In this document: positions 1 through 64,000 of the stretch, in pieces | Layout of the letters: each line of letters starts with the position of its first letter | Numbering within the stretch: position 1 is the stretch's first letter | NCBI RefSeq assembly: GCF_000024425.1 | Contig: NC_013946.1 | Coordinates: forward strand, 3,033,458-3,097,457 | DNA: 64,000 nt | Source: Meiothermus ruber DSM 1279 | GTDB lineage: Bacteria; Deinococcota; Deinococci; Deinococcales; Thermaceae | Direction: 5' to 3' | The notes under the pieces: model-generated | Told to the model about the DNA's origin: nothing | Databases searched by the model: none | The model's input: only the letters and a program-made list of their open reading frames with translations | Made by a program: the position numbers and the translations under genes

Positions 1-712
1 TGACCGAGTCGCGGGTGATGCCCATCAGGTTAACCGAGTGCTCCACCGCATACAGCACACCATGGCGGATGAAGAAGATGTTTTCTCCTGACCCCTCGGC
101 CACAAAGCCTTCTTTGTCGAGCAACAGGGCCTCGTCAGCCCCCGCCTGCTGGGCCTCCACGCGGGCCAGGGCGCTGTTGACGTAGTTCCCTCCCACCTTG
201 GCCTTGCCGGGCATCACGTTGGCCGGGAAGCGAGCCCAGGACGAGGTAATCAGCCGGGCCCCCTTGCGCACGGCCTCCTCACCCAGGTAGGTGCCCCATT
301 CCCAGGCCGCGATCATCACCTCGGCTGGGTTGTTGGGCAGGGGGTTCACCCCCAACGTGTGGGCCCCCATCCAGGCCAGCGGGCGGATGTAGCAGCTTGT
401 ATAGCCGTTGGCCCGGACGACCTCCTGGATGGCCTGGTTGATCTGCTCAGGGCTAAAGGGCAGCTCGAACATCATGACCTTGGCGCTGTGAAAAAAGCGC
501 TCGGTGTGTTCCTGCAGGCGGAAGATGGCCGGGCCCTGGGGGGTGTTGTAGGCCCGGAGGCCCTCAAAAATGCTGGTTCCGTAGTGCAAAGCGTGGGTCA
601 GTACCGAGACTTTGGCCTCTTCCTGGGGCACCATCTGCCCGTTGAACCAGATGAGCCCGGCCTTCATTTTGCTATCGCCACCAACGCTTTTGGTTTTGGT
701 CTCGGTTGCCAT
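1..712 (-). CDS. ilvE: Branched-chain amino acid aminotransferase (3' end outside window)
   Basis: PLP-dependent fold-type IV transaminase that makes or degrades valine, leucine and isoleucine from their 2-oxo acids with glutamate. About 237 N-terminal residues are inside the window; the reading frame runs off the left edge. Visible family motifs are the substrate-side segment around HALHYGTSIFEGLR, the PLP lysine in GKAKVGGNYVNS, and EGSGENIFF. The start ATG at 712 follows a good GGAGG six bases upstream. It lies 78 bp downstream of the DUF721 gene on the same strand. Family call is firm; separation from close D-amino-acid or ADC lyase relatives rests on the EGLRAY and GSGENIF motifs. Confidence 0.93.
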   Translation of the reverse strand, partial: MATETKTKSVGGDSKMKAGLIWFNGQMVPQEEAKVSVLTHALHYGTSIFEGLRAYNTPQGPAIFRLQEHTERFFHSAKVMMFELPFSPEQINQAIQEVVRANGYTSCYIRPLAWMGAHTLGVNPLPNNPAEVMIAAWEWGTYLGEEAVRKGARLITSSWARFPANVMPGKAKVGGNYVNSALARVEAQQAGADEALLLDKEGFVAEGSGENIFFIRHGVLYAVEHSVNLMGITRDSV

Positions 713-790
713 GTTTCCTCCAAGAACAAACGCGGTTCATTTGCTGTGCATCCCTCGCGGCAGGCCAGGGAAGCGCTGCGGACTCCACCA

Positions 791-1591
791 TCATACTTCT
801 TTGAGCAGCGAGGCCAGGGTATCGGGTAGCAGGTGGCGGTGGCTTCGAACCTCCTGTTCACCGGTGCGAAGCTGCAGGTAACGCCGGGCGGTGTCTTGCA
901 GGATGGGCATCAGCTCGGGCTGCTGGATCACCTGGGGTAGCAGGTCGCGTAGCTGGGCCTCGAGCTTCTGCTGGGCCAGGTAGCGAGCGGCCTGCAGGGG
1001 CTCGCCCTCGAGGCGCGCTCGTAGGGGAAAACGGGTCAGGTGTGTTGCCTCGCGTTGCACAGTAGGCGCATCCAGCAGCCTCTGGCAGGATTTGCAAGGA
1101 TGCACCGGACTGGGCGCGCCGCAGATGGGGCATGGCGGGTGAGGGTTGCCTTTCTGCCTTTGCAGTATGGCCCTGCCAGCCCGGAGAATCACCCCCTGGA
1201 GGTCTTGCGGGGAGCGCTTGGCCAACTCTTGCAGCCGGGCTTCTTCTTTGGGGTCTAGCCTGGGTAGGGTTTTTGGCTTTTCTTTGGGCCTGGCTTTTTT
1301 CTCGGCTCCCACCAAGAAGCGCAGCTCCTGTACCAGTCCGGGCTGCTTCTCCTGGTAGCGCCTGAGGAACTCCTCCCGCAGGTAGGTAAGCTGGTGGGCC
1401 ACCACCGCATCGACCACCCGCACGAACAGCACCCCGTCTTCCAGGCGCTCCGCCTCGGTGAGCTCGCTCAGGGCCGGCCCGGCAATCTCGGGCCACAGCG
1501 CCAGGGCCTGGCCTCGCCGAACCCCGCTGCTCAGCCCTTTCTGGCGCAAAATTTGGGCGACAATCTCGGCAGATGAACGAGCCTTGGACAT
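791..1591 (-). CDS. DUF721/DciA-like protein with zinc ribbon
   Basis: 266 residues. The first about 90 residues match the DUF721 fold (the LWPEIAG...LSELTEAERLEDGVLFVRV pattern), the domain found in DciA, which assists loading of the replicative helicase DnaB. The C-terminal half is unusual: a CPIC...CKSC zinc-ribbon-like cluster near residues 153-168 and then a helical region, making it longer than a minimal DUF721 protein. A position near recF is common for this family. Role in helicase loading is inference from the family. The start ATG at 1591 has no clear spaced ribosome binding site, so a leaderless transcript is possible. It is divergent from the TauE gene. Confidence 0.8.
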   Translation of the reverse strand: MSKARSSAEIVAQILRQKGLSSGVRRGQALALWPEIAGPALSELTEAERLEDGVLFVRVVDAVVAHQLTYLREEFLRRYQEKQPGLVQELRFLVGAEKKARPKEKPKTLPRLDPKEEARLQELAKRSPQDLQGVILRAGRAILQRQKGNPHPPCPICGAPSPVHPCKSCQRLLDAPTVQREATHLTRFPLRARLEGEPLQAARYLAQQKLEAQLRDLLPQVIQQPELMPILQDTARRYLQLRTGEQEVRSHRHLLPDTLASLLKEV

Positions 1592-1661
1592 CCCTCACTA
1601 CAGGCTAGGCAAAAGCCCCTCCCTTGGCTACTACCCAGCCCACCAATGGGCCAGGCCAGGG

Positions 1662-1667
1662 TATGGT
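1662..1667 (+). promoter_or_regulatory. -10 element of a leaderless promoter for the TauE gene
   Basis: TATGGT is separated by six bases from the GTG at 1674. This is the TANNNT-N6/7-start arrangement repeated before many genes of this window, and it decides the start codon against the upstream in-frame ATG at 1458, which lies inside the divergent gene. Confidence 0.6.
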
Positions 1668-1673
1668 AGCGGT

Positions 1674-2414
1674 GTGGAACTCAGCCCCCAGTCCTGGGCG
1701 GTGGCCCTGCTGGCCGCCTGGCTGGTGGGTGCTTCCAAGGCCGGTCTATCGGGTGCGGTGACCATTGCCGTGGTTTTATTCGCCAGCATTATTCCGGCGC
1801 GCGAGGCCACCGGCGCTTTGCTACCGGTGCTGATCTGCGCCGACTTTATCGCTGTCAGCATGCTGCGCAACAACGTGCGCTGGCAAGCGCTCATGCGAAT
1901 TTTCCCCTGGACAGCGGTGGGGGTGGGCCTGGGCACATTGATGCTTTACTTTAGCAACGACGCGCAGGTGCAGCGGGTGATCGGGGCCATTGTGGCCGGC
2001 ATGACCCTGTATCAGCTATACCGCAAGGCCCGCAATCTAAACGACGTGATGGTTTCCCGCCACCCCGCCTTTGCGCTCAGCATGGGCGTGGCGGCTGGTT
2101 TTACCACCATGGTAGCCAACGCGGCAGGGCCTTTTGTGCTCATCTATATGCTGGCTATGCGGATGGGGAAGCTCGAGGTGGTGGGCAGCATCGCCTGGTA
2201 TTTCCTGGTGGTCAACCTGTTCAAGGTGCCTTTTGCGGTAGGCCTGGGCCTTATCACCTGGGAGTCGCTTGCCTTTAACCTGTGGCTAACCCCCGCGGTG
2301 GTGCTGGGGGCCCTGGCAGGCCGCCGGCTGCTAAACCACATCCCGCAAAGCACCTTCGAGTGGATGGCGCTCTTGCTGGCCCTGCTGGGGGGCCTGCGGC
2401 TGCTCCTGGCCTAG
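1674..2414 (+). CDS. TauE/SafE family membrane permease
   Basis: 246-residue integral membrane protein with about eight hydrophobic helices and the TauE/SafE hallmark near the N terminus (AAWLVGASKAGLSGA), followed by the second repeat half (GVAAGFTTMVANAAGP). The family exports sulfite or sulfoacetate or moves other small organic anions across the inner membrane; the substrate here cannot be told. The GTG start at 1674 is set by a -10 hexamer six bases upstream. It stands alone between the divergent DUF721 gene and the convergent recF cluster. Confidence 0.85.
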   Translation: MELSPQSWAVALLAAWLVGASKAGLSGAVTIAVVLFASIIPAREATGALLPVLICADFIAVSMLRNNVRWQALMRIFPWTAVGVGLGTLMLYFSNDAQVQRVIGAIVAGMTLYQLYRKARNLNDVMVSRHPAFALSMGVAAGFTTMVANAAGPFVLIYMLAMRMGKLEVVGSIAWYFLVVNLFKVPFAVGLGLITWESLAFNLWLTPAVVLGALAGRRLLNHIPQSTFEWMALLLALLGGLRLLLA

Positions 2415-2423
2415 GGGGGTCTT

Positions 2424-2789
2424 TCAGCGTTTGCGTTTATTTTTGGGTTTCTTCTGGGCCTTCTTGCTGGCAGCCGGCAGGGGCCTGGCCCAGACCCGCC
2501 GCAGCCAGACCAAACCCCAGAGCGAGGCCAGGCCCAGTCCCAGCGCGACAGCAAACGTTGCAACCGCCACGCGCAGCCAGGAGGGGTGCAGGCGCTCGCC
2601 CGAAGGCAGGGTCACAGGCCCGCTCGAGGTCGCCAGAACCTCGGCGTAGGGTAGCAGGCGCACCAACACAAAGCCCATAAACACCACCACAATTACAGCC
2701 AGGATGGCCAGGCCCAGCAGCAGGGCCCAGGCCAGCCCGCGCCGGGCCTCCTGGATCGATGAAGCATCTATTTCTCTCCCGGGCTTCAT
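2424..2789 (-). CDS. Hypothetical two-helix membrane protein downstream of recF
   Basis: 121 residues with two strongly hydrophobic segments (about residues 20-45 and 75-95) and a very basic C-terminal tail rich in K and R (KKAQKKPKNKRKR). The ATG overlaps the recF stop as ATGA, so it is translationally coupled to recF; an ATG nine bases further upstream is also in frame. I do not recognise a family. Its place as the second gene of the recF transcript is the only functional hint. Confidence 0.7.
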   Translation of the reverse strand: MKPGREIDASSIQEARRGLAWALLLGLAILAVIVVVFMGFVLVRLLPYAEVLATSSGPVTLPSGERLHPSWLRVAVATFAVALGLGLASLWGLVWLRRVWARPLPAASKKAQKKPKNKRKR

Positions 2790-3859
2790 ACGCTCCACAC
2801 CCCGGCTTCAATCTCGATCACGGCCCCGGTGCCGGGGGTTTCCAGGCCGGCCAGGATGGCCTGTGGCAGGCTCTGGGCATAAGCCAGCAAGGCCCCGCGC
2901 CGGCGGTTGTCCAGCTCGCTGTGCCACTCGTCTACCAGCAGCAGTGGGGCCTCCTCGTAGTGTTGCCAGAGCAGGCGGTGTTCGGCCAGGCGGAGGGCCA
3001 GCGCGATGCTACGGCACTCGCCCCGGCTACCAAAGCGGGCGGCCTCGCGCCCTTCGAGCAGAATAACCAGATCATCGCGGTGGGGCCCCACGCTGGTGGC
3101 CCCGCGCTGGAGGTCGTCTTGCAGGTTATCCTCCAGGGTTTGCAAAAAGCGATCCGGGTCGGTGGTCTCAGACAGCTCCAGGTTCAGTTCGCCCGGAGCC
3201 AGCTCGCGGTAGGCCTCGCGGGCCAGGGGGGTGAGCTTGGCCAGCATTCGGCGGCGCAGGCTAAGAATTTCGCTGCCATACTTGACCAGTTCATGGTTCC
3301 AGATGCCGATGGAGGCCCTTGTTGAGCTGGGTGCACCCTCGCCCTGTCCCCTGGAGGTCGGACGAAAGCCACTCTTTAGCACGGCATTGCGCTGCTGCAA
3401 AGCCCGGTTGTACTGGCTGAGCATTGAGCGGTAGCGGGCCGAGAAGCGTGAGAGCAGCACATCCAGAAACCGGCGGCGTTCCTCCGGGGGGCCCAGCACC
3501 AGCTCGAGGTCGTCGGGGCCCAGCAGCACCGCACCGGGCAGCTGGGCCAGCTCCCGCAGCGAGGCCGGGGCCTCGTTGAGCCGGTGCTCGCGGCCTTCGC
3601 GGCTCAGCTTTACCTCCAGGCGGCTGTTGCCAAACTGGGTCTCGATCTCGGCATGTAGCCAGGCCTCTCCCTGGCCGAAGGCGATGCGTTCGGCCAGGCC
3701 ATTGCGTAGCTCACCACCCAGGGCCAGCTCGATGGCCTCGAGCAGGTTGGTCTTGCCCTGGGCATTCCCCCCCACCACGGTGGTCAGGCCCGGCCCCGGC
3801 GCGAAAACTGGGGTGAAAAGGTTTCGGAAGTTTTTTTGCCGCAAGCGCAACAGACGCAC
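2786..3859 (-). CDS. recF: DNA replication and repair protein RecF
   Basis: 357 residues, normal for the family. RecF is an ABC/SMC-type ATPase that with RecO and RecR loads RecA at gaps in single-stranded DNA. Walker A is GGNAQGKTNLLEAI near residue 30, the ABC signature is SRGECRSIALALRLAEH near residue 280, and Walker B with the D-loop is LLLVDEWHSELD near residue 307. The GTG start has a -10 hexamer TAGCCT (3867-3872) seven bases upstream, indicating a leaderless mRNA. It is divergent from the EamA transporter. Confidence 0.95.
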   Translation of the reverse strand: MRLLRLRQKNFRNLFTPVFAPGPGLTTVVGGNAQGKTNLLEAIELALGGELRNGLAERIAFGQGEAWLHAEIETQFGNSRLEVKLSREGREHRLNEAPASLRELAQLPGAVLLGPDDLELVLGPPEERRRFLDVLLSRFSARYRSMLSQYNRALQQRNAVLKSGFRPTSRGQGEGAPSSTRASIGIWNHELVKYGSEILSLRRRMLAKLTPLAREAYRELAPGELNLELSETTDPDRFLQTLEDNLQDDLQRGATSVGPHRDDLVILLEGREAARFGSRGECRSIALALRLAEHRLLWQHYEEAPLLLVDEWHSELDNRRRGALLAYAQSLPQAILAGLETPGTGAVIEIEAGVWSV

Positions 3860-3942
3860 TGGCTATAGGCTAAGGGCCCCAGGCTTTAGGCTCAAGACCA
3901 GAAAGCTCATTTGCTGCCCAGCCATAGCGTATGCTGGCGCTC

Positions 3943-4782
3943 ATGAGTCCCGAACTGCTCGCGGTTTCTTTTGCGCTGCTTTCGGCCATCTCGTGGGGCG
4001 CAGGCGACTTTAGCGGAGGGGTGGCGGCCCGCCGGCTCAACCCCTACCTGATTGCTTTGCTGGTGCATGCCACCGGTTTGCTGCTTTTTACTCTGCTGGC
4101 CCTGCTGCGCGGGGAGGCCTTTCAGGCGCAGGATGTGCCCTGGAGCCTGGGCGCAGGGCTGGCGGGCTGTGCAGGGCTGGTGTTTCTGTACCGGGCTTTC
4201 GAGGCCGGGCAGATGGGGCTGGCGGCCCCCGTGGCCGGGGTGGTGGGGGCCGGGCTGGCGGCCCTGGTGGGGTTTGTGCTCGAGGGCCATCCCACGCCAT
4301 CCCAGCTCCTGGGCTTTGGGGTGGGTCTGCTGGGCGTCTGGCTGGCGGCGCGTCCCGATGGTGCTTCTGGCCCCTCGAGGGGGCTGATCTACGCCTTCCT
4401 GGCGGGTCTGGGGTTTGGGGGGTATTTCACCCTGATTCACCAGGTAGAGGGCCTGTTCTGGCCCTCGGCCCTGGCCAAGCTCACCGCCACCACCCTGATG
4501 CTCGGGCTGGTGGGGGGGCTGGGTCTCTTGCGGCGGGAGGCCAGGCTGGTCACCAGCCTGGGTCTGGTGGGCCTGGCCGGACTCCTGGACGCCGGGGGCA
4601 ACCTGCTTTTTCTGGTCGCGGCCCAGACCGGGCGGCTGGACGTGGCCGCCGTGATCTCCTCGCTATACCCCGCCTTTACCACTGTGCTGGCCTGGGCGCT
4701 GCTGCGAGAACGGCTGGGCCAGGGCCAGGTGATGGGGGTGGTGCTTTCGCTGGCGGCCATCGCCCTCATCGCCGCCGGTTAG
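3943..4782 (+). CDS. EamA/DMT-superfamily transporter
   Basis: 279 residues with about ten hydrophobic helices in two EamA repeats, as in drug/metabolite and amino acid exporters of the inner membrane. The first repeat begins with the typical AISWGAGDFSGG segment and the second ends with LAWALLRERLGQGQVMG. An in-frame ATG at 3931 lies inside the -10 hexamer TATGCT (3930-3935), so the ATG at 3943, seven bases downstream, is the better start of a leaderless mRNA. The substrate is unknown. Confidence 0.85.
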   Translation: MSPELLAVSFALLSAISWGAGDFSGGVAARRLNPYLIALLVHATGLLLFTLLALLRGEAFQAQDVPWSLGAGLAGCAGLVFLYRAFEAGQMGLAAPVAGVVGAGLAALVGFVLEGHPTPSQLLGFGVGLLGVWLAARPDGASGPSRGLIYAFLAGLGFGGYFTLIHQVEGLFWPSALAKLTATTLMLGLVGGLGLLRREARLVTSLGLVGLAGLLDAGGNLLFLVAAQTGRLDVAAVISSLYPAFTTVLAWALLRERLGQGQVMGVVLSLAAIALIAAG

Positions 4783-4796
4783 CTGGGCTTGCGGCG

Positions 4797-5402
4797 CTAA
4801 AGCTTCAAGCCGTACTCGTAGCCCCAGGAAAAGGTCTGCAGGCGCGTAAACCCCATCCGCTCGTAGAAGGCCACCGCGCCCAGGTTGCGCCGGCCCACCC
4901 CCAGGTGCACGCCCGGCACCCCCAGCCGGCGCAGGCGCTCCAGAAACACCTCCATCAGCTTGCGGCCCTGCCCCTGCCCCTGGGCCCTGGGCAGCAGGTC
5001 GATGTGCAGGTGGGCCGGGTAGGTATCGGCCAGGCTCGAGGGCACATAGCCTTTGTGAATCAGGCGGATCATGGCGGCATCCCTGGAGGTATCGGCCTCG
5101 AGCGGCAGGGGGTACTTCTGTCGCAGGGGCGGTAGCCACACGCTCTCCATCCAGGCCGCGAACTCGAGGGAGTCGCAGCAGCCCAGCACGTAGCCGCACA
5201 CCCCCTCGAGGTCGGTGAGCACAAAAACCAGGTCGGGCTCGTGAACGGCGTAAGGGGCCGCGTAGAAGTGGCCCAGCAGGCTGGCATCCCGGTATAACCC
5301 GCTGGCATCGGCCCCGCTGTCGCCGGTTAGCAAACAGACCCGGTAAAGCTGCGGCAGATCGGCCGGCTCATAGGGGCGGATGGCGAAACCCATGCCTTGC
5401 AT
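4797..5402 (-). CDS. GNAT-family N-acetyltransferase
   Basis: 201 residues. Acetyl-CoA binding motif A is visible as [18 protein letters not shown] (Q/RxxGxG/A) near residues 132-149 and motif B as VAFYERMGF near the end. The long middle insertion and the sequence HLHIDLLP resemble the acetyltransferase-like domain found in bacterial O-GlcNAcase-type proteins; the acceptor is unknown. The start codon overlaps the last base of the priA stop (TGATG), so it is co-translated with priA. Confidence 0.85.
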
Positions 5403-7573
5403 CAGTCCTCCAGCAGTCCCACAAAGCTTTGCGGATCGGGGTCTATCCTGAGCCGCGCGCCGCGCACCGGGGGCAGGTTCGCCATCAGGGCCCGGACTCG
5501 CTCTTCGGAGCTTTTGAGCAGCAGGTGAAACACGTACTGGCCCCGCAGACGGGCCACAGGGGCCGGGGCCGGGCCCAGCAGCTCGCCTGGCTCGGCGCTG
5601 GCCTGGAGAAGCTGGGCTAAGCGAAAGATGGCATCGCGGGCCACCGGCTCCTTGGGGTGGGCCACCTCGAGCTTCACCATCCGGCTGGCCGGGGGGTAAC
5701 CCAGGGTGCGGCGCAGGGCCAACTCAACCTCCATAAAGCCCTGGGGGCTGGCGGCCTGGAGCGCCCGGTGGGCGGCGTGCCCCGGCTCAAAGGTCTGCAA
5801 CACCAGCAGCGGGCGGCGCTGGGGGTGCAGGTCGGTGAGCTGCCACAAAAGCCGGTGGTAGCGCTCAACCGCCCGAAAGTCGGTCTCGAGGACAAACCCA
5901 TCGGCATAGGGCAGCAGCACCAGCGCCAGCTCGGGCAGCACCGGCCCCCGCAGAATGGCGGTGGTGCCCACCAGCACCCCCGGCTCGCCAGCCAGCAAGG
6001 GGCGCAGGTCGTCTTTGGCCTCGGCGGTGTAGCGGTAGCGGGGCAGGCTGGGAAGGTACCGCCCCAGGGCCTCCACAAGCCACTCCACCCCCGGCCCCCT
6101 GGGGTCGAAAACGTCGGACTGGCAGCTAGGGCATAGCTCGGGCGCTTTCTCCTCGTGGCCGCACTGGTGGCATTGCAAGAGGCCCAGCCGCCCGCTCTTG
6201 TGGTAGCGCAGGGGCAGGGCGCAGTTGGGGCACATAGCCTTCCAGTCGCACTGCTTGCAGCGCAGCACTGCGCTATAGCCCCGCCGGGCCGAGAGCACAA
6301 TGGCCTGGCGCTTTTTCTCCTGCACCTGCTGCAACAGGGCGATGGCGGCTCCGGTCAGGGGCCAGCCCCGCTCCTGGTGCAGATCCAGCAGGTGCAGCCG
6401 CGGGTGGGGCGGGGGCAGCAGGTAGGATGGTTCGTCCCAGACCTCCAGGCTGTTGACGCTCGAGCAGTAGTGGATGGGCACCCCCAGCCCCTGGGCCCGC
6501 AGCCGGGCCAGCCGGGGCACGAAGGCCCTCGAGCCCCCCGGAAGCTTGTAGGCCTCGGCGGCCTCCTCCACCACCACGATGCGTTCCCAGTCGAGCGGAA
6601 GCAAGAGCCCCTGATAGGTCGCCAGCACCCACCTGGCCGCCCCCTGAATAAGCCTTCCCCACACCAAGCGGCGCTCCTCGGCTTTCATCTCGCCGTGTAA
6701 AACGGCGGCCTCGGGGAAGAAGGGCTGGCATTTTTTGAGCAGCGAGACCTCGGGAAAGAGCAGCAGGGCCGGGCCCTTTTGCACCAGGCCCGCCAGGGCC
6801 CGCAGCCGCTCCAACAGCCGCCCCCCCTGCAGCCGCACCGGCGACAGGGGCAGTTCCAGGGGCTCGAGCGCGCGCGCCGCAACGGCCTCGAGGGCCGGCG
6901 TTACCTCCACAAACCCGATATAGCCCTTCTCGAGCAGGCCCTTCACCACCCCCACCCCCACCCCGGCGGCTCGAGCCAGCGCGGCCATGCTCTCCACCTG
7001 GCGCAGGTCGCGCAGGGCATACCAGGCCGCTTTAGCCTTCTCGCTCAGGCCCTCCGCGGGTTCGCGCAACACCACCAGGGCCTGGGCCGGGGTGCGCCGC
7101 TCAGCCACCTCCTCCTGCAAAACCCCGGCCTCACGCAAAAAATCCAGCAGCTTGGGATCGAGGCCCTGGGCCTCCTGCCAGCCTGCGGCCAGGGCTTCCA
7201 GGCCTCCGGGTAGCACCGCCGGGTCGGCCCCGGGCACAAGCCGCACCCGGTGGGTAAGGGGGGGCTCGAGGAAGGGCAGCAGGTCGTTGAGCAAAACGCC
7301 CACCGCACAAAAGCTGTCGCGGGCGGCGGACAATAGAAACTCGAGGGCTGCAGGGTTCAGCCAGGGCTGCGCGTCGAGGTAGGCCAGGGCCTCCCGCAGC
7401 GCAAAGGCTTTCTGGGGAGCTTCTTCGCGCCCAACCACCACGCCCACCCGCAGCTCGCCGCGCCAGGGCACCACCACCCGGTAGCCCAGCACCTCCGCTC
7501 GAGGGTCGGCGTGCGGGGGCAGGTAGGTCATCGGCTCGAGCGGCAAGGGCAGGGCAACCTTCAAGACCCACAT
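5402..7573 (-). CDS. priA: Primosomal protein PriA lacking helicase motifs
   Basis: 723 residues. PriA restarts stalled forks by recognising branched DNA and loading the replicative helicase. The N-terminal 3'BD-like domain ([13 protein letters not shown]) and the zinc-binding cysteine set ([22 protein letters not shown], about residues 427-477) are intact. The ATPase is not: the position of Walker A reads as [15 protein letters not shown] without a GxGKT/S, and the DEEH box reads [11 protein letters not shown]. Loss of these motifs is known for PriA of Deinococcus, a pseudohelicase. An upstream in-frame start at 7618 adds 15 unconserved residues; the ATG at 7573 fits the family N terminus. 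Confidence 0.92.
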
Positions 7574-7669
7574 CCCGCCCAGATTACCCGAAGGCGCGGG
7601 GCCGGTGGCATCCTCCAACCCCTACGGGGTGCTGTTCCGGGGAACCCGCCGCGCAGTCGCCTAAAACCG

Positions 7670-8605
7670 CTAGGCCCTGGGCATCCCGGTGTGGATTTGC
7701 TGGGGCCGCCGGTGGCTTCGATACAGCAGCTCCTGGGCCTGGCGCAGGGCCTCCTCCAGGGTCAGGCCGTTGCAGGCCACCCAGACCACCCGGGCGTTGG
7801 CGAACCGCTGGCTCAGGCGCTCGGTCAGCTCGTGCCCGCTCACCAGTCCAATGTGCAGGCCGCAAAACAGGTGATCATCCATGCGGTATAGCCCATCCCC
7901 CTGCCGCACCGCTTCGCGCATAATCTGCCCCAGCTCCTGCAAAAGCTGGAGGTTCTGGCCGGTCTCCGGGAGCAGCCAGTAGGAGAACAGCAGCGGCTGG
8001 TCGCTGCGGCTGGCCAGGGCCTGGTAGCGTTCGTAGTCGACCTCGAGGGCCAGGCGCGTGCTCAGGCCGGTCTGGCGGTCGAAGAGGGCCACCTGGGATA
8101 GCTCCCGCTGGGTGACCTCGAGGTTGCGCACAGCCTGGAAAAGCGCCACCCCCACCAAACCCCCCAGGGCCCACAGCGGCCACACCACCCAGTAAGGCCC
8201 CGACTCGGGATGGGGTAGCAGCGCCACCAAACCAATCAGGCTCCCCAGCATTACCCAGGGCCCTCCAAACAAGGCCAGCGCGGTCAGGCCCAGGGTGGCC
8301 AGGGTGGCGACCGCGTAAAACATCACCTCCTGATTCCAGCCAGGCACGACCGCCTCCGGCTGCTGCACCGCCCAGACCAGCAGCCCCAGGGTTATCCCCA
8401 GGTGCGTAATGAGCGCTGGCTGCGGGTAGCGCTGGGTTAGCGACAGTATGATGGGGATGGTTCCAAGGTAGATCAGGGACACCCACCGGGCTGTGTCGGT
8501 GCCCACCACAAACTGGGTTAGCGCCAGGGCCCCCCCTCCGAATACGGTCATACGCCAATACAGCCGGTGGAGCCAGGATCCAACCGGTTCGAGCGGCTGC
8601 CACAT
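7670..8605 (-). CDS. Membrane protein with degenerate GGDEF-like domain
   Basis: 311 residues. Five to six hydrophobic helices fill residues 15-165. They are followed by ALFDRQTGLSTRLALEVDYER, which matches the DxLTGLxNR start of diguanylate cyclase domains, and by GDGLYRMDDHLFCGL where the RxGGDEF active-site loop should be. The signature GG(D/E)EF is replaced by MDDHLF, so cyclase activity is unlikely; a GTP- or c-di-GMP-sensing or scaffold role is possible. The start ATG has TACAAT six bases upstream (8612-8617), a leaderless promoter. The GGDEF assignment is inference from spacing. Confidence 0.65.
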   Translation of the reverse strand: MWQPLEPVGSWLHRLYWRMTVFGGGALALTQFVVGTDTARWVSLIYLGTIPIILSLTQRYPQPALITHLGITLGLLVWAVQQPEAVVPGWNQEVMFYAVATLATLGLTALALFGGPWVMLGSLIGLVALLPHPESGPYWVVWPLWALGGLVGVALFQAVRNLEVTQRELSQVALFDRQTGLSTRLALEVDYERYQALASRSDQPLLFSYWLLPETGQNLQLLQELGQIMREAVRQGDGLYRMDDHLFCGLHIGLVSGHELTERLSQRFANARVVWVACNGLTLEEALRQAQELLYRSHRRPQQIHTGMPRA

Positions 8606-8717
8606 GGGGCTATTGTAGAAAAACCTCCGGGCCGGATGCCACAGGAATGAGCGTTAAAACATAGATCGGCGTTACATCCAGGCCCCCCGCCCCGGCAGAA
8701 CCGGATATGCTTTAGGC

Positions 8718-9776
8718 GTGGCCTGGGCCTTGCTTCCATCGGGCGCGCTGCTTTACGTAGCGCTGTATGCGGTGGTGCCCATGCTCCCCGGCCTGGAACG
8801 CCTGTTCGGCACCCCGCCCGGCAGCGCCCATTTGGGCATCAGCCTGCCCTTTGTGCTGCTGGTGCTGCTCTCACCGCTGGTGCCGCGCCTCCGCCTGCCG
8901 GCGGGTATGGTGATGGGCGGCGGGCTGCTGGGGGTGGGTCTGTTTGGCGTGCTGGCCGGGCTGGCGCCCAGCCTAGAAATCTGGACGCTCTGCCGAACCC
9001 TGCAGGGGGCCTTTGCGGCAGCCGTTCCAGGGCTTTCGCTGGCCCTGCTGCCCCGGCTGTATCCCCGCAAGCACGCCCAGATGGCCGGGTTCTGGGTGGC
9101 CGGCAATGTGCTGGGCGGGGGCCTGGGGCGGGGGCTGGGGGGACTGTTTGCCGAGTGGTTTGGTGAGCGCTGGGCCATGGTCTTGCTGGCCCTTCCGGTG
9201 GCCGTCATCGCCTGGGCGGTGCTGCGCACGCGCGACCGCCTGGCCCTGCCCGCACCCCAGTACACCCTGCGGGCCTGGCCCCTGTACACCCTGGGCTTCA
9301 TTCTGCTGTTTCTGAACTTTTTTGTGACCAACCTGCTGCCCTACCGCCTCGAGGCCCTGGGGCTATCGCAGGCCCAGATTGGGGGGATATTTTTCGCCTA
9401 CCTGGCCGGCATCCCCGGCAGCGCCCTGGCCGGGGCGCTGGTCAGGCGGCTGGGCGAGGTGCGGGCCTTCCGGCTGGCCTTTGGCCTGGTCACCCTGGGC
9501 CTGCTGGCGCAGTTGCCCGACCAGCCTTTGTGGATTCTGGTGGGGTTTGTGGCCATGATGGCGGGCATCTTCACCGCCCAGGCCATCGCCGGTGGGGCCT
9601 CGGGGCGGGGCGGCAGTGGGGTGAGCGGCACCTATGTGGCGGCGTTCTACCTGGGTGGGACGGTCGCAGGCCTGGTCTACCCGCCCTTCATCGGGCAAAG
9701 CCCCCTGTGGGGCCTCGAGGTGGCCCTGGGGGTCTCGCTGCTGGCGGTGCTGCTGGCCGGGCGGGCCCTGCGCTGA
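8718..9776 (+). CDS. Major facilitator superfamily transporter
   Basis: 352 residues, slightly short for MFS, with about twelve hydrophobic segments. The first loop carries the helix 2-3 region (LLSPLVPRLRLPAGMVMGGG) and helix 4 has the RTLQGAFAAAVPGLSLALLPRLYP arginine motif, close to the YnfM/CynX-type efflux branch. Function is probably drug or metabolite efflux; substrate unknown. GTG start with TATGCT six bases upstream (8706-8711), leaderless. Confidence 0.85.
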   Translation: MAWALLPSGALLYVALYAVVPMLPGLERLFGTPPGSAHLGISLPFVLLVLLSPLVPRLRLPAGMVMGGGLLGVGLFGVLAGLAPSLEIWTLCRTLQGAFAAAVPGLSLALLPRLYPRKHAQMAGFWVAGNVLGGGLGRGLGGLFAEWFGERWAMVLLALPVAVIAWAVLRTRDRLALPAPQYTLRAWPLYTLGFILLFLNFFVTNLLPYRLEALGLSQAQIGGIFFAYLAGIPGSALAGALVRRLGEVRAFRLAFGLVTLGLLAQLPDQPLWILVGFVAMMAGIFTAQAIAGGASGRGGSGVSGTYVAAFYLGGTVAGLVYPPFIGQSPLWGLEVALGVSLLAVLLAGRALR

Positions 9777-9782
9777 CCCGGC

Positions 9783-10397
9783 TCAGCCTGCCAGGTAAGG
9801 GTTACTCGCCAGCTCCTCTGCAAGGGTGGTGGTGGGGCCATGCCCGGGGTAGACCACCGTTTCGGGCGGCAGTTGGACGACTCGCTGGAGCGAGGCCAAC
9901 AACGCCTGGGGGTCGCTGCCGGGCAGGTCGTAGCGGCCGATGCCCCCACGGAAGAGCACATCCCCGCTCACCAGGTGGCCGGGCCGGTAGAAGCCCACAT
10001 GCCCTGGGGCATGCCCGGGCAGAAACAGCACCTCGAGGCCCAGGCCAAAATCCAGGGTCTGCCCCTCGGCCAGGGGCTCGATGGGTTCGGGCGGCTGGGG
10101 AATGGAGAGACCCCAGCGGGCCGCACTCAAAGCTGCGCTGCGGTAGAGCGGCAGGTCGGCTGGGTGCAGGTAGACCGGTAGCCGCAAAGCTTCTACCAGC
10201 GGGGCCACCGCCCCCACGTGGTCGAAATGCGCATGGGTGAGCAAAATCGCCTCCGGCTTTAAACCCACCCGCTGCACCTCGGCCAGGATGCGCCCGGGCT
10301 CGTCGCCGGGGTCTACGATAACCCCCCGTCCGTCCTCGGCCACCAACAGATAGGTGTTTTCCTGCAAAGGGCCTACAGCCAAGCCATACACCTTCAT
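9783..10397 (-). CDS. MBL-fold metallo-hydrolase, glyoxalase II-like
   Basis: 204 residues. The metallo-beta-lactamase metal motif THAHFDHVGAV is at residues 54-64, with further ligand positions in PGHAPGHVGFY and VYPGHGPTT. The short length matches bacterial hydroxyacylglutathione-hydrolase-like proteins without the C-terminal substrate domain. It is convergent with the MFS gene and next to a rhodanese, a pairing often linked to thiol or persulfide metabolism. The -10 hexamer TAGGCT lies seven bases before the start (10405-10410). Confidence 0.85.
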   Translation of the reverse strand: MKVYGLAVGPLQENTYLLVAEDGRGVIVDPGDEPGRILAEVQRVGLKPEAILLTHAHFDHVGAVAPLVEALRLPVYLHPADLPLYRSAALSAARWGLSIPQPPEPIEPLAEGQTLDFGLGLEVLFLPGHAPGHVGFYRPGHLVSGDVLFRGGIGRYDLPGSDPQALLASLQRVVQLPPETVVYPGHGPTTTLAEELASNPYLAG

Positions 10398-10432
10398 GCC
10401 CTACAGCCTACAGGCAAATTCTGGCAAGGGCC

Positions 10433-11119
10433 TCAGGAACGTTCTACCGGCAGGTCGGCCTCGGCCTCCCACTCGAGCATGCTGCCCAGGTAGTTGCGGG
10501 CCTGCACCCCCTGCTGGCGCAGGAGCCAGAACGCGCTGGCGCTGCGGGCCCCGCTGCGGCAGTGCACCCCCACCGCCTGGCCGGCCAAAAGACCCAGGGC
10601 CCCGGCGTTGTCCGGGCCGAACGCTCCGAGCGGAATGTTTTTGGCCCCGGGAATCCGGGCGGTGGCAAACTCTTGGGGCTCGCGCACGTCCAGCAGAGGA
10701 TACGGCAGACCGGCCAGGATTTCGTCAGCGGTGAGCAGGATCTCGCGGTTGAGCCGGGCCCAAGGCTCACCGGCCACCGGCTGGGCTGGGGTCTGCTGGG
10801 TGGCTCGAGGTTCCCATCCTTGCGGCCACAGGTAGACCTCGAGGCCCCCCAAGGCCAGCATGAAAGCGGTTTTGGTCAGGCGGGTGTTGAAGCCCAGGTC
10901 GTAGACCACCACCGGGCGGTGGGGGCCCGCCCCGATGCGGCCGTTGAGATCGGCCAGGGCTTGCTCGAGCTGCGCTAGCTCTTCCTCGCTGCGCAAGCGC
11001 CCGCGAAAGCCCGACAGGTCGAGGTTGATGGCGCCCTCGAGGTGGCCCTGGGCGTACTCAGCCGGGGAGCGGCTGTCGATGAGCAGCGCGTGGGCAGGGG
11101 GATCGGCGGAGAGAATCAT
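10433..11119 (-). CDS. Two-domain rhodanese (thiosulfate/mercaptopyruvate sulfurtransferase-like)
   Basis: 228 residues with two rhodanese domains. The first (LLIDSRSPAEYAQGHLEGAINL) ends in VVVYDLGFN, with aspartate where a catalytic loop cysteine could lie, so it is structural. The second (LLDVREPQEFATARIPGAKNIP) has the active-site loop HCRSGARSA with the catalytic cysteine. It moves a sulfane sulfur between thiosulfate or mercaptopyruvate and thiol acceptors in the cytoplasm. The in-frame ATG at 11236 is rejected: TACAAT at 11126-11131 lies six bases before the ATG at 11119. Confidence 0.87.
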   Translation of the reverse strand: MILSADPPAHALLIDSRSPAEYAQGHLEGAINLDLSGFRGRLRSEEELAQLEQALADLNGRIGAGPHRPVVVYDLGFNTRLTKTAFMLALGGLEVYLWPQGWEPRATQQTPAQPVAGEPWARLNREILLTADEILAGLPYPLLDVREPQEFATARIPGAKNIPLGAFGPDNAGALGLLAGQAVGVHCRSGARSASAFWLLRQQGVQARNYLGSMLEWEAEADLPVERS

Positions 11120-11125
11120 TGCTAG

Positions 11126-11155
11126 ATTGTACCGGGCCGGCCCCCTGTTTATGCT
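11126..11155. promoter_or_regulatory. Divergent pair of leaderless -10 elements
   Basis: Only 43 bases separate the two divergent start codons. TACAAT on the minus strand (11126-11131) serves the rhodanese and TATGCT on the plus strand (11150-11155) serves the GNAT gene; each -10 is six or seven bases from its start codon. The two promoters must share polymerase space and are probably mutually exclusive. Confidence 0.55.
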
Positions 11156-11162
11156 GAAAAGC

Positions 11163-11750
11163 ATGAACCTGCGCGTGGATGTTTTCTCCGGTGCCGAGGT
11201 GGCCCCCTTCATCCCCGAGCTGGCCCGCCTGCGCATGGCGGTTTTTCGGGAGTGGCCCTATCTGTACGAGGGGAGCCTCGAGTACGAGACGCACTACCTA
11301 GCCAAGTTTATGAACCTCCCCGAGAGCACCCTGGTGGTGGTGCGGGACGGCGAGCGGGTGGTGGGGGCCTCCACCGCCCTGCCCCTTGCCCAGGCCGAGG
11401 TCGAGTTCCGGGAACCCTTCATAAAGGCCGGGCTGAATCCCCAGGACTGGTACTACTTCGGGGAGTCGGTGCTGGAGCCCGCGTATCGGGGCCGGGGGCT
11501 GGGGGTGGCCTTTTTTCATCACCGGGAGGCGCGGGCCCTCGAGCTCGGCTACCGCCGGGCCACCTTCTGCGCCGTCGAACGCCCCGCCGAGCACCCCCTC
11601 AGACCCGCCGATTACGTGCCGCTGGACGCCTTCTGGCAGCGGCGGGGGTTTAGCAAGCGCCCCGACCTGGTCTGCCAGTTCACCTGGCGCGACCTCGGCC
11701 AGCCCCAGGAGACCCCCAAACCCATGGTCTTCTGGGTGAAGCACCTCTAA
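11163..11750 (+). CDS. GNAT-family N-acetyltransferase
   Basis: 195 residues. The N-terminal half (VVVRDGERVVGASTALPL) supplies the beta strands and the acetyl-CoA loop is VLEPAYRGRGLGVAFFHHREA near residue 105, with the RGxGxG/A pattern. The C terminus FWQRRGFSKRPDLVCQFTWRDL is typical of small uncharacterised acetyltransferases. The start is placed at 11163, not at the ATG at 11151, because the latter is part of the -10 hexamer. The acceptor substrate is unknown. Confidence 0.82.
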   Translation: MNLRVDVFSGAEVAPFIPELARLRMAVFREWPYLYEGSLEYETHYLAKFMNLPESTLVVVRDGERVVGASTALPLAQAEVEFREPFIKAGLNPQDWYYFGESVLEPAYRGRGLGVAFFHHREARALELGYRRATFCAVERPAEHPLRPADYVPLDAFWQRRGFSKRPDLVCQFTWRDLGQPQETPKPMVFWVKHL

Positions 11751-11850
11751 TGCAAGCCGCATGAATTGACAACCGTTTCACATTTGGGCTTTTGAAAAAT
11801 ATCCCGTCCCAAACGAATAAAACCCCTGCCTCCTTCTGGGAAACACCCAG

Positions 11851-11904
11851 ATACCCACAAAGTTATCCACAGGCCAGGCCGGGTTATCCACAAAGTTATC
11901 CACA
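11851..11904 (+). promoter_or_regulatory. Cluster of DnaA boxes (TTATCCACA x3)
   Basis: Three perfect TTATCCACA boxes in the same orientation occur at 11863-11871, 11884-11892 and 11896-11904, and a weaker ATACCCACA at 11851-11859. They lie in the 277-bp gap between the GNAT gene and the next ORF, a stretch that is AT-richer than its surroundings. No dnaA or dnaN is adjacent, so this is a DnaA-binding site away from the origin rather than an obvious oriC. Confidence 0.75.
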
Positions 11905-12027
11905 GGCCCGCCCCTTACATGAGGAAAAAGTGAAGCAAAGCCCAAGAACTGTCTGAGTTTTCCTGGGCCTTCCTTTCAGTTGCTTAATGACCCTGGCCTA
12001 TAGCATGATTGGGTATACGGGTTGCTT

Positions 12028-12492
12028 ATGCCAGCATCGGATGCCATTCGAATTGAGCCAAGACCATTTTTGCGCATGGTGGCTGGTCTTTTGAACCGAT
12101 GCCCCTCCTGGGTGGCCTCGCCAACCCCAGACCAGAACTATCTCCTGGCCCGCTCGCCCGTAGGAACCCGGTATATATTCCAGGTACTCTCTCACCTGTC
12201 GGCCCTGGACAGCGCCTTGCAGGACGTGTTAAGCGCCAGGCAAGCCCACCGGGCCGAGGGCGTTGTTTTGATTCTGCTCGACCAACCCCAGGGCGCCTCG
12301 TTCAGCGAGCTGGCCCAGGCCCACGGGGTGCAGCTATGGACCCTGGCCGACATGGACTACCTGGTCATGGCTGCCGACCTCGAGTCCAACGCCCCCCTGG
12401 CCCACCTGGGCCTCCACACCCAGCAGTCCAGCGCCACCATCACCGCCCCGCCCGCCGCTGCCGGGGCCTCTAGCACCACCTCCCAGGGCTAA
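12028..12492 (+). CDS. Hypothetical protein with possible nuclease-like fold
   Basis: 154 residues, no family recognised. The region GVVLILLDQPQGASFSELAQAHGVQLWTLADMD has the beta-alpha-beta rhythm (V-x-L-W after a strand and helix) seen in restriction-endonuclease-like and Mrr-type domains, but no catalytic PD-(D/E)xK set can be shown. The last 25 residues are a low-complexity Ala/Thr/Ser tail. An in-frame TTG at 12022 lies inside the promoter spacer; TATACG at 12014-12019 precedes the ATG at 12028 by eight bases. Confidence 0.6.
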   Translation: MPASDAIRIEPRPFLRMVAGLLNRCPSWVASPTPDQNYLLARSPVGTRYIFQVLSHLSALDSALQDVLSARQAHRAEGVVLILLDQPQGASFSELAQAHGVQLWTLADMDYLVMAADLESNAPLAHLGLHTQQSSATITAPPAAAGASSTTSQG

Positions 12493-12522
12493 CCCACCCG
12501 GCTTGTGGTATAAGCTGTGGGT

Positions 12523-12900
12523 ATGAGTCAGCAGCGCGTACAAACCGATCAAGCCCCTCAGGCCATCGGTCCCTACAGCCAGGCCATCGTGGCCGGTGGG
12601 TTGGTGTTTTGCTCAGGCCAGATTCCCCTCACCTCCTCCGGCGAGCTGGTCGCGGGGGATGTGGAGGCCCAGACCCATCAGGTCATGAAAAACTTAGGGG
12701 CGGTGCTCGAGGCCGCCGGAAGCTCGTATGCCAAGATAGTGCAGACCACCTGCTACCTGGCCGATATGAACGACTTTCCGGCCTTTAACAAGGTCTATGC
12801 CGAGTACGTGCGCGAGCCCTTCCCGGCCCGGGCCACCGTGCAGGTGGCCCGCCTGCCCCGCGACGTGAAGGTGGAGGTGGCCTGCATCGCCCTGCTGTAG
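12523..12900 (+). CDS. ridA: RidA family reactive intermediate deaminase
   Basis: 125 residues, the full YjgF/YER057c/UK114 length. RidA hydrolyses reactive enamine/imine intermediates, such as 2-aminoacrylate, released by PLP enzymes. Signature segments are APQAIGPYSQAI, FCSGQIPL, the conserved arginine in FPARATVQVARLP, and VEVACIALL at the end. TATAAG (12509-12514) is eight bases upstream of the ATG; a GTG six bases earlier is also in frame. It lies close to several PLP-dependent enzymes of the window. Confidence 0.95.
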   Translation: MSQQRVQTDQAPQAIGPYSQAIVAGGLVFCSGQIPLTSSGELVAGDVEAQTHQVMKNLGAVLEAAGSSYAKIVQTTCYLADMNDFPAFNKVYAEYVREPFPARATVQVARLPRDVKVEVACIALL

Positions 12901-12926
12901 GGGCCTGGCCGCGATACACTAGCCCC

Positions 12927-13853
12927 ATGAACCTCTACGAGCGCTTTCTGGCCCAGGACGTGCGGGCCCTGGCCCGGGCCATCACCCTGGTGGAGTCGGG
13001 CTACCCCGAAGGGCAGGCCTTGCTGCGGCAACTGCGGGGGCGCGGCCAGGCTAAAGTGGTGGGCCTGACCGGCAGCCCTGGAGCCGGCAAAAGCACCCTC
13101 ACCGACCGGCTGATCGAGGAGGCCCGGCGGCGGGGCGAGCGGGTGGCGGTGCTGGCGGTGGATCCCAGCAGCCCCTTCACCGGCGGGGCCATCCTGGGCG
13201 ACCGCATCCGCATGATGCGCCACCACCAGGATAAGCAGGTCTACATCCGCTCGCTGGCCAGCCGGGGGGCTTTGGGCGGGCTGGCCGGGGCCACCGTGGC
13301 CAGCCTGACGCTTCTGGAGGCCTTTGGCTTCGACCGCATCTTCGTGGAGACGGTGGGGGTGGGGCAGAGCGAGGTGGACATCGCCCGCGTGGCCGACACC
13401 ACCGTGCTGATTCTGACCCCTGCGGCTGGCGACGCGGTACAGGCCTTCAAGGCCGGGGTGATGGAGATCGCCGACGTGTTCGTGGTCAACAAGTTCGACC
13501 TGCCGGGCGGCGAGCGCATCGTGCAGGAGCTTAAAACCACCCTGGAGCTGGCCGCCCCCCGCCCGGCGGGCTGGAAGCCGCCGGTGCTCACCGCCATCGC
13601 CCCCAAGGCCGAGGGCATCGCGGAGCTGTTCGAGGCCCTCGAGGCCCACCACCAGCACTTGCAGCAACACAACCTGCTCGAGGCTCACCGGCTCGAGCGC
13701 GCCCGCTTCGAGGTGGAGAGCGTGATCCAGGAGTGGGGCCGCCGCAAAACCCAGGAAGGCCAGGCCCTCATCGCCCGGGTAGCCCGGGGCGAACTCACCC
13801 CCGAGGAGGCCGCCCTGCAACTGCTGAGCGGGCCCCTGGGCGTTCAGGTCTAG
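12927..13853 (+). CDS. meaB: MeaB/ArgK-type G3E GTPase
   Basis: 308 residues. MeaB protects and reloads adenosylcobalamin-dependent methylmalonyl-CoA mutase. Walker A is GLTGSPGAGKSTL (residues 47-59), followed by the family-specific VDPSSPFTGGAILGDRIRM. The Walker B-like ETVGVGQSE and the NKFD specificity motif near residue 190 are present. No mutase gene is in the window. TACACT (12915-12920) stands six bases before the ATG, so it has its own leaderless promoter although only 26 bp follow ridA. Confidence 0.93.
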   Translation: MNLYERFLAQDVRALARAITLVESGYPEGQALLRQLRGRGQAKVVGLTGSPGAGKSTLTDRLIEEARRRGERVAVLAVDPSSPFTGGAILGDRIRMMRHHQDKQVYIRSLASRGALGGLAGATVASLTLLEAFGFDRIFVETVGVGQSEVDIARVADTTVLILTPAAGDAVQAFKAGVMEIADVFVVNKFDLPGGERIVQELKTTLELAAPRPAGWKPPVLTAIAPKAEGIAELFEALEAHHQHLQQHNLLEAHRLERARFEVESVIQEWGRRKTQEGQALIARVARGELTPEEAALQLLSGPLGVQV

Positions 13854-13858
13854 CTGCT

Positions 13859-15025
13859 TCAATCTGTAACCACACTGCGCATGAAGGCCCCGATCTGCTG
13901 GGCCGCCCGGCGCAGCACCGCCTCGGGCTGCACCAGGGCAAAGCGCACGTACCCCATCCCACCCGGCCCAAAGGCCCGCCCCGGCGCAAGGGCCACGCCG
14001 GTCTGGGCCACCAGGGCTTTGGCAAAGGCCAGGTCGTCCAGGGCCAGGCTGGAGGGCAACCGGGCCCACAAATACATCCCGGCCTCGGGGAGCGGCACCG
14101 CCCAGCCCTGCTGGGCCAGGGCCTCCACCATGGCTGCCCGGCGGCGGGCCCAGGTCTGGGCGTCGGCCTGCAGGCGGGCCTGGGGTACAGCCAGCGCGGC
14201 CATGCCCATGCGCTGGATGCCCAGGTACTGGTTGAAGTCAATGGGGGCTTTGAGGGCTTCCAGGCTGGCGATGGCCTCGGCGTTGCCCAGGGCAAAACCC
14301 AGCCGGAAACCGGCCAGGTGGTAGCTTTTGGAGAAGCTAAAAAGCTCCACCACCCGCTCCCGCCCCCCCGGCAGGGCCAGGGGCGAGGGGGTGGGTTTCA
14401 AGGCCTGGTCGAGGTAGGGGTTGTCGTGGATGAGCAGCAGGTCGTAGCGGCGGCAGAACTCGAGCGCCTCCGCAAAAAATTCCTCCGAGGCCAGGGCCGC
14501 GGTGGGGTTGTTGGGGTAGTTGAGCAGCAGCGCCTTAGCCCGCCGGGCCACCGCCTCCGGCACGACCCCCAGGTCGGGCAACAGGTGCTCGCCCAGCGGC
14601 ATCAGGTGAACCTCGAGGCCCGCCACCTTGGCCGCTCCAAAATAGGAGGGGTAGGCCACATCGCACATCAGCAGAACCTCGCCGGGGTCGGCCACGGCCA
14701 TCAGCAGATGGGCCAGTCCCTCCTGCGAGCCAATCAGGCTCAGGGCCTCGCGCCGGGGGTCGAGCTGCACCCCGTAGCGCCGGAAGTACCAGTCGGTGGC
14801 GGCCTCGAGGAAGGGCAGGGTGCCCGACTTGAGGCAGTAGCCGTAGCTCGAGGGGTCGTCTATGGCCTGTTTGAGGGCCTCCAGGGCCTCTGGGGGCGGG
14901 GGCAGGTCGGACGCCCCAATCGAGAGATCCACCACCTCGAGGCCCTGGGCGCGGGCCTCGGCCTTGGCCCTGTCCATCTCCAAAAAAACCCCTCCGCCGG
15001 TGGGGGTGCGGCTCGAGCGAAACAT
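13859..15025 (-). CDS. Class I/II PLP-dependent aminotransferase, LL-DAP-like
   Basis: 388 residues. The PLP lysine is in FSFSKSYHLAGFRLGFA (residues about 220-240), with the upstream YPNNPTAA loop, IHDNPYLD, and the substrate-carboxylate arginine near the C terminus (YVRFAL). It is closest in pattern to the LL-diaminopimelate/MalY-related aminotransferases, but the substrate cannot be fixed from sequence. An in-frame ATG at 15097 would add 24 unconserved residues; TATGGT (15035-15040) nine bases upstream of 15025 supports the shorter form. It converges with meaB. Confidence 0.87.
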   Translation of the reverse strand: MFRSSRTPTGGGVFLEMDRAKAEARAQGLEVVDLSIGASDLPPPPEALEALKQAIDDPSSYGYCLKSGTLPFLEAATDWYFRRYGVQLDPRREALSLIGSQEGLAHLLMAVADPGEVLLMCDVAYPSYFGAAKVAGLEVHLMPLGEHLLPDLGVVPEAVARRAKALLLNYPNNPTAALASEEFFAEALEFCRRYDLLLIHDNPYLDQALKPTPSPLALPGGRERVVELFSFSKSYHLAGFRLGFALGNAEAIASLEALKAPIDFNQYLGIQRMGMAALAVPQARLQADAQTWARRRAAMVEALAQQGWAVPLPEAGMYLWARLPSSLALDDLAFAKALVAQTGVALAPGRAFGPGGMGYVRFALVQPEAVLRRAAQQIGAFMRSVVTD

Positions 15026-15141
15026 ATGGGTTCTACCATACCGCAAACCGCTCAGTGGTAACTCGAGTGGTTTTCCAAACAGCCGGCAACCTAACAATAC
15101 GCCTGTGCGCAGCTCAGGAGCTTCGACCCCTCCTGGTTTGC

Positions 15142-15147
15142 TATAAT
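15142..15147 (+). promoter_or_regulatory. Extended -10 promoter upstream of the decayed small gene
   Basis: TATAAT preceded by TGC forms an extended -10 element with no clear -35. It points at the decayed copy beginning near 15171 and could still drive the intact 74-residue ORF behind it. Confidence 0.5.
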
Positions 15148-15170
15148 GTAGGGAGTGCCCGGGAGTTTAC

Positions 15171-15360
15171 GTGACAACTAACAAGCCAGCCGTCGCAACC
15201 CTGAACGACCACCATCTATTCGTTTTGGCGCGATGGCTGTTATACATAGGAAGAGTTTGAGCAGCTCTGGCTGTAACCAATCGAGGCTTCTGGCGGAGAT
15301 TACGAGGCACTTAATGCGGTGCGTATGTTGAACCCGAAGACTGGTTTCTGAACAGCTTGA
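15171..15360 (+). pseudogene. Decayed copy of the adjacent 74-aa ORF
   Basis: In the frame through 15247 the translation reads RDGCYT*EEFEQLW, matching REGRYTREDFERLW of the intact ORF at 15368. The match continues as DYEALNAVRMLNPK against DWDLLSTVRLLTPQ. Four stop codons interrupt it (15247-15249, 15274-15276, 15349-15351, 15358-15360) at places that code R, Q, R and W in the intact copy, and a frame change is needed near 15215-15230. It retains a good promoter. This is a tandem duplicate that has degenerated. Confidence 0.7.
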
Positions 15361-15367
15361 GGTAGTT

Positions 15368-15592
15368 ATGGCTCCCCACCCGATATCCGAACTGTACGAC
15401 GAAATGTACATCTTGTACCGGGAAGGCCGCTATACCCGCGAGGACTTTGAGCGGCTCTGGCCGCAAATGGTGGAGATTGCCCGCAAAAATAACGACTGGG
15501 ATTTGCTGAGTACAGTTCGGCTGCTTACTCCCCAGGAGTGGCTCCGGGATGCGTGGCAGAAGGTGCTAGCTGAAAGCCGCGCAGGTACGTAA
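15368..15592 (+). CDS. Small hypothetical protein next to the CRISPR array
   Basis: 74 residues, predicted helical and soluble, rich in aromatic and charged residues (ELYDEMYILYREGRY, WPQMVEIARKNNDWD). No signal peptide or membrane segment. GAGGT lies four bases before the ATG. It ends 18 bp before the leader-distal end of the CRISPR array, on the opposite strand, and a decayed copy of itself lies directly upstream. I do not recognise a family; conservation of the duplicated copy suggests it is a real coding unit. Confidence 0.65.
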   Translation: MAPHPISELYDEMYILYREGRYTREDFERLWPQMVEIARKNNDWDLLSTVRLLTPQEWLRDAWQKVLAESRAGT

Positions 15593-15610
15593 CCAACAAA
15601 GGCTTCATTT

Positions 15611-18600
15611 CCGTTCATCCCCGCGGGTGCGGGGAATACGCGGTGGGCAACGAGCAGGGGTGGGCGCTCAACGGTTCATCCCCGCGGGTGCGGGGAATAC
15701 CAGAACCCAGTCTCAAAGTAGTTGCCATCGAACGGTTCATCCCCGCGGGTGCGGGGAATACCGATGTCGTCCACGCTCAGTGCGGGGGCATCGCGGTTCA
15801 TCCCCGCGGGTGCGGGGAATACGGAGTCGGGCCGCTTTGTTCTGGTGCCCACGCCGGTTCATCCCCGCGGGTGCGGGGAATACATGTGGTTCCAACTTCT
15901 GTCCTTCTCCCATAGCGGTTCATCCCCGCGGGTGCGGGGAATACTCGAACTGTTCAAACGCTGAGCAAATATCGGTCGGTTCATCCCCGCGGGTGCGGGG
16001 AATACACTGTGGATGGCTCCCGTGATCTGCGGGGTGCCGGTTCATCCCCGCGGGTGCGGGGAATACTCATGTGTAGGAGACAGATACGAAGTATCTGTCG
16101 GTTCATCCCCGCGGGTGCGGGGAATACGCTTGTCTTCCACCACAGAAGCCTTTGCAATCCGGTTCATCCCCGCGGGTGCGGGGAATACCCCTCGGATTTT
16201 GCGCGCCGCACGATGGCCGCCGGTTCATCCCCGCGGGTGCGGGGAATACTTCAGGGCCCCATTCCATGGCCGCTTCTTGCCCGGTTCATCCCCGCGGGTG
16301 CGGGGAATACGACTGCCGCATTGATGTTGTCGCAGGCCATATACGGTTCATCCCCGCGGGTGCGGGGAATACCTGGGGCTGGGTGCGGTTACCCCCAAGC
16401 TGAGCGGTTCATCCCCGCGGGTGCGGGGAATACCGGTGGTTGACCCGCACCGTCCAGGTGCGGGTCGGTTCATCCCCGCGGGTGCGGGGAATACATGAAA
16501 TGCGTATGCCGCTGCGTCGACCATGTCGGTTCATCCCCGCGGGTGCGGGGAATACACCAACGCATGGCCGCTATACGACTACGCCATCGGTTCATCCCCG
16601 CGGGTGCGGGGAATACGGGGAAAAGGCCAAAGCCTGGTTGCGCTCAAAGCGGTTCATCCCCGCGGGTGCGGGGAATACGGCCCCCAGGCCTGGGCGGGCA
16701 GCCTCTGCTCGGTTCATCCCCGCGGGTGCGGGGAATACGATACATCGTTCGCCGAATCGCGGGGGTGGGGCGGTTCATCCCCGCGGGTGCGGGGAATACG
16801 AGTCTCTTGGGGAGAAAGCAAAAACCAGGGACGGTTCATCCCCGCGGGTGCGGGGAATACCACTGGTGGCCGGGAGTATGGACACAATGTCGGTTCATCC
16901 CCGCGGGTGCGGGGAATACTCCACCGCGCCATCGGCTATATGCAGGCCTACCGGTTCATCCCCGCGGGTGCGGGGAATACACAACGAAACGCACTTCGGC
17001 GTCACCGAGTGTCGGTTCATCCCCGCGGGTGCGGGGAATACCGGCCAGCAGCGGCGATTGCAGCATCGAAAAGCGGTTCATCCCCGCGGGTGCGGGGAAT
17101 ACACCCGACGCACAAGCTCAGGCGGCAGCTTGACCGGTTCATCCCCGCGGGTGCGGGGAATACGGGGCGACATGGGAAAAGGGAAGTGAGCCCACCGGTT
17201 CATCCCCGCGGGTGCGGGGAATACGCGTGGGCCCGGGGGAAGGGGGATTGAACCCTACGGTTCATCCCCGCGGGTGCGGGGAATACGACGGCCACCATCT
17301 TTGAACGGCAGGTGGCCCGGTTCATCCCCGCGGGTGCGGGGAATACATTACATGGTAGCGCGCCATTGTGTAATGTCCACGGTTCATCCCCGCGGGTGCG
17401 GGGAATACGCCGAGGGCAAAAGACGGGCTTCCCTACCTGACCGGTTCATCCCCGCGGGTGCGGGGAATACGTAGCGCTCCATGTCCTTGGTGTGATCGTT
17501 TTCCGGTTCATCCCCGCGGGTGCGGGGAATACTACGAGCGCTGGGGGACGAAGGGGCCGCCCTACGGTTCATCCCCGCGGGTGCGGGGAATACGGCATCA
17601 TCTAGGGGGCTAGACGTGCTCGAGTACGGTTCATCCCCGCGGGTGCGGGGAATACGCTCGAGGCGGGCCCGGTCATCCGGTTCAGCACGGTTCATCCCCG
17701 CGGGTGCGGGGAATACACTGCCCAAGCGTGACAAAAAAGGACGCTTCACGGTTCATCCCCGCGGGTGCGGGGAATACTTCACCAAGCAAGCCTTGCACAA
17801 CCTGCGCGGCGGTTCATCCCCGCGGGTGCGGGGAATACTGTGGCCTGATACCGTGTGGCGGCATCCTCAGCGGTTCATCCCCGCGGGTGCGGGGAATACT
17901 CCTCTACCCCCCTGGTGGTACGTCTGAGACCCGGTTCATCCCCGCGGGTGCGGGGAATACGCGCGCTACCCGCCAGGTCATGCCAGTTCCCTCCGGTTCA
18001 TCCCCGCGGGTGCGGGGAATACTGGGGCCCCGCCGATTGGGCCGATGCCCTGCGCGGTTCATCCCCGCGGGTGCGGGGAATACGCGCACGGCCAACCGGC
18101 TCAGCACCGGGCGCAGGGTTCATCCCCGCGGGTGCGGGGAATACGCAGCACGTCTTGGACGTGTACTGCGGTGGCACCGGTTCATCCCCGCGGGTGCGGG
18201 GAATACGCATTTCGCGATGGGCTCCGCGCCGATGGCTACGGTTCATCCCCGCGGGTGCGGGGAATACGAGGGCCCTGTCCAGGCCCAGCGCCAGAATGAC
18301 CGGTTCATCCCCGCGGGTGCGGGGAATACCCCTGCTAAAGTGGGAATCCGGATATTCATGCGGTTCATCCCCGCGGGTGCGGGGAATACCTCGCGCATGG
18401 AGAGGGTCAGGGTCAGGCCGTCGGTTCATCCCCGCGGGTGCGGGGAATACGGCAACCCCCACAAGTCCCGAGGCGGCGCAGAGCGGTTCATCCCCGCGGG
18501 TGCGGGGAATACGGGCGACTTCTCGATCGGGACTTCGCCCCATCCGGTTCATCCCCGCGGGTGCGGGGAATACCTCGAGGGCCGGGTTGCTGAAGCCGAT

Positions 18601-20166
18601 GTCCACCGGTTCATCCCCGCGGGTGCGGGGAATACAAAGACCCTCGGTCTGGACGTAGGGCTACAGGACGGTTCATCCCCGCGGGTGCGGGGAATACGGC
18701 GTACTCCTGGCCGAAGATCAGGCTTAAGACGGTTCATCCCCGCGGGTGCGGGGAATACGCTGGCGCATGGCCGCTCGAGCATCTCATGGCCCGGTTCATC
18801 CCCGCGGGTGCGGGGAATACGTTGTAGGGCGGGGCTCCCTGCCCGACCAGGGCGGTTCATCCCCGCGGGTGCGGGGAATACGCACCGGGTACCAGTCGAG
18901 GGCCTGAGGGAGCGGTTCATCCCCGCGGGTGCGGGGAATACGTCCTGCCCGAGCATTTCGCGCTCGTGCAGTTCGGTTCATCCCCGCGGGTGCGGGGAAT
19001 ACTCCGACGAGCCCAAGCCGGTGCTGCGCTTTCTCGGTTCATCCCCGCGGGTGCGGGGAATACTGTACCGGGCGGCTCAAAACGCGCTACAAGAGCGGTT
19101 CATCCCCGCGGGTGCGGGGAATACTCAGGCTCGGGGGCGGCCCAGGGGCAGGCCGCCGGTTCATCCCCGCGGGTGCGGGGAATACGGACGCGGATGGGTA
19201 TTTCTCTCATGCGTCACCTCGGTTCATCCCCGCGGGTGCGGGGAATACTGCGCAAACATTCGGTGCCGATAGGGTACGCTCGGTTCATCCCCGCGGGTGC
19301 GGGGAATACGTTAGCGAGTCAGGGGATATTTACAGGATTTCCGGTTCATCCCCGCGGGTGCGGGGAATACGGACGCGGATGGGTATTTCTCTCATGCGTC
19401 ACCTCGGTTCATCCCCGCGGGTGCGGGGAATACTGCGCAAACATTCGGTGCCGATAGGGTACGCTCGGTTCATCCCCGCGGGTGCGGGGAATACGTTAGC
19501 GAGTCAGGGGATATTTACAGGATTTCCGGTTCATCCCCGCGGGTGCGGGGAATACGTCGCCGGGCACCTGGCTGCCGTACAGGCGCTCGGTTCATCCCCG
19601 CGGGTGCGGGGAATACCAGCTCTACACCCAGCACATCGGATCCGGCACCGGTTCATCCCCGCGGGTGCGGGGAATACTCATCGGGACAATCAAGAACGGC
19701 TCAGGGACTTCGGTTCATCCCCGCGGGTGCGGGGAATACGCGACGCTGGGCTGTGCAACGACGCTCTGCCCGGTTCATCCCCGCGGGTGCGGGGAATACC
19801 CGCTCCACTAGCCTGTAGGTCCAGTATACGTCGGTTCATCCCCGCGGGTGCGGGAAATACTGCAGGTGGCTACTGTGGCTGTGGCCACTATTCGGTTCAT
19901 CCCCGCGGGTGCGGGGAATACGGGGACGCCCCGATTGATAAGTGGGGCGGATCTGGTTCATCCCCGCGGGTGCGGGGAATACGCGGCGCTGCTCTTTTCG
20001 TTTTTCCCGTTTGCTCGGTTCATCCCCGCGGGTGCGGGGAATACGCTGCTGACCGTGCTGGGGGACACGGCATCGGCCGGTTCATCCCCGCGGGTGCGGG
20101 GAATACGTTGAACGGTCCGTTGAGGACAGGGTGCTTTCGGTTCATCCCCGCGGGTGCGGGGAATAC
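15611..20166 (-). CRISPR. Type I-E CRISPR array, 75 repeats and 74 spacers
   Basis: I count 75 repeats of 29 bp at about 61-bp steps. On the plus strand each starts CGGTTCATCC and ends GGGGAATAC; the inner hairpin is CCCCGC-loop-GCGGGG. Read on the minus strand it begins GTATTCCCCGC and ends ATGAACCG, the type I-E pattern with an eight-base 5' handle, so transcription is minus, away from cas2. Spacers are mostly 32-33 bp (range 30-34). Variant repeats: first base or second base changed at 15611, 18116 and 19954, and an internal G to A in the copy at 19832. A three-spacer block is duplicated at 19186-19555. Confidence 0.98.
19186..19555 (-). repeat. Tandem duplication of a three-spacer block inside the array
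   Basis: Spacers at 19186-19219, 19249-19280 and 19310-19341 recur in the same order at 19371-19404, 19434-19465 and 19495-19526. The unit is 185 bp including three repeats. Such blocks arise by unequal recombination between repeats. Confidence 0.95.
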
Positions 20167-20236
20167 ACTTGATTCTAACAGCAAAACTAGCCGCTCGATC
20201 CCCCGGAAGTGTCAGAATCCCGAGTCTGATTGTCAA
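20167..20236 (-). promoter_or_regulatory. CRISPR leader and array promoter, overlapping cas2
   Basis: Only 20 bp separate the leader-end repeat from the cas2 stop codon. A promoter lies inside the 3' end of cas2: TTGACA (20231-20236), 17-bp spacer, GACACT (20208-20213), giving a start near 20201 and about 35 bases of transcribed leader. A TAGAAT at the repeat border could be a second -10. Confidence 0.55.
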
Positions 20237-20567
20237 GATTCACCCCTGGTTTGGCTTTTCTACTTCGCTTTTGGTGCATACGCTCCCACTCGGCATTCTT
20301 CACGGCCACCAGGGTCAGGCCGTCAAAGTCTACGAGGGTGCGGGTGGTGTCGCCATGGGTTCGGATGGCAAAGCCCTGTTCGTTGTTGGTGCGGTAGAGC
20401 AGGCAGCAGCGTCCAGCAGTTTTTTTGGCGACGCACTTTTCCCAGAGCAGGTCGCGCACCAGCGCCGAAACGCTGCCCACAAACACACCGGTACTCACCT
20501 CGAGCATCCAGCGCGAGAGCTCACCCCTCAGGGTCTTGGGTACCTTCTCCAGGACGATCACTACCAT
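20187..20567 (-). CDS. cas2: CRISPR-associated endoribonuclease/integrase subunit Cas2 (type I-E)
   Basis: 126 residues. Cas2e bridges two Cas1 dimers in the spacer-integration complex. The start MVVIVLEKVPKTLRGELSRW and the GVFVGSVSALVRDLLWEK segment are typical of the I-E subtype. The protein is longer than most Cas2e because its last about 20 polar residues (Asp/Ser/Gly-rich) are encoded by the leader region. The start lies inside cas1, a 47-bp overlap, so the two are translated together. Confidence 0.95.
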   Translation of the reverse strand: MVVIVLEKVPKTLRGELSRWMLEVSTGVFVGSVSALVRDLLWEKCVAKKTAGRCCLLYRTNNEQGFAIRTHGDTTRTLVDFDGLTLVAVKNAEWERMHQKRSRKAKPGVNLDNQTRDSDTSGGSSG

Positions 20568-21483
20568 AGGCTATCCCACCTGGAACCGGGCCGTCGGGAT
20601 CCCATAGATCGCCCGGTGCTGCGGGGTCGGCAGCGTAGGGGTCGGGGGTCTCGAGGGCATCGAAGAGGCTATGCAGGTCGGAGACGATGCGCTCCAGGAG
20701 CTTGACCTCCTTAAGCTGTTCGCGCAGGGTGTGGCGCACGCGGCGTTCGACGCCCACGTCCGACTCGGCGACCACTCGGAAGGCGGTGGGTATGAGGGTT
20801 TCGGCCTTGTAGATATCGGCCACGTCGTAAACGAAGGAAAGCTGCTTACCGGTGTGGATGAAGCCCAGGGCCGGGCTGTAGCCCGCCGAGAGGATGGCGG
20901 CGTGGGCCAGGCCATACAGGCAGGCTGCCCCGGCGGAGATGGCGCGGTTGATGGGGTCGGCGGCGGCCCAGTTGCCCCGCTGGTAGTTGCGGCCCTTCCA
21001 CTCCACGCCGGTCTCGCGGCTCCAGCGGGCGTAGGTCTCGCGCACCCGCACCCCTTCCAGGCCCCGGATTTGCTCAAGGGAAAGCTCGGGCGACAGCGGC
21101 TCGGGAAAGCGCAGCCGGTAGAGGCGCTTGACCACCTCGAGGTGGGCCTCGGGGTCGGCCCAGGCCCGCACCTGGCGCATCAGGTTGGCGCTGGAGCGGG
21201 TCTCCCCCATCCCGCTGGCATAGAAGCGCACCATCTCCTCACCCACCCAGAACACTGAACAGCCGTTGTTGGCTAGCTGGCGTATAGCGGCGTGGGTGAT
21301 GGAGGTGCCAGGGCCCAGCATCAGCACCCCCAGCGCCGCCGCCGGGATGGCTACCACCCCTTCCTGGCTGTAGTAGGCCACCGCCTGGTCTTGCTGCTCG
21401 AGGCGGCCGTGTTCCAGGTAAAGGTACGAGAGCCCATCGCGGAATTTGGGGAGTTCCTGGAGGTTGCGGGTCTCGTACTTCAT
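20521..21483 (-). CDS. cas1: CRISPR-associated endonuclease Cas1 (type I-E)
   Basis: 320 residues. Cas1 is the metal-dependent integrase that inserts new spacers at the leader end. Catalytic-region motifs: CSVFWVGEEMVRFYASG, then the glutamate region around DPINRAISAGAACLYGLAHAAI, the histidine in LGFIHTGKQLSFVYD and the aspartate in VYDVADIYK. The open frame extends upstream to 21723 through cas6e, but the ATG at 21483, two bases after the cas6e stop, begins the family sequence. The C terminus overlaps cas2. Confidence 0.96.
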   Translation of the reverse strand: MKYETRNLQELPKFRDGLSYLYLEHGRLEQQDQAVAYYSQEGVVAIPAAALGVLMLGPGTSITHAAIRQLANNGCSVFWVGEEMVRFYASGMGETRSSANLMRQVRAWADPEAHLEVVKRLYRLRFPEPLSPELSLEQIRGLEGVRVRETYARWSRETGVEWKGRNYQRGNWAAADPINRAISAGAACLYGLAHAAILSAGYSPALGFIHTGKQLSFVYDVADIYKAETLIPTAFRVVAESDVGVERRVRHTLREQLKEVKLLERIVSDLHSLFDALETPDPYAADPAAPGDLWDPDGPVPGGIAYGSDRPGEGTQDPEG

Positions 21484-21485
21484 GG

Positions 21486-22118
21486 CTACACCTTTGCGAT
21501 GGAAAGCAGGCCAAAACCCAGGGCTTTGGCGTGGCCCAGGCCAGCAGCCAGGGTGTGTTTGAAAGCCTCGAGGTCGGTGATCTTCAGATGCCCCTCGTAC
21601 AGCACCGACTGAAGCACAATCGGGCCGGAGCCGTCGTGTTTGTACATGCGCACCCGCTCGCTCTGAACCACCATCGCGCCCAGCACCGAGAAGCCCCCTT
21701 TGGCTCCCTGGCGATGCAGCCACTCGAGCTGCTCTTCGAGGGTTTTCAAACCGTGGCGCTTGCGCTTTTTGCTATCAGGATTGTTGGGATCTTTTTTGGT
21801 CACAGTAGGGTTAGCACGTAGGCGAAAGCGCAGCACCTGGGCAGGCTGGAGGTGCTCGAGGGGGATGGGTTTGGAGGCTGGGGGCTGGGCAAAGTAGCCG
21901 GGGAAACGCTGGACCAATTTTTCCCAGTCCGGCATCCCGGCACTCTGCACCAGCACAATGGGGATTTTTCCTACCTCAGCCCGCCACAAAAAGCGCGCTG
22001 GGGTCTGATTGGGCCCGGCAAAGGCATGGCACAGGGTGGCGTGCAGCTCATAGGGGCTGGCCAGGTCGGTGCGGGCCTGCTTAGAGCGGGGATCAAGCTG
22101 GAGTCGGCTCAGGTACAC
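21486..22118 (-). CDS. cas6e: CRISPR pre-crRNA endonuclease Cas6e (CasE/Cse3)
   Basis: 210 residues. It cuts each repeat at the 3' base of the hairpin and stays bound to it in Cascade. The N-terminal RAMP fold begins MYLSRLQLD; the catalytic histidine is in YELHATLCHAF (about residue 26). The glycine-rich loop GLGHAKALGFGLLSI is at the C terminus. A lysine/arginine stretch (KKDPNNPDSKKRKRH) lies on the repeat-binding side. It overlaps the end of cas5 by 26 bp. Confidence 0.96.
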   Translation of the reverse strand: MYLSRLQLDPRSKQARTDLASPYELHATLCHAFAGPNQTPARFLWRAEVGKIPIVLVQSAGMPDWEKLVQRFPGYFAQPPASKPIPLEHLQPAQVLRFRLRANPTVTKKDPNNPDSKKRKRHGLKTLEEQLEWLHRQGAKGGFSVLGAMVVQSERVRMYKHDGSGPIVLQSVLYEGHLKITDLEAFKHTLAAGLGHAKALGFGLLSIAKV

Positions 22119-22788
22119 GCTTCACCTCCACCCAATGAGGAACCACAAAACGGGCCCCAAAGCGGCGTTCCGCAAAGGAGCCCAGCGGCTGATCCATGCG
22201 CAGCGAACCTTCGCTCGAGCCCCAGTTTTCCAGCATGACCAGGCACCTGACCGACTCGCAATCCTTCCCCTCTTCGTCCTTCGGCCAATCGCGCCCGAGG
22301 TAGCGGTACTTGAGGGCTTCCTGCAAAGGCTCCTCGCGCAGGCCGTCCTCGAGATACACCCCTGGGCTGGGCAGGTAGCCCTTTCTACCCAGAAATAGCG
22401 GCCAGGAGGGGTTCTTCAGCGCCCGGTGCGCGCGCTCCAGGAGGCGTTGGTCTTCCCCCTCGAGCCCCACCAGGAAAACCGCATCGGCCAGGTAGTAGCG
22501 CCGGGATGTGGTGGTGGGGTGCACCTTGGACTCATCGGCGGCGATCACGTTCTGGGCGGTCTGGTAGTCGTAGCGCAGCACCCCCGGCTGGTCGACGCGC
22601 ACCCCCATCCGCAAACGCGCCAGCTCGAGCACAGGCGCCCGCTCTTCGCGGTCTATGCCCATAGCCGCACACAGCAAGCCGATCACCCCGCTTTTGGAGG
22701 GGGTGAGGTCGGTGTCTCGCTCGTCAAAGCGGCTTTTGGTGCCCCAGGACTGCATGGGGCCCGCCAGGCGCAACAGCAGGGTGGGCAT
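22093..22788 (-). CDS. cas5e: Cascade subunit Cas5e (CasD)
   Basis: 231 residues. Cas5e caps the 5' handle of the crRNA in Cascade. Characteristic start LLLRLAGPMQSWGTKSRFDERDT, then PSKSGVIGLLCAAMG and the repeat-handle thumb region (QNVIAADESKVHPTTTSRRYYLADAVF). The ATG at 22788 is one base after the cas7 stop; an in-frame upstream ATG at 22806 would overlap cas7 and adds six unconserved residues. Confidence 0.95.
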   Translation of the reverse strand: MPTLLLRLAGPMQSWGTKSRFDERDTDLTPSKSGVIGLLCAAMGIDREERAPVLELARLRMGVRVDQPGVLRYDYQTAQNVIAADESKVHPTTTSRRYYLADAVFLVGLEGEDQRLLERAHRALKNPSWPLFLGRKGYLPSPGVYLEDGLREEPLQEALKYRYLGRDWPKDEEGKDCESVRCLVMLENWGSSEGSLRMDQPLGSFAERRFGARFVVPHWVEVKRVPEPTPA

Positions 22789-22789
22789 C

Positions 22790-23962
22790 TCAGACCTCCA
22801 GCCCAAGGTTGGCCCTGACAGCTTTCATTGTGCTTTGCACCAGTTCGTCCAGGCTTCCCACGGGCGTGCCGATCTGGCTCTGGGCATCGGTGAGGTTGAG
22901 CACCCAGGCCGCTCCATCCTGCCCGTAGGCGGCGGAGAGCTTTTGCCACCTGGCCTCGAGCCGCTCCACCGAGGCCTCGGTAAGGCTTTTTTCCCGGCTT
23001 GGGCGCACCGGCTTCTCGAAGGCGTTGGCCAGGTTGCGCGGGTCGGCTTCCTGACGCACCGTGAACAGCACATACTCGGGGTCGTTGTGGGCCGCAAAGG
23101 AGTTCTGCTTGCCGCTGGGCTTGGCTTTGACTATCGCCCGCAGGAAGGCCTCGAGGCCCCGGAGCATCAGCTCGGTATCGTTCTGGAGGTTCGCACGGAG
23201 CTTCTCGAGGTCGAGCGCAACATAGCGGTAAAAGCAGGCCGAGTTGAACTCCACCGTACCGATCATGTCGGCCCCCGCATTGTCATCGGGCTTGAGGTCG
23301 TCCACAGCGGTGTAGAAGTCGAACTCGCGCTCCACGGCGTGGGTGGAAAGGGCATGGGCCACCTGGCAGGCGGCGTCCTGGTTCTTCTCGGGGAGGTCGG
23401 CCAGCATGCGCCCGAACAGGGCCACGTCCAGGGCCTTGCCGCCATCTAACACACTGCCCAGGGCTTTTTTGATTTCGTCGGGGACGGCTTCCCTGGCAGC
23501 TTTCTTGGCATCTTTGGTTTTCTTTTTACCCCCCTCTTCCTCGGCCTGGGGGGCCACCAGGCCATCCCAGTGCTGGTCGATGAGGTCAGCGATCCTGGCT
23601 ACCTCTTGCCTGCCCAAAAACAGCAGGTACTGGGTTTTGCCCTCTGCATCAACCCTCAGGCCCATACCGCCCAGGGCTTGCTCCACCTTCTGCCGGGCTT
23701 CCTCCTTGCCCCTGCCCCTGGCCTCGAGCTGATCTACCAATGCCTGAACCAGCCGCTTGGTGCGTAAAGCCAGCGCCTCCTGGGGCAGGCCATTGGGGTG
23801 GTCGCGCACATACTCCCGTGCAGCCCGCTTGAGGCACTGGCTGCTGATGCGCCCGCGGCGGTAGCCACCAAAAATGGCATCCTTGGGAGAGCCAGTGTCG
23901 TCGCGGTTGAGGTTGGAGGGGGCGAAGTTTTGCAGGATGTGAATCTCGAGCAGGTGTTTCAT
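22790..23962 (-). CDS. cas7e: Cascade backbone subunit Cas7e (CasC/Cse4)
   Basis: 390 residues, a little longer than the 363 of E. coli CasC. Six copies normally form the helical backbone along the spacer. Typical N terminus [38 protein letters not shown] split around the RNA-binding RAMP core, and the C-terminal half with [21 protein letters not shown] Lys/Glu-rich insertion near residues 135-155 ([14 protein letters not shown]) lies in the thumb region. AGGAGA stands six bases before the ATG; the DUF2939 gene ends nine bases upstream. Confidence 0.96.
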
Positions 23963-23971
23963 GTTTTTCTC

Positions 23972-24469
23972 CTATTGCGATAGATTGAGATCGATCTGTA
24001 GCCGAACAACCTTCCACCCCAGGCCCTGGCGTTCCATGACCAGGCCTTCGTTGGGGTTATCTTTAGCGTGAATAAACGCTTCGGAGAGACCGCGGCGCTT
24101 GATGCGCCAGTGGGTCACATTTTGTGTATCGGCCTGCCCCGGCTCCTCTCCCGTACCAACGCTGGCAAGCCCTTCAGGCGTGACGTAAGCATCTATAACC
24201 CGGTCGACCATCGGCCCCACAAAAGCCAGGGCCAGCGCCCCGAAGCCCGTGGTGTCTTTCTCAACTTCTCGCATAAACGCGCGGTTGAGATCGGATTTCA
24301 GGCTTTCCCGCACCCTGGGAAAGTCCACATATCTTGAAACGGCCGAAGCGTTGTTGGTTGCTATGGCCCGCTGCAACCCGCGAAGGGCAAGGTAGGGGGA
24401 GAACCAAAAATAAGCGAACCCCAGCACCATAGCCGCAATCGCTACCCACAACCACTGTTTACTGCGCAT
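23972..24469 (-). CDS. DUF2939-type membrane-anchored protein inside the Cascade operon
   Basis: 165 residues. One N-terminal transmembrane helix or uncleaved signal (WLWVAIAAMVLGFAYFWF, residues 6-23), then the DUF2939 hallmark SPYLALRGLQRAIATNN and SRYVDFPRVRESLKSDL, with the extracytoplasmic remainder (AYVTPEGLASV, WRIKRRGLSEAFIHAKD). DUF2939 has no known biochemical role. The ATG overlaps the end of cse2 by 11 bp and has GGAGGGTGA in front, and cas7 follows after nine bases, so it is a true member of the operon. Canonical type I-E operons have cse2 directly followed by cas7. The open frame upstream of 24469 is a shadow of cse2. Confidence 0.85.
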   Translation of the reverse strand: MRSKQWLWVAIAAMVLGFAYFWFSPYLALRGLQRAIATNNASAVSRYVDFPRVRESLKSDLNRAFMREVEKDTTGFGALALAFVGPMVDRVIDAYVTPEGLASVGTGEEPGQADTQNVTHWRIKRRGLSEAFIHAKDNPNEGLVMERQGLGWKVVRLQIDLNLSQ

Positions 24470-25067
24470 CTTCACCCTCCATGGAGATGGTCTCTTCCTT
24501 AGCAACGGTACGGTAGAAAGCCCTGGCCCATTTCTGTTGCACTGGCTTGCGCTCACGGTTCCAGGCCAGCAGGTCGCGCAGGAGTTCCGACCAGTAGATG
24601 CGGATGTCGTCCTGGCTCTCAATAAGCTGCACCATCTGGCGCAGGCGGTAGGGCAACTGCTCTTCATCGGCATCCAGCAGGGCGATAAAGCGCTGCTCGA
24701 TGCTTTTGGACTGGTCGCGCGCAAGGTAAAGCTGTGCAATGGCGTGACCCAGCGTGCGGCGGTAGCCTTTATTCACGCCTCCTTCATTGTTCTGGCCCAC
24801 CTCAGGCTCCTCTTCATCTTTGCGAAACTGCTCCAGCTCCGATGAAGAGACCGTGCTGGCCCACAAACCGGCCACCAGGTAATAACAAATCCGCTCCCAG
24901 CGATCTTCGTGCTCGTCCTGGATGCGCCCCAGGAACCCCTCAACCAGCGGAACCACCTCCGCTCCCGGCGCATCCAGGCCGCGGCGCATCCGTGCCAGGT
25001 CGGCTGGCGTGCTGCGCTGGCGCAGGTACCGTACAAAAGCCTGTTCTCTACTGACTTCCTTTTGCAC
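24459..25067 (-). CDS. cse2: Cascade small subunit Cse2 (CasB)
   Basis: 202 residues, all helical; two copies stabilise the R-loop along the Cascade belly. Family features are FVRYLRQRSTPADLARMRRGLDAPG and the C-terminal WSELLRDLLAWNRERKPVQQKWARAFY. It is longer than the 160-170 residues common in E. coli and Thermus because of an acidic insertion (KDEEEPEVGQNNEGG). GTG start with AAGGAGG seven bases upstream, located inside the end of cse1. Confidence 0.94.
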   Translation of the reverse strand: MQKEVSREQAFVRYLRQRSTPADLARMRRGLDAPGAEVVPLVEGFLGRIQDEHEDRWERICYYLVAGLWASTVSSSELEQFRKDEEEPEVGQNNEGGVNKGYRRTLGHAIAQLYLARDQSKSIEQRFIALLDADEEQLPYRLRQMVQLIESQDDIRIYWSELLRDLLAWNRERKPVQQKWARAFYRTVAKEETISMEGEDAQ

Positions 25068-26598
25068 CCACTACCTCCTTTTGTTTGTAGATATGGGCCA
25101 GCAAAATGCCCTCGCCCTTGTGAACGGCCCGCAAAGCCCGGGCATCGTCCCCCGCGGCCAAAGCAGCAAGCCGCCAGGCCTGCAGGGCCTCGCGCTGGAG
25201 AATCTCGCGCCAGGCCCGCTCGAGCCGAGCCTGCTGCTTTTCGAAATCGGGGCCGAGCTGGCTTATCCAATCGGCGAAATGGCCCTCGAGCGCCGACCAG
25301 TAAGCCACCTGGTGAGGAAAGCTCCGGGCCAGCTTGCTCACGTCGTCTTTATGGGGCTTGCGATCCCCCATGGACAGCAACCCGGCGGCCAGGGCTCGAG
25401 CAGCCCCATTCAAAACCTCTCCCATCACTTCGGCTTCGTTCAGGCATTGCTCGACAAAAGCGCGCAGGTCGGTCTCGCCCAAAATGGCCTCGGGCAGGCG
25501 GTATATCTCCCCCCGCCAGAGTTCGACCTTGGCCTGATCACTGGCCTGACCCGCCACCATCACGGGGAGGCCCCGCTGCCTGAAATGGCGGCCCAGGGCG
25601 CGGTAAACGTTGCGGGCATGGTCGGCCACGGCCAGCCCCTGGGCCGAGCCGGGCTTGGGCAGCAAAGCGGCAAAGTCGCGCCACAAGGCCCGGCCCTCGC
25701 TAAAGCCGAGGGGGCGCTCTCTGGTGGGGTCTTTGGGGTCAGGGCGAAACGCCACCATCGGGTCGCGCCGAACCTGGCTCTCCTCGTAGCGAACCCCCGA
25801 GGCGTAGGCGATCCAGCGTACGATAGTCTGACCATCTTCCTCCTCAGGGTGCAGGCGCACCGCGCGCGCGAGCCAGGTGTAGCGGTGCACGATGCCCTTG
25901 GCGCTGGCCCTGGCCCGCTCGCAGTCCGCCAGGTCGGCAACCTTCAGGGGCTCCTGCTCCCAGGTGGCGAAATCGTGCTCGTGCTCCCTTTTGGGATAGG
26001 CCACTAGGTTCAGGCACAGCGTCTGGTGGAGGTTGTCGCCCAGCACCAGCGCCAGAGCCGCCGTCGCGACCGGCGCCGTGGCGGTGTGGCACAGCACGCT
26101 CTTGCCTGCAGAAAGGGCAAAGGTCTGGTTGGCCACCAACAGCCGGGCGGCCTCGGCGGGCAGGAGGGGGCGGGGCCTCGAGGTGACGGTGTGGTCGAAG
26201 AGCACCTTGTTGTTGTCGGAGTTGAGTTCGGGGGCCAGCACCGTCCAGGAGCGGCAGGAGCGCTCGAGACTGAAGTCGGGCACCTGGTAGAAGGGCCGCT
26301 CGGGGTGGAACAGGTCGAAGCGATCCCGGTACTTACTCAGATAGGTCTGAATCTTTCCGCGATCGAACCCCTCTTCGAACCACTCGGCCGCCTCGTAGGC
26401 ATCGGCGGGGCCCTCCAGCGCCCGGTGCAGCACCGCCAGCAGCAAGCGGTGCAAGGCCGCCGTCACCAGCGGGCTGGGGTCTTCGATGCGCTCGAACTTG
26501 TGAGCCTCGAGCAGGGCCTGCTCGAGGCTCACAAGCAAAAGCTCGTTTCCCGTTCGCACGGGAATCCAGGGCTGGGTTATTAGATTAAACGTGGGCAA
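25048..26598 (-). CDS. cse1: Cascade large subunit Cse1 (CasA/Cas8e)
   Basis: 516 residues. Cse1 recognises the PAM and recruits Cas3. The family start FNLITQPWIPV is visible, followed by SLEQALLEAHKFERIEDPSPLVTAALHRLLLAVLHR in two parts, ATAPVATAALALVLG, and the C-terminal four-helix bundle. The open frame begins at 26661, but AAAGGAGGTG followed by a TTG at 26598 gives the conserved N terminus; the upstream 21 residues lie in the preceding small gene. TTG is an unusual start and is shared with that small gene. Confidence 0.95.
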   Translation of the reverse strand: MPTFNLITQPWIPVRTGNELLLVSLEQALLEAHKFERIEDPSPLVTAALHRLLLAVLHRALEGPADAYEAAEWFEEGFDRGKIQTYLSKYRDRFDLFHPERPFYQVPDFSLERSCRSWTVLAPELNSDNNKVLFDHTVTSRPRPLLPAEAARLLVANQTFALSAGKSVLCHTATAPVATAALALVLGDNLHQTLCLNLVAYPKREHEHDFATWEQEPLKVADLADCERARASAKGIVHRYTWLARAVRLHPEEEDGQTIVRWIAYASGVRYEESQVRRDPMVAFRPDPKDPTRERPLGFSEGRALWRDFAALLPKPGSAQGLAVADHARNVYRALGRHFRQRGLPVMVAGQASDQAKVELWRGEIYRLPEAILGETDLRAFVEQCLNEAEVMGEVLNGAARALAAGLLSMGDRKPHKDDVSKLARSFPHQVAYWSALEGHFADWISQLGPDFEKQQARLERAWREILQREALQAWRLAALAAGDDARALRAVHKGEGILLAHIYKQKEVVGAKGSQ

Positions 26599-26611
26599 AA
26601 CACACCTCCTT

Positions 26612-26812
26612 TTAGCTTCGGAACTTGGCAGCATGAACACAGATGTCACAATCCCATTCATCGAGCGAGCCGTACTGTTCGAACAACCTGTATTCTCCCA
26701 GTCTTAATTCGAGTTCAGCTCTGAGTTTTGCTATGTTGGGAACATTTGCAGCGCGCGCTGCATCCATCACTAGCTCAACCAGTTCATCGTCTGCTAAAAT
26801 GCCATAGAGCAA
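26612..26812 (-). CDS. Small acidic protein, first gene of the Cascade transcript
   Basis: 66 residues (MLYGILADDELVELVMDA...), acidic, mostly helical, ending in EWDCDICVHAAKFRS with two cysteines. I recognise no family. AAAGGAGGTG lies six bases before the TTG start at 26812, and the stop codon directly abuts the AAAGGAGG of cse1, so it is the first gene behind the Cascade promoter. The same ribosome-binding and TTG design as cse1 suggests coordinated, limited translation. It could be a Cas accessory protein or a regulator of Cascade. Confidence 0.65.
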   Translation of the reverse strand: MLYGILADDELVELVMDAARAANVPNIAKLRAELELRLGEYRLFEQYGSLDEWDCDICVHAAKFRS

Positions 26813-26884
26813 GGGAAACACCTCCTTTCTCACCGATGAGCCCTTCTCAACTTGGCGGCGGGCAGGGCTTGTCGGTTTGTTGGT

Positions 26885-26913
26885 AGTGTAATAAAGTTTT
26901 TTGGATGTGTCAA
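26885..26913 (-). promoter_or_regulatory. Promoter of the Cascade-cas1-cas2 operon
   Basis: TTGACA (26908-26913) and TACACT (26885-26890) are separated by exactly 17 bp, a near-consensus housekeeping promoter. The predicted start is near 26878, leaving a 5' leader of about 65 bases before the small ORF. The surrounding 26881-26950 stretch is clearly AT-richer than the genes. Confidence 0.75.
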
Positions 26914-26918
26914 TCCTT

Positions 26919-26941
26919 TGAATCCTAAAAACGACTAACTT
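26919..26941 (-). promoter_or_regulatory. Protospacer-like target of the mini-CRISPR pseudo-spacer, with AAG PAM
   Basis: On the minus strand, AAG (26941-26939) is followed by TTAGTCGTTTTTAGGAT. Compared with the pseudo-spacer TTAGTAGCTTTCAGGAT this gives 14 of 17 matches; mismatches are at positions 6, 8 and 12. AAG is the canonical type I-E PAM. The site ends six bases upstream of the -35 hexamer. Confidence 0.65.
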
Positions 26942-26949
26942 TGACTTTT

Positions 26950-27027
26950 GTTTACATCCCCACTTGTGTGGGGAACTTTTTATCCTGAAAGCTACTAACG
27001 GTTCATCCACGCTTAGGCGAGGAACTC
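26950..27027 (-). CRISPR. Degenerate two-repeat mini-CRISPR between cas3 and the Cascade genes
   Basis: Pseudo-repeat 1 (27027-26999) ends in GGATGAACCG, identical to the array repeat including the eight-base crRNA handle, but its stem has one mispair. Pseudo-repeat 2 (26978-26950) keeps a perfect hairpin CCCCAC-ACAA-GTGGGG, where the fifth base pair has changed on both sides relative to the array repeat (compensatory). Between them is a 20-base pseudo-spacer (26998-26979) instead of 32. Orientation is that of the cas operon and array. Confidence 0.75.
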
Positions 27028-27032
27028 TGACT

Positions 27033-27038
27033 ATCATA
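27033..27038 (-). promoter_or_regulatory. Possible -10 element of the mini-CRISPR RNA
   Basis: TATGAT overlaps the cas3 stop codon and would start a transcript at about 27026, the first base of pseudo-repeat 1. The -35 (TTGGGG at 18-bp distance) is weak; read-through from cas3 is an alternative source of the RNA. Confidence 0.45.
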
Positions 27039-29733
27039 GCGCACTCCCGTAAACCACCCCAAGCTCGGGGTGAAGCTCGAGCACAAGTTCCCCCAGCACC
27101 GCGCACCCTCCCTCGAGCACCACCGGATGGGCATGGGCCAATAGGGGAGTTTCACTCCAGGGCTTGGTGGGCAGGTCGTGGGCTTTCCGATGGGCCTCCA
27201 GGGCCTCGAGGTTGTTTTGCACCAGCTCGTACCGGCTGAGCTTGACCGAGCGGGCAAAGATGCGCCTGGCCTGGGCCAGCTCGAGCTGGCTGGCCAGGCT
27301 CACCCCCTCCTTCCCGCCCGCATCGAGGCAGAGCTGCCCGCCCACCCTATGCAGCAGCACCACCGTGGCGCTGGGGGGGCCTTTGCGGGTTTTGAGCAGG
27401 CTGGGGTCGTCGTCGGGGTTGGGCTCGTCGTCGGGCAGCCTGGTGAAGTCCCGGGGCTCGAGCCAGCCGGTTTCATCGGGGTCGCCAAAAGGCGCGTAGA
27501 AGGCCTCGTCCTGATCTCGGGCGTCCCTTTTTTCCATGCGGGCCTGGGCTTCCTCAAGGGCCCTCTTCCACGCTTCCGAAGGCCCCTGGGGCATGTCGCT
27601 GTAAACCTCCTGCACCAGGCGGTCGATATCGCCCGGAAGCCCGATCCGGGTGCGGTTGCGCAGGGCCAGCCAGCTCCGCAGCAGAACGTAGCGCTCGTAG
27701 ATGCGTTCGGCCGTACCGAAGTCGGGCACCCCTTCGCACTCCAAACCCGCCACCCACAACACCGGTTCGGTGTGGGAATGCCGCTCCTCCGCGCTGCGGG
27801 CGTGGCGGTGCAGCCGCCCTGCGCGCTGCAAAACCAGATCCACCGGGGCCAGGTCGGTGAACATCACATCGAAGTCGAGGTCGAGCGATTGTTCAACCAC
27901 CTGGGTGGCAACCAGGATGGCCCTTTTAGGGCGCTGCCCCTGCTTACCAAACTTAGCTAGAACAAGCTGCTCGCGATTTAAGCGCTCCTCGAGCGGATAG
28001 CGGGCATGAAACAGGTATACCTCCACCCCATCCGAATTGCCCGCCAAAGCCCGGTACAGCTCCTGCGCCCGCTGCACAGTGTTGACAATGCAGGCCACAC
28101 AGCCGCCCCGGCGGGCCTGCTCGAGCGCCTGCTCGGCGATGGCCTCGAGGTCGAGCGGCAAGGCCCGTAGCTGCAGGGTGAGCTGTTTGCACGCCTCAAA
28201 GGTCTCCACCACGGGCATGGGGTTGTCCTTTACGACACGGGTAATGCGGGGGTATGGCTTGTCCTCGGTTATCTTCTCGGCCCCAAACGCCCTGAGCAGA
28301 TTTTCCCGCTTGGCCCTGGGCAGGGTCGCGCTCATCAGCACGACCGATGAATCCAGCGCCCTAAGCCAGCGCACCAGCATCTCGATGAGGCCGCTGGTGT
28401 AGGTGTCGTAGGCGTGCACCTCGTCCAGCACCACCACCCGGTTGCCCAGACCCCACAGCCGCACGAACTGGTGCTTGGTGGGCAGGATGCCCAGGAGGGC
28501 CTGATCCACCGTGCCCACGGCGTACTCGGAGAGCAAACCGCGCTTGCGGTGGGAGAACCAGACCTGGGCCTCCACCCCTTCCTCGCGCTCTTCGGGGCTG
28601 TTGGGGCGCACGCGTATCTCCTGGTAGGCCTCCACCAACTCGCTGGCCCCGTGCAAGAGTTGCAGGTCGAGCTTGCGGGACTGCCCCCAGCGATCCAGAA
28701 AGGCCTTGGCCCGCTCGAACATGAGGTTGCCGGTGGCCTGGGTGGGCAGGGCCACGTACATCCCCCGGTGGCCGTTGGCGGCTTGCAGGCGCAGGTGGGC
28801 GTAGAAGGCCGCCTCGGTCTTGCCTTCGCCCATGGGGGCCTCCACCAGCAATAAGGCGGGGCAATCCACGCCCTCCAGGAGGCGCTCGATGGCAGCTTGC
28901 AGTGGGCGGGCCCTGAACGGCGCTTCGGGGCTACCCAGATAGGCAAAGACCTCTTCCAGGCTTTGCGGCTCGGGCATCAGGGTTTTGCGCTGGAACCAGC
29001 CGATGCCATCGAGCTTTTGCGCGGCCCGCGCCTTGGCCTCCCGGTAATACCCGGCCAGGTCGTCGCCGAGGGGGTGAAAGTCGAGGCTCGAGCCAATCCA
29101 GTCGGCGAAGCTGGTAAGGCCCGCCAGGCGCTCGAAAGCCGCACCCCCGTAGAGCTTAACTTTGGGAGCCTCCCCCACCCCCAGCACCTCGAGCACCGCT
29201 TCGAATAGCTCGCGGCGCACCTCGTCCCAGTTCGCGTTGCCTTTCTCGCGGGTTGTTGCTTTGTCCAGATCGCCCCTTGTTGCCCGGAAGCCGTGGTGCT
29301 CCCCCACCGCCGCTGCGACATTCTGGGCGGCCCGGTATTTCCAACCCCTGGCCTCGAGCAGTTCGGGCAGCACCACCTCGCTGATGATGCTGTGGGAAAG
29401 GTCGTGGGGCGGCGGCGTTGGGTCGCTTGACCAGGTGAGCCCTGTGGCCCAGAGCCGTTCCTTGCCCTCGGGCCATTTCTGCTGGAAGGCCGGGCTGGCC
29501 TTGCCGATATCGTGCAAGCCCGCCAGAGCGCAAACCCAGGCCTTGGCTTGCTGGGGCTCCAGGCTTAGATCGTGGGCGTAAAGCTCGAGGGTCTTGGGGG
29601 GCTCGCGCTCGAGGATCGCCTCGGCGCAGGCCGCCACGTCGAGCAAGTGTGCAATGAGCGGATGCCAGGCGCCCTGCTCCCGGCCCCGGTCGCTTTTGGC
29701 CCACAGCGCCCTGGCGGTCTCCGAAAGGCTCAT
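27034..29733 (-). CDS. cas3: CRISPR-associated helicase/nuclease Cas3
   Basis: 899 residues. Cas3 is recruited by Cascade and degrades target DNA. The N-terminal HD nuclease has WHPLIAH (H24, H29) and LHDIGK (H74-D75); the SF2 helicase has Walker [17 protein letters not shown] as the DExH box, LMSATLPR as motif III, and [14 protein letters not shown] and QRAGRLHRH as motifs V and VI. The ATG at 29733 overlaps the WYL-regulator stop (ATGA) and follows GGAAGGTGGG; the open frame further upstream to 29919 is a shadow. It is separated from cse1 by the promoter and mini-CRISPR region. Confidence 0.96.
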
Positions 29734-30761
29734 GAACCCACCTTCCCCTTCATCCCTTCGAACCCCCTGGCGTACTCTTCCAGCACCTGCCGCGCCTCCG
29801 AAAGCCACCGCTGCCGCAGGCGGGCCGGTTCCAACACCTCCACCCGAGGCCCCCAGCTCTGCACCCAGGACAGAAGCTCCAGGGGGAAGTTGTCGTTGTT
29901 GGTGCCCACGGTAATGCAAACCTCGAGGCCCCCGTCGGGGAGCCTCGAGGCAATACGCAGGTTGGGGTAGCCGCCCTCCAGGATGCGGTAGGCGGCCTCA
30001 GGGCGGAAGCGAAGCCGAACCTCCACCGGCACGCCGCCGCTGCTGCCCACCACCCCCCAGGCATTGGAGAGGTAGTGGCGGGGGTCGAAGTCCGGCGGGA
30101 TGGTGTAGGCCCCCGGCTCGCCCACCGCCCGCACCCGGCGCATCCGGCTCAGCTTGTAGGTGCGCAGGGCTTGGTGGTAGCCGCGCTCGAGCCCGATCAC
30201 ATACATCCCCAGGTTGGTGCGGGCCACCTCGAGGAAGTAGACCTCGAGCAGATTTTTGCGCGGCCGGCCCGAGCCACCGGGCTTGAGGTAGTCGAACTCG
30301 ATACGCTGGCGCTTGAACCAGGCCTCGGCCACCACGGCCATGGCCTGCCCTTCATCGCGGCGCTGCAGGGTGCGGCGCTCGAGGTCCTCGGTGCTCTTGA
30401 GCGCCAGCTCCTGGGCCGGGGAGGGCAGCCGCCGGGCCAGCTTTTTGAGGGCCGATAGGTAGGTGGGTTCGTAGCCGGGGGTGTGGTGGTAGAGCATCCG
30501 CAGGGCGCTGTGCGTGACCAGGGCCTCCACCGGGCTCAGCTCGTGGCTTTGCAGCAGCTGATACTGTGGAGAACGCCCCACCCTGCCCACCTCCACCGCC
30601 TGCAAGTCCTCGAGCAGGTAGCGCAGGGCCGTGCGCTTATGCACCCCCAGCACCTGGGCCAGCTCATAGGCCGTGTAGGGCCTGGCCGCCAGCAGGTCGC
30701 GGGCCTCCACTAAGCGCAGCGCCTTTCTGTAATCCGCACTTTCTCGGCGTATTTGGCCCAT
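29730..30761 (-). CDS. WYL-domain transcriptional regulator coupled to cas3
   Basis: 343 residues. An N-terminal HTH of the DeoR/YafY type (LLAARPYTAYELAQVLGVHKRTALRYL, residues 24-50) is followed by a WYL sensor domain (residues 155-240; FDYLKPGGSGRPRKNLLEVYFLE, RTNLGMYVIGLERG) and a WCX-like C terminus (VEVRLRFRPEAAYRI). WYL proteins bind single-stranded nucleic acid or small ligands and regulate DNA-damage and phage-defence genes, including CRISPR loci. The ATGA overlap with cas3 makes it the first gene of the cas3 transcript. Target sites are not evident. Confidence 0.88.
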   Translation of the reverse strand: MGQIRRESADYRKALRLVEARDLLAARPYTAYELAQVLGVHKRTALRYLLEDLQAVEVGRVGRSPQYQLLQSHELSPVEALVTHSALRMLYHHTPGYEPTYLSALKKLARRLPSPAQELALKSTEDLERRTLQRRDEGQAMAVVAEAWFKRQRIEFDYLKPGGSGRPRKNLLEVYFLEVARTNLGMYVIGLERGYHQALRTYKLSRMRRVRAVGEPGAYTIPPDFDPRHYLSNAWGVVGSSGGVPVEVRLRFRPEAAYRILEGGYPNLRIASRLPDGGLEVCITVGTNNDNFPLELLSWVQSWGPRVEVLEPARLRQRWLSEARQVLEEYARGFEGMKGKVGS

Positions 30762-31185
30762 AAGACTTTACCTACCCGCAAGTTTAGGTGCTGGCGTCCA
30801 GGTCTCGTCCAGGTTTTCAGAATAGCTTCTATTTCGCTCATAAACTTTGATAAAAGTACACCGAACATTACTCGATATGGGAAGCACCACCACAGGGTGA
30901 GGGTTACCAGAACTACCCGCCCCCACAACATTTGGGCCCACCGTCCACAACCCAATGGCCCGGCCTATTCCCCGGGCCGCCTGCCTGCAGGGTCAAGGTC
31001 AGGAGCACCAGCAGCACCATCCCTTTTTTCAATCAGCCGGATACCTTTTTGTGAATGCGCTGTTTGTTTTCCACGCCCGCCAGTGTGGGCCTCGAGCGTG
31101 ACAGAGCCTGTCTCGCATCTTCGACAGCCAAACCAGTCCCCCACCGCTCAGGCCTGAGCCTGGGTGGGCTTCCTTTATGGCGCTA
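30762..31185. other. 424-bp intergenic region upstream of the WYL regulator
   Basis: No convincing gene. Short frames on both strands lack ribosome binding sites and conserved features. The part nearest the regulator (30800-30890) is AT-rich and presumably holds its promoter, but no clear -35/-10 pair stands out. A hairpin lies at 31140-31168 behind the NlpC/P60 gene. Confidence 0.5.
31140..31168 (-). terminator. Hairpin downstream of the NlpC/P60 gene
   Basis: Nested inverted repeats: CCCACC/GGTGGG on the outside and the palindrome GCTCAGGCCTGAGC inside (31146-31159). There is no T-run, so it is a possible rather than a classical intrinsic terminator. Confidence 0.45.
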
Positions 31186-32055
31186 TCAGGGGTGCACGGC
31201 CTGCAAGGCCTCCACCCGCTTGGCCCCGCGATAGACCCGCTTGTAGAAAGGGCTGTCCAGGCTTTCGATCACCACCCGGCTGCCGTAGCTGTTGGCGTGG
31301 GCGAACACCCCCCGGCCCAGGTAGATGCCCACGTGGTCAATCTGGCGGCCTCCAAAGCTAAAAAACACCAGATCGCCCTGGCGCATCGCGCCCTGCACGG
31401 TGCCGAAAGCCTCCCACTGTTCGCGGCTGGTGCGGGGCAGTTTGATGCCCACCTCGGCAAAGACCTGCTGTACAAACGCCGAGCAGTCCACCGCGCGGTC
31501 GGAGCTGGCCCCAAACACATAGGGCAGCCCCAGGTATTTGAGCACCACCAGAATCAGGGGGTGGGTGGGGTCGTAGTCGGTGTCGGCGGGCGGGCTGGGC
31601 TGGGGCTGCGGAGCGGGTTCGGGCGCAGGCGGGGTGGGGTTGGGCAGCGGGGTGGGGTTCGCCAGGCTGGCCGAAGCGCCCGGGGGCGGTTGGGGTGTAG
31701 GGGCCGCCGCGCCCACCTGGGGAATCCGCAGCACCTGGCCGGGCGAGAGGCTGGTGCCCTCGAGGCCGTTTTCCTGCTGGATGGCCTGCACCGTGGAGCC
31801 GTAGCGCCGGGCGATGGAAAAAAGCGTGTCCCCCCGCTGAACGGTGTGCTGTACGGTGCGGGGTGGCAATTGCAGCACCTGTCCTACGCTCAGGGTGGCC
31901 TCGCTCAGGCCATTGAGCCGCATCAGGATTTCCACGGTGGTCTCGTGGCGTTTGGCAATGGAATACAGGGTGTCGCCGCGCTGCACCGTGTAGGTGGGCC
32001 CGCTCTGGGCCAGCACCAGCGCAACCAGCCAGGGCAACACAGCAATTGTGCGCAT
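31186..32055 (-). CDS. Secreted LysM-NlpC/P60 peptidoglycan peptidase
   Basis: 289 residues. Signal peptide (residues 1-17), two LysM peptidoglycan-binding domains (YTVQRGDTLYSIAKRHETT and HTVQRGDTLFSIARRYGST), a Pro-rich linker (residues 118-160) and a C-terminal NlpC/P60 endopeptidase. The catalytic cysteine is in VDCSAFVQQVF and the histidine in IDHVGIYLGRG. It cuts peptide cross-links in the cell wall. TATACT (32065-32070) stands nine bases upstream of the ATG. Confidence 0.93.
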   Translation of the reverse strand: MRTIAVLPWLVALVLAQSGPTYTVQRGDTLYSIAKRHETTVEILMRLNGLSEATLSVGQVLQLPPRTVQHTVQRGDTLFSIARRYGSTVQAIQQENGLEGTSLSPGQVLRIPQVGAAAPTPQPPPGASASLANPTPLPNPTPPAPEPAPQPQPSPPADTDYDPTHPLILVVLKYLGLPYVFGASSDRAVDCSAFVQQVFAEVGIKLPRTSREQWEAFGTVQGAMRQGDLVFFSFGGRQIDHVGIYLGRGVFAHANSYGSRVVIESLDSPFYKRVYRGAKRVEALQAVHP

Positions 32056-32281
32056 AACAAGCCAAGTATACGCTCAACCTATCCAGCTTTGCGTTTATGG
32101 GCAGTTAATACAGGCTGGACTTTTAGGCTGCGGGCCCCGGCGGAAAATCACAAACATGAAATGGGTGATAGCGTTCCCAATTTCGTTTAAAGCCCAGCCA
32201 CAGGAGCCCCTCACCCTGGCTGCGTAGCGTAGGAATCGAAGCCGAGCCAATCAGGCTTCAACAACCAAAGAGGAGGTTTAT

Positions 32282-33508
32282 ATGCGAAAAAGCCGTGTAA
32301 CCTTAGTGGGGTTGATACTGGCTATATTTTTCGGCGCATTGGCCCAGGCCCAGACCCAGTTCCGGGATGTTCCGGCCGGGCACTGGGCCCGCCAGGCGGT
32401 GGAGTTTGCCGTGCAGTGTGGCCTCATCGAGGGTTTCCCCGACGGCACCTTCCGCGGCAACCAGAACCTGACCCGCTACCAGGCCGCCCTGATTTTCTTC
32501 CGTCTCTACCAGACCAACCGCCTCGAGAACGCCCGTCCCGAGTGCCGTCTGGCGGTGGAGCGGGGGGCGCAGGAGGTCGCCCCCGAGCTTCAACAGCTAC
32601 AGCAGCGCTTTGAGGCCCTCGAGCGCACCACCCAGGATCAGGCCGCCCGGCTGGCCGCGCTCGAGGCCGAGGTTCGGCGAGCCATCGAGACCAGCGAAAA
32701 AGCAGCGGCCCTCGAGCAGCGCCTAACGGCCCTCGAGCAGCAGGTTCAGCAGTTGGCCCAGAACCCAGCCCAACCGGCGGGCCCCACCCCTGCCGATCTC
32801 CAGGCCCGCATCGCAGCCCTGGAGGAGCAGGTTCAGCGGCTGGCCCAGGCCCCTGCTGCCCCCAGCGCCCCACAGGACGTAGCCGCCCTCGAGCGCCGTA
32901 TCGCCGCGCTGGAGGAGCAGATTCGCAACCGTCCCGATGCCGCCCGCGTGGCTGCCCTGGAAGAGCAGGTGCGCGGCCTGAGCAACCAGGTCACCACCCT
33001 GCAAAACCAGGTCAACGAACTGCGTCAGCAAGCCCAGCAACCCGCCCCTCCCCCCCCACCCCAGCCTGAGGTGCGGCTCCCCGAACCCCCCGCGCCCCCG
33101 ACCCGCAACTTCTACTTTGGCGCAGGGGCGGCCCTGGGCATCATTCCCCAGCCCAGCGGGGGCGTCTTTGACAGCAGCAATATCAACCTTACCGGGATGG
33201 TAGGGGTGCGCGATGCATTCCTGGGCCTTGGCTTGCGGGCCGGCCTGGACTACAACCTCAGCACCCAGGCCCTGGGGATCGAGGCCTACCTGATGCGCCA
33301 CTTTGGCAGCGGGACTGTCAGCCCCTACCTGGGGGTGGGTGCCCGCTTCCTGCCCGCCCTGGCCAACCCCATCTACGGCTCCGCCGCCGTGGGGCTCGAC
33401 CTCAACCTGTTTGGCCCCCTCGGCCTCTTCGTGGAAGGCAACCCCCGCTTCGAGAGCGGCGGCAACTTCGGCCTGGGGGCGCGGGCCGGCCTCAAGCTGA
33501 ACTTCTAA
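32282..33508 (+). CDS. SLH-domain, coiled-coil outer-membrane protein (SlpA-like)
   Basis: 408 residues. Signal peptide (1-24), one SLH domain (FRDVPAGHWARQAVEFAVQCGLIEGF split at residues 27-85) that binds secondary cell-wall polymer, a long heptad coiled coil (residues 90-245, repeated ALEEQVQ/ALEQRL), a Pro-rich hinge and a C-terminal beta-barrel ending in F (AGLKLNF). This layout is that of the SlpA/Omp-M1 proteins that tether the outer membrane in Deinococcus-Thermus; this one is much shorter than the main SlpA. GAGGAGG seven bases before the ATG. Confidence 0.88.
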   Translation: MRKSRVTLVGLILAIFFGALAQAQTQFRDVPAGHWARQAVEFAVQCGLIEGFPDGTFRGNQNLTRYQAALIFFRLYQTNRLENARPECRLAVERGAQEVAPELQQLQQRFEALERTTQDQAARLAALEAEVRRAIETSEKAAALEQRLTALEQQVQQLAQNPAQPAGPTPADLQARIAALEEQVQRLAQAPAAPSAPQDVAALERRIAALEEQIRNRPDAARVAALEEQVRGLSNQVTTLQNQVNELRQQAQQPAPPPPPQPEVRLPEPPAPPTRNFYFGAGAALGIIPQPSGGVFDSSNINLTGMVGVRDAFLGLGLRAGLDYNLSTQALGIEAYLMRHFGSGTVSPYLGVGARFLPALANPIYGSAAVGLDLNLFGPLGLFVEGNPRFESGGNFGLGARAGLKLNF

Positions 33509-33515
33509 TACCGGG

Positions 33516-33566
33516 TTCAAAAAGATAGTCATCGAACAAAAAGCTTTGAGCGGCTATCTTTTTGAA
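33516..33566. terminator. Long-stem hairpin behind the SlpA-like gene
   Basis: TTCAAAAAGATAG (33516-33528) and CTATCTTTTTGAA (33554-33566) form a perfect 13-bp stem with a 25-base loop, six bases after the stop codon. It is likely the transcription end or an mRNA-stabilising 3' structure. Confidence 0.6.
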
Positions 33567-33628
33567 TCCTAGAGCACTCCCGTTCCAAGGGGCGGTATCG
33601 CCCTCCGCTGCGCGGATAACTTCGGTCG

Positions 33629-33662
33629 GGTTAGTTCGCCACCGTTCGGTGGCGAACTAACC
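33629..33662. repeat. Perfect inverted repeat
   Basis: GGTTAGTTCGCCACC (33629-33643) pairs perfectly with GGTGGCGAACTAACC (33648-33662) across a four-base loop. No T-run follows and it stands between two terminator-like hairpins, so it may be a mobile palindromic element or a regulatory structure. Confidence 0.7.
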
Positions 33663-33693
33663 GAATCTGGTGTAACGCTTGCCTGTACAGCAA

Positions 33694-33727
33694 AAAGAGC
33701 CCTCGCCTGGGGGCTCTTTGTTTTTTT
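33694..33727 (+). terminator. Rho-independent terminator
   Basis: AAAGAGCCC (33694-33702) and GGGCTCTTT (33711-33719) form a nine-bp stem followed by G and seven T (33721-33727). Confidence 0.85.
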
Positions 33728-33767
33728 GAACCAGCAAGGACGCGGCCAGTGCCTATAATTCCCTGGG

Positions 33768-34193
33768 ATGCGCGCTTTTTTGGGATGGTTCATCGTCGCA
33801 CTGAGCGGGTTTTTTGTGGTGGCCGCCATCAGCGACCTGGTGTCGGGCAACCTGGGAGAAGAGGGGCCTGGGGTTCTGGCGGGCATGGCGGTGTTTTTCA
33901 CCATCGTGGGGGTGCTGGGCTACCGCCTGGCAACCTCCAAAACCCCCCAAAGCGTCGCGCAATCGCCCGAGCAGCGCATTCTGGCCGTGGCCAAGCAGAT
34001 GCAGGGCCGGGTCACCCTGGCCGAGGTGGTGCTGCACTGCCAGCTAGAAACCGAGCAGGCCCGCGCCCACCTGCGCGAGATGATACGTAAGGGGCTGGCC
34101 GAACTCCACCTCAGCGACCAGGGGGACGAGGTCTATATGTTCGCCGGGTTTGCGCCCGAGACCAAGGAAACCGCCAAAGACCCCTTAGACTGA
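33768..34193 (+). CDS. Membrane protein with C-terminal winged-helix-like domain
   Basis: 141 residues. Two hydrophobic segments (about 4-22 and 36-53), then a soluble domain RILAVAKQMQGRVTLAEVVLHCQLETEQARAHLREMIRKGLAEL in two helices plus turn that resembles a winged helix, ending in a short beta hairpin (VYMFAGF). No family named. Consensus TATAAT (33754-33759) lies eight bases before the ATG, so a strong leaderless promoter is predicted. Confidence 0.7.
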   Translation: MRAFLGWFIVALSGFFVVAAISDLVSGNLGEEGPGVLAGMAVFFTIVGVLGYRLATSKTPQSVAQSPEQRILAVAKQMQGRVTLAEVVLHCQLETEQARAHLREMIRKGLAELHLSDQGDEVYMFAGFAPETKETAKDPLD

Positions 34194-34329
34194 GTCCCCT
34201 GGCAAGGAAGGCGCACCCCAGATACCCAGGCTATTTGCCCTTGCAAAAACATGACCCCTGTGTTATGTAATAAGCGTAATCGCCGAAAACCATTCGGTGT
34301 GTACCATCCAACGCATCCTGGAGGTTCGC

Positions 34330-35556
34330 ATGGGCATCCACTACCTGTTTCTGGACATGAACGCCTTCTTTGCCTCGGTGGAGCAACAACTCCGGCCCGA
34401 GCTGCGCGGCAAGCCGGTGGCGGTGGTGCCCATGCTGGCCGAGACCACCTGCTGCATCGCTACCAGCTACGAGGCCAAGCGCTACGGCATCAAGACCGGG
34501 ACGCTGGTACAGGATGCCCGGCTGTTGTGCCCCGGGCTCGAGCTGGTCGAGGCCCGCCCCAGGGAGTACATTCGCGTGCACCATCAAATCCTGCAGGCGG
34601 TAGACAGCGTGCTGCCCGTCGAGGCGGTGCTCTCGATTGACGAGCTGGTCTGCAAGCTAATGGGGCGGGAAAGGGAGCCCGAAAACGCCCTGCAACTGGG
34701 TAGGCAGGTCAAAGAGGCCATCTACCGGCGCGTGGGGGGCCAGCTTCGCTGCTCGGTGGGGCTGGGGCCCAACCGGTTTCTGGCCAAGGTAGCCGCCGAG
34801 ATGCACAAACCCGATGGCCTGACCCTGTTGCAGCCCTCCGACCTGCCCCACCGGCTCTACTCGTTGCAACTGCGCGACCTGCCGGGCATCGGCCCCGGTA
34901 TGGAGCGGCGCCTGTTCAAGCACGGGGTGACCACGGTGGAGGGGCTCTACCGGCTTTCTGCGCTCCAGCTCGCCCAGGTCTGGGGCAGCCGGGTACACGG
35001 CTTGGCCTGGTGGCACCGCCTGCGGGGCGCCGACCTGCCCGAGACACCCACAAGGCGGCGCAGCCTGGGCCACTCGCACGTGCTGCCCCCGGCGCTGCGT
35101 AGCGAGGCCGGGGCCCGCGCGGTGCTTACCCGGCTGGTGCACCGGGCCGCTGCCCGGCTGCGCCACGAAGGCTACTGGGCGGGTTCGCTGGCCCTGTTTT
35201 TGCGCTTTCTGGACGGTGGCGAGCAGCGCAAATGGGAGGCCCAAATCCGCATCCAGCCCAGCCAGGACACCCTGACCCTGTTGCGGGTGAGCCTTGGGCT
35301 CTGGCAGCAGAAGCCCGAGGGCACCCCCTTCAAGGTGGGCATCGCCCTGGGCCACCTGACACCGGCGCTCGAGCTGAGCGAGCCGCTGTTTGAGTCCGAG
35401 CAGAAGCTGGTGCGGCTGGCCCAGGCCATGGACAAGGCCAACAGCAAGTACGGCCCCCAGGCCCTCTACTTTGCCGGTATGCACCGCACCGAGCAGAGCG
35501 CCGTGACCCGCATCGCCTTTAACCGCATCCCCGACCTGGATTTGCCGGAGATATAG
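34330..35556 (+). CDS. dinB: Y-family DNA polymerase, DinB/Pol IV type
   Basis: 408 residues. Translesion polymerase. Catalytic motifs are FLDMNAFFASVEQQ (first metal aspartate and steric YF gate, residues 8-20) and SIDEL near residue 104 (catalytic D-E). GLGPNRFLAKVAAEMHKPDG and the HhH segment LRDLPGIGPGMERRL are typical of Pol IV. The little-finger domain (TRRRSLGHSHVLPP onward) is divergent and no beta-clamp motif is obvious at the C terminus. GGAGG lies five bases before the ATG at 34330; the upstream frame from 34297 is unlikely. Confidence 0.9.
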   Translation: MGIHYLFLDMNAFFASVEQQLRPELRGKPVAVVPMLAETTCCIATSYEAKRYGIKTGTLVQDARLLCPGLELVEARPREYIRVHHQILQAVDSVLPVEAVLSIDELVCKLMGREREPENALQLGRQVKEAIYRRVGGQLRCSVGLGPNRFLAKVAAEMHKPDGLTLLQPSDLPHRLYSLQLRDLPGIGPGMERRLFKHGVTTVEGLYRLSALQLAQVWGSRVHGLAWWHRLRGADLPETPTRRRSLGHSHVLPPALRSEAGARAVLTRLVHRAAARLRHEGYWAGSLALFLRFLDGGEQRKWEAQIRIQPSQDTLTLLRVSLGLWQQKPEGTPFKVGIALGHLTPALELSEPLFESEQKLVRLAQAMDKANSKYGPQALYFAGMHRTEQSAVTRIAFNRIPDLDLPEI

Positions 35557-35691
35557 GACTTACTCGCAAGACCGTGTTTTCGAAGGACTGACCGCCCCCG
35601 ACGGGTCTCGAGGTTCAGGTAATCAACGCCAGGCCCGAAAGCCCAACTGCCCAACTTTGCGCTTTTGGCTCCGGGCCTTAAGCTAGAACCC

Positions 35692-37617
35692 GTGAGCGCC
35701 CTCTACCGCCAGGCCCGCCCCACCACCTTCGACGAGATGGTGGGGCAGGAGCACGTCAAGGAAGTGCTGCTCAACGCCCTGCGTTCGGGGCGGCTGGCCC
35801 AGGCCTACCTGTTTTCCGGGCCCCGCGGGGTGGGCAAGACCAGCAGCGCCCGGCTGATTGCCCAGGCGGTCAACTGCTCGAGCGATCCCAGGCCCTGCGG
35901 CACCTGTGAGGGCTGCCGGCTGGTGCGGGAGGGGCGGCACCCCGACGTGCTGGAAATTGACGCCGCCTCCAACAACTCGGTGGAGGACGTGCGCGAGCTG
36001 CGCGAGCGCATCCTGCTCAGTCCCATCCTTAGCCAGCACAAGGTGGTGATCCTGGACGAGGCTCACATGATGTCCAAGAGCGCCTTTAACGCCCTGTTGA
36101 AGACGCTGGAGGAACCCCCGCCCCACGTGATTTTCATCTTTGCCACCACCGAGCCCGAGCGCATGCCGCCCACCATCCTCTCGCGCACCCAGCACTTCCG
36201 CTTCCGCCGGCTTTCCGAGGCCGAGATTGTGGAGAAGCTCCAGCGCATCCTGGCCGGGCTGGGCCGCGAAGCCGAGCCCCCGGCCCTGCAACTCGTGGCC
36301 CGGCTGGCCGACGGGGCCATGCGCGATGCTGAGAGCCTTTTGGACAGGCTGCTCACCCTCGAGGGCCCCCTCACCCTCAAACAAACCGAGGACGCCCTGG
36401 GGCTGCCCCCCCAGGAAGCGCTGTTTGCGCTGGCCGAGGCCCTGGACAAAGGGCAGTTGCGCCCGGCTTTGGAGCAGGCCCAGCAGCTTTACACCCAGGG
36501 TTTCGCCGCTCGCACCCTGGCCCAGGGGCTCCTGGAGGCCCTGCGGGCCGGGCTATACGGGCGCATGGGGCTGGGCACGGGCCCCCACCTGAACCAGCCC
36601 GACGAACGCCTGGTGGCCGCCATGACCGCGCTGGACGAGGCCCAGGAGCGTCTCCTCAAGCGCTCCGACGCCATGTCGCTGGAGCTGGCCCTCCTCGGCG
36701 CCTACCAGGCCCTGCACCAGGCCCCCACCGCCCCAAGCGCAGCGGCAACGGTTGCACCGCCCAGCATCCCCGACTTCGACCCCAGACCCAGAAAGCTCGA
36801 GGCCCGCAAGGAGGCCCCCGCTGCGCCGACCAGCACCCCTTCCCCAGGCGTGGCCGACCTCGCTTCGGAGTGGCGGCGGGTCATGGGCGCGCTCAAGATG
36901 ACCATCCGCGGCTTTGTGCGCGAGGCCGAGCCGCGCTTTGAAGAGGACAGACTGGTGCTTTTGTTCCCCGAACGGGCCAGCTTCCACTTCCAAGGAGCGC
37001 AGAAGAACCTCGAGGACATCCAGAAGGCGGTTCGAGAGGTGCTGGGCCTCGAGCAGGTCGAACTGCGCCTGGGTGGGAAAAAAAAACTAGCGGATGAGCC
37101 GGCAGGGAACCGGGCCAACAACTTGCGGGCGGTAACCCGTCCCGAAGGGGATCGTCCCGATGGTACACGGAGTGCGCTCCGTCCCGAAGGGGATCGTCCC
37201 AATGGTGCACGGGCACCAGCCCGTCCCGAAGGGGATCGTCCACCTGGTGCACGGAGTGCGCTCCGTCCCGAAGGGGATCGTCCAGCAACCCCACCCCCAA
37301 CAGAACCCCCCAGCACCCCAGATATAGCCGCTCCAGCTTCCGCCCCCATCGATGCGCTCTGGGAGGAACCCGGCCTCTCCCTGGAGGGGGGCCCGCCCGA
37401 ACCGGAGCCCTGGCACCCCGAAGCGGCCCTCTTTGACCCCAACCCGCCCGACGAAGCCCTCGAGGAGACCGAAGGCCAGCCCGGCCTGCTCGAAGACCCG
37501 CGTTTTCAGAAGCTCATCCAGCTATTCGGCGGAAGGCTGCGCAGGTTTTACCCCGAGGCTCCACGCGAGGGGGCGCTCGAGGCCCCCGCCCCCGAGAGCG
37601 AAGGGGAGCCAGACTAA
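35692..37617 (+). CDS. dnaX: DNA polymerase III subunits tau and gamma
   Basis: 641 residues (tau). Clamp-loader AAA+ ATPase: SALYRQARPTTFDEMVGQ start, Walker A GPRGVGKTSSA, zinc module CGTCEGC, Walker B ILDEAHMM and the SRTQ arginine finger. At 37078-37086 a run of nine A is present; slippage of plus one or minus one base runs into stop codons within a few codons and would give a gamma of about 467 residues, as known for Thermus dnaX. The tau linker carries 42-bp tandem repeats. The GTG start at 35692 has TAAGCT seven bases upstream (35679-35684). Confidence 0.95.
   Translation: MSALYRQARPTTFDEMVGQEHVKEVLLNALRSGRLAQAYLFSGPRGVGKTSSARLIAQAVNCSSDPRPCGTCEGCRLVREGRHPDVLEIDAASNNSVEDVRELRERILLSPILSQHKVVILDEAHMMSKSAFNALLKTLEEPPPHVIFIFATTEPERMPPTILSRTQHFRFRRLSEAEIVEKLQRILAGLGREAEPPALQLVARLADGAMRDAESLLDRLLTLEGPLTLKQTEDALGLPPQEALFALAEALDKGQLRPALEQAQQLYTQGFAARTLAQGLLEALRAGLYGRMGLGTGPHLNQPDERLVAAMTALDEAQERLLKRSDAMSLELALLGAYQALHQAPTAPSAAATVAPPSIPDFDPRPRKLEARKEAPAAPTSTPSPGVADLASEWRRVMGALKMTIRGFVREAEPRFEEDRLVLLFPERASFHFQGAQKNLEDIQKAVREVLGLEQVELRLGGKKKLADEPAGNRANNLRAVTRPEGDRPDGTRSALRPEGDRPNGARAPARPEGDRPPGARSALRPEGDRPATPPPTEPPSTPDIAAPASAPIDALWEEPGLSLEGGPPEPEPWHPEAALFDPNPPDEALEETEGQPGLLEDPRFQKLIQLFGGRLRRFYPEAPREGALEAPAPESEGEPD
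37078..37086 (+). promoter_or_regulatory. A9 slippage site in dnaX
   Basis: Nine consecutive A after GGTGGG. In the unslipped frame it codes K-K-K. With eight A the next codon set ends at a TAG within three codons; with ten A a TGA follows within seven. This is the arrangement used for transcriptional slippage to make gamma in Thermus thermophilus. Confidence 0.8.
37138..37284 (+). repeat. 42-bp tandem repeats in the tau linker
   Basis: Three and a half copies starting at 37138, 37180, 37222 and 37264. Each begins CGTCCCGAAGGGGATCGTCC and codes RPEGDRP followed by seven variable residues. Because the unit is a multiple of three the frame is kept. The repeats lie just behind the slippage site and only affect tau. 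Confidence 0.9.
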
Positions 37618-37680
37618 GGCCAGGGACGCGCTGAATGGACTGCGCACAGCTCAAAGTGGGGGGTGTAGACTAACATTGCC

Positions 37681-37956
37681 ATGAACACCAGCGACCTCAA
37701 CGGGGAGACCCTAGACGGCATTCTCAAGCGCTTGCGTCGCATAGAAGGACAGGTACGGGGCTTGCAAAAAATGGTTGAGGAAGGCCGCCCCTGTGAGGAA
37801 GTGCTCACCCAGATGACCGCCACCAAAAAGGCCATGGAGTCGGCTTCGACCCTAATTCTCCAGGAGTTCCTGACCCTCTGCGCCCTTGACATTGCAAAAG
37901 GCGACGCGCAAAAACCGGCGCAAATTGCTGCGATGCTGCGCAAGTTTGCAGGGTAA
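37681..37956 (+). CDS. CsoR/RcnR-family (DUF156) repressor
   Basis: 91 residues, all helical, with the family start ILKRLRRIEGQVRGLQKMVEEGRPCEEVLTQ in two pieces. The first ligand cysteine is C38 (RPCEEV). The second helix reads LILQEFLTLCALD: a cysteine at the fourth ligand place is kept, but the histidine of copper sensors is a phenylalanine. A two-cysteine, no-histidine pattern is that of the persulfide sensor CstR rather than of copper CsoR. TAGACT (37666-37671) is nine bases before the ATG. Its target is not evident in the window. Confidence 0.85.
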   Translation: MNTSDLNGETLDGILKRLRRIEGQVRGLQKMVEEGRPCEEVLTQMTATKKAMESASTLILQEFLTLCALDIAKGDAQKPAQIAAMLRKFAG

Positions 37957-37959
37957 GGG

Positions 37960-38856
37960 CTAATCTCGAGCCCGAATCTGGGCCACCACCCACCGCATGG
38001 CGTCGCTGCCCTGGGCGGTAACGCCGCTGTGATCCTCGCGGGACTGGAAGCGGAATAGGCGGGTTTTGGAGCCGTCGAGCCGGTGGTCGGGGTCGTCGTC
38101 GTGGATGAAGTTGACCGGGGCCAGGTTGAGCGGGCTGCGGCTTACCACCTCGAGGCCCACCCCCACGTTGGGCGGCACCACATCGTTGAGGTCTTGTTTG
38201 GCTGGCAGGCCCGGCACCGCCACCACCTCGCAGGGGCCACCACCCTCATCTTCGTTGAGCGGGAAGGGGCGGCGCAGCCCGCGGGCATCGTAGTAATCCT
38301 GAATGATGCGGTTGTTGCGCATGTTATCGGTATCCCAGAAGCTACAGATGGCGTCCAGGTAAATGAAGTAGTCGAAGCGCACCTCGGGGTGGTTCCAGGC
38401 CAGCAGGCTGGCCCAGACCGTGCCGTGGGAGTGGGCCAGCAGCACCACCCGCGTGGGGTTCTCGAAGCCCCGGATCCAGTACTCATACACCCGCTTTAGG
38501 TACCCCTCGGCCTCGAGGTAGCCCGGCTCCTGCTGCCTAGAGATGCCGCTGGTGTGGGCGTACAGGAAGGCCGAAACGTCGAAGTATTCCACGCTGTAAC
38601 CCAGTGCACGAAAAACCCCGACCACCGCCTGGGCGGTCTGGCGGGGGGTGGTGCTGCGGGGAAAGACCTCGTCGTCGAGGTAGCCGTAGTTGTCGAAGGG
38701 CGGGTTGCAGCCATCCCCCACCACCGGCAGCGAAGCGCAGCGCCCCGCAAAACCCATCACCACCACATCGGGGCTGCCCGCCGGTCGCAGGTTGCGCTGC
38801 GGCGGGGCAGGCAGGCAGGCGGCCAGCAGCACTACCAGCCAGAGCAGGCGCCTCAT
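37960..38856 (-). CDS. Lipoprotein with alpha/beta-hydrolase fold
   Basis: 298 residues. Lipoprotein signal with lipobox LLAAC (cysteine near residue 14), then a hydrolase-like domain: strand VVLLAHSHGTVWASLLAW holds the nucleophile-elbow serine (H-S-H-G), and aspartate/histidine-rich ends (FIHDDDPDHRLDG, REDHSG) could complete a triad. Probably an envelope lipase, esterase or thioesterase; substrate unknown. TAACCT lies seven bases upstream of the ATG at 38856; the open frame to 39222 is a shadow of the phosphorylase gene. Confidence 0.75.
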   Translation of the reverse strand: MRRLLWLVVLLAACLPAPPQRNLRPAGSPDVVVMGFAGRCASLPVVGDGCNPPFDNYGYLDDEVFPRSTTPRQTAQAVVGVFRALGYSVEYFDVSAFLYAHTSGISRQQEPGYLEAEGYLKRVYEYWIRGFENPTRVVLLAHSHGTVWASLLAWNHPEVRFDYFIYLDAICSFWDTDNMRNNRIIQDYYDARGLRRPFPLNEDEGGGPCEVVAVPGLPAKQDLNDVVPPNVGVGLEVVSRSPLNLAPVNFIHDDDPDHRLDGSKTRLFRFQSREDHSGVTAQGSDAMRWVVAQIRARD

Positions 38857-38952
38857 GGGTTTTAGGTTACAATTTTGGCGTTCTTGAAGAACATAGCGAG
38901 GGGTCGTTCTGCCATAATCGAGCCAACCCCTGAGGAGCGACCGCATCCCACC

Positions 38953-40623
38953 ATGACCGCGCACGCCGACATACATCTGAAGCTGAAAGACCACCTCGAG
39001 TTCCTCTACCCCGGCCGGGGCCAGGAAGTGCTGGAGCAGCTCATGGCCCTGCTCGAGCGCTACCCCGACCTGGCCCGGCCCCACCCCACCCCCCCCTGGA
39101 GCGAGCAGGACGCCATCCTGATCACCTACCCCGACCAGATCACCCAGGCCGGCGAACCCCCCCTGCAAACCCTGCACCGCTTCCTGCGCCAGCACCTCCA
39201 GGGCGCCTTCTCCGGGGTGCACATCCTGCCCTTTTACCCCTCCACCTCCGACGATGGCTTCAGCGTGGTGGACTTCAAGCAGGTCAAGCCCGGGTGGGGC
39301 ACCTGGGAGGACATCCAGGCCATCGCGGCGGATTTCCGGCTAATGGCCGATCTGGTGTGTAACCACGTCTCGGCCTCGAGCCCCTGGTTCCAGGCTTTCT
39401 TGCAGGGCGACCCCAGGTACCAGAACTACTTCATCACCGTGGAGCCCGGCGCCGACCTCTCGCAGGTCTTCCGGCCCCGCGCCCTGCCCCTCCTCACCCC
39501 CTTCCAGACCCAAAGCGGCGAGAAGCTGGTCTGGACGACCTTCTCCACCGACCAGATCGACCTCAATTTCGCTCACCCGGAGGTGCTGTTGGAGGTAATA
39601 GATGCCCTGCTGCACTACGTGCGCAACGGGGCGCAGCTCATCCGCCTCGATGCGGTGGGCTTTATCTGGAAGGTGATCGGGACAAGCTGCATACACCTGG
39701 AAGGGGCCCACCGCATCGTCAAGTTGATGCGGCTGGTGCTGGATATAAAAGCCCCCCAGGTGGTGCTGGTTACCGAGACCAACGTACCGCACCAGGACAA
39801 CATCGCGTATTTCGGCAACGGCCACGACGAGGCCCAGATGGTCTACCAGTTCCCGCTGCCCCCTTTGGTGCTGCACACCTTCCGCACCGGGGACGCCAGC
39901 AAGCTGGCCGCCTGGGCCGCCAGCCTGAAGCCGCCCTCCGAGCGCACCACCTTCTTCAACTTCCTGGCCTCGCACGATGGGCTGGGGGTGGTGCCGGCCC
40001 ACGGCATTCTGGAGCCCGAAGAAATTGCGGCCCTCGTCCAGCAAGCCCTGGACCACGGGGGCCGGGTCAACTACAAGGACACCCCGGCGGGCCCGGTGCC
40101 CTACGAGCTGTGCCTGACCCTGTTCGATGCCCTCAATCATCCCCACGGCGACGAGGACGAAGATCTCAAGATCGCCCGCTTTCTGGCGGCCCATGCCGTT
40201 CTCCTGAGCTTGCAAGGTGTGCCGGGGGTCTACATCCACAGCCTCTTCGGCTCGCCCTCCGACCACGCGGGTCTGGCAGAAAGCGGGATTAACCGCCGCC
40301 TCAACCGGCACAGGTTCACCGGGCCGGAGCTGGCTGGGCTGCTCTCCAACCCCCATTCGCGCGCCCACAGGGTGCTGGCCCGCCTCACCCACCTGCTCAG
40401 GGTGCGGGCTTCTCACCCGGCCTTCCATCCCAGCGCGCCCCAGGTGGTGATGGAGTCCAGGGAGGTCTTGCGCATCCTCCGGGGCTACCGCGACCGGCAG
40501 GTGGGGTGCTACATCAACGTGACCAACCAGCCCCAGCCCATCCGGCGGGTGGGGCGCGACCTGATTAGCGGCAAATACTTCGCCGGCAGCCTGCCTCCCT
40601 ACGGGGTGGTGTGGCTGGTCTGA
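38953..40623 (+). CDS. GH13_18 glycoside phosphorylase (sucrose/glucosylglycerate phosphorylase type)
   Basis: 556 residues. Retaining alpha-glucan-type phosphorylase that splits a glucoside with phosphate to glucose 1-phosphate. Landmarks are ITYPDQ, HILPFYPSTSDDGFSVVD (loop of the sucrose-phosphorylase subfamily), the nucleophile aspartate in IRLDAVGFIWK, the acid/base glutamate in LVTETNVPHQDN, and FLASHDGLG. In Meiothermus a close family member acts on glucosylglycerate, a heat and salt solute, so that substrate is more likely than sucrose here; this is inference. The ATG at 38953 follows TGAGGAGCG at a rather long distance. Confidence 0.88.
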   Translation: MTAHADIHLKLKDHLEFLYPGRGQEVLEQLMALLERYPDLARPHPTPPWSEQDAILITYPDQITQAGEPPLQTLHRFLRQHLQGAFSGVHILPFYPSTSDDGFSVVDFKQVKPGWGTWEDIQAIAADFRLMADLVCNHVSASSPWFQAFLQGDPRYQNYFITVEPGADLSQVFRPRALPLLTPFQTQSGEKLVWTTFSTDQIDLNFAHPEVLLEVIDALLHYVRNGAQLIRLDAVGFIWKVIGTSCIHLEGAHRIVKLMRLVLDIKAPQVVLVTETNVPHQDNIAYFGNGHDEAQMVYQFPLPPLVLHTFRTGDASKLAAWAASLKPPSERTTFFNFLASHDGLGVVPAHGILEPEEIAALVQQALDHGGRVNYKDTPAGPVPYELCLTLFDALNHPHGDEDEDLKIARFLAAHAVLLSLQGVPGVYIHSLFGSPSDHAGLAESGINRRLNRHRFTGPELAGLLSNPHSRAHRVLARLTHLLRVRASHPAFHPSAPQVVMESREVLRILRGYRDRQVGCYINVTNQPQPIRRVGRDLISGKYFAGSLPPYGVVWLV

Positions 40624-40704
40624 GGCTCCCACATCCTTCCCACCAAACCCATCTACCCTCCTAGGCGAACCTGGTTCACACGGGTTCTTGCAAAGGAGGT
40701 CAAG

Positions 40705-41307
40705 ATGAAAAAAAGCATCTGGATTTCACTGATCGCCCTGATTGCCAGCCTGGCGCTGGCCCAGCCGCAGCCGCCCGTTCCCCCCACGCCCCCCCCTGCG
40801 GGCCCTGGCACGAATGCTCCTTTGGCCCCCAACCCCAGCTCCTATCGAGAGGCGGAGCGGGCTTCCAAAGAGCTCTACAGGCTGCAATTTGAGCTTTCGC
40901 ACACGCAAGGCCCCCGCGTAGCCCTGGCCCAGCGCCTGGCCGGTGAAGCCCAGCGGGATTTCCAGGCCCAGCGCTATTTCCAAGCTGCCGAACGGGCCAA
41001 GGCCGCCCGGAAAATTCTGGTGGCCCAGCGCTTTGAAAGTGGGATGCTCACTGCAAGCCCCAGCGGTAGGCCCCGCCCAGTAAGCTACTCGGCCCCCTAT
41101 AGAGCCCAGGAACGGATCACTCGTCTGGAAGCGGAGTTGGCCTATTACCGCAACAACAACCCGCTGGTGCGACAGCTCCTGCAAGAGGCTCGAGGCCTGC
41201 TAAGCCGGGTAAGTCCCAACGATTTTAGCTCCCTGTATCAGGCTGAAGCGGCCCATCACCTGGCCAGCGCTGCCGGGGATCTGATCAAGGCCGACCGGGG
41301 TTTCTAG
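40705..41307 (+). CDS. Secreted hypothetical protein
   Basis: 200 residues. Clean signal peptide (MKKSIWISLIALIASLALAQ), a Pro-rich segment (22-45), then helical, Arg/Ala/Gln-rich periplasmic domain with repeated AxxxYFQAAERAKAARK-like helices that resembles tetratrico-type packing. No family recognised. AAAGGAGG stands six bases before the ATG. A terminator follows at 41321-41347. Confidence 0.75.
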   Translation: MKKSIWISLIALIASLALAQPQPPVPPTPPPAGPGTNAPLAPNPSSYREAERASKELYRLQFELSHTQGPRVALAQRLAGEAQRDFQAQRYFQAAERAKAARKILVAQRFESGMLTASPSGRPRPVSYSAPYRAQERITRLEAELAYYRNNNPLVRQLLQEARGLLSRVSPNDFSSLYQAEAAHHLASAAGDLIKADRGF

Positions 41308-41320
41308 CAAGCCTTGCATC

Positions 41321-41347
41321 ACCCGCCCCTGGCGCTAAGGGGCGGGT
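41321..41347 (+). terminator. GC-rich hairpin terminator
   Basis: ACCCGCCCC (41321-41329) and GGGGCGGGT (41339-41347) form a perfect nine-bp stem followed by TCT. It separates the secreted protein from the next operon. Confidence 0.7.
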
Positions 41348-41367
41348 TCTAATGAAAGGAGGTATCT

Positions 41368-41781
41368 GTGAAAAAGCTGTGGTTGTTACTGATTCCTTTG
41401 CTGGCAGCCTGTGCGCCCTATTATGGGCCTAGAGATTTCTGGGGGCCCCGCGAGCGGGATTTCTTTGAGGCGCTGGTAGGTTTTCTTTTCCTGATACTGC
41501 TTGTGCTGCTGATAGCTGTGGTTGTAGTGTGGGTGCTACGTCAGCTACGGCAGGGCCCGTGGTCTCAGCTCAAAGACGCTGTGCTCCCCCTCCCCTCTCC
41601 ACTGGCCCCGCGAATCCGGGCCCTTAGGGAGGCCACAGGGTCGCTACCACCTGACCAGCGCGAGCGGTTGAATGACATGATTGTAGAAGTCTGGGAGGCC
41701 CTCGAGCGCGGGGATCGCAAGAGCGCCGAGGCGGGCGTGCTGCGGGCGGAAGCCTTCCTCGAGTTCAGCCGAAAGGAATAG
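41368..41781 (+). CDS. Lipoprotein-like membrane protein of the PepSY/two-component operon
   Basis: 137 residues. N-terminal lipobox LLAAC (cysteine 15), a strong transmembrane helix (residues 35-60, LVGFLFLILLVLLIAVVVVWV in part), then a helical cytoplasmic tail with LPPDQRERLNDMIVEVWEALERGD. GTG start with AAAGGAGG six bases upstream. First gene of an operon with a PepSY protein, a response regulator and a sensor kinase; possibly part of the signal input. No family named. Confidence 0.7.
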   Translation: MKKLWLLLIPLLAACAPYYGPRDFWGPRERDFFEALVGFLFLILLVLLIAVVVVWVLRQLRQGPWSQLKDAVLPLPSPLAPRIRALREATGSLPPDQRERLNDMIVEVWEALERGDRKSAEAGVLRAEAFLEFSRKE

Positions 41782-41791
41782 GCGCGGCGTT

Positions 41792-42202
41792 ATGGTAGGT
41801 CTTTGGTTGGTAGCCTTCGCATCCCCCCTGCTGCACATCGAGCAGGCTGTAAAGCTGGCCCAGAACCACCTGGGCCAGCCGTACGAACCTTACAAGGTTG
41901 AGTTCAAGCTGGACAAATCGCCCCCATACTTGGAGGTGCGGCTGGGGGGCTGGGAAATTTGGGTAGAGGCCCGCACCGGGCAGATTTTCCGCGTGCGCCC
42001 CAAACCCCCGCCCCCCCATACCCGCGAAGCTCACCTGCCTTTTAGTCAAGCCCTCCAGCTCGCCACAGCCAGCCTGGGCACGGTGGAGAAGCTCGAGCTC
42101 AAGCCCAAGCCCAAAGAACGTCTGTTGGTCTGGGAGGCCAAAACCGGCCGCCGGGAGATTTGGATTGAGGCCCGCACCGGGCAGATAGTCCTTCGCAGGT
42201 GA
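41792..42202 (+). CDS. Secreted PepSY-repeat protein
   Basis: 136 residues with two PepSY-like units (residues 15-66 and 80-136). Each ends in the same phrase: W-E-I-W-V-EARTGQIFRV and REIWIEARTGQIVLRR. PepSY domains are extracytoplasmic and often sit beside two-component systems as inhibitors or sensors. The N terminus is hydrophobic (VGLWLVAFASPLL), a short signal. It ends in a four-base GTGA overlap with the response regulator. Confidence 0.8.
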   Translation: MVGLWLVAFASPLLHIEQAVKLAQNHLGQPYEPYKVEFKLDKSPPYLEVRLGGWEIWVEARTGQIFRVRPKPPPPHTREAHLPFSQALQLATASLGTVEKLELKPKPKERLLVWEAKTGRREIWIEARTGQIVLRR

Positions 42203-42861
42203 GTATGCGGCTTTTGTTGGTAGAAGATCACACCGGGCTGGGCCGGTTGTTGCAAGACACCCTCAGCGGTCAGGGATTTGCGGTGGATCTGGCCGAGGAT
42301 ATGGCCAGCGCCGATGGCCTGCTGCAAAGCTTCCCTTACGACCTGGTGGTTTTGGATCTGGGCCTTCCAGATGGGGACGGCATCGAGCTATTGCAATCGC
42401 TCCGGGCTCGAGGCGAGAAGATGCCCGTGCTGATTCTAACTGCCCGGGATGGCCTGGCCGACCGGGTAAAAGGCCTGGAAGCCGGCGCTGACGACTACCT
42501 GGTCAAGCCCTTCCACCCCGAGGAGCTGGTAGCCCGGATCAGAGCCCTTTTGCGGCGGGCTCGAGGGGAGCCTACCAACCGCTTTAAGGTGGGTCGACTG
42601 GAGCTGGATATGGAGCTAAAAAGGGCCTGGTGGGACGGGCAGTCGGTACACCTGTCCGGTCGGGAGTATGCCCTCCTGGAGTTCCTGGCCCTCCACGCCG
42701 AGGGTTATTTTTCCCGCGAGGCCCTTATGGAGAAAGTCTGGCCCGGAGAGGCCGCCATAGACCCGCGTACGGTGGACACCTATGTGCGCTACCTGCGGCG
42801 CAAGCTCTCGCCGGAGGCTATAGAAACCGTGCGCAATCTGGGCTACCGTTTTCTGGGATGA
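42199..42861 (+). CDS. OmpR/PhoB-family response regulator
   Basis: 220 residues. Receiver domain with the phosphoacceptor aspartate in LVVLDLGLPDGDG (about residue 53), acidic pocket VEDH, conserved TA and KPF; C-terminal winged helix (residues 130-220) with LSGREYALLEFLA and RTVDTYVRYLRRKL. It will bind DNA as a dimer when phosphorylated by the kinase encoded next. GTG at 42199 overlaps the PepSY stop; an ATG two codons later (42205) is an equal alternative. Confidence 0.92.
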   Translation: MSMRLLLVEDHTGLGRLLQDTLSGQGFAVDLAEDMASADGLLQSFPYDLVVLDLGLPDGDGIELLQSLRARGEKMPVLILTARDGLADRVKGLEAGADDYLVKPFHPEELVARIRALLRRARGEPTNRFKVGRLELDMELKRAWWDGQSVHLSGREYALLEFLALHAEGYFSREALMEKVWPGEAAIDPRTVDTYVRYLRRKLSPEAIETVRNLGYRFLG

Positions 42862-44162
42862 GCCTGCGCCTGCGCCTGACCTTGCTGGTGATGGTGGTGA
42901 CCACCGCCGGCTTCCTGGCGAGTGGGGTTCTGCTCAGGTGGGGCCTCGAGGCCAGCCTGCTCCGCCGGCTGGACAGCCAGCTCGAGCGCGCCACAGATAT
43001 TGCGCTCACCCTTCTGGGCCCCGACCCCGAGGACGGCAGTTCACGCTTTGTTCCAGAGCGGGGCCTGCCGGTTTTACCCCAGCTACTCCCGGGTCTGGTG
43101 CTGCTACTGGTGGACGAAAGCGGCACCTTACTGGACGCCTTTGGCCGTCCACCCGCCCCCAGGCTACTGGAGGAGCTGGCCCAGGGAAAATCCTCTGTCT
43201 ATCGGATACACACCCGCCCTCTCGCAGACGGCCTGCTGCTTCGCGCGGCCCTCCCCCTCGAGCCCGTACAAGAAAGCCTGACCTTTCTAAGCCGCCTGCT
43301 CCTATGGATTATTCCTCTGGCCTCCCTGGGAACCATGGTAGGGGCTTATTTCCTTTTGGGTCGCGGCCTGCACCCACTGGATCGACTCACCCGTCAGGCC
43401 ATGACCCTGGCCGAACAGCGCCTATGGAGCTCCAGCCTGCTCGAGCCCAGAAGCCGCGACGAGGTGTGGCGCTTTGTGCGCGCCATTAATAGCCTGCTTG
43501 CCGCGTTGGGCGAGGTCATCCAGAGCGAGCGTCGCTTCACCCAGGACGCCGCCCATGCCCTGCGCACCCCGCTGGCCATCTTGAGCGGCCGCATTGAGCG
43601 GGCCCTAAGCCAGGCCCCCGATCCGGTTAAGCCAGAGCTTTTAGAAGCCCAGAAAAGTTTGCGGGATCTGCTGGATCTGGTAGAGTCCCTGCTCCACCTG
43701 GCCCGGGCCGATGCCGGCATCCTGGAAAAACGCCCTGTTTCCCTGGATGCCCTGGCCTTTGAGGAGTCTGAGCGGATGCGGGCGGCCTTTATCCGGCTGG
43801 ACTGGTTCCTGCCCGAGGAACCGGTCGTGGTATCCGGGGATGAAACTGCCTTGCGGGCGGCCATCCGGGCCCTGCTGGAAAACGCCCTGCACCACGGTGG
43901 GGGGCGGGCCAGCCTCCGGGTGTACGCCCAGCAGCAGCAGGCCCACCTGGAGATCCACGACCAGGGGCCCGGCCTCGAGCCCGAGCAAATTCCCCACATT
44001 TTCCAGCGTTTTTACCGTGGGCGTCGAAGCGCCGGCAGCGGACTGGGGCTGGCTCTAGTGGAGGCCGTTGTGCGCTGGCATGGGGGTCAGGTCATGGCCG
44101 GCCGATCCCCGGAGGGCGGCGCGCTTTTGGGGTTTGCCATACCCTTGAAAACAGGCTCGTAG
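42858..44162 (+). CDS. Sensor histidine kinase
   Basis: 434 residues. Two membrane helices (about 8-28 and 155-175) enclose a periplasmic domain of about 125 residues; then HAMP, HisKA with the phosphoacceptor histidine in FTQDAAHALRTPLAIL, and HATPase with N box NALHHGG, G1 HDQGPGL and G2 GSGLGLALVEAV. Partner of the upstream regulator (ATGA overlap). The stimulus is unknown, though the co-transcribed PepSY and lipoprotein genes suggest an envelope signal or metal. Confidence 0.92.
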   Translation: MSLRLRLTLLVMVVTTAGFLASGVLLRWGLEASLLRRLDSQLERATDIALTLLGPDPEDGSSRFVPERGLPVLPQLLPGLVLLLVDESGTLLDAFGRPPAPRLLEELAQGKSSVYRIHTRPLADGLLLRAALPLEPVQESLTFLSRLLLWIIPLASLGTMVGAYFLLGRGLHPLDRLTRQAMTLAEQRLWSSSLLEPRSRDEVWRFVRAINSLLAALGEVIQSERRFTQDAAHALRTPLAILSGRIERALSQAPDPVKPELLEAQKSLRDLLDLVESLLHLARADAGILEKRPVSLDALAFEESERMRAAFIRLDWFLPEEPVVVSGDETALRAAIRALLENALHHGGGRASLRVYAQQQQAHLEIHDQGPGLEPEQIPHIFQRFYRGRRSAGSGLGLALVEAVVRWHGGQVMAGRSPEGGALLGFAIPLKTGS

Positions 44163-44186
44163 GCGGGCCGGCGAGATAACCATCAC

Positions 44187-44199
44187 CCCAGGGCCTCGT

Positions 44200-44210
<11 letters not shown>
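44187..44210. terminator. Shared hairpin between convergent genes
   Basis: CCCAGGG (44187-44193) and CCCTGGG (44204-44210) form a short stem between the kinase and the reductase, overlapping the end of the latter. Likely a bidirectional terminator. Confidence 0.5.
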
Positions 44211-45564
<1,354 letters not shown>

Positions 45565-45653
45565 CAAAGTCCTCCGGTTTGAGTTTGGAATCGGGCCGCG
45601 GATGCACCGCGCTCAGATAGCGCAAATCATATCCCATCACCCCGCCGCGAACA

Positions 45654-45929
45654 CTACGGCCTGAGGAGTGCAACCAGTGCGGCGTATAGCCCGGCCCCCG
45701 CCCCATACAGCCCCAGCCAGAGCAAATCGGCCACCCGCAGCCGCCGGCGCAGCAGTTGCACAACCCCCACCCAGAACAGCCCCAGCGAAACCACCAGGCA
45801 AAACAGGCTCAGGTAGGCGATAAAAAGCGGGGCCGCCACGCTGCGAGCAAGCAGCCAGGAGCCCCCCGCCATGACCAGCGGGAGCCAGAGGAGCAGGGTG
45901 GCATAAATCAGCCAGCGGCGGCCTTGCAC
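45654..45929 (-). CDS. Small three-helix membrane protein
   Basis: 91 residues with three transmembrane helices and few polar residues (LIYATLLLWLPLVMAGGSWL, LFIAYLSLFCLVVSLGLFWV, LLWLGLYGAGAGLYAAL). GTG start, seven bases after the beta-barrel gene stop. It may be the last gene of the operon or have its own promoter, since GATAAT stands six bases upstream of the GTG. No family recognised. Confidence 0.65.
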   Translation of the reverse strand: MQGRRWLIYATLLLWLPLVMAGGSWLLARSVAAPLFIAYLSLFCLVVSLGLFWVGVVQLLRRRLRVADLLWLGLYGAGAGLYAALVALLRP

Positions 45930-45936
45930 CCTTTCA

Positions 45937-46707
45937 TTATCGCAGGATGCCGCCTAGATCGAGCCCCCACCCAAGCCGTAGCTGCTCCCCGGTGGCCTGG
46001 AGGCTCAACAGGCTGGCAAGCTGCTGTTCGGAGCGGGCCTCGAGGGTGTAGGTGGTTTTGAGGCGGAGTCCAGCACTGGGGAGAATCAGGGGCTCGAGGC
46101 TCAGCCCCAGCTCGCCTGCGAGCTGCATGCTGATCCGTTCATTAGCCACGAAACCCGTTCCCAGCGTGAAGGATAGCTGGGTGGGCCGCTCATTCAAGGC
46201 ATCGTTGAGGCTCATCTGAGCCACCAAGACCACGGGATCGCGAATCAGGCTGAGGGAAAGGCTGTACTGCAAAGCCCAGGGATAGCCCAGCGCTATTGCA
46301 ACGCGGGGCTCGAGCCCACCCCACCCCGGCAGCCGGGCTTCCAAACCCAGCAGCCCGCCCAAGGCCAGCTCATACCCGCCCAGGCGCTCGAGCTCCTGGG
46401 CAAAACGCCGCTCAGTCTGAAAGTACACCATCTCTGGTGACAAGCCCACAAAAGCCTTCCAGGTGGCGTCCAGGGTAAGCTCGAGCGCGCCCGACAAGAG
46501 CAACCCGTGCTCCACCCGCGTAAATGCAAAAATCCCCCGCTCGGCCTCCTCCCCTAGCCCAGAGGTCTGCAAGGGGGCATAGCGTAGGGCAAGACTGTAA
46601 CGAAGCTGGCCCGGCCTATCCTGGGGCCGCACCAGCGAGTCTATGGGTTGGGATTGCGCCAGTGCCAGCCCGCTCAAAACAAGCAACACACCCCAGAGCC
46701 TTCTCAT
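45937..46707 (-). CDS. Outer-membrane beta-barrel protein coupled to a C39 peptidase
   Basis: 256 residues. Signal peptide (1-18), then alternating polar/hydrophobic strands typical of a 10-12-strand barrel (LRYSLALRYAPLQ, HGLLLSGALELTLDATWKAF, YSLSLSLIRDPVVLVAQMSL) and a terminal strand LRLGWGLDLGGILR. The start overlaps the peptidase stop (ATGA), so the two are made together. Stand-alone C39 peptidase plus beta-barrel is the FapD-FapF pairing of functional-amyloid operons; here it may be the exit pore for the precursors encoded upstream. This is inference. Confidence 0.72.
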   Translation of the reverse strand: MRRLWGVLLVLSGLALAQSQPIDSLVRPQDRPGQLRYSLALRYAPLQTSGLGEEAERGIFAFTRVEHGLLLSGALELTLDATWKAFVGLSPEMVYFQTERRFAQELERLGGYELALGGLLGLEARLPGWGGLEPRVAIALGYPWALQYSLSLSLIRDPVVLVAQMSLNDALNERPTQLSFTLGTGFVANERISMQLAGELGLSLEPLILPSAGLRLKTTYTLEARSEQQLASLLSLQATGEQLRLGWGLDLGGILR

Positions 46708-47333
46708 GGCAGCCCCCGCACCAGGCCGCGCAGATGCCCCAACCGGGCTTGCGCCCATTCCAGGGCCTGGGCCTGGCGAGCTTTAGCCAGCCCCGCCGCC
46801 CGCTCTTCCGGCAGCGGCACCAGCACCACCCCGCTAAAGCCCTTTTCCGACAGTAGCCCCTCCAACGGAAGGAGCCGCCGACCCCAGCTCGGGTCAGCCA
46901 GCATCACCTGCCCCTCCACCACCCCCACCGCCACCACGTAGTGGGGTTCGGGCTGGGTGGTGTGCAAAATCACCGGTAAACCGCCGCGTTCGAAATAGTC
47001 CCTGAGCTGTTCTAGGCTCAGCCGAAAACCCCGGCTCTCTATGCCCAGGGCCTGCATGGCCTGGCGCAGCGCCAGGGCGTGGATGCCCACCTGCCGCACC
47101 TCCACCTCGTTTTTCTGCATGGCCTGCAAGGCCAGTTCCAGCACCCGGGCCTCGTCCACATCCGCCCGGTCGTAGTAGTGGCGCAGCAGCGTAGCCACCG
47201 CCGCCGGGCCACAGGTAAACCAGTCGGTCTGCCCTACCACACCCTGGTATCGTGACACCCGATACGGTGTGGGCTGCGCCAGGCCATGAACACAAAACAG
47301 GAAAAACAGAAGTATCAGGAAGTTACGGTTCAT
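46704..47333 (-). CDS. Secreted stand-alone C39 family cysteine peptidase
   Basis: 209 residues. Signal peptide (1-19, ending LAQ), then C39 domain: catalytic cysteine in TDWFTCGPAAVATLL (about residue 41), the substrate-binding helices, histidine in EPHYVVAVGVV and aspartate in LADPSWG. C39 peptidases cut leader peptides after double-glycine-type motifs; most are the N-terminal part of an ABC exporter, but this one is separate and exported, so it acts in the periplasm. No ABC transporter gene is near. Nearest analogue is FapD. Confidence 0.88.
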   Translation of the reverse strand: MNRNFLILLFFLFCVHGLAQPTPYRVSRYQGVVGQTDWFTCGPAAVATLLRHYYDRADVDEARVLELALQAMQKNEVEVRQVGIHALALRQAMQALGIESRGFRLSLEQLRDYFERGGLPVILHTTQPEPHYVVAVGVVEGQVMLADPSWGRRLLPLEGLLSEKGFSGVVLVPLPEERAAGLAKARQAQALEWAQARLGHLRGLVRGLP

Positions 47334-47336
47334 GCT

Positions 47337-47507
47337 TTACTTTTTCCCAAAGAAGGTTTCCCCCACCCACAAAATGAGCCCATGCAAAACAGACATCAGC
47401 ACAACAGTGTTCCAATCGGCGGGCCTCCCGAACAAAACTTTCGAGATGGCGTAGCCTATAAATGTCAGCCTGATGTAATCACGAAGACTTTCGACAGATC
47501 CCCTCAT
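47337..47507 (-). CDS. Very small membrane-associated protein
   Basis: 56 residues (MRGSVESLRDYIRLTFIGYA...), with two amphipathic to hydrophobic stretches (residues 12-26 and 34-49). The ATG is four bases after the preceding stop, and the stop is three bases before the C39 peptidase start, so the spacing is that of an operon gene. No family recognised. Similar small membrane proteins of peptide-export loci serve as immunity or chaperone proteins. Confidence 0.6.
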   Translation of the reverse strand: MRGSVESLRDYIRLTFIGYAISKVLFGRPADWNTVVLMSVLHGLILWVGETFFGKK

Positions 47508-47511
47508 TTTT

Positions 47512-47916
47512 TTAGATAGCTATGTCCCTTTCCCGAATAAGGCCAAGCAAGCCCTTGGAAGCCACTGTGGCTAGTAAAGTAGTCACTAGCATAGCGGCTA
47601 AATATGTGGGAATGCATGCAAGACCAAACTCCTCCCGAAAATAAACCGCCAGCACCAGTCCGGCAAAAATACCCACCAGTAAGCTAAAAACATTTCTCCG
47701 CCATGCAGGAAAGAAGACGGTCGGGTTTAGGCCCTGGGACGTGAGAGTAAGGGTAAGCGCGATAACAGTGGAAACGAGCAAAATAGTGTCCAGGTTGCCA
47801 TAAATAACATTTTCAAAGCTCTGGGAGCCAAGCAATGCGAAAGCCAGCCCAGCCAGCGCATGGCCGGCTAGACTGGCAAGAAATGTGTACGACAGAAGAG
47901 GGAGTCTATATCTCAA
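47512..47916 (-). CDS. Four-helix membrane protein
   Basis: 134 residues with four transmembrane helices (LSYTFLASLAGHALAGLAFALL, TILLVSTVIALTLTLT, VFSLLVGIFAGLVLAVYF, CIPTYLAAMLVTTLLATVA). TTG start with AGGGG about ten bases upstream. No family recognised; candidate immunity protein or transport component of the precursor locus. Confidence 0.6.
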   Translation of the reverse strand: MRYRLPLLSYTFLASLAGHALAGLAFALLGSQSFENVIYGNLDTILLVSTVIALTLTLTSQGLNPTVFFPAWRRNVFSLLVGIFAGLVLAVYFREEFGLACIPTYLAAMLVTTLLATVASKGLLGLIRERDIAI

Positions 47917-47986
47917 AGTAGGTTACCCCTAGGAGATGTATGTGGTTATCGGTTGGTTGCGCCGTTAGAATCTTGTGCATCTCGTC

Positions 47987-48214
47987 TTACTTACGCTGTT
48001 TTCTACGCAATACATATCGAATCCGTGCCCAGTCGACATGTGTGAAAGAAAGAATAATCGCTAGCAAAAACAAAGATAAACCGACTGAAGCAAAAAAATT
48101 CCAATTGAGGATTAAGAAGGTGTATATCTGAACACCTGAAATAGTTAGGGCTACGAAGATCGTGTATACCTTCCACAAAAAAGTGCTTTCGTTCAGGACT
48201 TTCTTTGGAGGCAT
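47987..48214 (-). CDS. Small two-helix membrane protein
   Basis: 75 residues. Two transmembrane helices (WKVYTIFVALTISGVQIYTF and FASVGLSLFLLAIILSF) and a basic C-terminal tail (RIRYVLRRKQRK). GAGGAAGG stands before the ATG at 48214; an upstream extension of the frame overlaps the preceding precursor gene and is less likely. Located directly behind precursor B, the position of a cognate immunity protein. Confidence 0.62.
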   Translation of the reverse strand: MPPKKVLNESTFLWKVYTIFVALTISGVQIYTFLILNWNFFASVGLSLFLLAIILSFTHVDWARIRYVLRRKQRK

Positions 48215-48266
48215 GCCTTCCTCGAATCGTGTTGTGGCATTGTCAGATTTTCTACCCACGGAATAC

Positions 48267-48710
48267 CTACTTATTCTTCTCAAGCCTGTTTGCAACACCG
48301 CTGGCAGCACCCCCAGCCAGCCCGCTAGCAGCACCACCTACAAGTGAACCATCATTTCTTGGAACATGCCAAAGGTTATCGCCTGCAGCTTTCGACAATC
48401 TTCCTGCCGCACCCCCAACGACTCCCGAAGCAACTCCAATGGCTGCATCCCTGAGGACATCTCGCACCGTAGTTGGCTCACCTGAGATGCTACGCTCGAT
48501 GTAGCCCGCTGCAACACTAACTCCGACACCTATAAGAAAGTTTACCCACTTCCCCTCTATCTGGCTCAACTCTGCATCACTCAACTCCTGCCCCACCGGC
48601 AACACCAGGGTAGAGCTGGTTGGCTTGAAGCTGGGCTGGCTGCCCTGGGCCAGGGCCGGGGCAAGGGCCAGCAGGGTGAGTATGGTTAGGACTTGAACGA
48701 CTCGCTGCAT
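48267..48710 (-). CDS. Sec-exported bacteriocin-leader-like precursor B
   Basis: 147 residues in three parts. (1) Sec signal peptide (1-22, ALAPALAQG). (2) Conserved linker and leader-like motif LVLPVGQELSDAELSQIEGKW (read in two pieces; residues 36-55), which matches the LSxxELxxIxG pattern of double-glycine leaders except that the second Gly is Lys. (3) Hydrophobic Gly/Ala-rich core (AAIGVASGVVGGAAGRLS, SGLAGGAASGVANR) as in class II bacteriocins. Its first 55 residues are nearly identical to precursor A, while the cores differ. GGAGG before the ATG. Confidence 0.75.
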   Translation of the reverse strand: MQRVVQVLTILTLLALAPALAQGSQPSFKPTSSTLVLPVGQELSDAELSQIEGKWVNFLIGVGVSVAAGYIERSISGEPTTVRDVLRDAAIGVASGVVGGAAGRLSKAAGDNLWHVPRNDGSLVGGAASGLAGGAASGVANRLEKNK

Positions 48711-48943
48711 GGTTCCTCCGTAACTTGGTCAGATGTAAGTAGGCGTTGGCCGAGCAGATATCGAGCACCCTCAAAATGGCACTTGAGACCATCCACCAAA
48801 AGAGCAATAAAAATCAGCATAGTCATAATAGAGATGTGCCAAGAGAAAGTCTGCAATGTCGGAGGCGTGTTTCTTAGAAACACTAACACCAGCCAGCCAA
48901 CCACAACATCTGCAATGAATAGAGCCAGAATCGATGATAGCAT
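48686..48943 (-). CDS. Small membrane protein
   Basis: 85 residues with two to three transmembrane helices (ILALFIADVVVGWLVLVFL and FSWHISIMTMLIFIALLVDG) and a hydrophilic tail (LTSDQVTEEPCSESFKS). It overlaps the start of precursor B by 25 bp. No family recognised; the size and context fit an immunity protein. Confidence 0.6.
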   Translation of the reverse strand: MLSSILALFIADVVVGWLVLVFLRNTPPTLQTFSWHISIMTMLIFIALLVDGLKCHFEGARYLLGQRLLTSDQVTEEPCSESFKS

Positions 48944-48959
48944 TACAAAGGAGCTCTTT

Positions 48960-49232
48960 TTACTTGGTGTTCGCGATACACGAAAAGCATTGCAGTATCT
49001 TTATCACTAATCCGTCGTTCGTCTCAAACGCGAATGCAATCGCGTGGGCAAAATATACCTTCGAAAACAACCCAGTTAGACCCGCAGCAATTTCCTTGGT
49101 CACAACAAAACCCACACCAAATATAAGCAGCAAGGTCTTGAGCAACCATTGATTGGCGGGATCGTGCCAGAGTTGGCGAATCCCACCAGGTGATTTGGCA
49201 CACTTGCTCCCATGAGTTTGGGTTTTATTCAT
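48960..49232 (-). CDS. Small membrane protein
   Basis: 90 residues. One clear transmembrane helix (WLLKTLLLIFGVGFVVT) and a second weaker one (YFAHAIAFAFETNDGLVI). The start overlaps the stop of the preceding Gly/Ala-rich gene (ATGA), so they are coupled, as expected for a toxin or bacteriocin and its immunity protein. No family recognised. Confidence 0.6.
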   Translation of the reverse strand: MNKTQTHGSKCAKSPGGIRQLWHDPANQWLLKTLLLIFGVGFVVTKEIAAGLTGLFSKVYFAHAIAFAFETNDGLVIKILQCFSCIANTK

Positions 49233-49456
49233 CTTTGGGGTTCCTTGTAAGCGCCAATGCCCTCTTGCACAGCACCGTAGCCTACACCATTAATGATGTG
49301 AGCTACGGCTTTCGCACCTCCTGCCATAGCTTTTTCTATTACTTCGGCTTTTCCAGCAAAGAAAGCTCCCGACAGAGCGCCCGTCGCGACCTTTACTACA
49401 ACCTCCCTTGCCGAGCAGCCTTCTCTACAACTCCAAGCAGCATCTGTCGCTAGCAT
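49229..49456 (-). CDS. Gly/Ala-rich peptide without signal, related to precursor A
   Basis: 75 residues. No signal peptide or leader motif. The core SCREGCSAREVVVKVATGALSGAFFAGKAE parallels the CECSGWRAVGAAVSGAALGVVGGAKGE stretch of precursor A (each in part): two close cysteines and then a Gly/Ala helix. Either a second peptide of a pair that uses another export route, or a precursor that has lost its leader. It starts four bases after the preceding stop. Confidence 0.58.
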   Translation of the reverse strand: MLATDAAWSCREGCSAREVVVKVATGALSGAFFAGKAEVIEKAMAGGAKAVAHIINGVGYGAVQEGIGAYKEPQR

Positions 49457-49460
49457 GGCG

Positions 49461-49961
49461 TCATATCCGCATCAACTGTCGTGAGGCCTCAAACTGGTTG
49501 AATCGCCAATCCAGAAACAGGCCCAGTAAAACCATCAACGATGTCGCTATTATGTCTGTCAATATTATGTCTATGTCTAAATCATCTCCCACCAAGCTGT
49601 TTCCCCAAACGTATATCAAGATTGCGGCGACCCATACCAAAATCGCCAGCAGCACCCCAGCCACCAGCCCCCGACTCTGAGATGGTGCCGGACTCGGCCC
49701 GAACAACGCCCGGTACTCAGGATATCCCTTGAATGAGCCACGGTTGATAAAGGTGAGAATGTGCGCAAAATAGTAGCCAACCAAAAGAGTACTGACTTTA
49801 ACCAGCACTTCCCCAAGCGTCCAATCAAAAGTTTTGTCATCCACATATGGGTTGAATGTGGTAGATCCCCAACTGATTATCAGGATGAACCCGATGATGT
49901 GAAATACTGGAAATAGTCTGCTGAGCTTTTTTAGCATCCGAATCAGATCCTCCAGCCCCAT
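49461..49961 (-). CDS. Four-helix membrane protein
   Basis: 166 residues from the ATG at 49961 (174 from the TTG at 49985). Four transmembrane helices (FHIIGFILIISWG, VSTLLVGYYFAHILTFI, GLVAGVLLAILVWVAAILIYV, IIATSLMVLLGLFLDW). First gene behind precursor A. No family recognised. Confidence 0.62.
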   Translation of the reverse strand: MGLEDLIRMLKKLSRLFPVFHIIGFILIISWGSTTFNPYVDDKTFDWTLGEVLVKVSTLLVGYYFAHILTFINRGSFKGYPEYRALFGPSPAPSQSRGLVAGVLLAILVWVAAILIYVWGNSLVGDDLDIDIILTDIIATSLMVLLGLFLDWRFNQFEASRQLMRI

Positions 49962-50002
49962 CTGGTTGTCCCCGTTTGGGGGCAACCGTTTCTTTCACAA
50001 AA

Positions 50003-50443
50003 CTATCTATTGGAATTCCAAGCCCTACCTACCGCTTGCACACCCACTTCGGTGCTCCATGCAGTTCCAACACCCACACCTGCCATCGCTGCCTGGGCCA
50101 CCTTGGAACCAACCCCCTTCGCCGCATTAAACGCAACCTGCACAAGCTCACCTTTGGCTCCACCTACCACGCCTAGCGCCGCACCGCTTACGGCTGCACC
50201 TACTGCTCGCCAACCGCTACATTCACAATCACTTACGGCAGAGTGAGCTCCCATTGCTGCACCTATAGCGGCCCAAAGCCACCGTCCCTCCACCTCCGCC
50301 AACTCCTCATCGCTCAACTCCTGCCCCACCGGCAGCACCAAGGTAGAGCTGGTTGGCTTGAAGCTGGGCCGGCTGCCCTGGGCCAGGGCCGGGGTAAGGG
50401 CCAGCAGGGTGAGCATGGTTAGAGCTTGAACGACTCGCTGCAT
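50003..50443 (-). CDS. Sec-exported bacteriocin-leader-like precursor A
   Basis: 146 residues. Same design as precursor B: Sec signal peptide (1-22), linker, leader-like motif GQELSDEELAEVEGRW (residues 41-56), then a Gly/Ala-rich core with two cysteines (SDCECSGW) and long GxxxG-type runs (AAIGAAMGAHSAV, VGAAVSGAALGVVGGAKG). AGGAGG precedes the ATG. First gene of the run of co-directional genes that ends with the C39 peptidase and the barrel. The upstream frame to 50554 is not supported. Confidence 0.75.
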   Translation of the reverse strand: MQRVVQALTMLTLLALTPALAQGSRPSFKPTSSTLVLPVGQELSDEELAEVEGRWLWAAIGAAMGAHSAVSDCECSGWRAVGAAVSGAALGVVGGAKGELVQVAFNAAKGVGSKVAQAAMAGVGVGTAWSTEVGVQAVGRAWNSNR

Positions 50444-50611
50444 GGTTCCTCCTTTTGGGGTTTCGATACCAGCGCTGGCACTACCGATATAGCAAAATAG
50501 CACCCCCCCAGCGTGATAAGGACTACTTTGGTCGGCCAAAACTAAAGCCTTCATTAAGGCATTGTAAGCACCGCATGGACAGGCGCCATCCGGGTTTTTA
50601 GCATGGTTCTT

Positions 50612-52627
50612 ATGACTGTGCGCAAAGCCCGCGTCACCTGCCCGCTGGACTGCCCCGATGCCTGCTCACTGATTGCCAGCATAGATGAGGAAAGTAACAC
50701 CCTGCTCAAAATTGAGGGCGACCCGCGCCACCCCATCACCCAGGGCTTCGCCTGCGTCAAGACCTACCGCTACCCCGAGCGCAACCACCACCCCCTGCGC
50801 CCGCTCTACCCGCTGCGGCGGGTGGGCAAAAAGGGCGAGGGACGGTTTGAGCGGGTGAGCTGGGGAACCGCGCTGGACGAGATTGCCGGGCGTCTGCGCC
50901 AGGTGATTGAAGCGCACGGCCCCGAGGCCGTTCTCCCCTACCACTACGCCGGCACCATGGGGCTTATGCAGTATGAGCATTCCCTCACCTTTTTCCGGGC
51001 CCTTGGGGCCAGCGAGCTTCAGACCACCATCTGCGCGACGGCGGGGCGGGAAGCCTGGGTGAGGAGCTACGGCGACCGCTATGGGGTAGACCCGGAAGAT
51101 GTCCCCCAGGCCAGGTTTATTCTGCTGTGGGGCATCAATAGCCTGCACACCCACACCCACCTGACCCCGTTTTTGAAAAAAGCCCGCCAGAACGGGGCCC
51201 GCATCGTGCACATTGACCCCTACGAAAACCTGACCAGCCGCTTTGCCGACGAACACATCAAGATTCGCCCTGGAAGCGATGCGGCCCTGGCCTATGGGAT
51301 GGCTCGAGCCATCGTGAAAGCTGGCCTGCACGATGTGGACTACATCACCCGCATGACCACCGGCTTTGAGGCCTTTATGCAGGTGGCAGAAGAATGGACG
51401 CCGCAAAGGGTGGAGGCCGTCACAGGGGTAGCCGCCGAAACGGTGGAGCGGCTGGCCCTCGAGTTCGCCCAGGCCAGGGCCAGCCTGATCCGCACCAGCT
51501 ACGGCCTGACCCGCCACCCCGGCGGGGCCAGCGCTTTGCGGGTGGTGATTCTGCTACCGGCCATTACCGGGGCCTGGCAGTACCCGGGGGGCGGGGCCCT
51601 GCTCACCACCTCGGGGGCCTTTGCCCTCAACCGCCGCTACCTGGGGGGCGCCCACCTGCTGGCCGCCCGGCCCACCCCGCCCCGGCAGGTCAACATGACC
51701 CAGATCGGCAGCGCCCTCACCGCCCTGGAACCGCCCATCCGGGCCCTGTTCGTCTTCAACTCCAACCCCGCGGTGGTGGCCCCGCGCTCCGACCTGGTGC
51801 AAAAGGGCCTGCAGCGTGAAGACCTGTTTACGGTGGTGCTCGAGCAGGCCCTCACCGAGACCACCCGCTACGCCGACTACGTGCTGCCCGCCACCACCTT
51901 TCTAGAACACCCCGACCTCTACACCGCCTACGGCCACTACTACCTCTCCTGGAATGAGGCGGTGATGCCACCCCAGGGCGAGGCCCGGCCCAACACCTGG
52001 GTCTTTGCCGAACTGGGCCGGCGGCTGGGCCTGGACGAGCCCACCCTCTACTGGGATGCCGAGACCCTGGCCCGCTCGCTTCTAGACACCGACCATCCCT
52101 GGCTAAAGGGCATCACCCTCGAGCGTCTCAAGGCCGAGGGCTTCCTGCGGCTCAACATTCCCCGCGGCTTCCAGCCCTTTACCGAGCGGGCCGGCACCCC
52201 TTCGGGCAAGGTGCAGTTCGACCCCCCGCCACAGGTGATTCTGACCGAGCCCACCCCGGAGTTCCCGCTCATTTTGCTGACCCCCCCCGCCAAGCACTTC
52301 CTGAACAGCACCTACGGGCACATCGAGCGTCTGGTGCAGGGCGAAGGGGGGGAGCCCACCCTGCTGGTACACCCCGAGGACGCGCGGGCTTTTGGCGCGG
52401 TGGACGGCGCGTGGATGCGGGTGCGCTCCCAGCACGGCTCGGTGGTGCGGCGGGTGCGGGTGAGCGAGGCCCCCATCCGGGGCACGGTGGTGCTGGAGGG
52501 CACCTGGTGGGAAAAGCCCGCGCCGGACGGCAAGGGCATCAACTGGCTCACCGGCGAACACCTGACCGACATGGGCGAGGGTTCCACCTTCCACTCCAAC
52601 CCGGTGCGGCTCGAGGCCCTGGACTGA
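50612..52627 (+). CDS. Molybdopterin-dependent oxidoreductase with [4Fe-4S] cluster
   Basis: 671 residues. MopB/DMSO-reductase-family catalytic subunit. N-terminal cluster ligands CPLDCPDAC and GFACVK (C-x3-C-x3-C...C), the MGD-binding domains (GTMGLMQYEHSLTF; LWGINSLHTHTHL; VFNSNPAVVAPRSD) and the C-terminal molydopterin-binding domain (LTPPAKHFLNSTYGH). No Tat signal, so it is cytoplasmic, like formate dehydrogenase-H-type enzymes; the substrate is unknown. TAGCAT (50599-50604) lies seven bases before the ATG at 50612, preferred over the ATG at 50603. Confidence 0.88.
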   Translation: MTVRKARVTCPLDCPDACSLIASIDEESNTLLKIEGDPRHPITQGFACVKTYRYPERNHHPLRPLYPLRRVGKKGEGRFERVSWGTALDEIAGRLRQVIEAHGPEAVLPYHYAGTMGLMQYEHSLTFFRALGASELQTTICATAGREAWVRSYGDRYGVDPEDVPQARFILLWGINSLHTHTHLTPFLKKARQNGARIVHIDPYENLTSRFADEHIKIRPGSDAALAYGMARAIVKAGLHDVDYITRMTTGFEAFMQVAEEWTPQRVEAVTGVAAETVERLALEFAQARASLIRTSYGLTRHPGGASALRVVILLPAITGAWQYPGGGALLTTSGAFALNRRYLGGAHLLAARPTPPRQVNMTQIGSALTALEPPIRALFVFNSNPAVVAPRSDLVQKGLQREDLFTVVLEQALTETTRYADYVLPATTFLEHPDLYTAYGHYYLSWNEAVMPPQGEARPNTWVFAELGRRLGLDEPTLYWDAETLARSLLDTDHPWLKGITLERLKAEGFLRLNIPRGFQPFTERAGTPSGKVQFDPPPQVILTEPTPEFPLILLTPPAKHFLNSTYGHIERLVQGEGGEPTLLVHPEDARAFGAVDGAWMRVRSQHGSVVRRVRVSEAPIRGTVVLEGTWWEKPAPDGKGINWLTGEHLTDMGEGSTFHSNPVRLEALD

Positions 52628-52631
52628 ATCC

Positions 52632-54236
52632 TCAAGCGGCGGACGTGGGTTCCAAGCCCACCCGCCACAGCGCTTCTTCTTGCATGGCCCAGGCCGGGTA
52701 TTCTTCCTGGGCCAAAAAGTGACGGGCATACAGGGCCGCCAGCCTGGCGTGGCGCTCGCTGCCTAGCTCGTAGAGCAGGGCCACGGTGGCCGCATCGGCC
52801 AGGGTGCGCAGGGCTTCTTTGGCGTGCCACTGGGCTTCTTCAGGGGACAGGGTTTGTAGGTAATCCAGGGTATGGCGCAGACGGGCCAGGGCCAGCCGGG
52901 CCTCCTCGCTTTGTATGGCCTCGAGCTTGGCGCCAAACTCGGCCAGGAAGGGTTCGGCGGCGCCTTTGCGGAAGAGCACCTCGAGGGTGTCCAGGGCCTG
53001 CACGTTGGCGGGGCCTTCCCAGATGGGCGTGATCAGGGCCTCGCGGGCCAGGCGGGCGATGGCGAAGTCCTCCACGAAGCCCACCCCGCCGAAAAGCTCC
53101 ATGCCCAGCTGGGTGCAGTAGGTGCCGTGCTCGGCGGTGCGGGCCTTGGCCAGGTGGGCCAGCAGCCGGGCGTAGTGGTAGCGGGGGCTGTAGGGTGGGG
53201 TCTCCTGCCAGGCCTCGTCCCAGGCCGCCACCGCGCGGAAGGTCAGGGCCAGGCCGCCGGCAATGCGCACCGCCAGGTCGGTCAGGTCGCGGCGGATGAG
53301 GGGGTGTTCCTCCAGTTTTTTGCCGAAGGCCCGGCGCGCCTGTACCCGGAAGAGGGCCTCGAGCTGGGCCTTTCGAGCCAACCCCATGGCCCCGGCTGCG
53401 TTGGCCAGGCGCGAGAGGGTCAGGGTCTCCAGGATGTAGTAGATGCCCTCCTCGGCCCGCCCAATCAGGTGGGCCTCGGCCCCTGCAAACTCCACCTCGC
53501 CCGAGGGCACCGCGCGGGTGGCGAGCTTGTCTTTCAGCCGGCGCACCCGGTAGTTGAGCTGGCCCTGGCTGTCCAGCCGCGGCACCAGAAACAGCGCGAT
53601 GCCCTTGGGCCCTGCCGGCGCGCCCTCAGGCCGGGCTGAGACAATCGCATAATCGGTCAAACCCGCACCGCTAGAGAAGTACTTATCGCCCCACAGCCGC
53701 CAGACCGCCCCCTCGGGCACCGCCCGCACCTGGTTGGCCCCCAGGTCGGAGCCGCCCTGCACCTCGGTCATCCAGGTTGCACCAAAAGCCCGGCCCGCCA
53801 GGAGCTCCTCCTTCCAGCGGGCGAACTGGGGGGCGTATTTGTGGATGGCGTAGAGGGTGGCGTTGGTGATGGTCTGGATGCAGTAGAGGCCGGGGTCGGC
53901 CAGCAGGTAGCCCAGGGCGAAATGCAGGTGCCAGCTTCCCCCCTGGTAGGGGGCCCGGTTCATGGCGGCGAGTTCGCGGTTGAGGGCCTCCTGGGCCGGG
54001 GATAGCCGCACCCGGTCAATGCGCTGGCCGTTCAGGTCGTGCATCACCAGCACCGGGCGGGCCTCTTTGTCCACGTGGTCGGCGATGCGGTAGGCCACGC
54101 CCCCCGCCAAAGCCCCGAAGCGCTCGAGCTCGGACTGGTGCGCCGTCCAACCCTTCCAGTAGCGGTTCAGCAGGCTGGGGAGGTCGGGCTCCAAAGCCCA
54201 GTGGTTCTTGCCATAGGCATAGGACTGATGTTCCAT
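52632..54236 (-). CDS. AidB-like acyl-CoA dehydrogenase
   Basis: 534 residues, the length of AidB rather than of normal acyl-CoA dehydrogenases (about 380). FAD-binding segments are [18 protein letters not shown] and [13 protein letters not shown]; the catalytic glutamate region is [22 protein letters not shown], and [19 protein letters not shown] is conserved in AidB. E. coli AidB is induced by alkylation and binds DNA; role here is inference. The open frame upstream of 54236 is a shadow of the aldolase gene. TATACT on the minus strand overlaps the aldolase promoter. Confidence 0.88.
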
Positions 54237-54256
54237 AACTACCCCGCTTTCAGCAG

Positions 54257-54263
54257 TAGTATA
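54257..54263. promoter_or_regulatory. Overlapping divergent -10 elements
   Basis: TAGTAT on the plus strand (54257-54262) is seven bases before the threonine aldolase ATG, and TATACT on the minus strand (54258-54263) points at the AidB-like gene with about 15 bases of leader. Both promoters use the same bases, so only one can be occupied at a time. Confidence 0.5.
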
Positions 54264-54269
54264 GGGCCT

Positions 54270-55289
54270 ATGCGCACCATCGACCTCCGCTCCGACACCG
54301 TAACCCAGCCCACCCCGGCCATGCGCAAGGCCATGGCCGAGGCCGAGGTCGGCGACGACGTGTACGGCGAAGACCCCACCGTGAACCGCCTCGAAGCCCT
54401 GGCCGCCGAGATGCTGGGCTTTGAGGCCGGCCTCTTCATGCCCAGCGGCACCATGACCAACCAGGTGGCCCTGATGCTGCACCTCAAGCGCGGGCAGGAG
54501 GTGATCGCCCCCAAAGGGGCCCACATCTACGAGTACGAGCCGGGCTCGCTGGCGGTGCTCTCGGGCGGAACCATCCGGCTGGTGGAAGCCCCCTACGGCA
54601 TACCCGACCCCGAGGCCGTGCGAGCCGCCATCCACACCTCGGTGCACCAGGCCCCCACCGGCCTGATTGCCCTGGAAAACACCCACAACACCGCGGGCGG
54701 CACGGTGGTACCCATCGCCGTGCAGCGGGCCATTCAGCAGGTGGCGGAACAGGCCGGGCTGCCCACCCACCTGGACGGGGCGCGCTTCTTCAACGCAGTC
54801 GTGGCGCTCCACACCACCCCGCTCGAGCTGGCTAAAGGCTTCCGCACCGTCTCCATCTGCCTGTCCAAAGGCCTGGGGGCGCCGGTAGGCTCCATCCTGC
54901 TGATGCCCAAGGAATACCGCGCCGAGGCCTGGCGCTACCGCAAACTGCTGGGCGGCGGTATGCGGCAGGCGGGGGTGCTGGCCGCGGCGGGCATCCTGGC
55001 CCTGACCGAAGGCCCCCAACACCTGGCCCGCGACCACCAGATGGCCCGGGCCCTGGCCGAGGGGTTGTTGCGGCTTCACCTCGAGGTAGACCTGCAAACC
55101 GTGCAGACCAACATGGTGTACGTGCAAGTACCCCAGGCCCCGGCCTTCGTCCAGCGCCTGCGCGGGCTGGGCGTGCTGGCCAACGCCATGGGGCCCAGCC
55201 GGGTGCGCTTCGTCACCCACCGCGACCTGCAAGATGAAGACATTCCCCTGGCCCTACAGCGCATCGAGCAGGCCCTGCAGGTGGCTTAG
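54270..55289 (+). CDS. ltaE: Low-specificity L-threonine aldolase
   Basis: 339 residues. PLP enzyme that cleaves threonine or allo-threonine to glycine and acetaldehyde. Starts with the family signature [19 protein letters not shown] and [26 protein letters not shown]; the PLP lysine is in [12 protein letters not shown] (about residue 203). Leaderless promoter at 54257-54262. It stands divergent to the AidB-like gene. Confidence 0.94.
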
Positions 55290-55296
55290 ATCTCCC

Positions 55297-55491
55297 CTAC
55301 TCCTTCCACTCCTCAACCGACTTGTATTGCACCAAGGCAGCGTAGGTGGTTTGCGACCCGTTCTGGGAGGTGGAGAATTTGACATCTATCAGAAGCGTCT
55401 CCAGCGGAAGGCTCTGCACAAAGCGGTTGAGGCGCTCCTGGAATATATCGGGATCGTTAGCCGAAATTAGCTTGAACTGCACTCCTTGCAT
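55297..55491 (-). CDS. Small Cse60-like protein
   Basis: 64 residues, alternating beta and alpha: VQFKLISANDPDIFQERLNRF, then LIDVKFSTSQNG and YAALVQYKSVEEW. The pattern (K-L...DIKYS...A-M-V-IY) is that of the small sporulation-named protein Cse60 family found widely in non-sporulating bacteria. Function unknown. Convergent with the aldolase gene. Confidence 0.65.
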   Translation of the reverse strand: MQGVQFKLISANDPDIFQERLNRFVQSLPLETLLIDVKFSTSQNGSQTTYAALVQYKSVEEWKE

Positions 55492-55543
55492 ACCAAAAGA
55501 CTAGCGCAAGAAGCGGCCAGACTGGGTGCAAAATCCGGTCGGA

Positions 55544-56224
55544 TCAAGCCCGACCGGCCAGTAGCTGTTCCGGTCGGTCGCCGATCACACCGTCCACACC
55601 CCACCCCAGCAGCTCCCGCACCACTGCGGCCTGGTTGACCGTCCAGGTCACCACAAACAGCCCTCGAGCCTTGAAGTATTCCACCTTTTCCCGGCTCAAA
55701 AGCGTGTTCAGCGGGTGCACCCCCTGCACCGGCAGACAGGGCACCAGTTCTTCCATCTCGGGCTCGGCATAGAGCAGGGCCAGCGGTACACCCGCCTTCA
55801 AGCGGTGCAGCCGGATCAGGGCCAGTGGGTCGAAGCTGCTTACCCAGGCCCGCGCGCGGCCTGGCCAGGCCTGCAGGTGCTGGGCCAGCAGGGCTTCGCG
55901 CCCGTCTGAAGGGCCCGGCTGGCTTTTGAGCTCGAGGTTGAGCCAGGCCTGCGGAAACTCCTCGGCCAGCGCAAAGACCTGCTCGAGCCGGGGCAGCCAG
56001 GGCGCTTGTTGCTGCAAGGTCGGCCAGTCCAGCGCGGCAATGGGCCGGCCCTGTAGCTCAAAGTCGTGGTGCACCACCAGCACCCCGTCGCGGGTGCGGT
56101 GCAGATCGAGCTCGAGGCCGTCCAGACCGGCCTCGAACGCACGTCGAAAGGACTCGAGGGTATTTTCCTTAGCCTGTAGCGGGGCGCCTCGGTGCCCTAA
56201 AAGCAAGGGTTTGCCCAATACCAT
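55544..56224 (-). CDS. Glycerophosphodiester phosphodiesterase
   Basis: 226 residues. GDPD domain that hydrolyses glycerophosphodiesters to glycerol 3-phosphate and an alcohol. Metal and catalytic residues are in LGHRGAPLQAKENTLESF (H-R, E-N-T), the GLELDLHRTRDGVLVVHHDF segment (E-D and H) and the C-terminal VVTWTVN...GVDGVIGDRP. No signal peptide, so cytoplasmic, UgpQ-like. Confidence 0.92.
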   Translation of the reverse strand: MVLGKPLLLGHRGAPLQAKENTLESFRRAFEAGLDGLELDLHRTRDGVLVVHHDFELQGRPIAALDWPTLQQQAPWLPRLEQVFALAEEFPQAWLNLELKSQPGPSDGREALLAQHLQAWPGRARAWVSSFDPLALIRLHRLKAGVPLALLYAEPEMEELVPCLPVQGVHPLNTLLSREKVEYFKARGLFVVTWTVNQAAVVRELLGWGVDGVIGDRPEQLLAGRA

Positions 56225-56358
56225 GCCATCTCTCCCTGCTAGAGGTGCTCATTCCCAAACCGCTTTTGTGTCTGGGAGTCAAGATTATACCGCTTTCAAG
56301 CGAATTGCACGTGATGGATGAATGCGAGCCGGCCTGCGCATGTTGTAGACTGCTAAAT

Positions 56359-57195
56359 ATGGGCAAATATGATGCGCGTCTTTCGCAATTGACCCAGTCC
56401 CCCATCATTGCTCGGCTCGAAGGCCCTGGCGGTCTTCTGGCCCTGAGTAGCCGAGAATTGTTCTACCTAGATGATAACACCTCGCAGAGCTCGCGCCTTT
56501 CCATAATCAAGCGCATTAGCGTAAACAAGCAGACCGGCACTATAGACGTGATGAGCGAACAGGGCGTCCTCATGACCATTGCCCCAGCCGCTTTCCAGAA
56601 AGATGAATTAAAGCTCTTTCTGGAGTCGCTCAAAGGGCATGTGCTCAAGGCCAAGTCCGAGGCCACCCAGGTGGATGAGCCCCCTCGCGTGGTCGAGTCG
56701 GTAGAAACACCCCCACCCCCACCCGCATCGGACGCCGCTCACGAAGCCAGTACTCCAGCCTCCAGCCCCCCCACGCCCCAACCCATCTACCCCACACCCC
56801 CGGAAACACCACCGGCCGCGCCAGCCTTTTCCAACCAGCTCAACATCGCAGAACCAGCCAAAACCCTACCCGACGAACCCAGCGACTCCATCTGGGCCTA
56901 CGAAGGCTCGCCTAAGCCCAGCCCCGCCGCACCCGCACCCGCCCCTACAGCTACAGAGGCGCGGAGCGAGGCCAGTCCACCACCCCAGGCTTCTGTTCAA
57001 AGCAAAGGCCTTTCCTCAACGCAGCGTGTGATTTCACTGCTACTAAAGGTTTCGGCGCTTATTACAGCAGGGGTTACAGGGGGATATCTAGTGGTCAACA
57101 TGGGAAGCACCAGCGATATTTGGGTTCCGTTAGGGGTAATTGCAGTAGGTCTCTCCCTTGCTCTCATTCAGTGGCGCCTGTCGGAGCCTTACTGA
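56359..57195 (+). CDS. PH-like domain protein with Pro-rich linker and two membrane helices
   Basis: 278 residues. The N-terminal 95 residues look like a compact beta domain of the bacterial PH type (GPGGLLALSSRELFYLDD, GTIDVMSEQGVLMTIAPAAF). A long disordered Pro/Ala/Ser region follows (105-220) and two transmembrane helices close the protein (LLKVSALITAGVTGGYLVV and WVPLGVIAVGLSLALIQW). No known family for the whole. TAGACT (56346-56351) is seven bases before the ATG at 56359; the start at 56245 is not supported. Confidence 0.68.
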   Translation: MGKYDARLSQLTQSPIIARLEGPGGLLALSSRELFYLDDNTSQSSRLSIIKRISVNKQTGTIDVMSEQGVLMTIAPAAFQKDELKLFLESLKGHVLKAKSEATQVDEPPRVVESVETPPPPPASDAAHEASTPASSPPTPQPIYPTPPETPPAAPAFSNQLNIAEPAKTLPDEPSDSIWAYEGSPKPSPAAPAPAPTATEARSEASPPPQASVQSKGLSSTQRVISLLLKVSALITAGVTGGYLVVNMGSTSDIWVPLGVIAVGLSLALIQWRLSEPY

Positions 57196-57241
57196 GCGGA
57201 TTTTCTTAGGGTCAAGGCGGGATTCGCAGCTCCCAAAATCA

Positions 57242-57592
57242 ATGAAGCTTTGGCTAAACATAGCCTATATCCTGGTGGTACTTGGCTTAGGGCTAGCGAG
57301 CTTGTGGCCTAATCTAACCGTTCGATTCGCACCAGCCCAGTTCTATACCCCATCCACCCCGGGCCTGGAAGCCACATCTACTTTAAGACCCGGCCCTGCT
57401 TTACCCGAGGTTCAAAAGGTCAACCTCAACACTGCCAGCCAAGCCGAGATCGAAAGTCTGCCTGGAATTGGCCCGGCGCTAGCCCAGCGCATCATCGAAG
57501 GACGCCCCTACCGCACGCTTGAGGACCTCGAGCGCGTTAAAGGAATCGGGCCCAAACTACTGGAGCGGCTGCGCCCCCTGGTGACCCTATGA
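57242..57592 (+). CDS. comEA: Competence protein ComEA-like, helix-hairpin-helix DNA binding
   Basis: 116 residues. One N-terminal membrane helix (WLNIAYILVVLGLGLASLW) anchors a periplasmic HhH pair: VNLNTASQAEIESLPGIGPALAQRIIEGR and LEDLERVKGIGPKLLERL (in part). It binds incoming DNA in natural transformation. The stop overlaps the comEC start (ATGA), as in other competence operons. Confidence 0.92.
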   Translation: MKLWLNIAYILVVLGLGLASLWPNLTVRFAPAQFYTPSTPGLEATSTLRPGPALPEVQKVNLNTASQAEIESLPGIGPALAQRIIEGRPYRTLEDLERVKGIGPKLLERLRPLVTL

Positions 57593-59628
57593 TCCCCCTG
57601 GCTCTGGGCGCTGGGGCCCTGCTGGGGGCTCTCAGCCAGCTAACCCCCTGGGCCTTCCTGGGCCTGCTAGCAGGGCTTGGGCTCCCTCAGTCTGCGCGCT
57701 GGCTTGGTTTGGGAGCTTACATTCTGGTCACCCTGCACCTGGGTTTAGCCCAGGATCCCTGGGCTTCCCAGATAGGACAGTGGGTGCGGATCGAAGGCAC
57801 TCTTCGAGAGGGTTTTTTACACACCCCACAAGGGCGTTTATATGTGCATTACTTTCCCAATTTGCAGGATGGCCGTTACGTTTTGGAAGGCCACCTGCTG
57901 CGCCCCTCAAACAAGCGCAACCCCGGGGGCTTTGATCAGCAAACCTGGCTGCGCGGCCTGGGGGTTACGGCAGTATTACGAGCTCGGCAGGTTGTGCATT
58001 ACGAGCCTTTACCGGCAGGCCCCCACCAATGGCTGCAAAAGCAGCTTGTGGCCGGGCTCTCCGCTCCAGTAGCCGCCCTGGTCACGGCCCTGACCCTTGG
58101 GGAACGTCGCGAGTTGGGTGAGGCCTATGAGGCATTTCAGCAAGCCGGCCTGGCCCATACCCTGGCCCTATCTGGTTTACACGTGGCAATCCTGACCGGC
58201 TTTTTTGTGCTCTTGCTCTATCCGCTGGGCAGGTGGCGCTACCCTGCAGCCTTGCTTTTATTGCTGCTGTATCTGTGGCTTGTAGAGCCCCAGCCTTCGC
58301 TGGTACGGGCAGTGATTATGGCGGGCTTTGTGTTGATGGGGCTGTTTATGGGGCGCGGCCGGGTAGCGGTCTTACCCGCTCTGTCGCTGGCTTTATTCGT
58401 TCAGTTGTTGCTCGAGCCGCGTACCCTGCTCAGCCTTTCGGCACAGCTTTCCTATCTGGCCGTGCTGGGCATGGCCCTGGTGCTGCCGCACCTGCCCAGG
58501 CTCGAGGGCTGGAAACAGTGGGTCTGGTCCTCGGTTAGCGTCACCCTTGCAGCACAAATTCTGATCCTTCCCCTCTTGCTCCATCACTTCCACCAACTGC
58601 CGCTCATCTCTCCCGTTGCAAATCTGTTGGTGCTGCCCTTGCTAAGCCTCCTGGTTCCCCTAGGCTTTCTCAAGCTACTGATGGGGGGTTTGCTGGCCTG
58701 GCCCACCGAGATTCTCGGTTCGCTGGTTCTGGGACTGGTTGGGTGGCTGTCCAACGGCCCCTTGCTGCGCTGGGGTGAGATAACTCCTGTAGGGTTCATC
58801 CTGTACTACCTTGGCCTTCTCCCATTACTGCTAGGCCTTTATGGTCGTCTTCGCTGGCCGCATGCAACGGGGCTTGCTGCCACAGCCGCGCTGGCCTCCA
58901 TCTTGTCCAGTTACCCGCCCCGCGCCGAGCTCTGGCAGCTCGATGTGGGCCAGGGCGATGCGATCCTGCTACGCCTTCCCGGCAGGGTAGAAATCTTAGT
59001 GGATGGGGGGCGCGACTGGGCTTATCCCCGGCTAGAACAAGCCTTGCGGGCCTTGGGTGTGGACGATCTCGATCTGCTCATCGCCACCCACCCCGATGGG
59101 GATCATGTGGAGGCCCAGTTGAAGGTTATACGGGATTTTCCAGTTGGTGCATTGGTTAGTGGGCCCAGGGCCCAGGGCGTTGCCTTGGATGATGCCTTAC
59201 ACCTGGCTGCACACCAGCGTGGAATCCCGGTCTTTTTTGCGCGCAGGGGAAGCCAGCTAACCCTGGCTGGAGCCCGCCTCCATTTCTTGGGGCCGCAAGG
59301 TGACGAGCTCGAGGACAACGAGCGCAGTTTGGTTTTCGTGTTGGAGTATAAGAATCATAAGATACTCTTTACCGGTGATGCGCCCGTCTCAGCCGAGGTG
59401 CGCTGGTCTGCCGAGAGGGTGGATATCCTAAAGGTGGGTCATCATGGTTCTGAGACCAGCACCAGTGATCACCTATTGCAGCATTTCCGTCCCAAGCTAG
59501 CCTTAATCGGTGTGGGAAATAATCCGTATGGTCATCCGTCGAGGGCTGTACTAGAACGCCTAAACCAGTACGGCGTACAAATTCGACGCACCGACATCGA
59601 GGGGGCCATACGGATTCCCTTGCCTTGA
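57589..59628 (+). CDS. comEC: DNA uptake channel ComEC/Rec2
   Basis: 679 residues. N-terminal OB-like DUF4131 region, a polytopic competence domain (ALTLGERRELGEAYEAFQQAGLAHTLALSGLHVA split at residues 165-200, then about eight helices), and a C-terminal metallo-beta-lactamase-like nuclease: LWQLDVGQGDAILLRLP, THPDGDHVEAQ, FTGDAP and KVGHHGSETST. The HxDxDH-like triad is present, suggesting an active nuclease that degrades the non-transported strand. Translationally coupled to comEA. Confidence 0.94.
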   Translation: MIPLALGAGALLGALSQLTPWAFLGLLAGLGLPQSARWLGLGAYILVTLHLGLAQDPWASQIGQWVRIEGTLREGFLHTPQGRLYVHYFPNLQDGRYVLEGHLLRPSNKRNPGGFDQQTWLRGLGVTAVLRARQVVHYEPLPAGPHQWLQKQLVAGLSAPVAALVTALTLGERRELGEAYEAFQQAGLAHTLALSGLHVAILTGFFVLLLYPLGRWRYPAALLLLLLYLWLVEPQPSLVRAVIMAGFVLMGLFMGRGRVAVLPALSLALFVQLLLEPRTLLSLSAQLSYLAVLGMALVLPHLPRLEGWKQWVWSSVSVTLAAQILILPLLLHHFHQLPLISPVANLLVLPLLSLLVPLGFLKLLMGGLLAWPTEILGSLVLGLVGWLSNGPLLRWGEITPVGFILYYLGLLPLLLGLYGRLRWPHATGLAATAALASILSSYPPRAELWQLDVGQGDAILLRLPGRVEILVDGGRDWAYPRLEQALRALGVDDLDLLIATHPDGDHVEAQLKVIRDFPVGALVSGPRAQGVALDDALHLAAHQRGIPVFFARRGSQLTLAGARLHFLGPQGDELEDNERSLVFVLEYKNHKILFTGDAPVSAEVRWSAERVDILKVGHHGSETSTSDHLLQHFRPKLALIGVGNNPYGHPSRAVLERLNQYGVQIRRTDIEGAIRIPLP

Positions 59629-59629
59629 A

Positions 59630-60448
59630 TTACCCCTCGTAGCCCAGGGCCTGCAAGATTGCAGTGAGTTCTTCCTCAGAGTGGTAACTAATCTCTATCT
59701 TCCCTTTTCTGAGGCTCGTAAAGCGAACTTTTGTACCCAGTCGGCGCGAAAGGTTGCGTGCGATCTCGGCATAAGCCTCTTCGCCTTTATGGCGGCTGCT
59801 CGAGGCCGCAGGTTTATCCTTGAGCCTCTCGGTTTCGCGTACGCTCAGTTGTTTGGATAGCACCTCCGATAAGCCCCAGTTACGCTTGGACTCGGGCAAC
59901 ATCAAAAGGGCTCTGGCATGTCCTGCACTAATTTTGTTCTCTTCCAGGGCTTGCTTGATTTCTGGGCTCAGCTGGAGCAGCCTAAGGGCATTTGTTACCG
60001 TCACCCTAGCCTTACCCACCGCTTTGGCCACCTCTTCCTGGGTCATGCCCATGTCCACCAGTCGTTTGTAGCCTTCAGCCTCCTCCATGGGGTTTAGGTC
60101 TTCACGCTGTAGGTTTTCGATAAGGGCAATTTCCAGGGCCTCGCGCTCCCCGATGTCTTTAATAACAACTGGCACCTCGCGCAACCCTGCCATTTGCGAG
60201 GCCTTATAACGCCGCTCACCAGCCACCAGCTCGTACATATCCCCTTTCGGCCTCACCAGTAATGGCTGTAACAGCCCTTTCTCTCTGATCGAAGCGGCCA
60301 GCTCCTCCAGTGCCTCTTGGTCAAACAGGCGCCGGGGTTGTGCAGGGTTGGGCTTGATCAGGGCTAGGGGAAGTTTGGTTTGAGAGGCGGGTGTTTTGGG
60401 TAGCAAGGCCTCCAATCCTTTTCCCAGACCGCTAGGCTTCTTTGACAC
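59630..60448 (-). CDS. parB: Chromosome partitioning protein ParB (Spo0J)
   Basis: 272 residues. CTP-dependent clamp that loads at parS. N-terminal CTPase motifs [21 protein letters not shown] (GERRY) and [50 protein letters not shown]-terminal dimer domain. GTG start with GAGGAGGTG upstream, inside the end of parA (17-bp overlap). Confidence 0.96.
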
Positions 60449-61190
60449 GACGCATCACCTCCTCGGCCAGGCGTCGGTAGGCATGGGCACCGCTGCTGGT
60501 CGGTGCGTACTGACCTATATCCTGGCCATAGCTGGGAGCTTCGGCCAACCGCACGTTGCGCGGGATCACAGTCCAGAACACCTTCTCTCCTAGATTGGCT
60601 CGGATGTTACTCTCAACCTGCTGGGATAGCAGGGTGCGGGGATCGTACATGGTAATCAGGACGCCCAAAAGCCGCAAGGCCGGATTCAGGCTGGTACGCA
60701 CTTGTTCAATAGTTTCCATCAGGCCGGCAATGCCCTCGAGGGCATAGTATTCGGCCTGCACCGGAACAACCAGGCCCTCCGCAGCCGCCAAAACGTTGAT
60801 GGTAATAGGGCCCAAACTGGGAGGGGCATCCAGCAGGATGAGGTCGTAGGCTGACTCCAGCGGCTGCAACACCTCAGCCAGTCGGGTGGGGTTTTCTATG
60901 AGTTCGGCCGAAGCCCCCACCAGATCGGGGCTCGAGGGAAGCAGATCCAGCCCTTCAGCCACCCTCAGCAGTGCGTCTCGAGCGTCATCATTGCCGACCA
61001 AGACAGTATATATGTTGCGCTCAGGTACAGCCTGACCCATCCCCGAGGTGGCATTGACCTGGGGATCGAGGTCAACCAGCAGCACCTTTTGACCGGCCTT
61101 GGCCAGGTAGGCTGATAAATTTACAGCGGTCGTGGTCTTTCCCACCCCCCCTTTTTGATTAACTATGCCGATGCGCTTCACCTTGCCCAC
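60432..61190 (-). CDS. parA: Chromosome partitioning ATPase ParA (Soj)
   Basis: 252 residues. Deviant Walker [16 protein letters not shown] at residues 11-25, [16 protein letters not shown], and [19 protein letters not shown] as Walker B region. It forms the nucleoid-bound gradient that moves ParB-parS and, in relatives, regulates DnaA. GTG start shares a base with the rsmG stop. Confidence 0.96.
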
Positions 61191-61918
61191 TAGGATAACG
61201 GATTTTTGGCAGGAACCCCAGGCTTGCGGGGGTATTGGGGCGGTGTGGGTTCTACCTTGCGCAGGATAATTAAATGCCGCGTATCGCCCGTACCCGGTAG
61301 CTTCAGGTGCAGTACCTGTTCCAGCACCCCTCCAAGCTTGCGTATTGCACCTTGGCCCTCGGCCAGCTCGCGTGCCACTTCGGCACCTTTCTGCACCAGT
61401 ACAAATCCACCAACCTGCACCAGCGGCAAGGTTAGCTCGGCGGCTGTCGCCAGTGAAGCCACCGCTCGAGTCAGGGCCGCCCCATATGTTTCACGTTTTA
61501 CAACCTGACGGCCCAGTTCCTCAGAGCGTCCCCAGAGGGCCTGTGTGTTTACCAGTGCGAGGGTTTGCGCCACTTTCGCCACGAACTCGATTTTCTTTTT
61601 AGTGGCGTCCAGTAGATCGAACTGGATGTCGGATCGCACAATCGCCAGCGGGAGTCCAGGAAACCCGGCCCCGGTGCCGACGTCTATCACTGATAGCCCG
61701 CTGGCAAAGCCAGCGTAACGCAGGCAAGATAGGGAGTCCGCAAAGTGCTTGTATATGATGCCCTCTTCATCCCGGATGGCTGTAAGGTTGAGGTTTTGGT
61801 TGACTGTTGTAAGCAGTTCAAAGAATAAAGCAAATTGAGGTAGGTAGGGCCTTAGATCCAACCCCAACTCAGCCCCTGCTTGCAGCAACATCTGTTTTCC
61901 GGCTGCGGTCATCTGCAT
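61190..61918 (-). CDS. rsmG: 16S rRNA (guanine-527-N7)-methyltransferase RsmG
   Basis: 242 residues. SAM-dependent methyltransferase: [17 protein letters not shown] is the SAM loop, [17 protein letters not shown] and [20 protein letters not shown] follow as in GidB. Loss gives low-level streptomycin resistance in other bacteria. A parS-like site lies within its coding sequence at 61487-61502. The gene is between mnmG and parA, the common origin-side order. Confidence 0.95.
61487..61502 (+). promoter_or_regulatory. parS-like site 1, inside rsmG
   Basis: TGTTTCACGTTTTACA matches the bacterial parS consensus TGTTTCACGTGAAACA at 13 of 16 bases. The same 16-mer occurs in reverse at 61954-61969. 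Its position beside parB and near the origin is as expected. Confidence 0.75.
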
Positions 61919-61953
61919 ATTAGTGGGTGTCTGTCGTTCAATGTGTGGGGGTA

Positions 61954-61969
61954 TGTAAAACGTGAAACA
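61954..61969 (-). promoter_or_regulatory. parS-like site 2, between mnmG and rsmG
   Basis: The plus strand reads TGTAAAACGTGAAACA, the exact reverse complement of site 1. It lies in the 74-bp gap between mnmG and rsmG and is 467 bp from site 1, in inverted orientation. Confidence 0.75.
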
Positions 61970-61992
61970 TGGCTCGAGCCCAACCGGAGAAT

Positions 61993-63801
61993 TCAGGCTG
62001 GAGCAGGCATTTTAGCGATATGCACCAGGAGTGCGGTTATGTCCGAATCGCGAATCCCAGGAACCCTCGAGGCTTCAGCAACCGAGTGGGGTCGGATCCG
62101 TCCCAGTTTTTCAACAGCCTCCTTAGAAAGGCTGGGCACGCAGGCATAATCGAGGTCGGCCGGTAGGCGGTAGGCCTCGAGCTCCTTCAATTTTTCACGC
62201 AACCTGGCCTGCCGCTCCATATAACCCGCGTACTTGGCCCGCACTTCAACCTGGTAGGCCTCAGCCTTGCTAAGAGGCATTTCCGGCGACCCAATCATCT
62301 GCAGTACCTGTTCGTAACTGGCCTCGGGCCGCCGCAGGTATTGCAATGCCGAGACCCCCTCTATACGGCTGCGCTGGAGGCGGAGCAGCTCGCCCTGAAC
62401 CCGTGCATACTTGGCCTGTACGGCTTTTAGGTCTTCAGCCAAACGCAGGCCCCAATCAGCCGCTAGTGGCACCAGGCGTTCATCTGCATTATCCGAGCGG
62501 CACAGCAGGCGCAGCTCCACCCTCGAGGTCATCATGCGATAGGGTTCATCCACCCCGCGATGAACCAGGTCGTCTATCATCACCCCGATATAGCCAGAGG
62601 CTCGAGGTAGATGGGCCTCCTCCAGCCCCATCGCGTACCGCGCCGCATTCAATCCGGCCAGCAAGCCTTGGGCCGCGGCCTCCTCATAACCTGAGGTTCC
62701 GTTGAGCTGCCCAGCAGTAAACAGCCCCGGTAGCATACGGGACTGCAAGCCCGGTGTCAGTTCCAAAGGGTCTACTGCATCGTATTCCACCGCATAGGCA
62801 TAGCGTTGAATCACGGCCCGCTCAAACCCCGGTAGGCTCTGCACCATCTGTATCTGCAGCTCGGGGGGTAGGGAAGAGCTAAAGCCCTGCAGGTACAGCT
62901 CTGTGGTGTGAAGCCCATCGGGCTCCACAAAAAGCAGATGCGTTTCCTTGTCGGAAAAGCGAACCACCTTGTCCTCAATGGAGGGGCAGTAGCGAGGCCC
63001 AATGCCTTCAATATCCCCACCATATAGTGGTGATAGGTGCAGGTTTTCCTGAATCAACCGGTGGGTGGCTGCGGTCGTGCGGGTCTGCCAGGTGGGGCGG
63101 GCCGTTGCGTGAGGGCCGGGCACTCCGGAAAAGGTTTCGGGTGGGTTGTCTGCGGGGACGACCTCGAGTTTCTGGTAATCCACCGAGTCGGCCTGGATGC
63201 GGGGGGGGGTACCGGTTTTAAATCGCAGCAAGCGGTGACCCACAGCACGCAAGCTTTCAGAGAGAAAGCGGGCAGGGGGCTCCCCCTGACGCCCTGCAGG
63301 CCGGGACTGCCGCCCGTACCAGACCACCCCCTGCAAAAAGGTGCCGCTGGCTACCACCACTGCCCGGGCCGGCAGCTTGCGCCCATCTACAGTTTGTACG
63401 CCGCACAACCGCCCTCGTTCTACCCACAGCGCCGCCACCTCAGCCCGCACACTCTCAATCTGAGGGTGCCCCAGCAGCACCCGCTGGGCCTCGAGGGCGT
63501 ACAGATCCCGGTCTACCTGCACGCGCAAGCTCTGAACCGCAGGGCCTTTAGAACGATTAAGCACGCGGGTGTGGATGGCTGTGGCATCGGCCAGCCTGCC
63601 CATCAAACCACCCAGGGCCTCTATTTCGGCCACCAGTTGGCTCTTACCAGGCCCACCCACCGCAGGGTTACAGGGCATCAAACCAATGCGTTCAGGGTTC
63701 GAGGTGACCAGACCCACCCTGGCGCCCAGCCTGGCTGCCGCCCAGGCTGCCTCGATCCCAGCATGCCCACCGCCCACCACAATAACGTCATAGGCCCTCA
63801 T
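61993..63801 (-). CDS. mnmG: tRNA uridine-5-carboxymethylaminomethyl modification enzyme MnmG (GidA)
   Basis: 602 residues. FAD-dependent partner of MnmE in making cmnm5U at the wobble position. FAD motif [22 protein letters not shown] at the N terminus (in part), [15 protein letters not shown], the catalytic cysteine region RPTWQ...[12 protein letters not shown], and the C-terminal helical domain ending [20 protein letters not shown]. The open frame starts at 63903, but conserved sequence begins at MRAYDV (63801); a second ATG two codons earlier is possible. Confidence 0.95.
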
Positions 63802-63964
63802 CCCCATCAGCTCCCAGCCTTGCATTTTAGCAGAGGCCCCGCGGTTGAAATCCCAACCAAAACCCCAAACCCATGAACACCACCACGGAAGCCGCGGTTT
63901 CATTTCTACCGTTCCAGATGTGGATCATGGGCTCAAAAGATGTTTTGATCACACCCACACGACA

Positions 63965-63996
63965 TTATCCACAGGGGGTTCTCTGCCTGTGGATAA
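63965..63996. promoter_or_regulatory. Inverted pair of DnaA boxes at the window edge
   Basis: TTATCCACA on the plus strand (63965-63973) and on the minus strand (TGTGGATAA, 63988-63996). Upstream of mnmG and next to parAB, this marks the approach to oriC and dnaA, which lie outside the window. Confidence 0.8.
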
Positions 63997-64000
63997 CTCA

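Follow-up and report, generated by a model that had tools for sequence, protein, structure and literature searches.

The type I-E CRISPR-Cas locus of Meiothermus ruber DSM 1279 possesses, in addition to its large array, two degenerate repeats and a short pseudo-spacer lodged between cas3 and the first Cascade gene, cse1. The question raised by this locus is what such an ectopic mini-CRISPR does and whether its guide is directed at the cas operon itself. The window (the whole 64-kb stretch of DNA that was analysed) is the end of a single-contig genome of 3,097,457 bp. Its minus strand carries, in this order, genes for a WYL-domain regulator, cas3, cse1, cse2, cas7, cas5, cas6, and cas1, and a large CRISPR array (15.6-20.3 kb of the window; repeat GTATTCCCCGCACCCGCGGGGATGAACCG in crRNA orientation) is located past the cas operon. 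The array holds a perfect 185-nt tandem duplication (window 19156-19525), in which three repeat-spacer units are doubled. Inside the Cascade operon, between cse2 and cas7, lies a DUF2939 gene (Pfam PF11159, E 4e-27; ~23972-24470, minus strand) with a hydrophobic N-terminus; T. thermophilus HB8 has no such gene at the same place. As argued below, the M. ruber mini-CRISPR is probably (at about 80%) a Cas-regulating RNA (CreR) locus, through which Cascade would limit its own synthesis.

Anatomy of the mini-CRISPR

A sequence-only reading of this DNA had described two degenerate repeats flanking a 20-nt pseudo-spacer in cas orientation, and every coordinate of that anatomy was reproduced base for base (Table 1). 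Repeat 1 retains a crRNA handle identical to that of the array, as had been claimed; its stem contains one internal mismatch and has a folding energy of -7.3 kcal/mol. The compensatory change ascribed to the Cas6e hairpin of repeat 2 is also present: a G-C pair of the array repeat has become A-U, and the stem still folds at -12.8 kcal/mol (array repeat, -14.3 kcal/mol). When the window was scanned for isolated degenerate repeat copies, repeat 1 alone was found. In being ectopic, built of degenerate repeats, and adjacent to the cas operon, the mini-CRISPR resembles CreR loci.

A candidate promoter of the mini-CRISPR is located at the end of cas3. The motif TTGGSG-18 nt-TAWGAT, which is a consensus match only, recurs in G000, G001, G108, and G019; it was missed by a stricter sigma-70-like promoter scan. 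Its -10 element, TATGAT, is not found in the cas3-cse1 gap of M. taiwanensis, a gap without the cassette.

Table 1. Features of the cas3-cse1 region of M. ruber (positions in the window)
Feature	Position	Strand	Sequence	Remark
cas3 reading frame	27034..29919	-		upstream of the mini-CRISPR; outside control of the cse1 promoter
Candidate -35 of mini-CRISPR promoter	27057..27062	-	TTGGGG	within the cas3 3' end
Candidate -10 of mini-CRISPR promoter	27033..27038	-	TATGAT	overlaps the cas3 stop codon
Degenerate repeat 1	26999-27027	-	GAGTTCCTCGCCTAAGCGTGGATGAACCG	keeps the array's 5' handle ATGAACCG at 26999-27006
Pseudo-spacer (guide), 20 nt	26979-26998	-	TTAGTAGCTTTCAGGATAAA	between the two degenerate repeats
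Degenerate repeat 2	26950-26978	-	AAGTTCCCCACACAAGTGGGGATGTAAAC	Cas6e hairpin kept; handle decayed to ATGTAAAC
PAM of self-target	26939..26941	-	AAG	directly flanks the protospacer-like site
Protospacer-like target	26922..26938 (26919-26938 counting 20 nt)	-	TTAGTCGTTTTTAGGAT	14/17 with the guide
-35 of small ORF and cse1 operon promoter	26908..26913	-	TTGACA	from sigma-70-like scan
-10 of small ORF and cse1 operon promoter	26885..26890	-	TACACT	spacer 17
5' UTR start hairpin	26832..26876	-	invariant loop GCCGCCAAG	same place in L092, L093, L098, L099
Conserved small ORF, 66 aa	26612..26812	-	TTG start	between promoter and cse1; ends few nt before cse1
cse1/casA	25048..26598	-	TTG start at 26598	first of the Cascade genes in the controlled operon

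A PAM-flanked target at the cse1 promoter

The self-target attributed to the guide stood up in full, including the preceding AAG and the mismatches at positions 6, 8, and 12; nine of the ten seed positions (1-5 and 7-11) are paired. The -35 element said to adjoin it was recovered by the promoter scan as TTGACA, part of TTGACA-17-TACACT (26913-26885), the sole sigma-70-like promoter found on the minus strand of the cas3-cse1 gap. The small ORF, cse1, and the rest of the operon thus have a near-consensus promoter whose -35 is immediately preceded by the target, and this combination of limited complementarity and a PAM at the promoter of a cas operon is another trait of CreRs. With the guide shuffled, the chance of a 14/17 match beside a PAM in the M. 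ruber gap is about 5e-5, and no such match arose in 1000 dinucleotide shuffles of the downstream 170 nt. Genome-wide, there is no other PAM-flanked site within three mismatches of the M. ruber guide.

Occurrence of the cassette in relatives

The cas3-cse1 gaps of relatives were gathered by Cse1 searches over the family and the phylum and by a search with the small ORF. The same cassette, with differing guides, occupies this gap in ten further Deinococcota genomes (G001, G018, G019, G108, G031, G039, G047, G049, G095, and G053), among which G053 is a MAG of locus L037 and G095 a draft assembly. T. thermophilus SNM7-6 carries it on a plasmid, between cas3 and cse1. The distance from handle to repeat 2 gives a guide length of 19-20 nt in nine of the 11 loci and 31-32 nt in G108 and G095, two classes that differ by two six-base Cascade segments. 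A T-run or T-rich sequence follows repeat 2 in Thermus-type loci, giving it the look of an intrinsic terminator that could also halt read-through from cas3; repeat 2 of M. ruber has no T-run.

Many relatives lack the cassette (within L016 to L031 and L100 in Thermus, and L003 to L009 in Meiothermus/Calidithermus), and in these, cas3 nearly abuts cse1. M. taiwanensis, the Cse1 of which is 99% identical to that of M. ruber, has no cassette, and its cas3 runs almost directly into cse1. On the Cse1 tree, the scattered presence of the cassette demands at least six gains or losses. Because it is missing from the near-identical M. taiwanensis locus and from many others, the cassette is, to judge by this distribution, a dispensable module that has been repeatedly lost or exchanged.

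Guide and target co-evolve

The M. ruber guide as compared across loci is TTAGTAGCTTTCAGGAT; the guides of the other loci are TTGGTAGGACAAAGGGT, GTAGTTGTGCAAAGGGA, TTGGTAGCGCATAGGGT, TGGTTGGCTCTTGAGTG, TGTTTCGCTTTTGAGTT, TGGTTAGCTTTTGTGTT, TGCTCTTCGTTTGCTTT, TGGCAGTCAGCAACGTG, and CTGTATTTGATGACGTT. The best gap site on either strand has an accepted PAM in all 11 genomes (AAG in ten, ATG in one), and each guide pairs with the best site of its own gap at 9 or 10 of positions 1-5 and 7-11. When guides and gaps are swapped between species, an average of only 6.4 of these ten seed positions pair. The sum over own pairs was reached by none of 200,000 permutations (duplicate G018 dropped), a result drawn from loci that are not all independent, as the Meiothermus-type loci share ancestry and several Thermus-type loci do likewise. 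The Meiothermus-type group, the Thermus-type group, G095, and G053 differ in guide sequence, and the two groups also differ in target orientation.

The distribution of mismatches follows the rule established for CreA, in which pairing at positions 1-5 and 7-11 is required and positions 6 and 12 are free (PMC8501985). Mismatches concentrate at the two positions that had been predicted to be free: 19 of the 22 cases at positions 6 and 12 are mismatched, whereas the remaining ten positions account for 6 in 110 (Fisher P 6e-15). Among Meiothermus-type loci, guide and target have both changed at positions 1, 3, 9, 10, 11, and 16, with 6 and 12 free. Had pseudo-spacer and promoter site diverged independently, this would, by the criterion named beforehand, have spoken against self-targeting; the opposite was found, pairing being kept in 11 of 11 loci despite sequence change. 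The excess of own over swapped pairing, together with the clustering of mismatches at 6 and 12, indicates that guide and target co-evolve under Cascade's base-pairing rule. Across the 11 loci, pairing is thus selectively maintained in the Cascade register, as is characteristic of CreRs, and this pattern strongly supports Cascade as the reader of the pairing. A chance match between guide and target is ruled out by the guide shuffles, the gap shuffles, the swap test, and the position pattern.

It might be supposed that the cassette is a functionless leftover of a decaying short array, the likeness to the promoter stemming from local duplication. Degenerate repeats, a short guide, and absence from many loci would be expected of such a remnant; however, guides and targets that differ between species still pair, with changes on both sides, mismatches are confined to the flipped-out positions, the PAM is conserved, and the targets lie in two opposite orientations. 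This pairing pattern contradicts neutral decay, local duplication would not yield it, and we regard a remnant as extremely improbable.

A further regularity concerns the part of the guide beyond the seed. In loci with one seed mismatch (at position 8 in M. ruber, G001, and G018, at 9 in G108, and at 3 in G019 and G049), four or five of positions 13-17 are paired, whereas in loci with a perfect seed (G031, G039, SNM7-6, G047, G095, and G053), only zero to two are, a pattern that was noticed post hoc and in which the first group is mostly one lineage, with G049 separate. Such a trade between seed mismatch and pairing at 13-17 would be consistent with selection toward a set affinity.

Two geometries at the -35 element

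The target of the M. ruber group is on the minus strand and directly precedes the -35. Thermus-type loci and G095 have theirs on the opposite strand, where the complement of CTT in CTTGACA or CTTGAAA serves as the PAM; Cascade would therefore sit on the -35 itself. Placement at the -35 has thus been reached by two different geometries. No ORF separates the G053 target from cse1; this target lies at a candidate promoter (extended -10 TGCTATACT) some 50-75 nt ahead of the gene.

These placements bear on the proposal that the main object of control is transcription passing through the gap, either read-through from cas3 or the guide's own transcript, with Cascade acting, for example, as a roadblock that sets the cas3:Cascade ratio. 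The target does lie between the mini-CRISPR and cse1, the upstream gene is the co-directional cas3, and repeat 2 of Thermus-type loci resembles a terminator. However, both geometries put the target at the -35, and that of G053 lies at a candidate promoter; this suits a block of initiation, and roadblock repression by Cascade has been reported to be weaker (PMC5904413). A roadblock as the principal function is thus judged very unlikely.

The small ORF and the 5' UTR

Between the promoter and cse1 there are two elements that the sequence-only reading did not mention, a 66-codon ORF and a covarying hairpin in the 5' UTR; nor did it mention that cas3 escapes the promoter. The ORF is conserved in five Meiothermus-type loci (M. 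ruber, G001, G018, G019, and G108), where it encodes 58-67 aa with a C-terminal G-[SD]-L-D motif and is always first behind the guided promoter. Its dN is 0.12-0.30 with dS high or saturated (dN/dS 0.55 in G001-G018, the sole close pair), and these comparisons indicate purifying selection on it within the Meiothermus group. No family match was obtained in Pfam, NCBIfam, or PHROGs, nor any match in phage genomes; the ORF of one relative gave one weak PADLOC match. The predicted structure consists of two helices and a poorly defined tail (pLDDT 75). Thermus-type loci have an ORF of different sequence at the same place, also ending in G-[SD]-L-D, and homology between the two is not established (hhalign probability 4%).

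The hairpin is situated at the start of the 5' UTR; among five sequences, four pairs of its stem have changed on both sides. It has no Rfam match above the gathering score and is possibly a protein- or ribosome-binding element. A separate inverted repeat (5-7 pairs, 5-nt loop; e.g., CCCGACAGGGGTTGTCGGG and ACGACACCATTTGTCGT) occurs 27-49 nt 5' of the cse1 match in six Thermus and related loci (L013, L016, L023, L062, L072, and L102), among which it shows both-sided changes; imperfect copies are visible in other loci.

The position of the ORF invites comparison with CreTA- or CrePA-type toxin-antitoxin modules, in which the guide would repress a toxin, here the small ORF, that is freed upon loss or inhibition of Cascade, the downstream cse1 being incidental. 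Conservation of the ORF directly behind the promoter agrees with this explanation, as does the presence of a different small ORF there in Thermus-type loci; in H. hispanica, creTA is likewise flanked by the cas6 and cas8 genes of a cas operon (PMC8501985), and sporadic presence of the cassette suits an addiction module as well. However, the guide-target match outlives the ORF, which is reduced to 26 codons in G031, carries a frameshift in G095 (possibly an assembly error in this draft), and is missing from G053. Moreover, derepression would produce Cascade too, given that the M. ruber ORF ends a few nucleotides before cse1, and the ORF matches no toxin family. Because three relatives keep guide and target with the small ORF truncated, frameshifted, or absent, a toxin-antitoxin function is considered unlikely.

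Another view of the ORF is that the 66-aa protein is the payload of a self-contained switch and represents a novel class of small proteins repressed by Cascade; it would act on the CRISPR machinery as an inhibitor, a regulator, or a toxin and be produced only upon depletion or blocking of Cascade, with guides tuned to a set affinity by trading seed mismatch against pairing at 13-17. We hold this combined proposal to be doubtful.

Proposed mechanism of Cascade autoregulation

The CreR reading is favoured because the elements on which it draws have been published: the CreA pairing rule, binding of E. coli Cascade to short matches, repression by short spacers, and autorepression by a type I-E CreR. 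E. coli I-E Cascade binds in vivo, without cleavage, to sites with AAG and as few as five seed pairs (PMC5904413), and in a type I-B system, spacers of <=24 nt repress without cleavage or priming (PMC10989794). CreRs are known from I-B, I-E, and V-A systems (Liu et al. 2023, as cited in PMC13131331; review PMC12737573).

From the anatomy of the cassette, its conservation, the co-evolution of guide and target, and the placement at the promoter, the following course of events can be proposed. The mini-CRISPR would be transcribed from the end of cas3, and Cas6e would cut at repeat 1, leaving the handle ATGAACCG, such that the expected 5' end of the short RNA is ATGAACCGTTAGTAG; the hairpin of repeat 2 would form its 3' end. 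Loaded into Cascade, this RNA would direct binding to the AAG-flanked site directly 5' of the -35 and thereby hinder RNA polymerase. The controlled operon would comprise the small ORF, cse1, cse2, cas7, cas5, cas6, and cas1, and Cascade would in this way limit its own production. Given the overlap with the promoter and the published CreR and CreA experiments, we infer that the Cascade operon is repressed and that loss of Cascade or anti-CRISPRs would relieve the repression; either array crRNAs competing for Cascade or an anti-CRISPR disabling it would lift the block. Because the guide is short and carries mismatches at 6 and 12 plus one more in the seed, binding would be possible without R-loop completion and therefore, it is proposed, without Cas3 cleavage of the chromosome.

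Several points stand against autoregulation by a CreR. Haloarcula CreA needs all ten seed pairs (PMC8501985), and the M. ruber guide has a seed mismatch at position 8, for which the longer pairing at 13-17 may compensate. Read-through from cas3 into cse1 could bypass the promoter, which is conceivable because cas3 lies upstream and repeat 2 of M. ruber has no blocking T-run. In addition, short-match Cascade sites in E. coli caused no measurable repression of nearby genes (PMC5904413), and the cassette is dispensable.

Relation to known systems

The M. ruber unit shares with CreRs, as these are summarized in the sources cited above, a degenerate mini-CRISPR beside cas genes and limited complementarity with a PAM at the Cascade promoter, with no dedicated toxin required. 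Set against those summaries, it is distinguished by its occurrence in Thermaceae and relatives, by a small conserved ORF and a structured 5' UTR before cse1, and by a 20-nt guide with one seed mismatch and extra pairing at 13-17. The CreA of CreTA (H. hispanica and H. hubeiense; PMC8501985, PMC9458426) likewise comprises two degenerate repeats and a pseudo-spacer, pairs at 1-5 and 7-11 while leaving 6 and 12 unconstrained, and has a PAM overlapping a promoter element, Cascade being the presumed effector in both. However, CreTA controls a small toxic RNA with tandem rare codons, whereas the M. ruber unit leads into the Cascade genes, and in its relatives, the intervening ORF can be lost and the guide kept. 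CrePA, in which CreA represses a protein toxin according to a review (PMC12737573), is similar in having a small protein gene directly behind the guided promoter. It differs, as far as that account goes, in that the M. ruber ORF matches no toxin family and is absent or broken in three guide-keeping relatives, and cse1 follows co-directionally.

Self-regulation of an effector through a short-match guide also has a parallel outside type I systems. Workman et al. reportedly described type II-A Cas9 as autoregulated at its own promoter by a guide RNA with a short match, an arrangement relieved by anti-CRISPRs; later work on it is cited in PMC13131331. That case involves another effector and another RNA and has no homology to the M. 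ruber system.

Significance

A CreR-type device is already described elsewhere, and a probable one is here found in Thermaceae and relatives; a literature search limited to open-licence papers returned no reports on Thermus or Meiothermus. Natural, covarying Cascade guide-target pairs offer an evolutionary read-out of the positions that matter to type I-E systems in living cells. The apparent trade between seed mismatch and pairing at 13-17, like the guide lengths of 19-20 versus 31-32 nt, hints at testable rules by which a guide may bind but not cut. The finding would extend RNA-guided self-regulation to Thermus and Meiothermus, genera whose heat-stable I-E Cascade is under study; T. thermophilus is, in addition, genetically manipulable.
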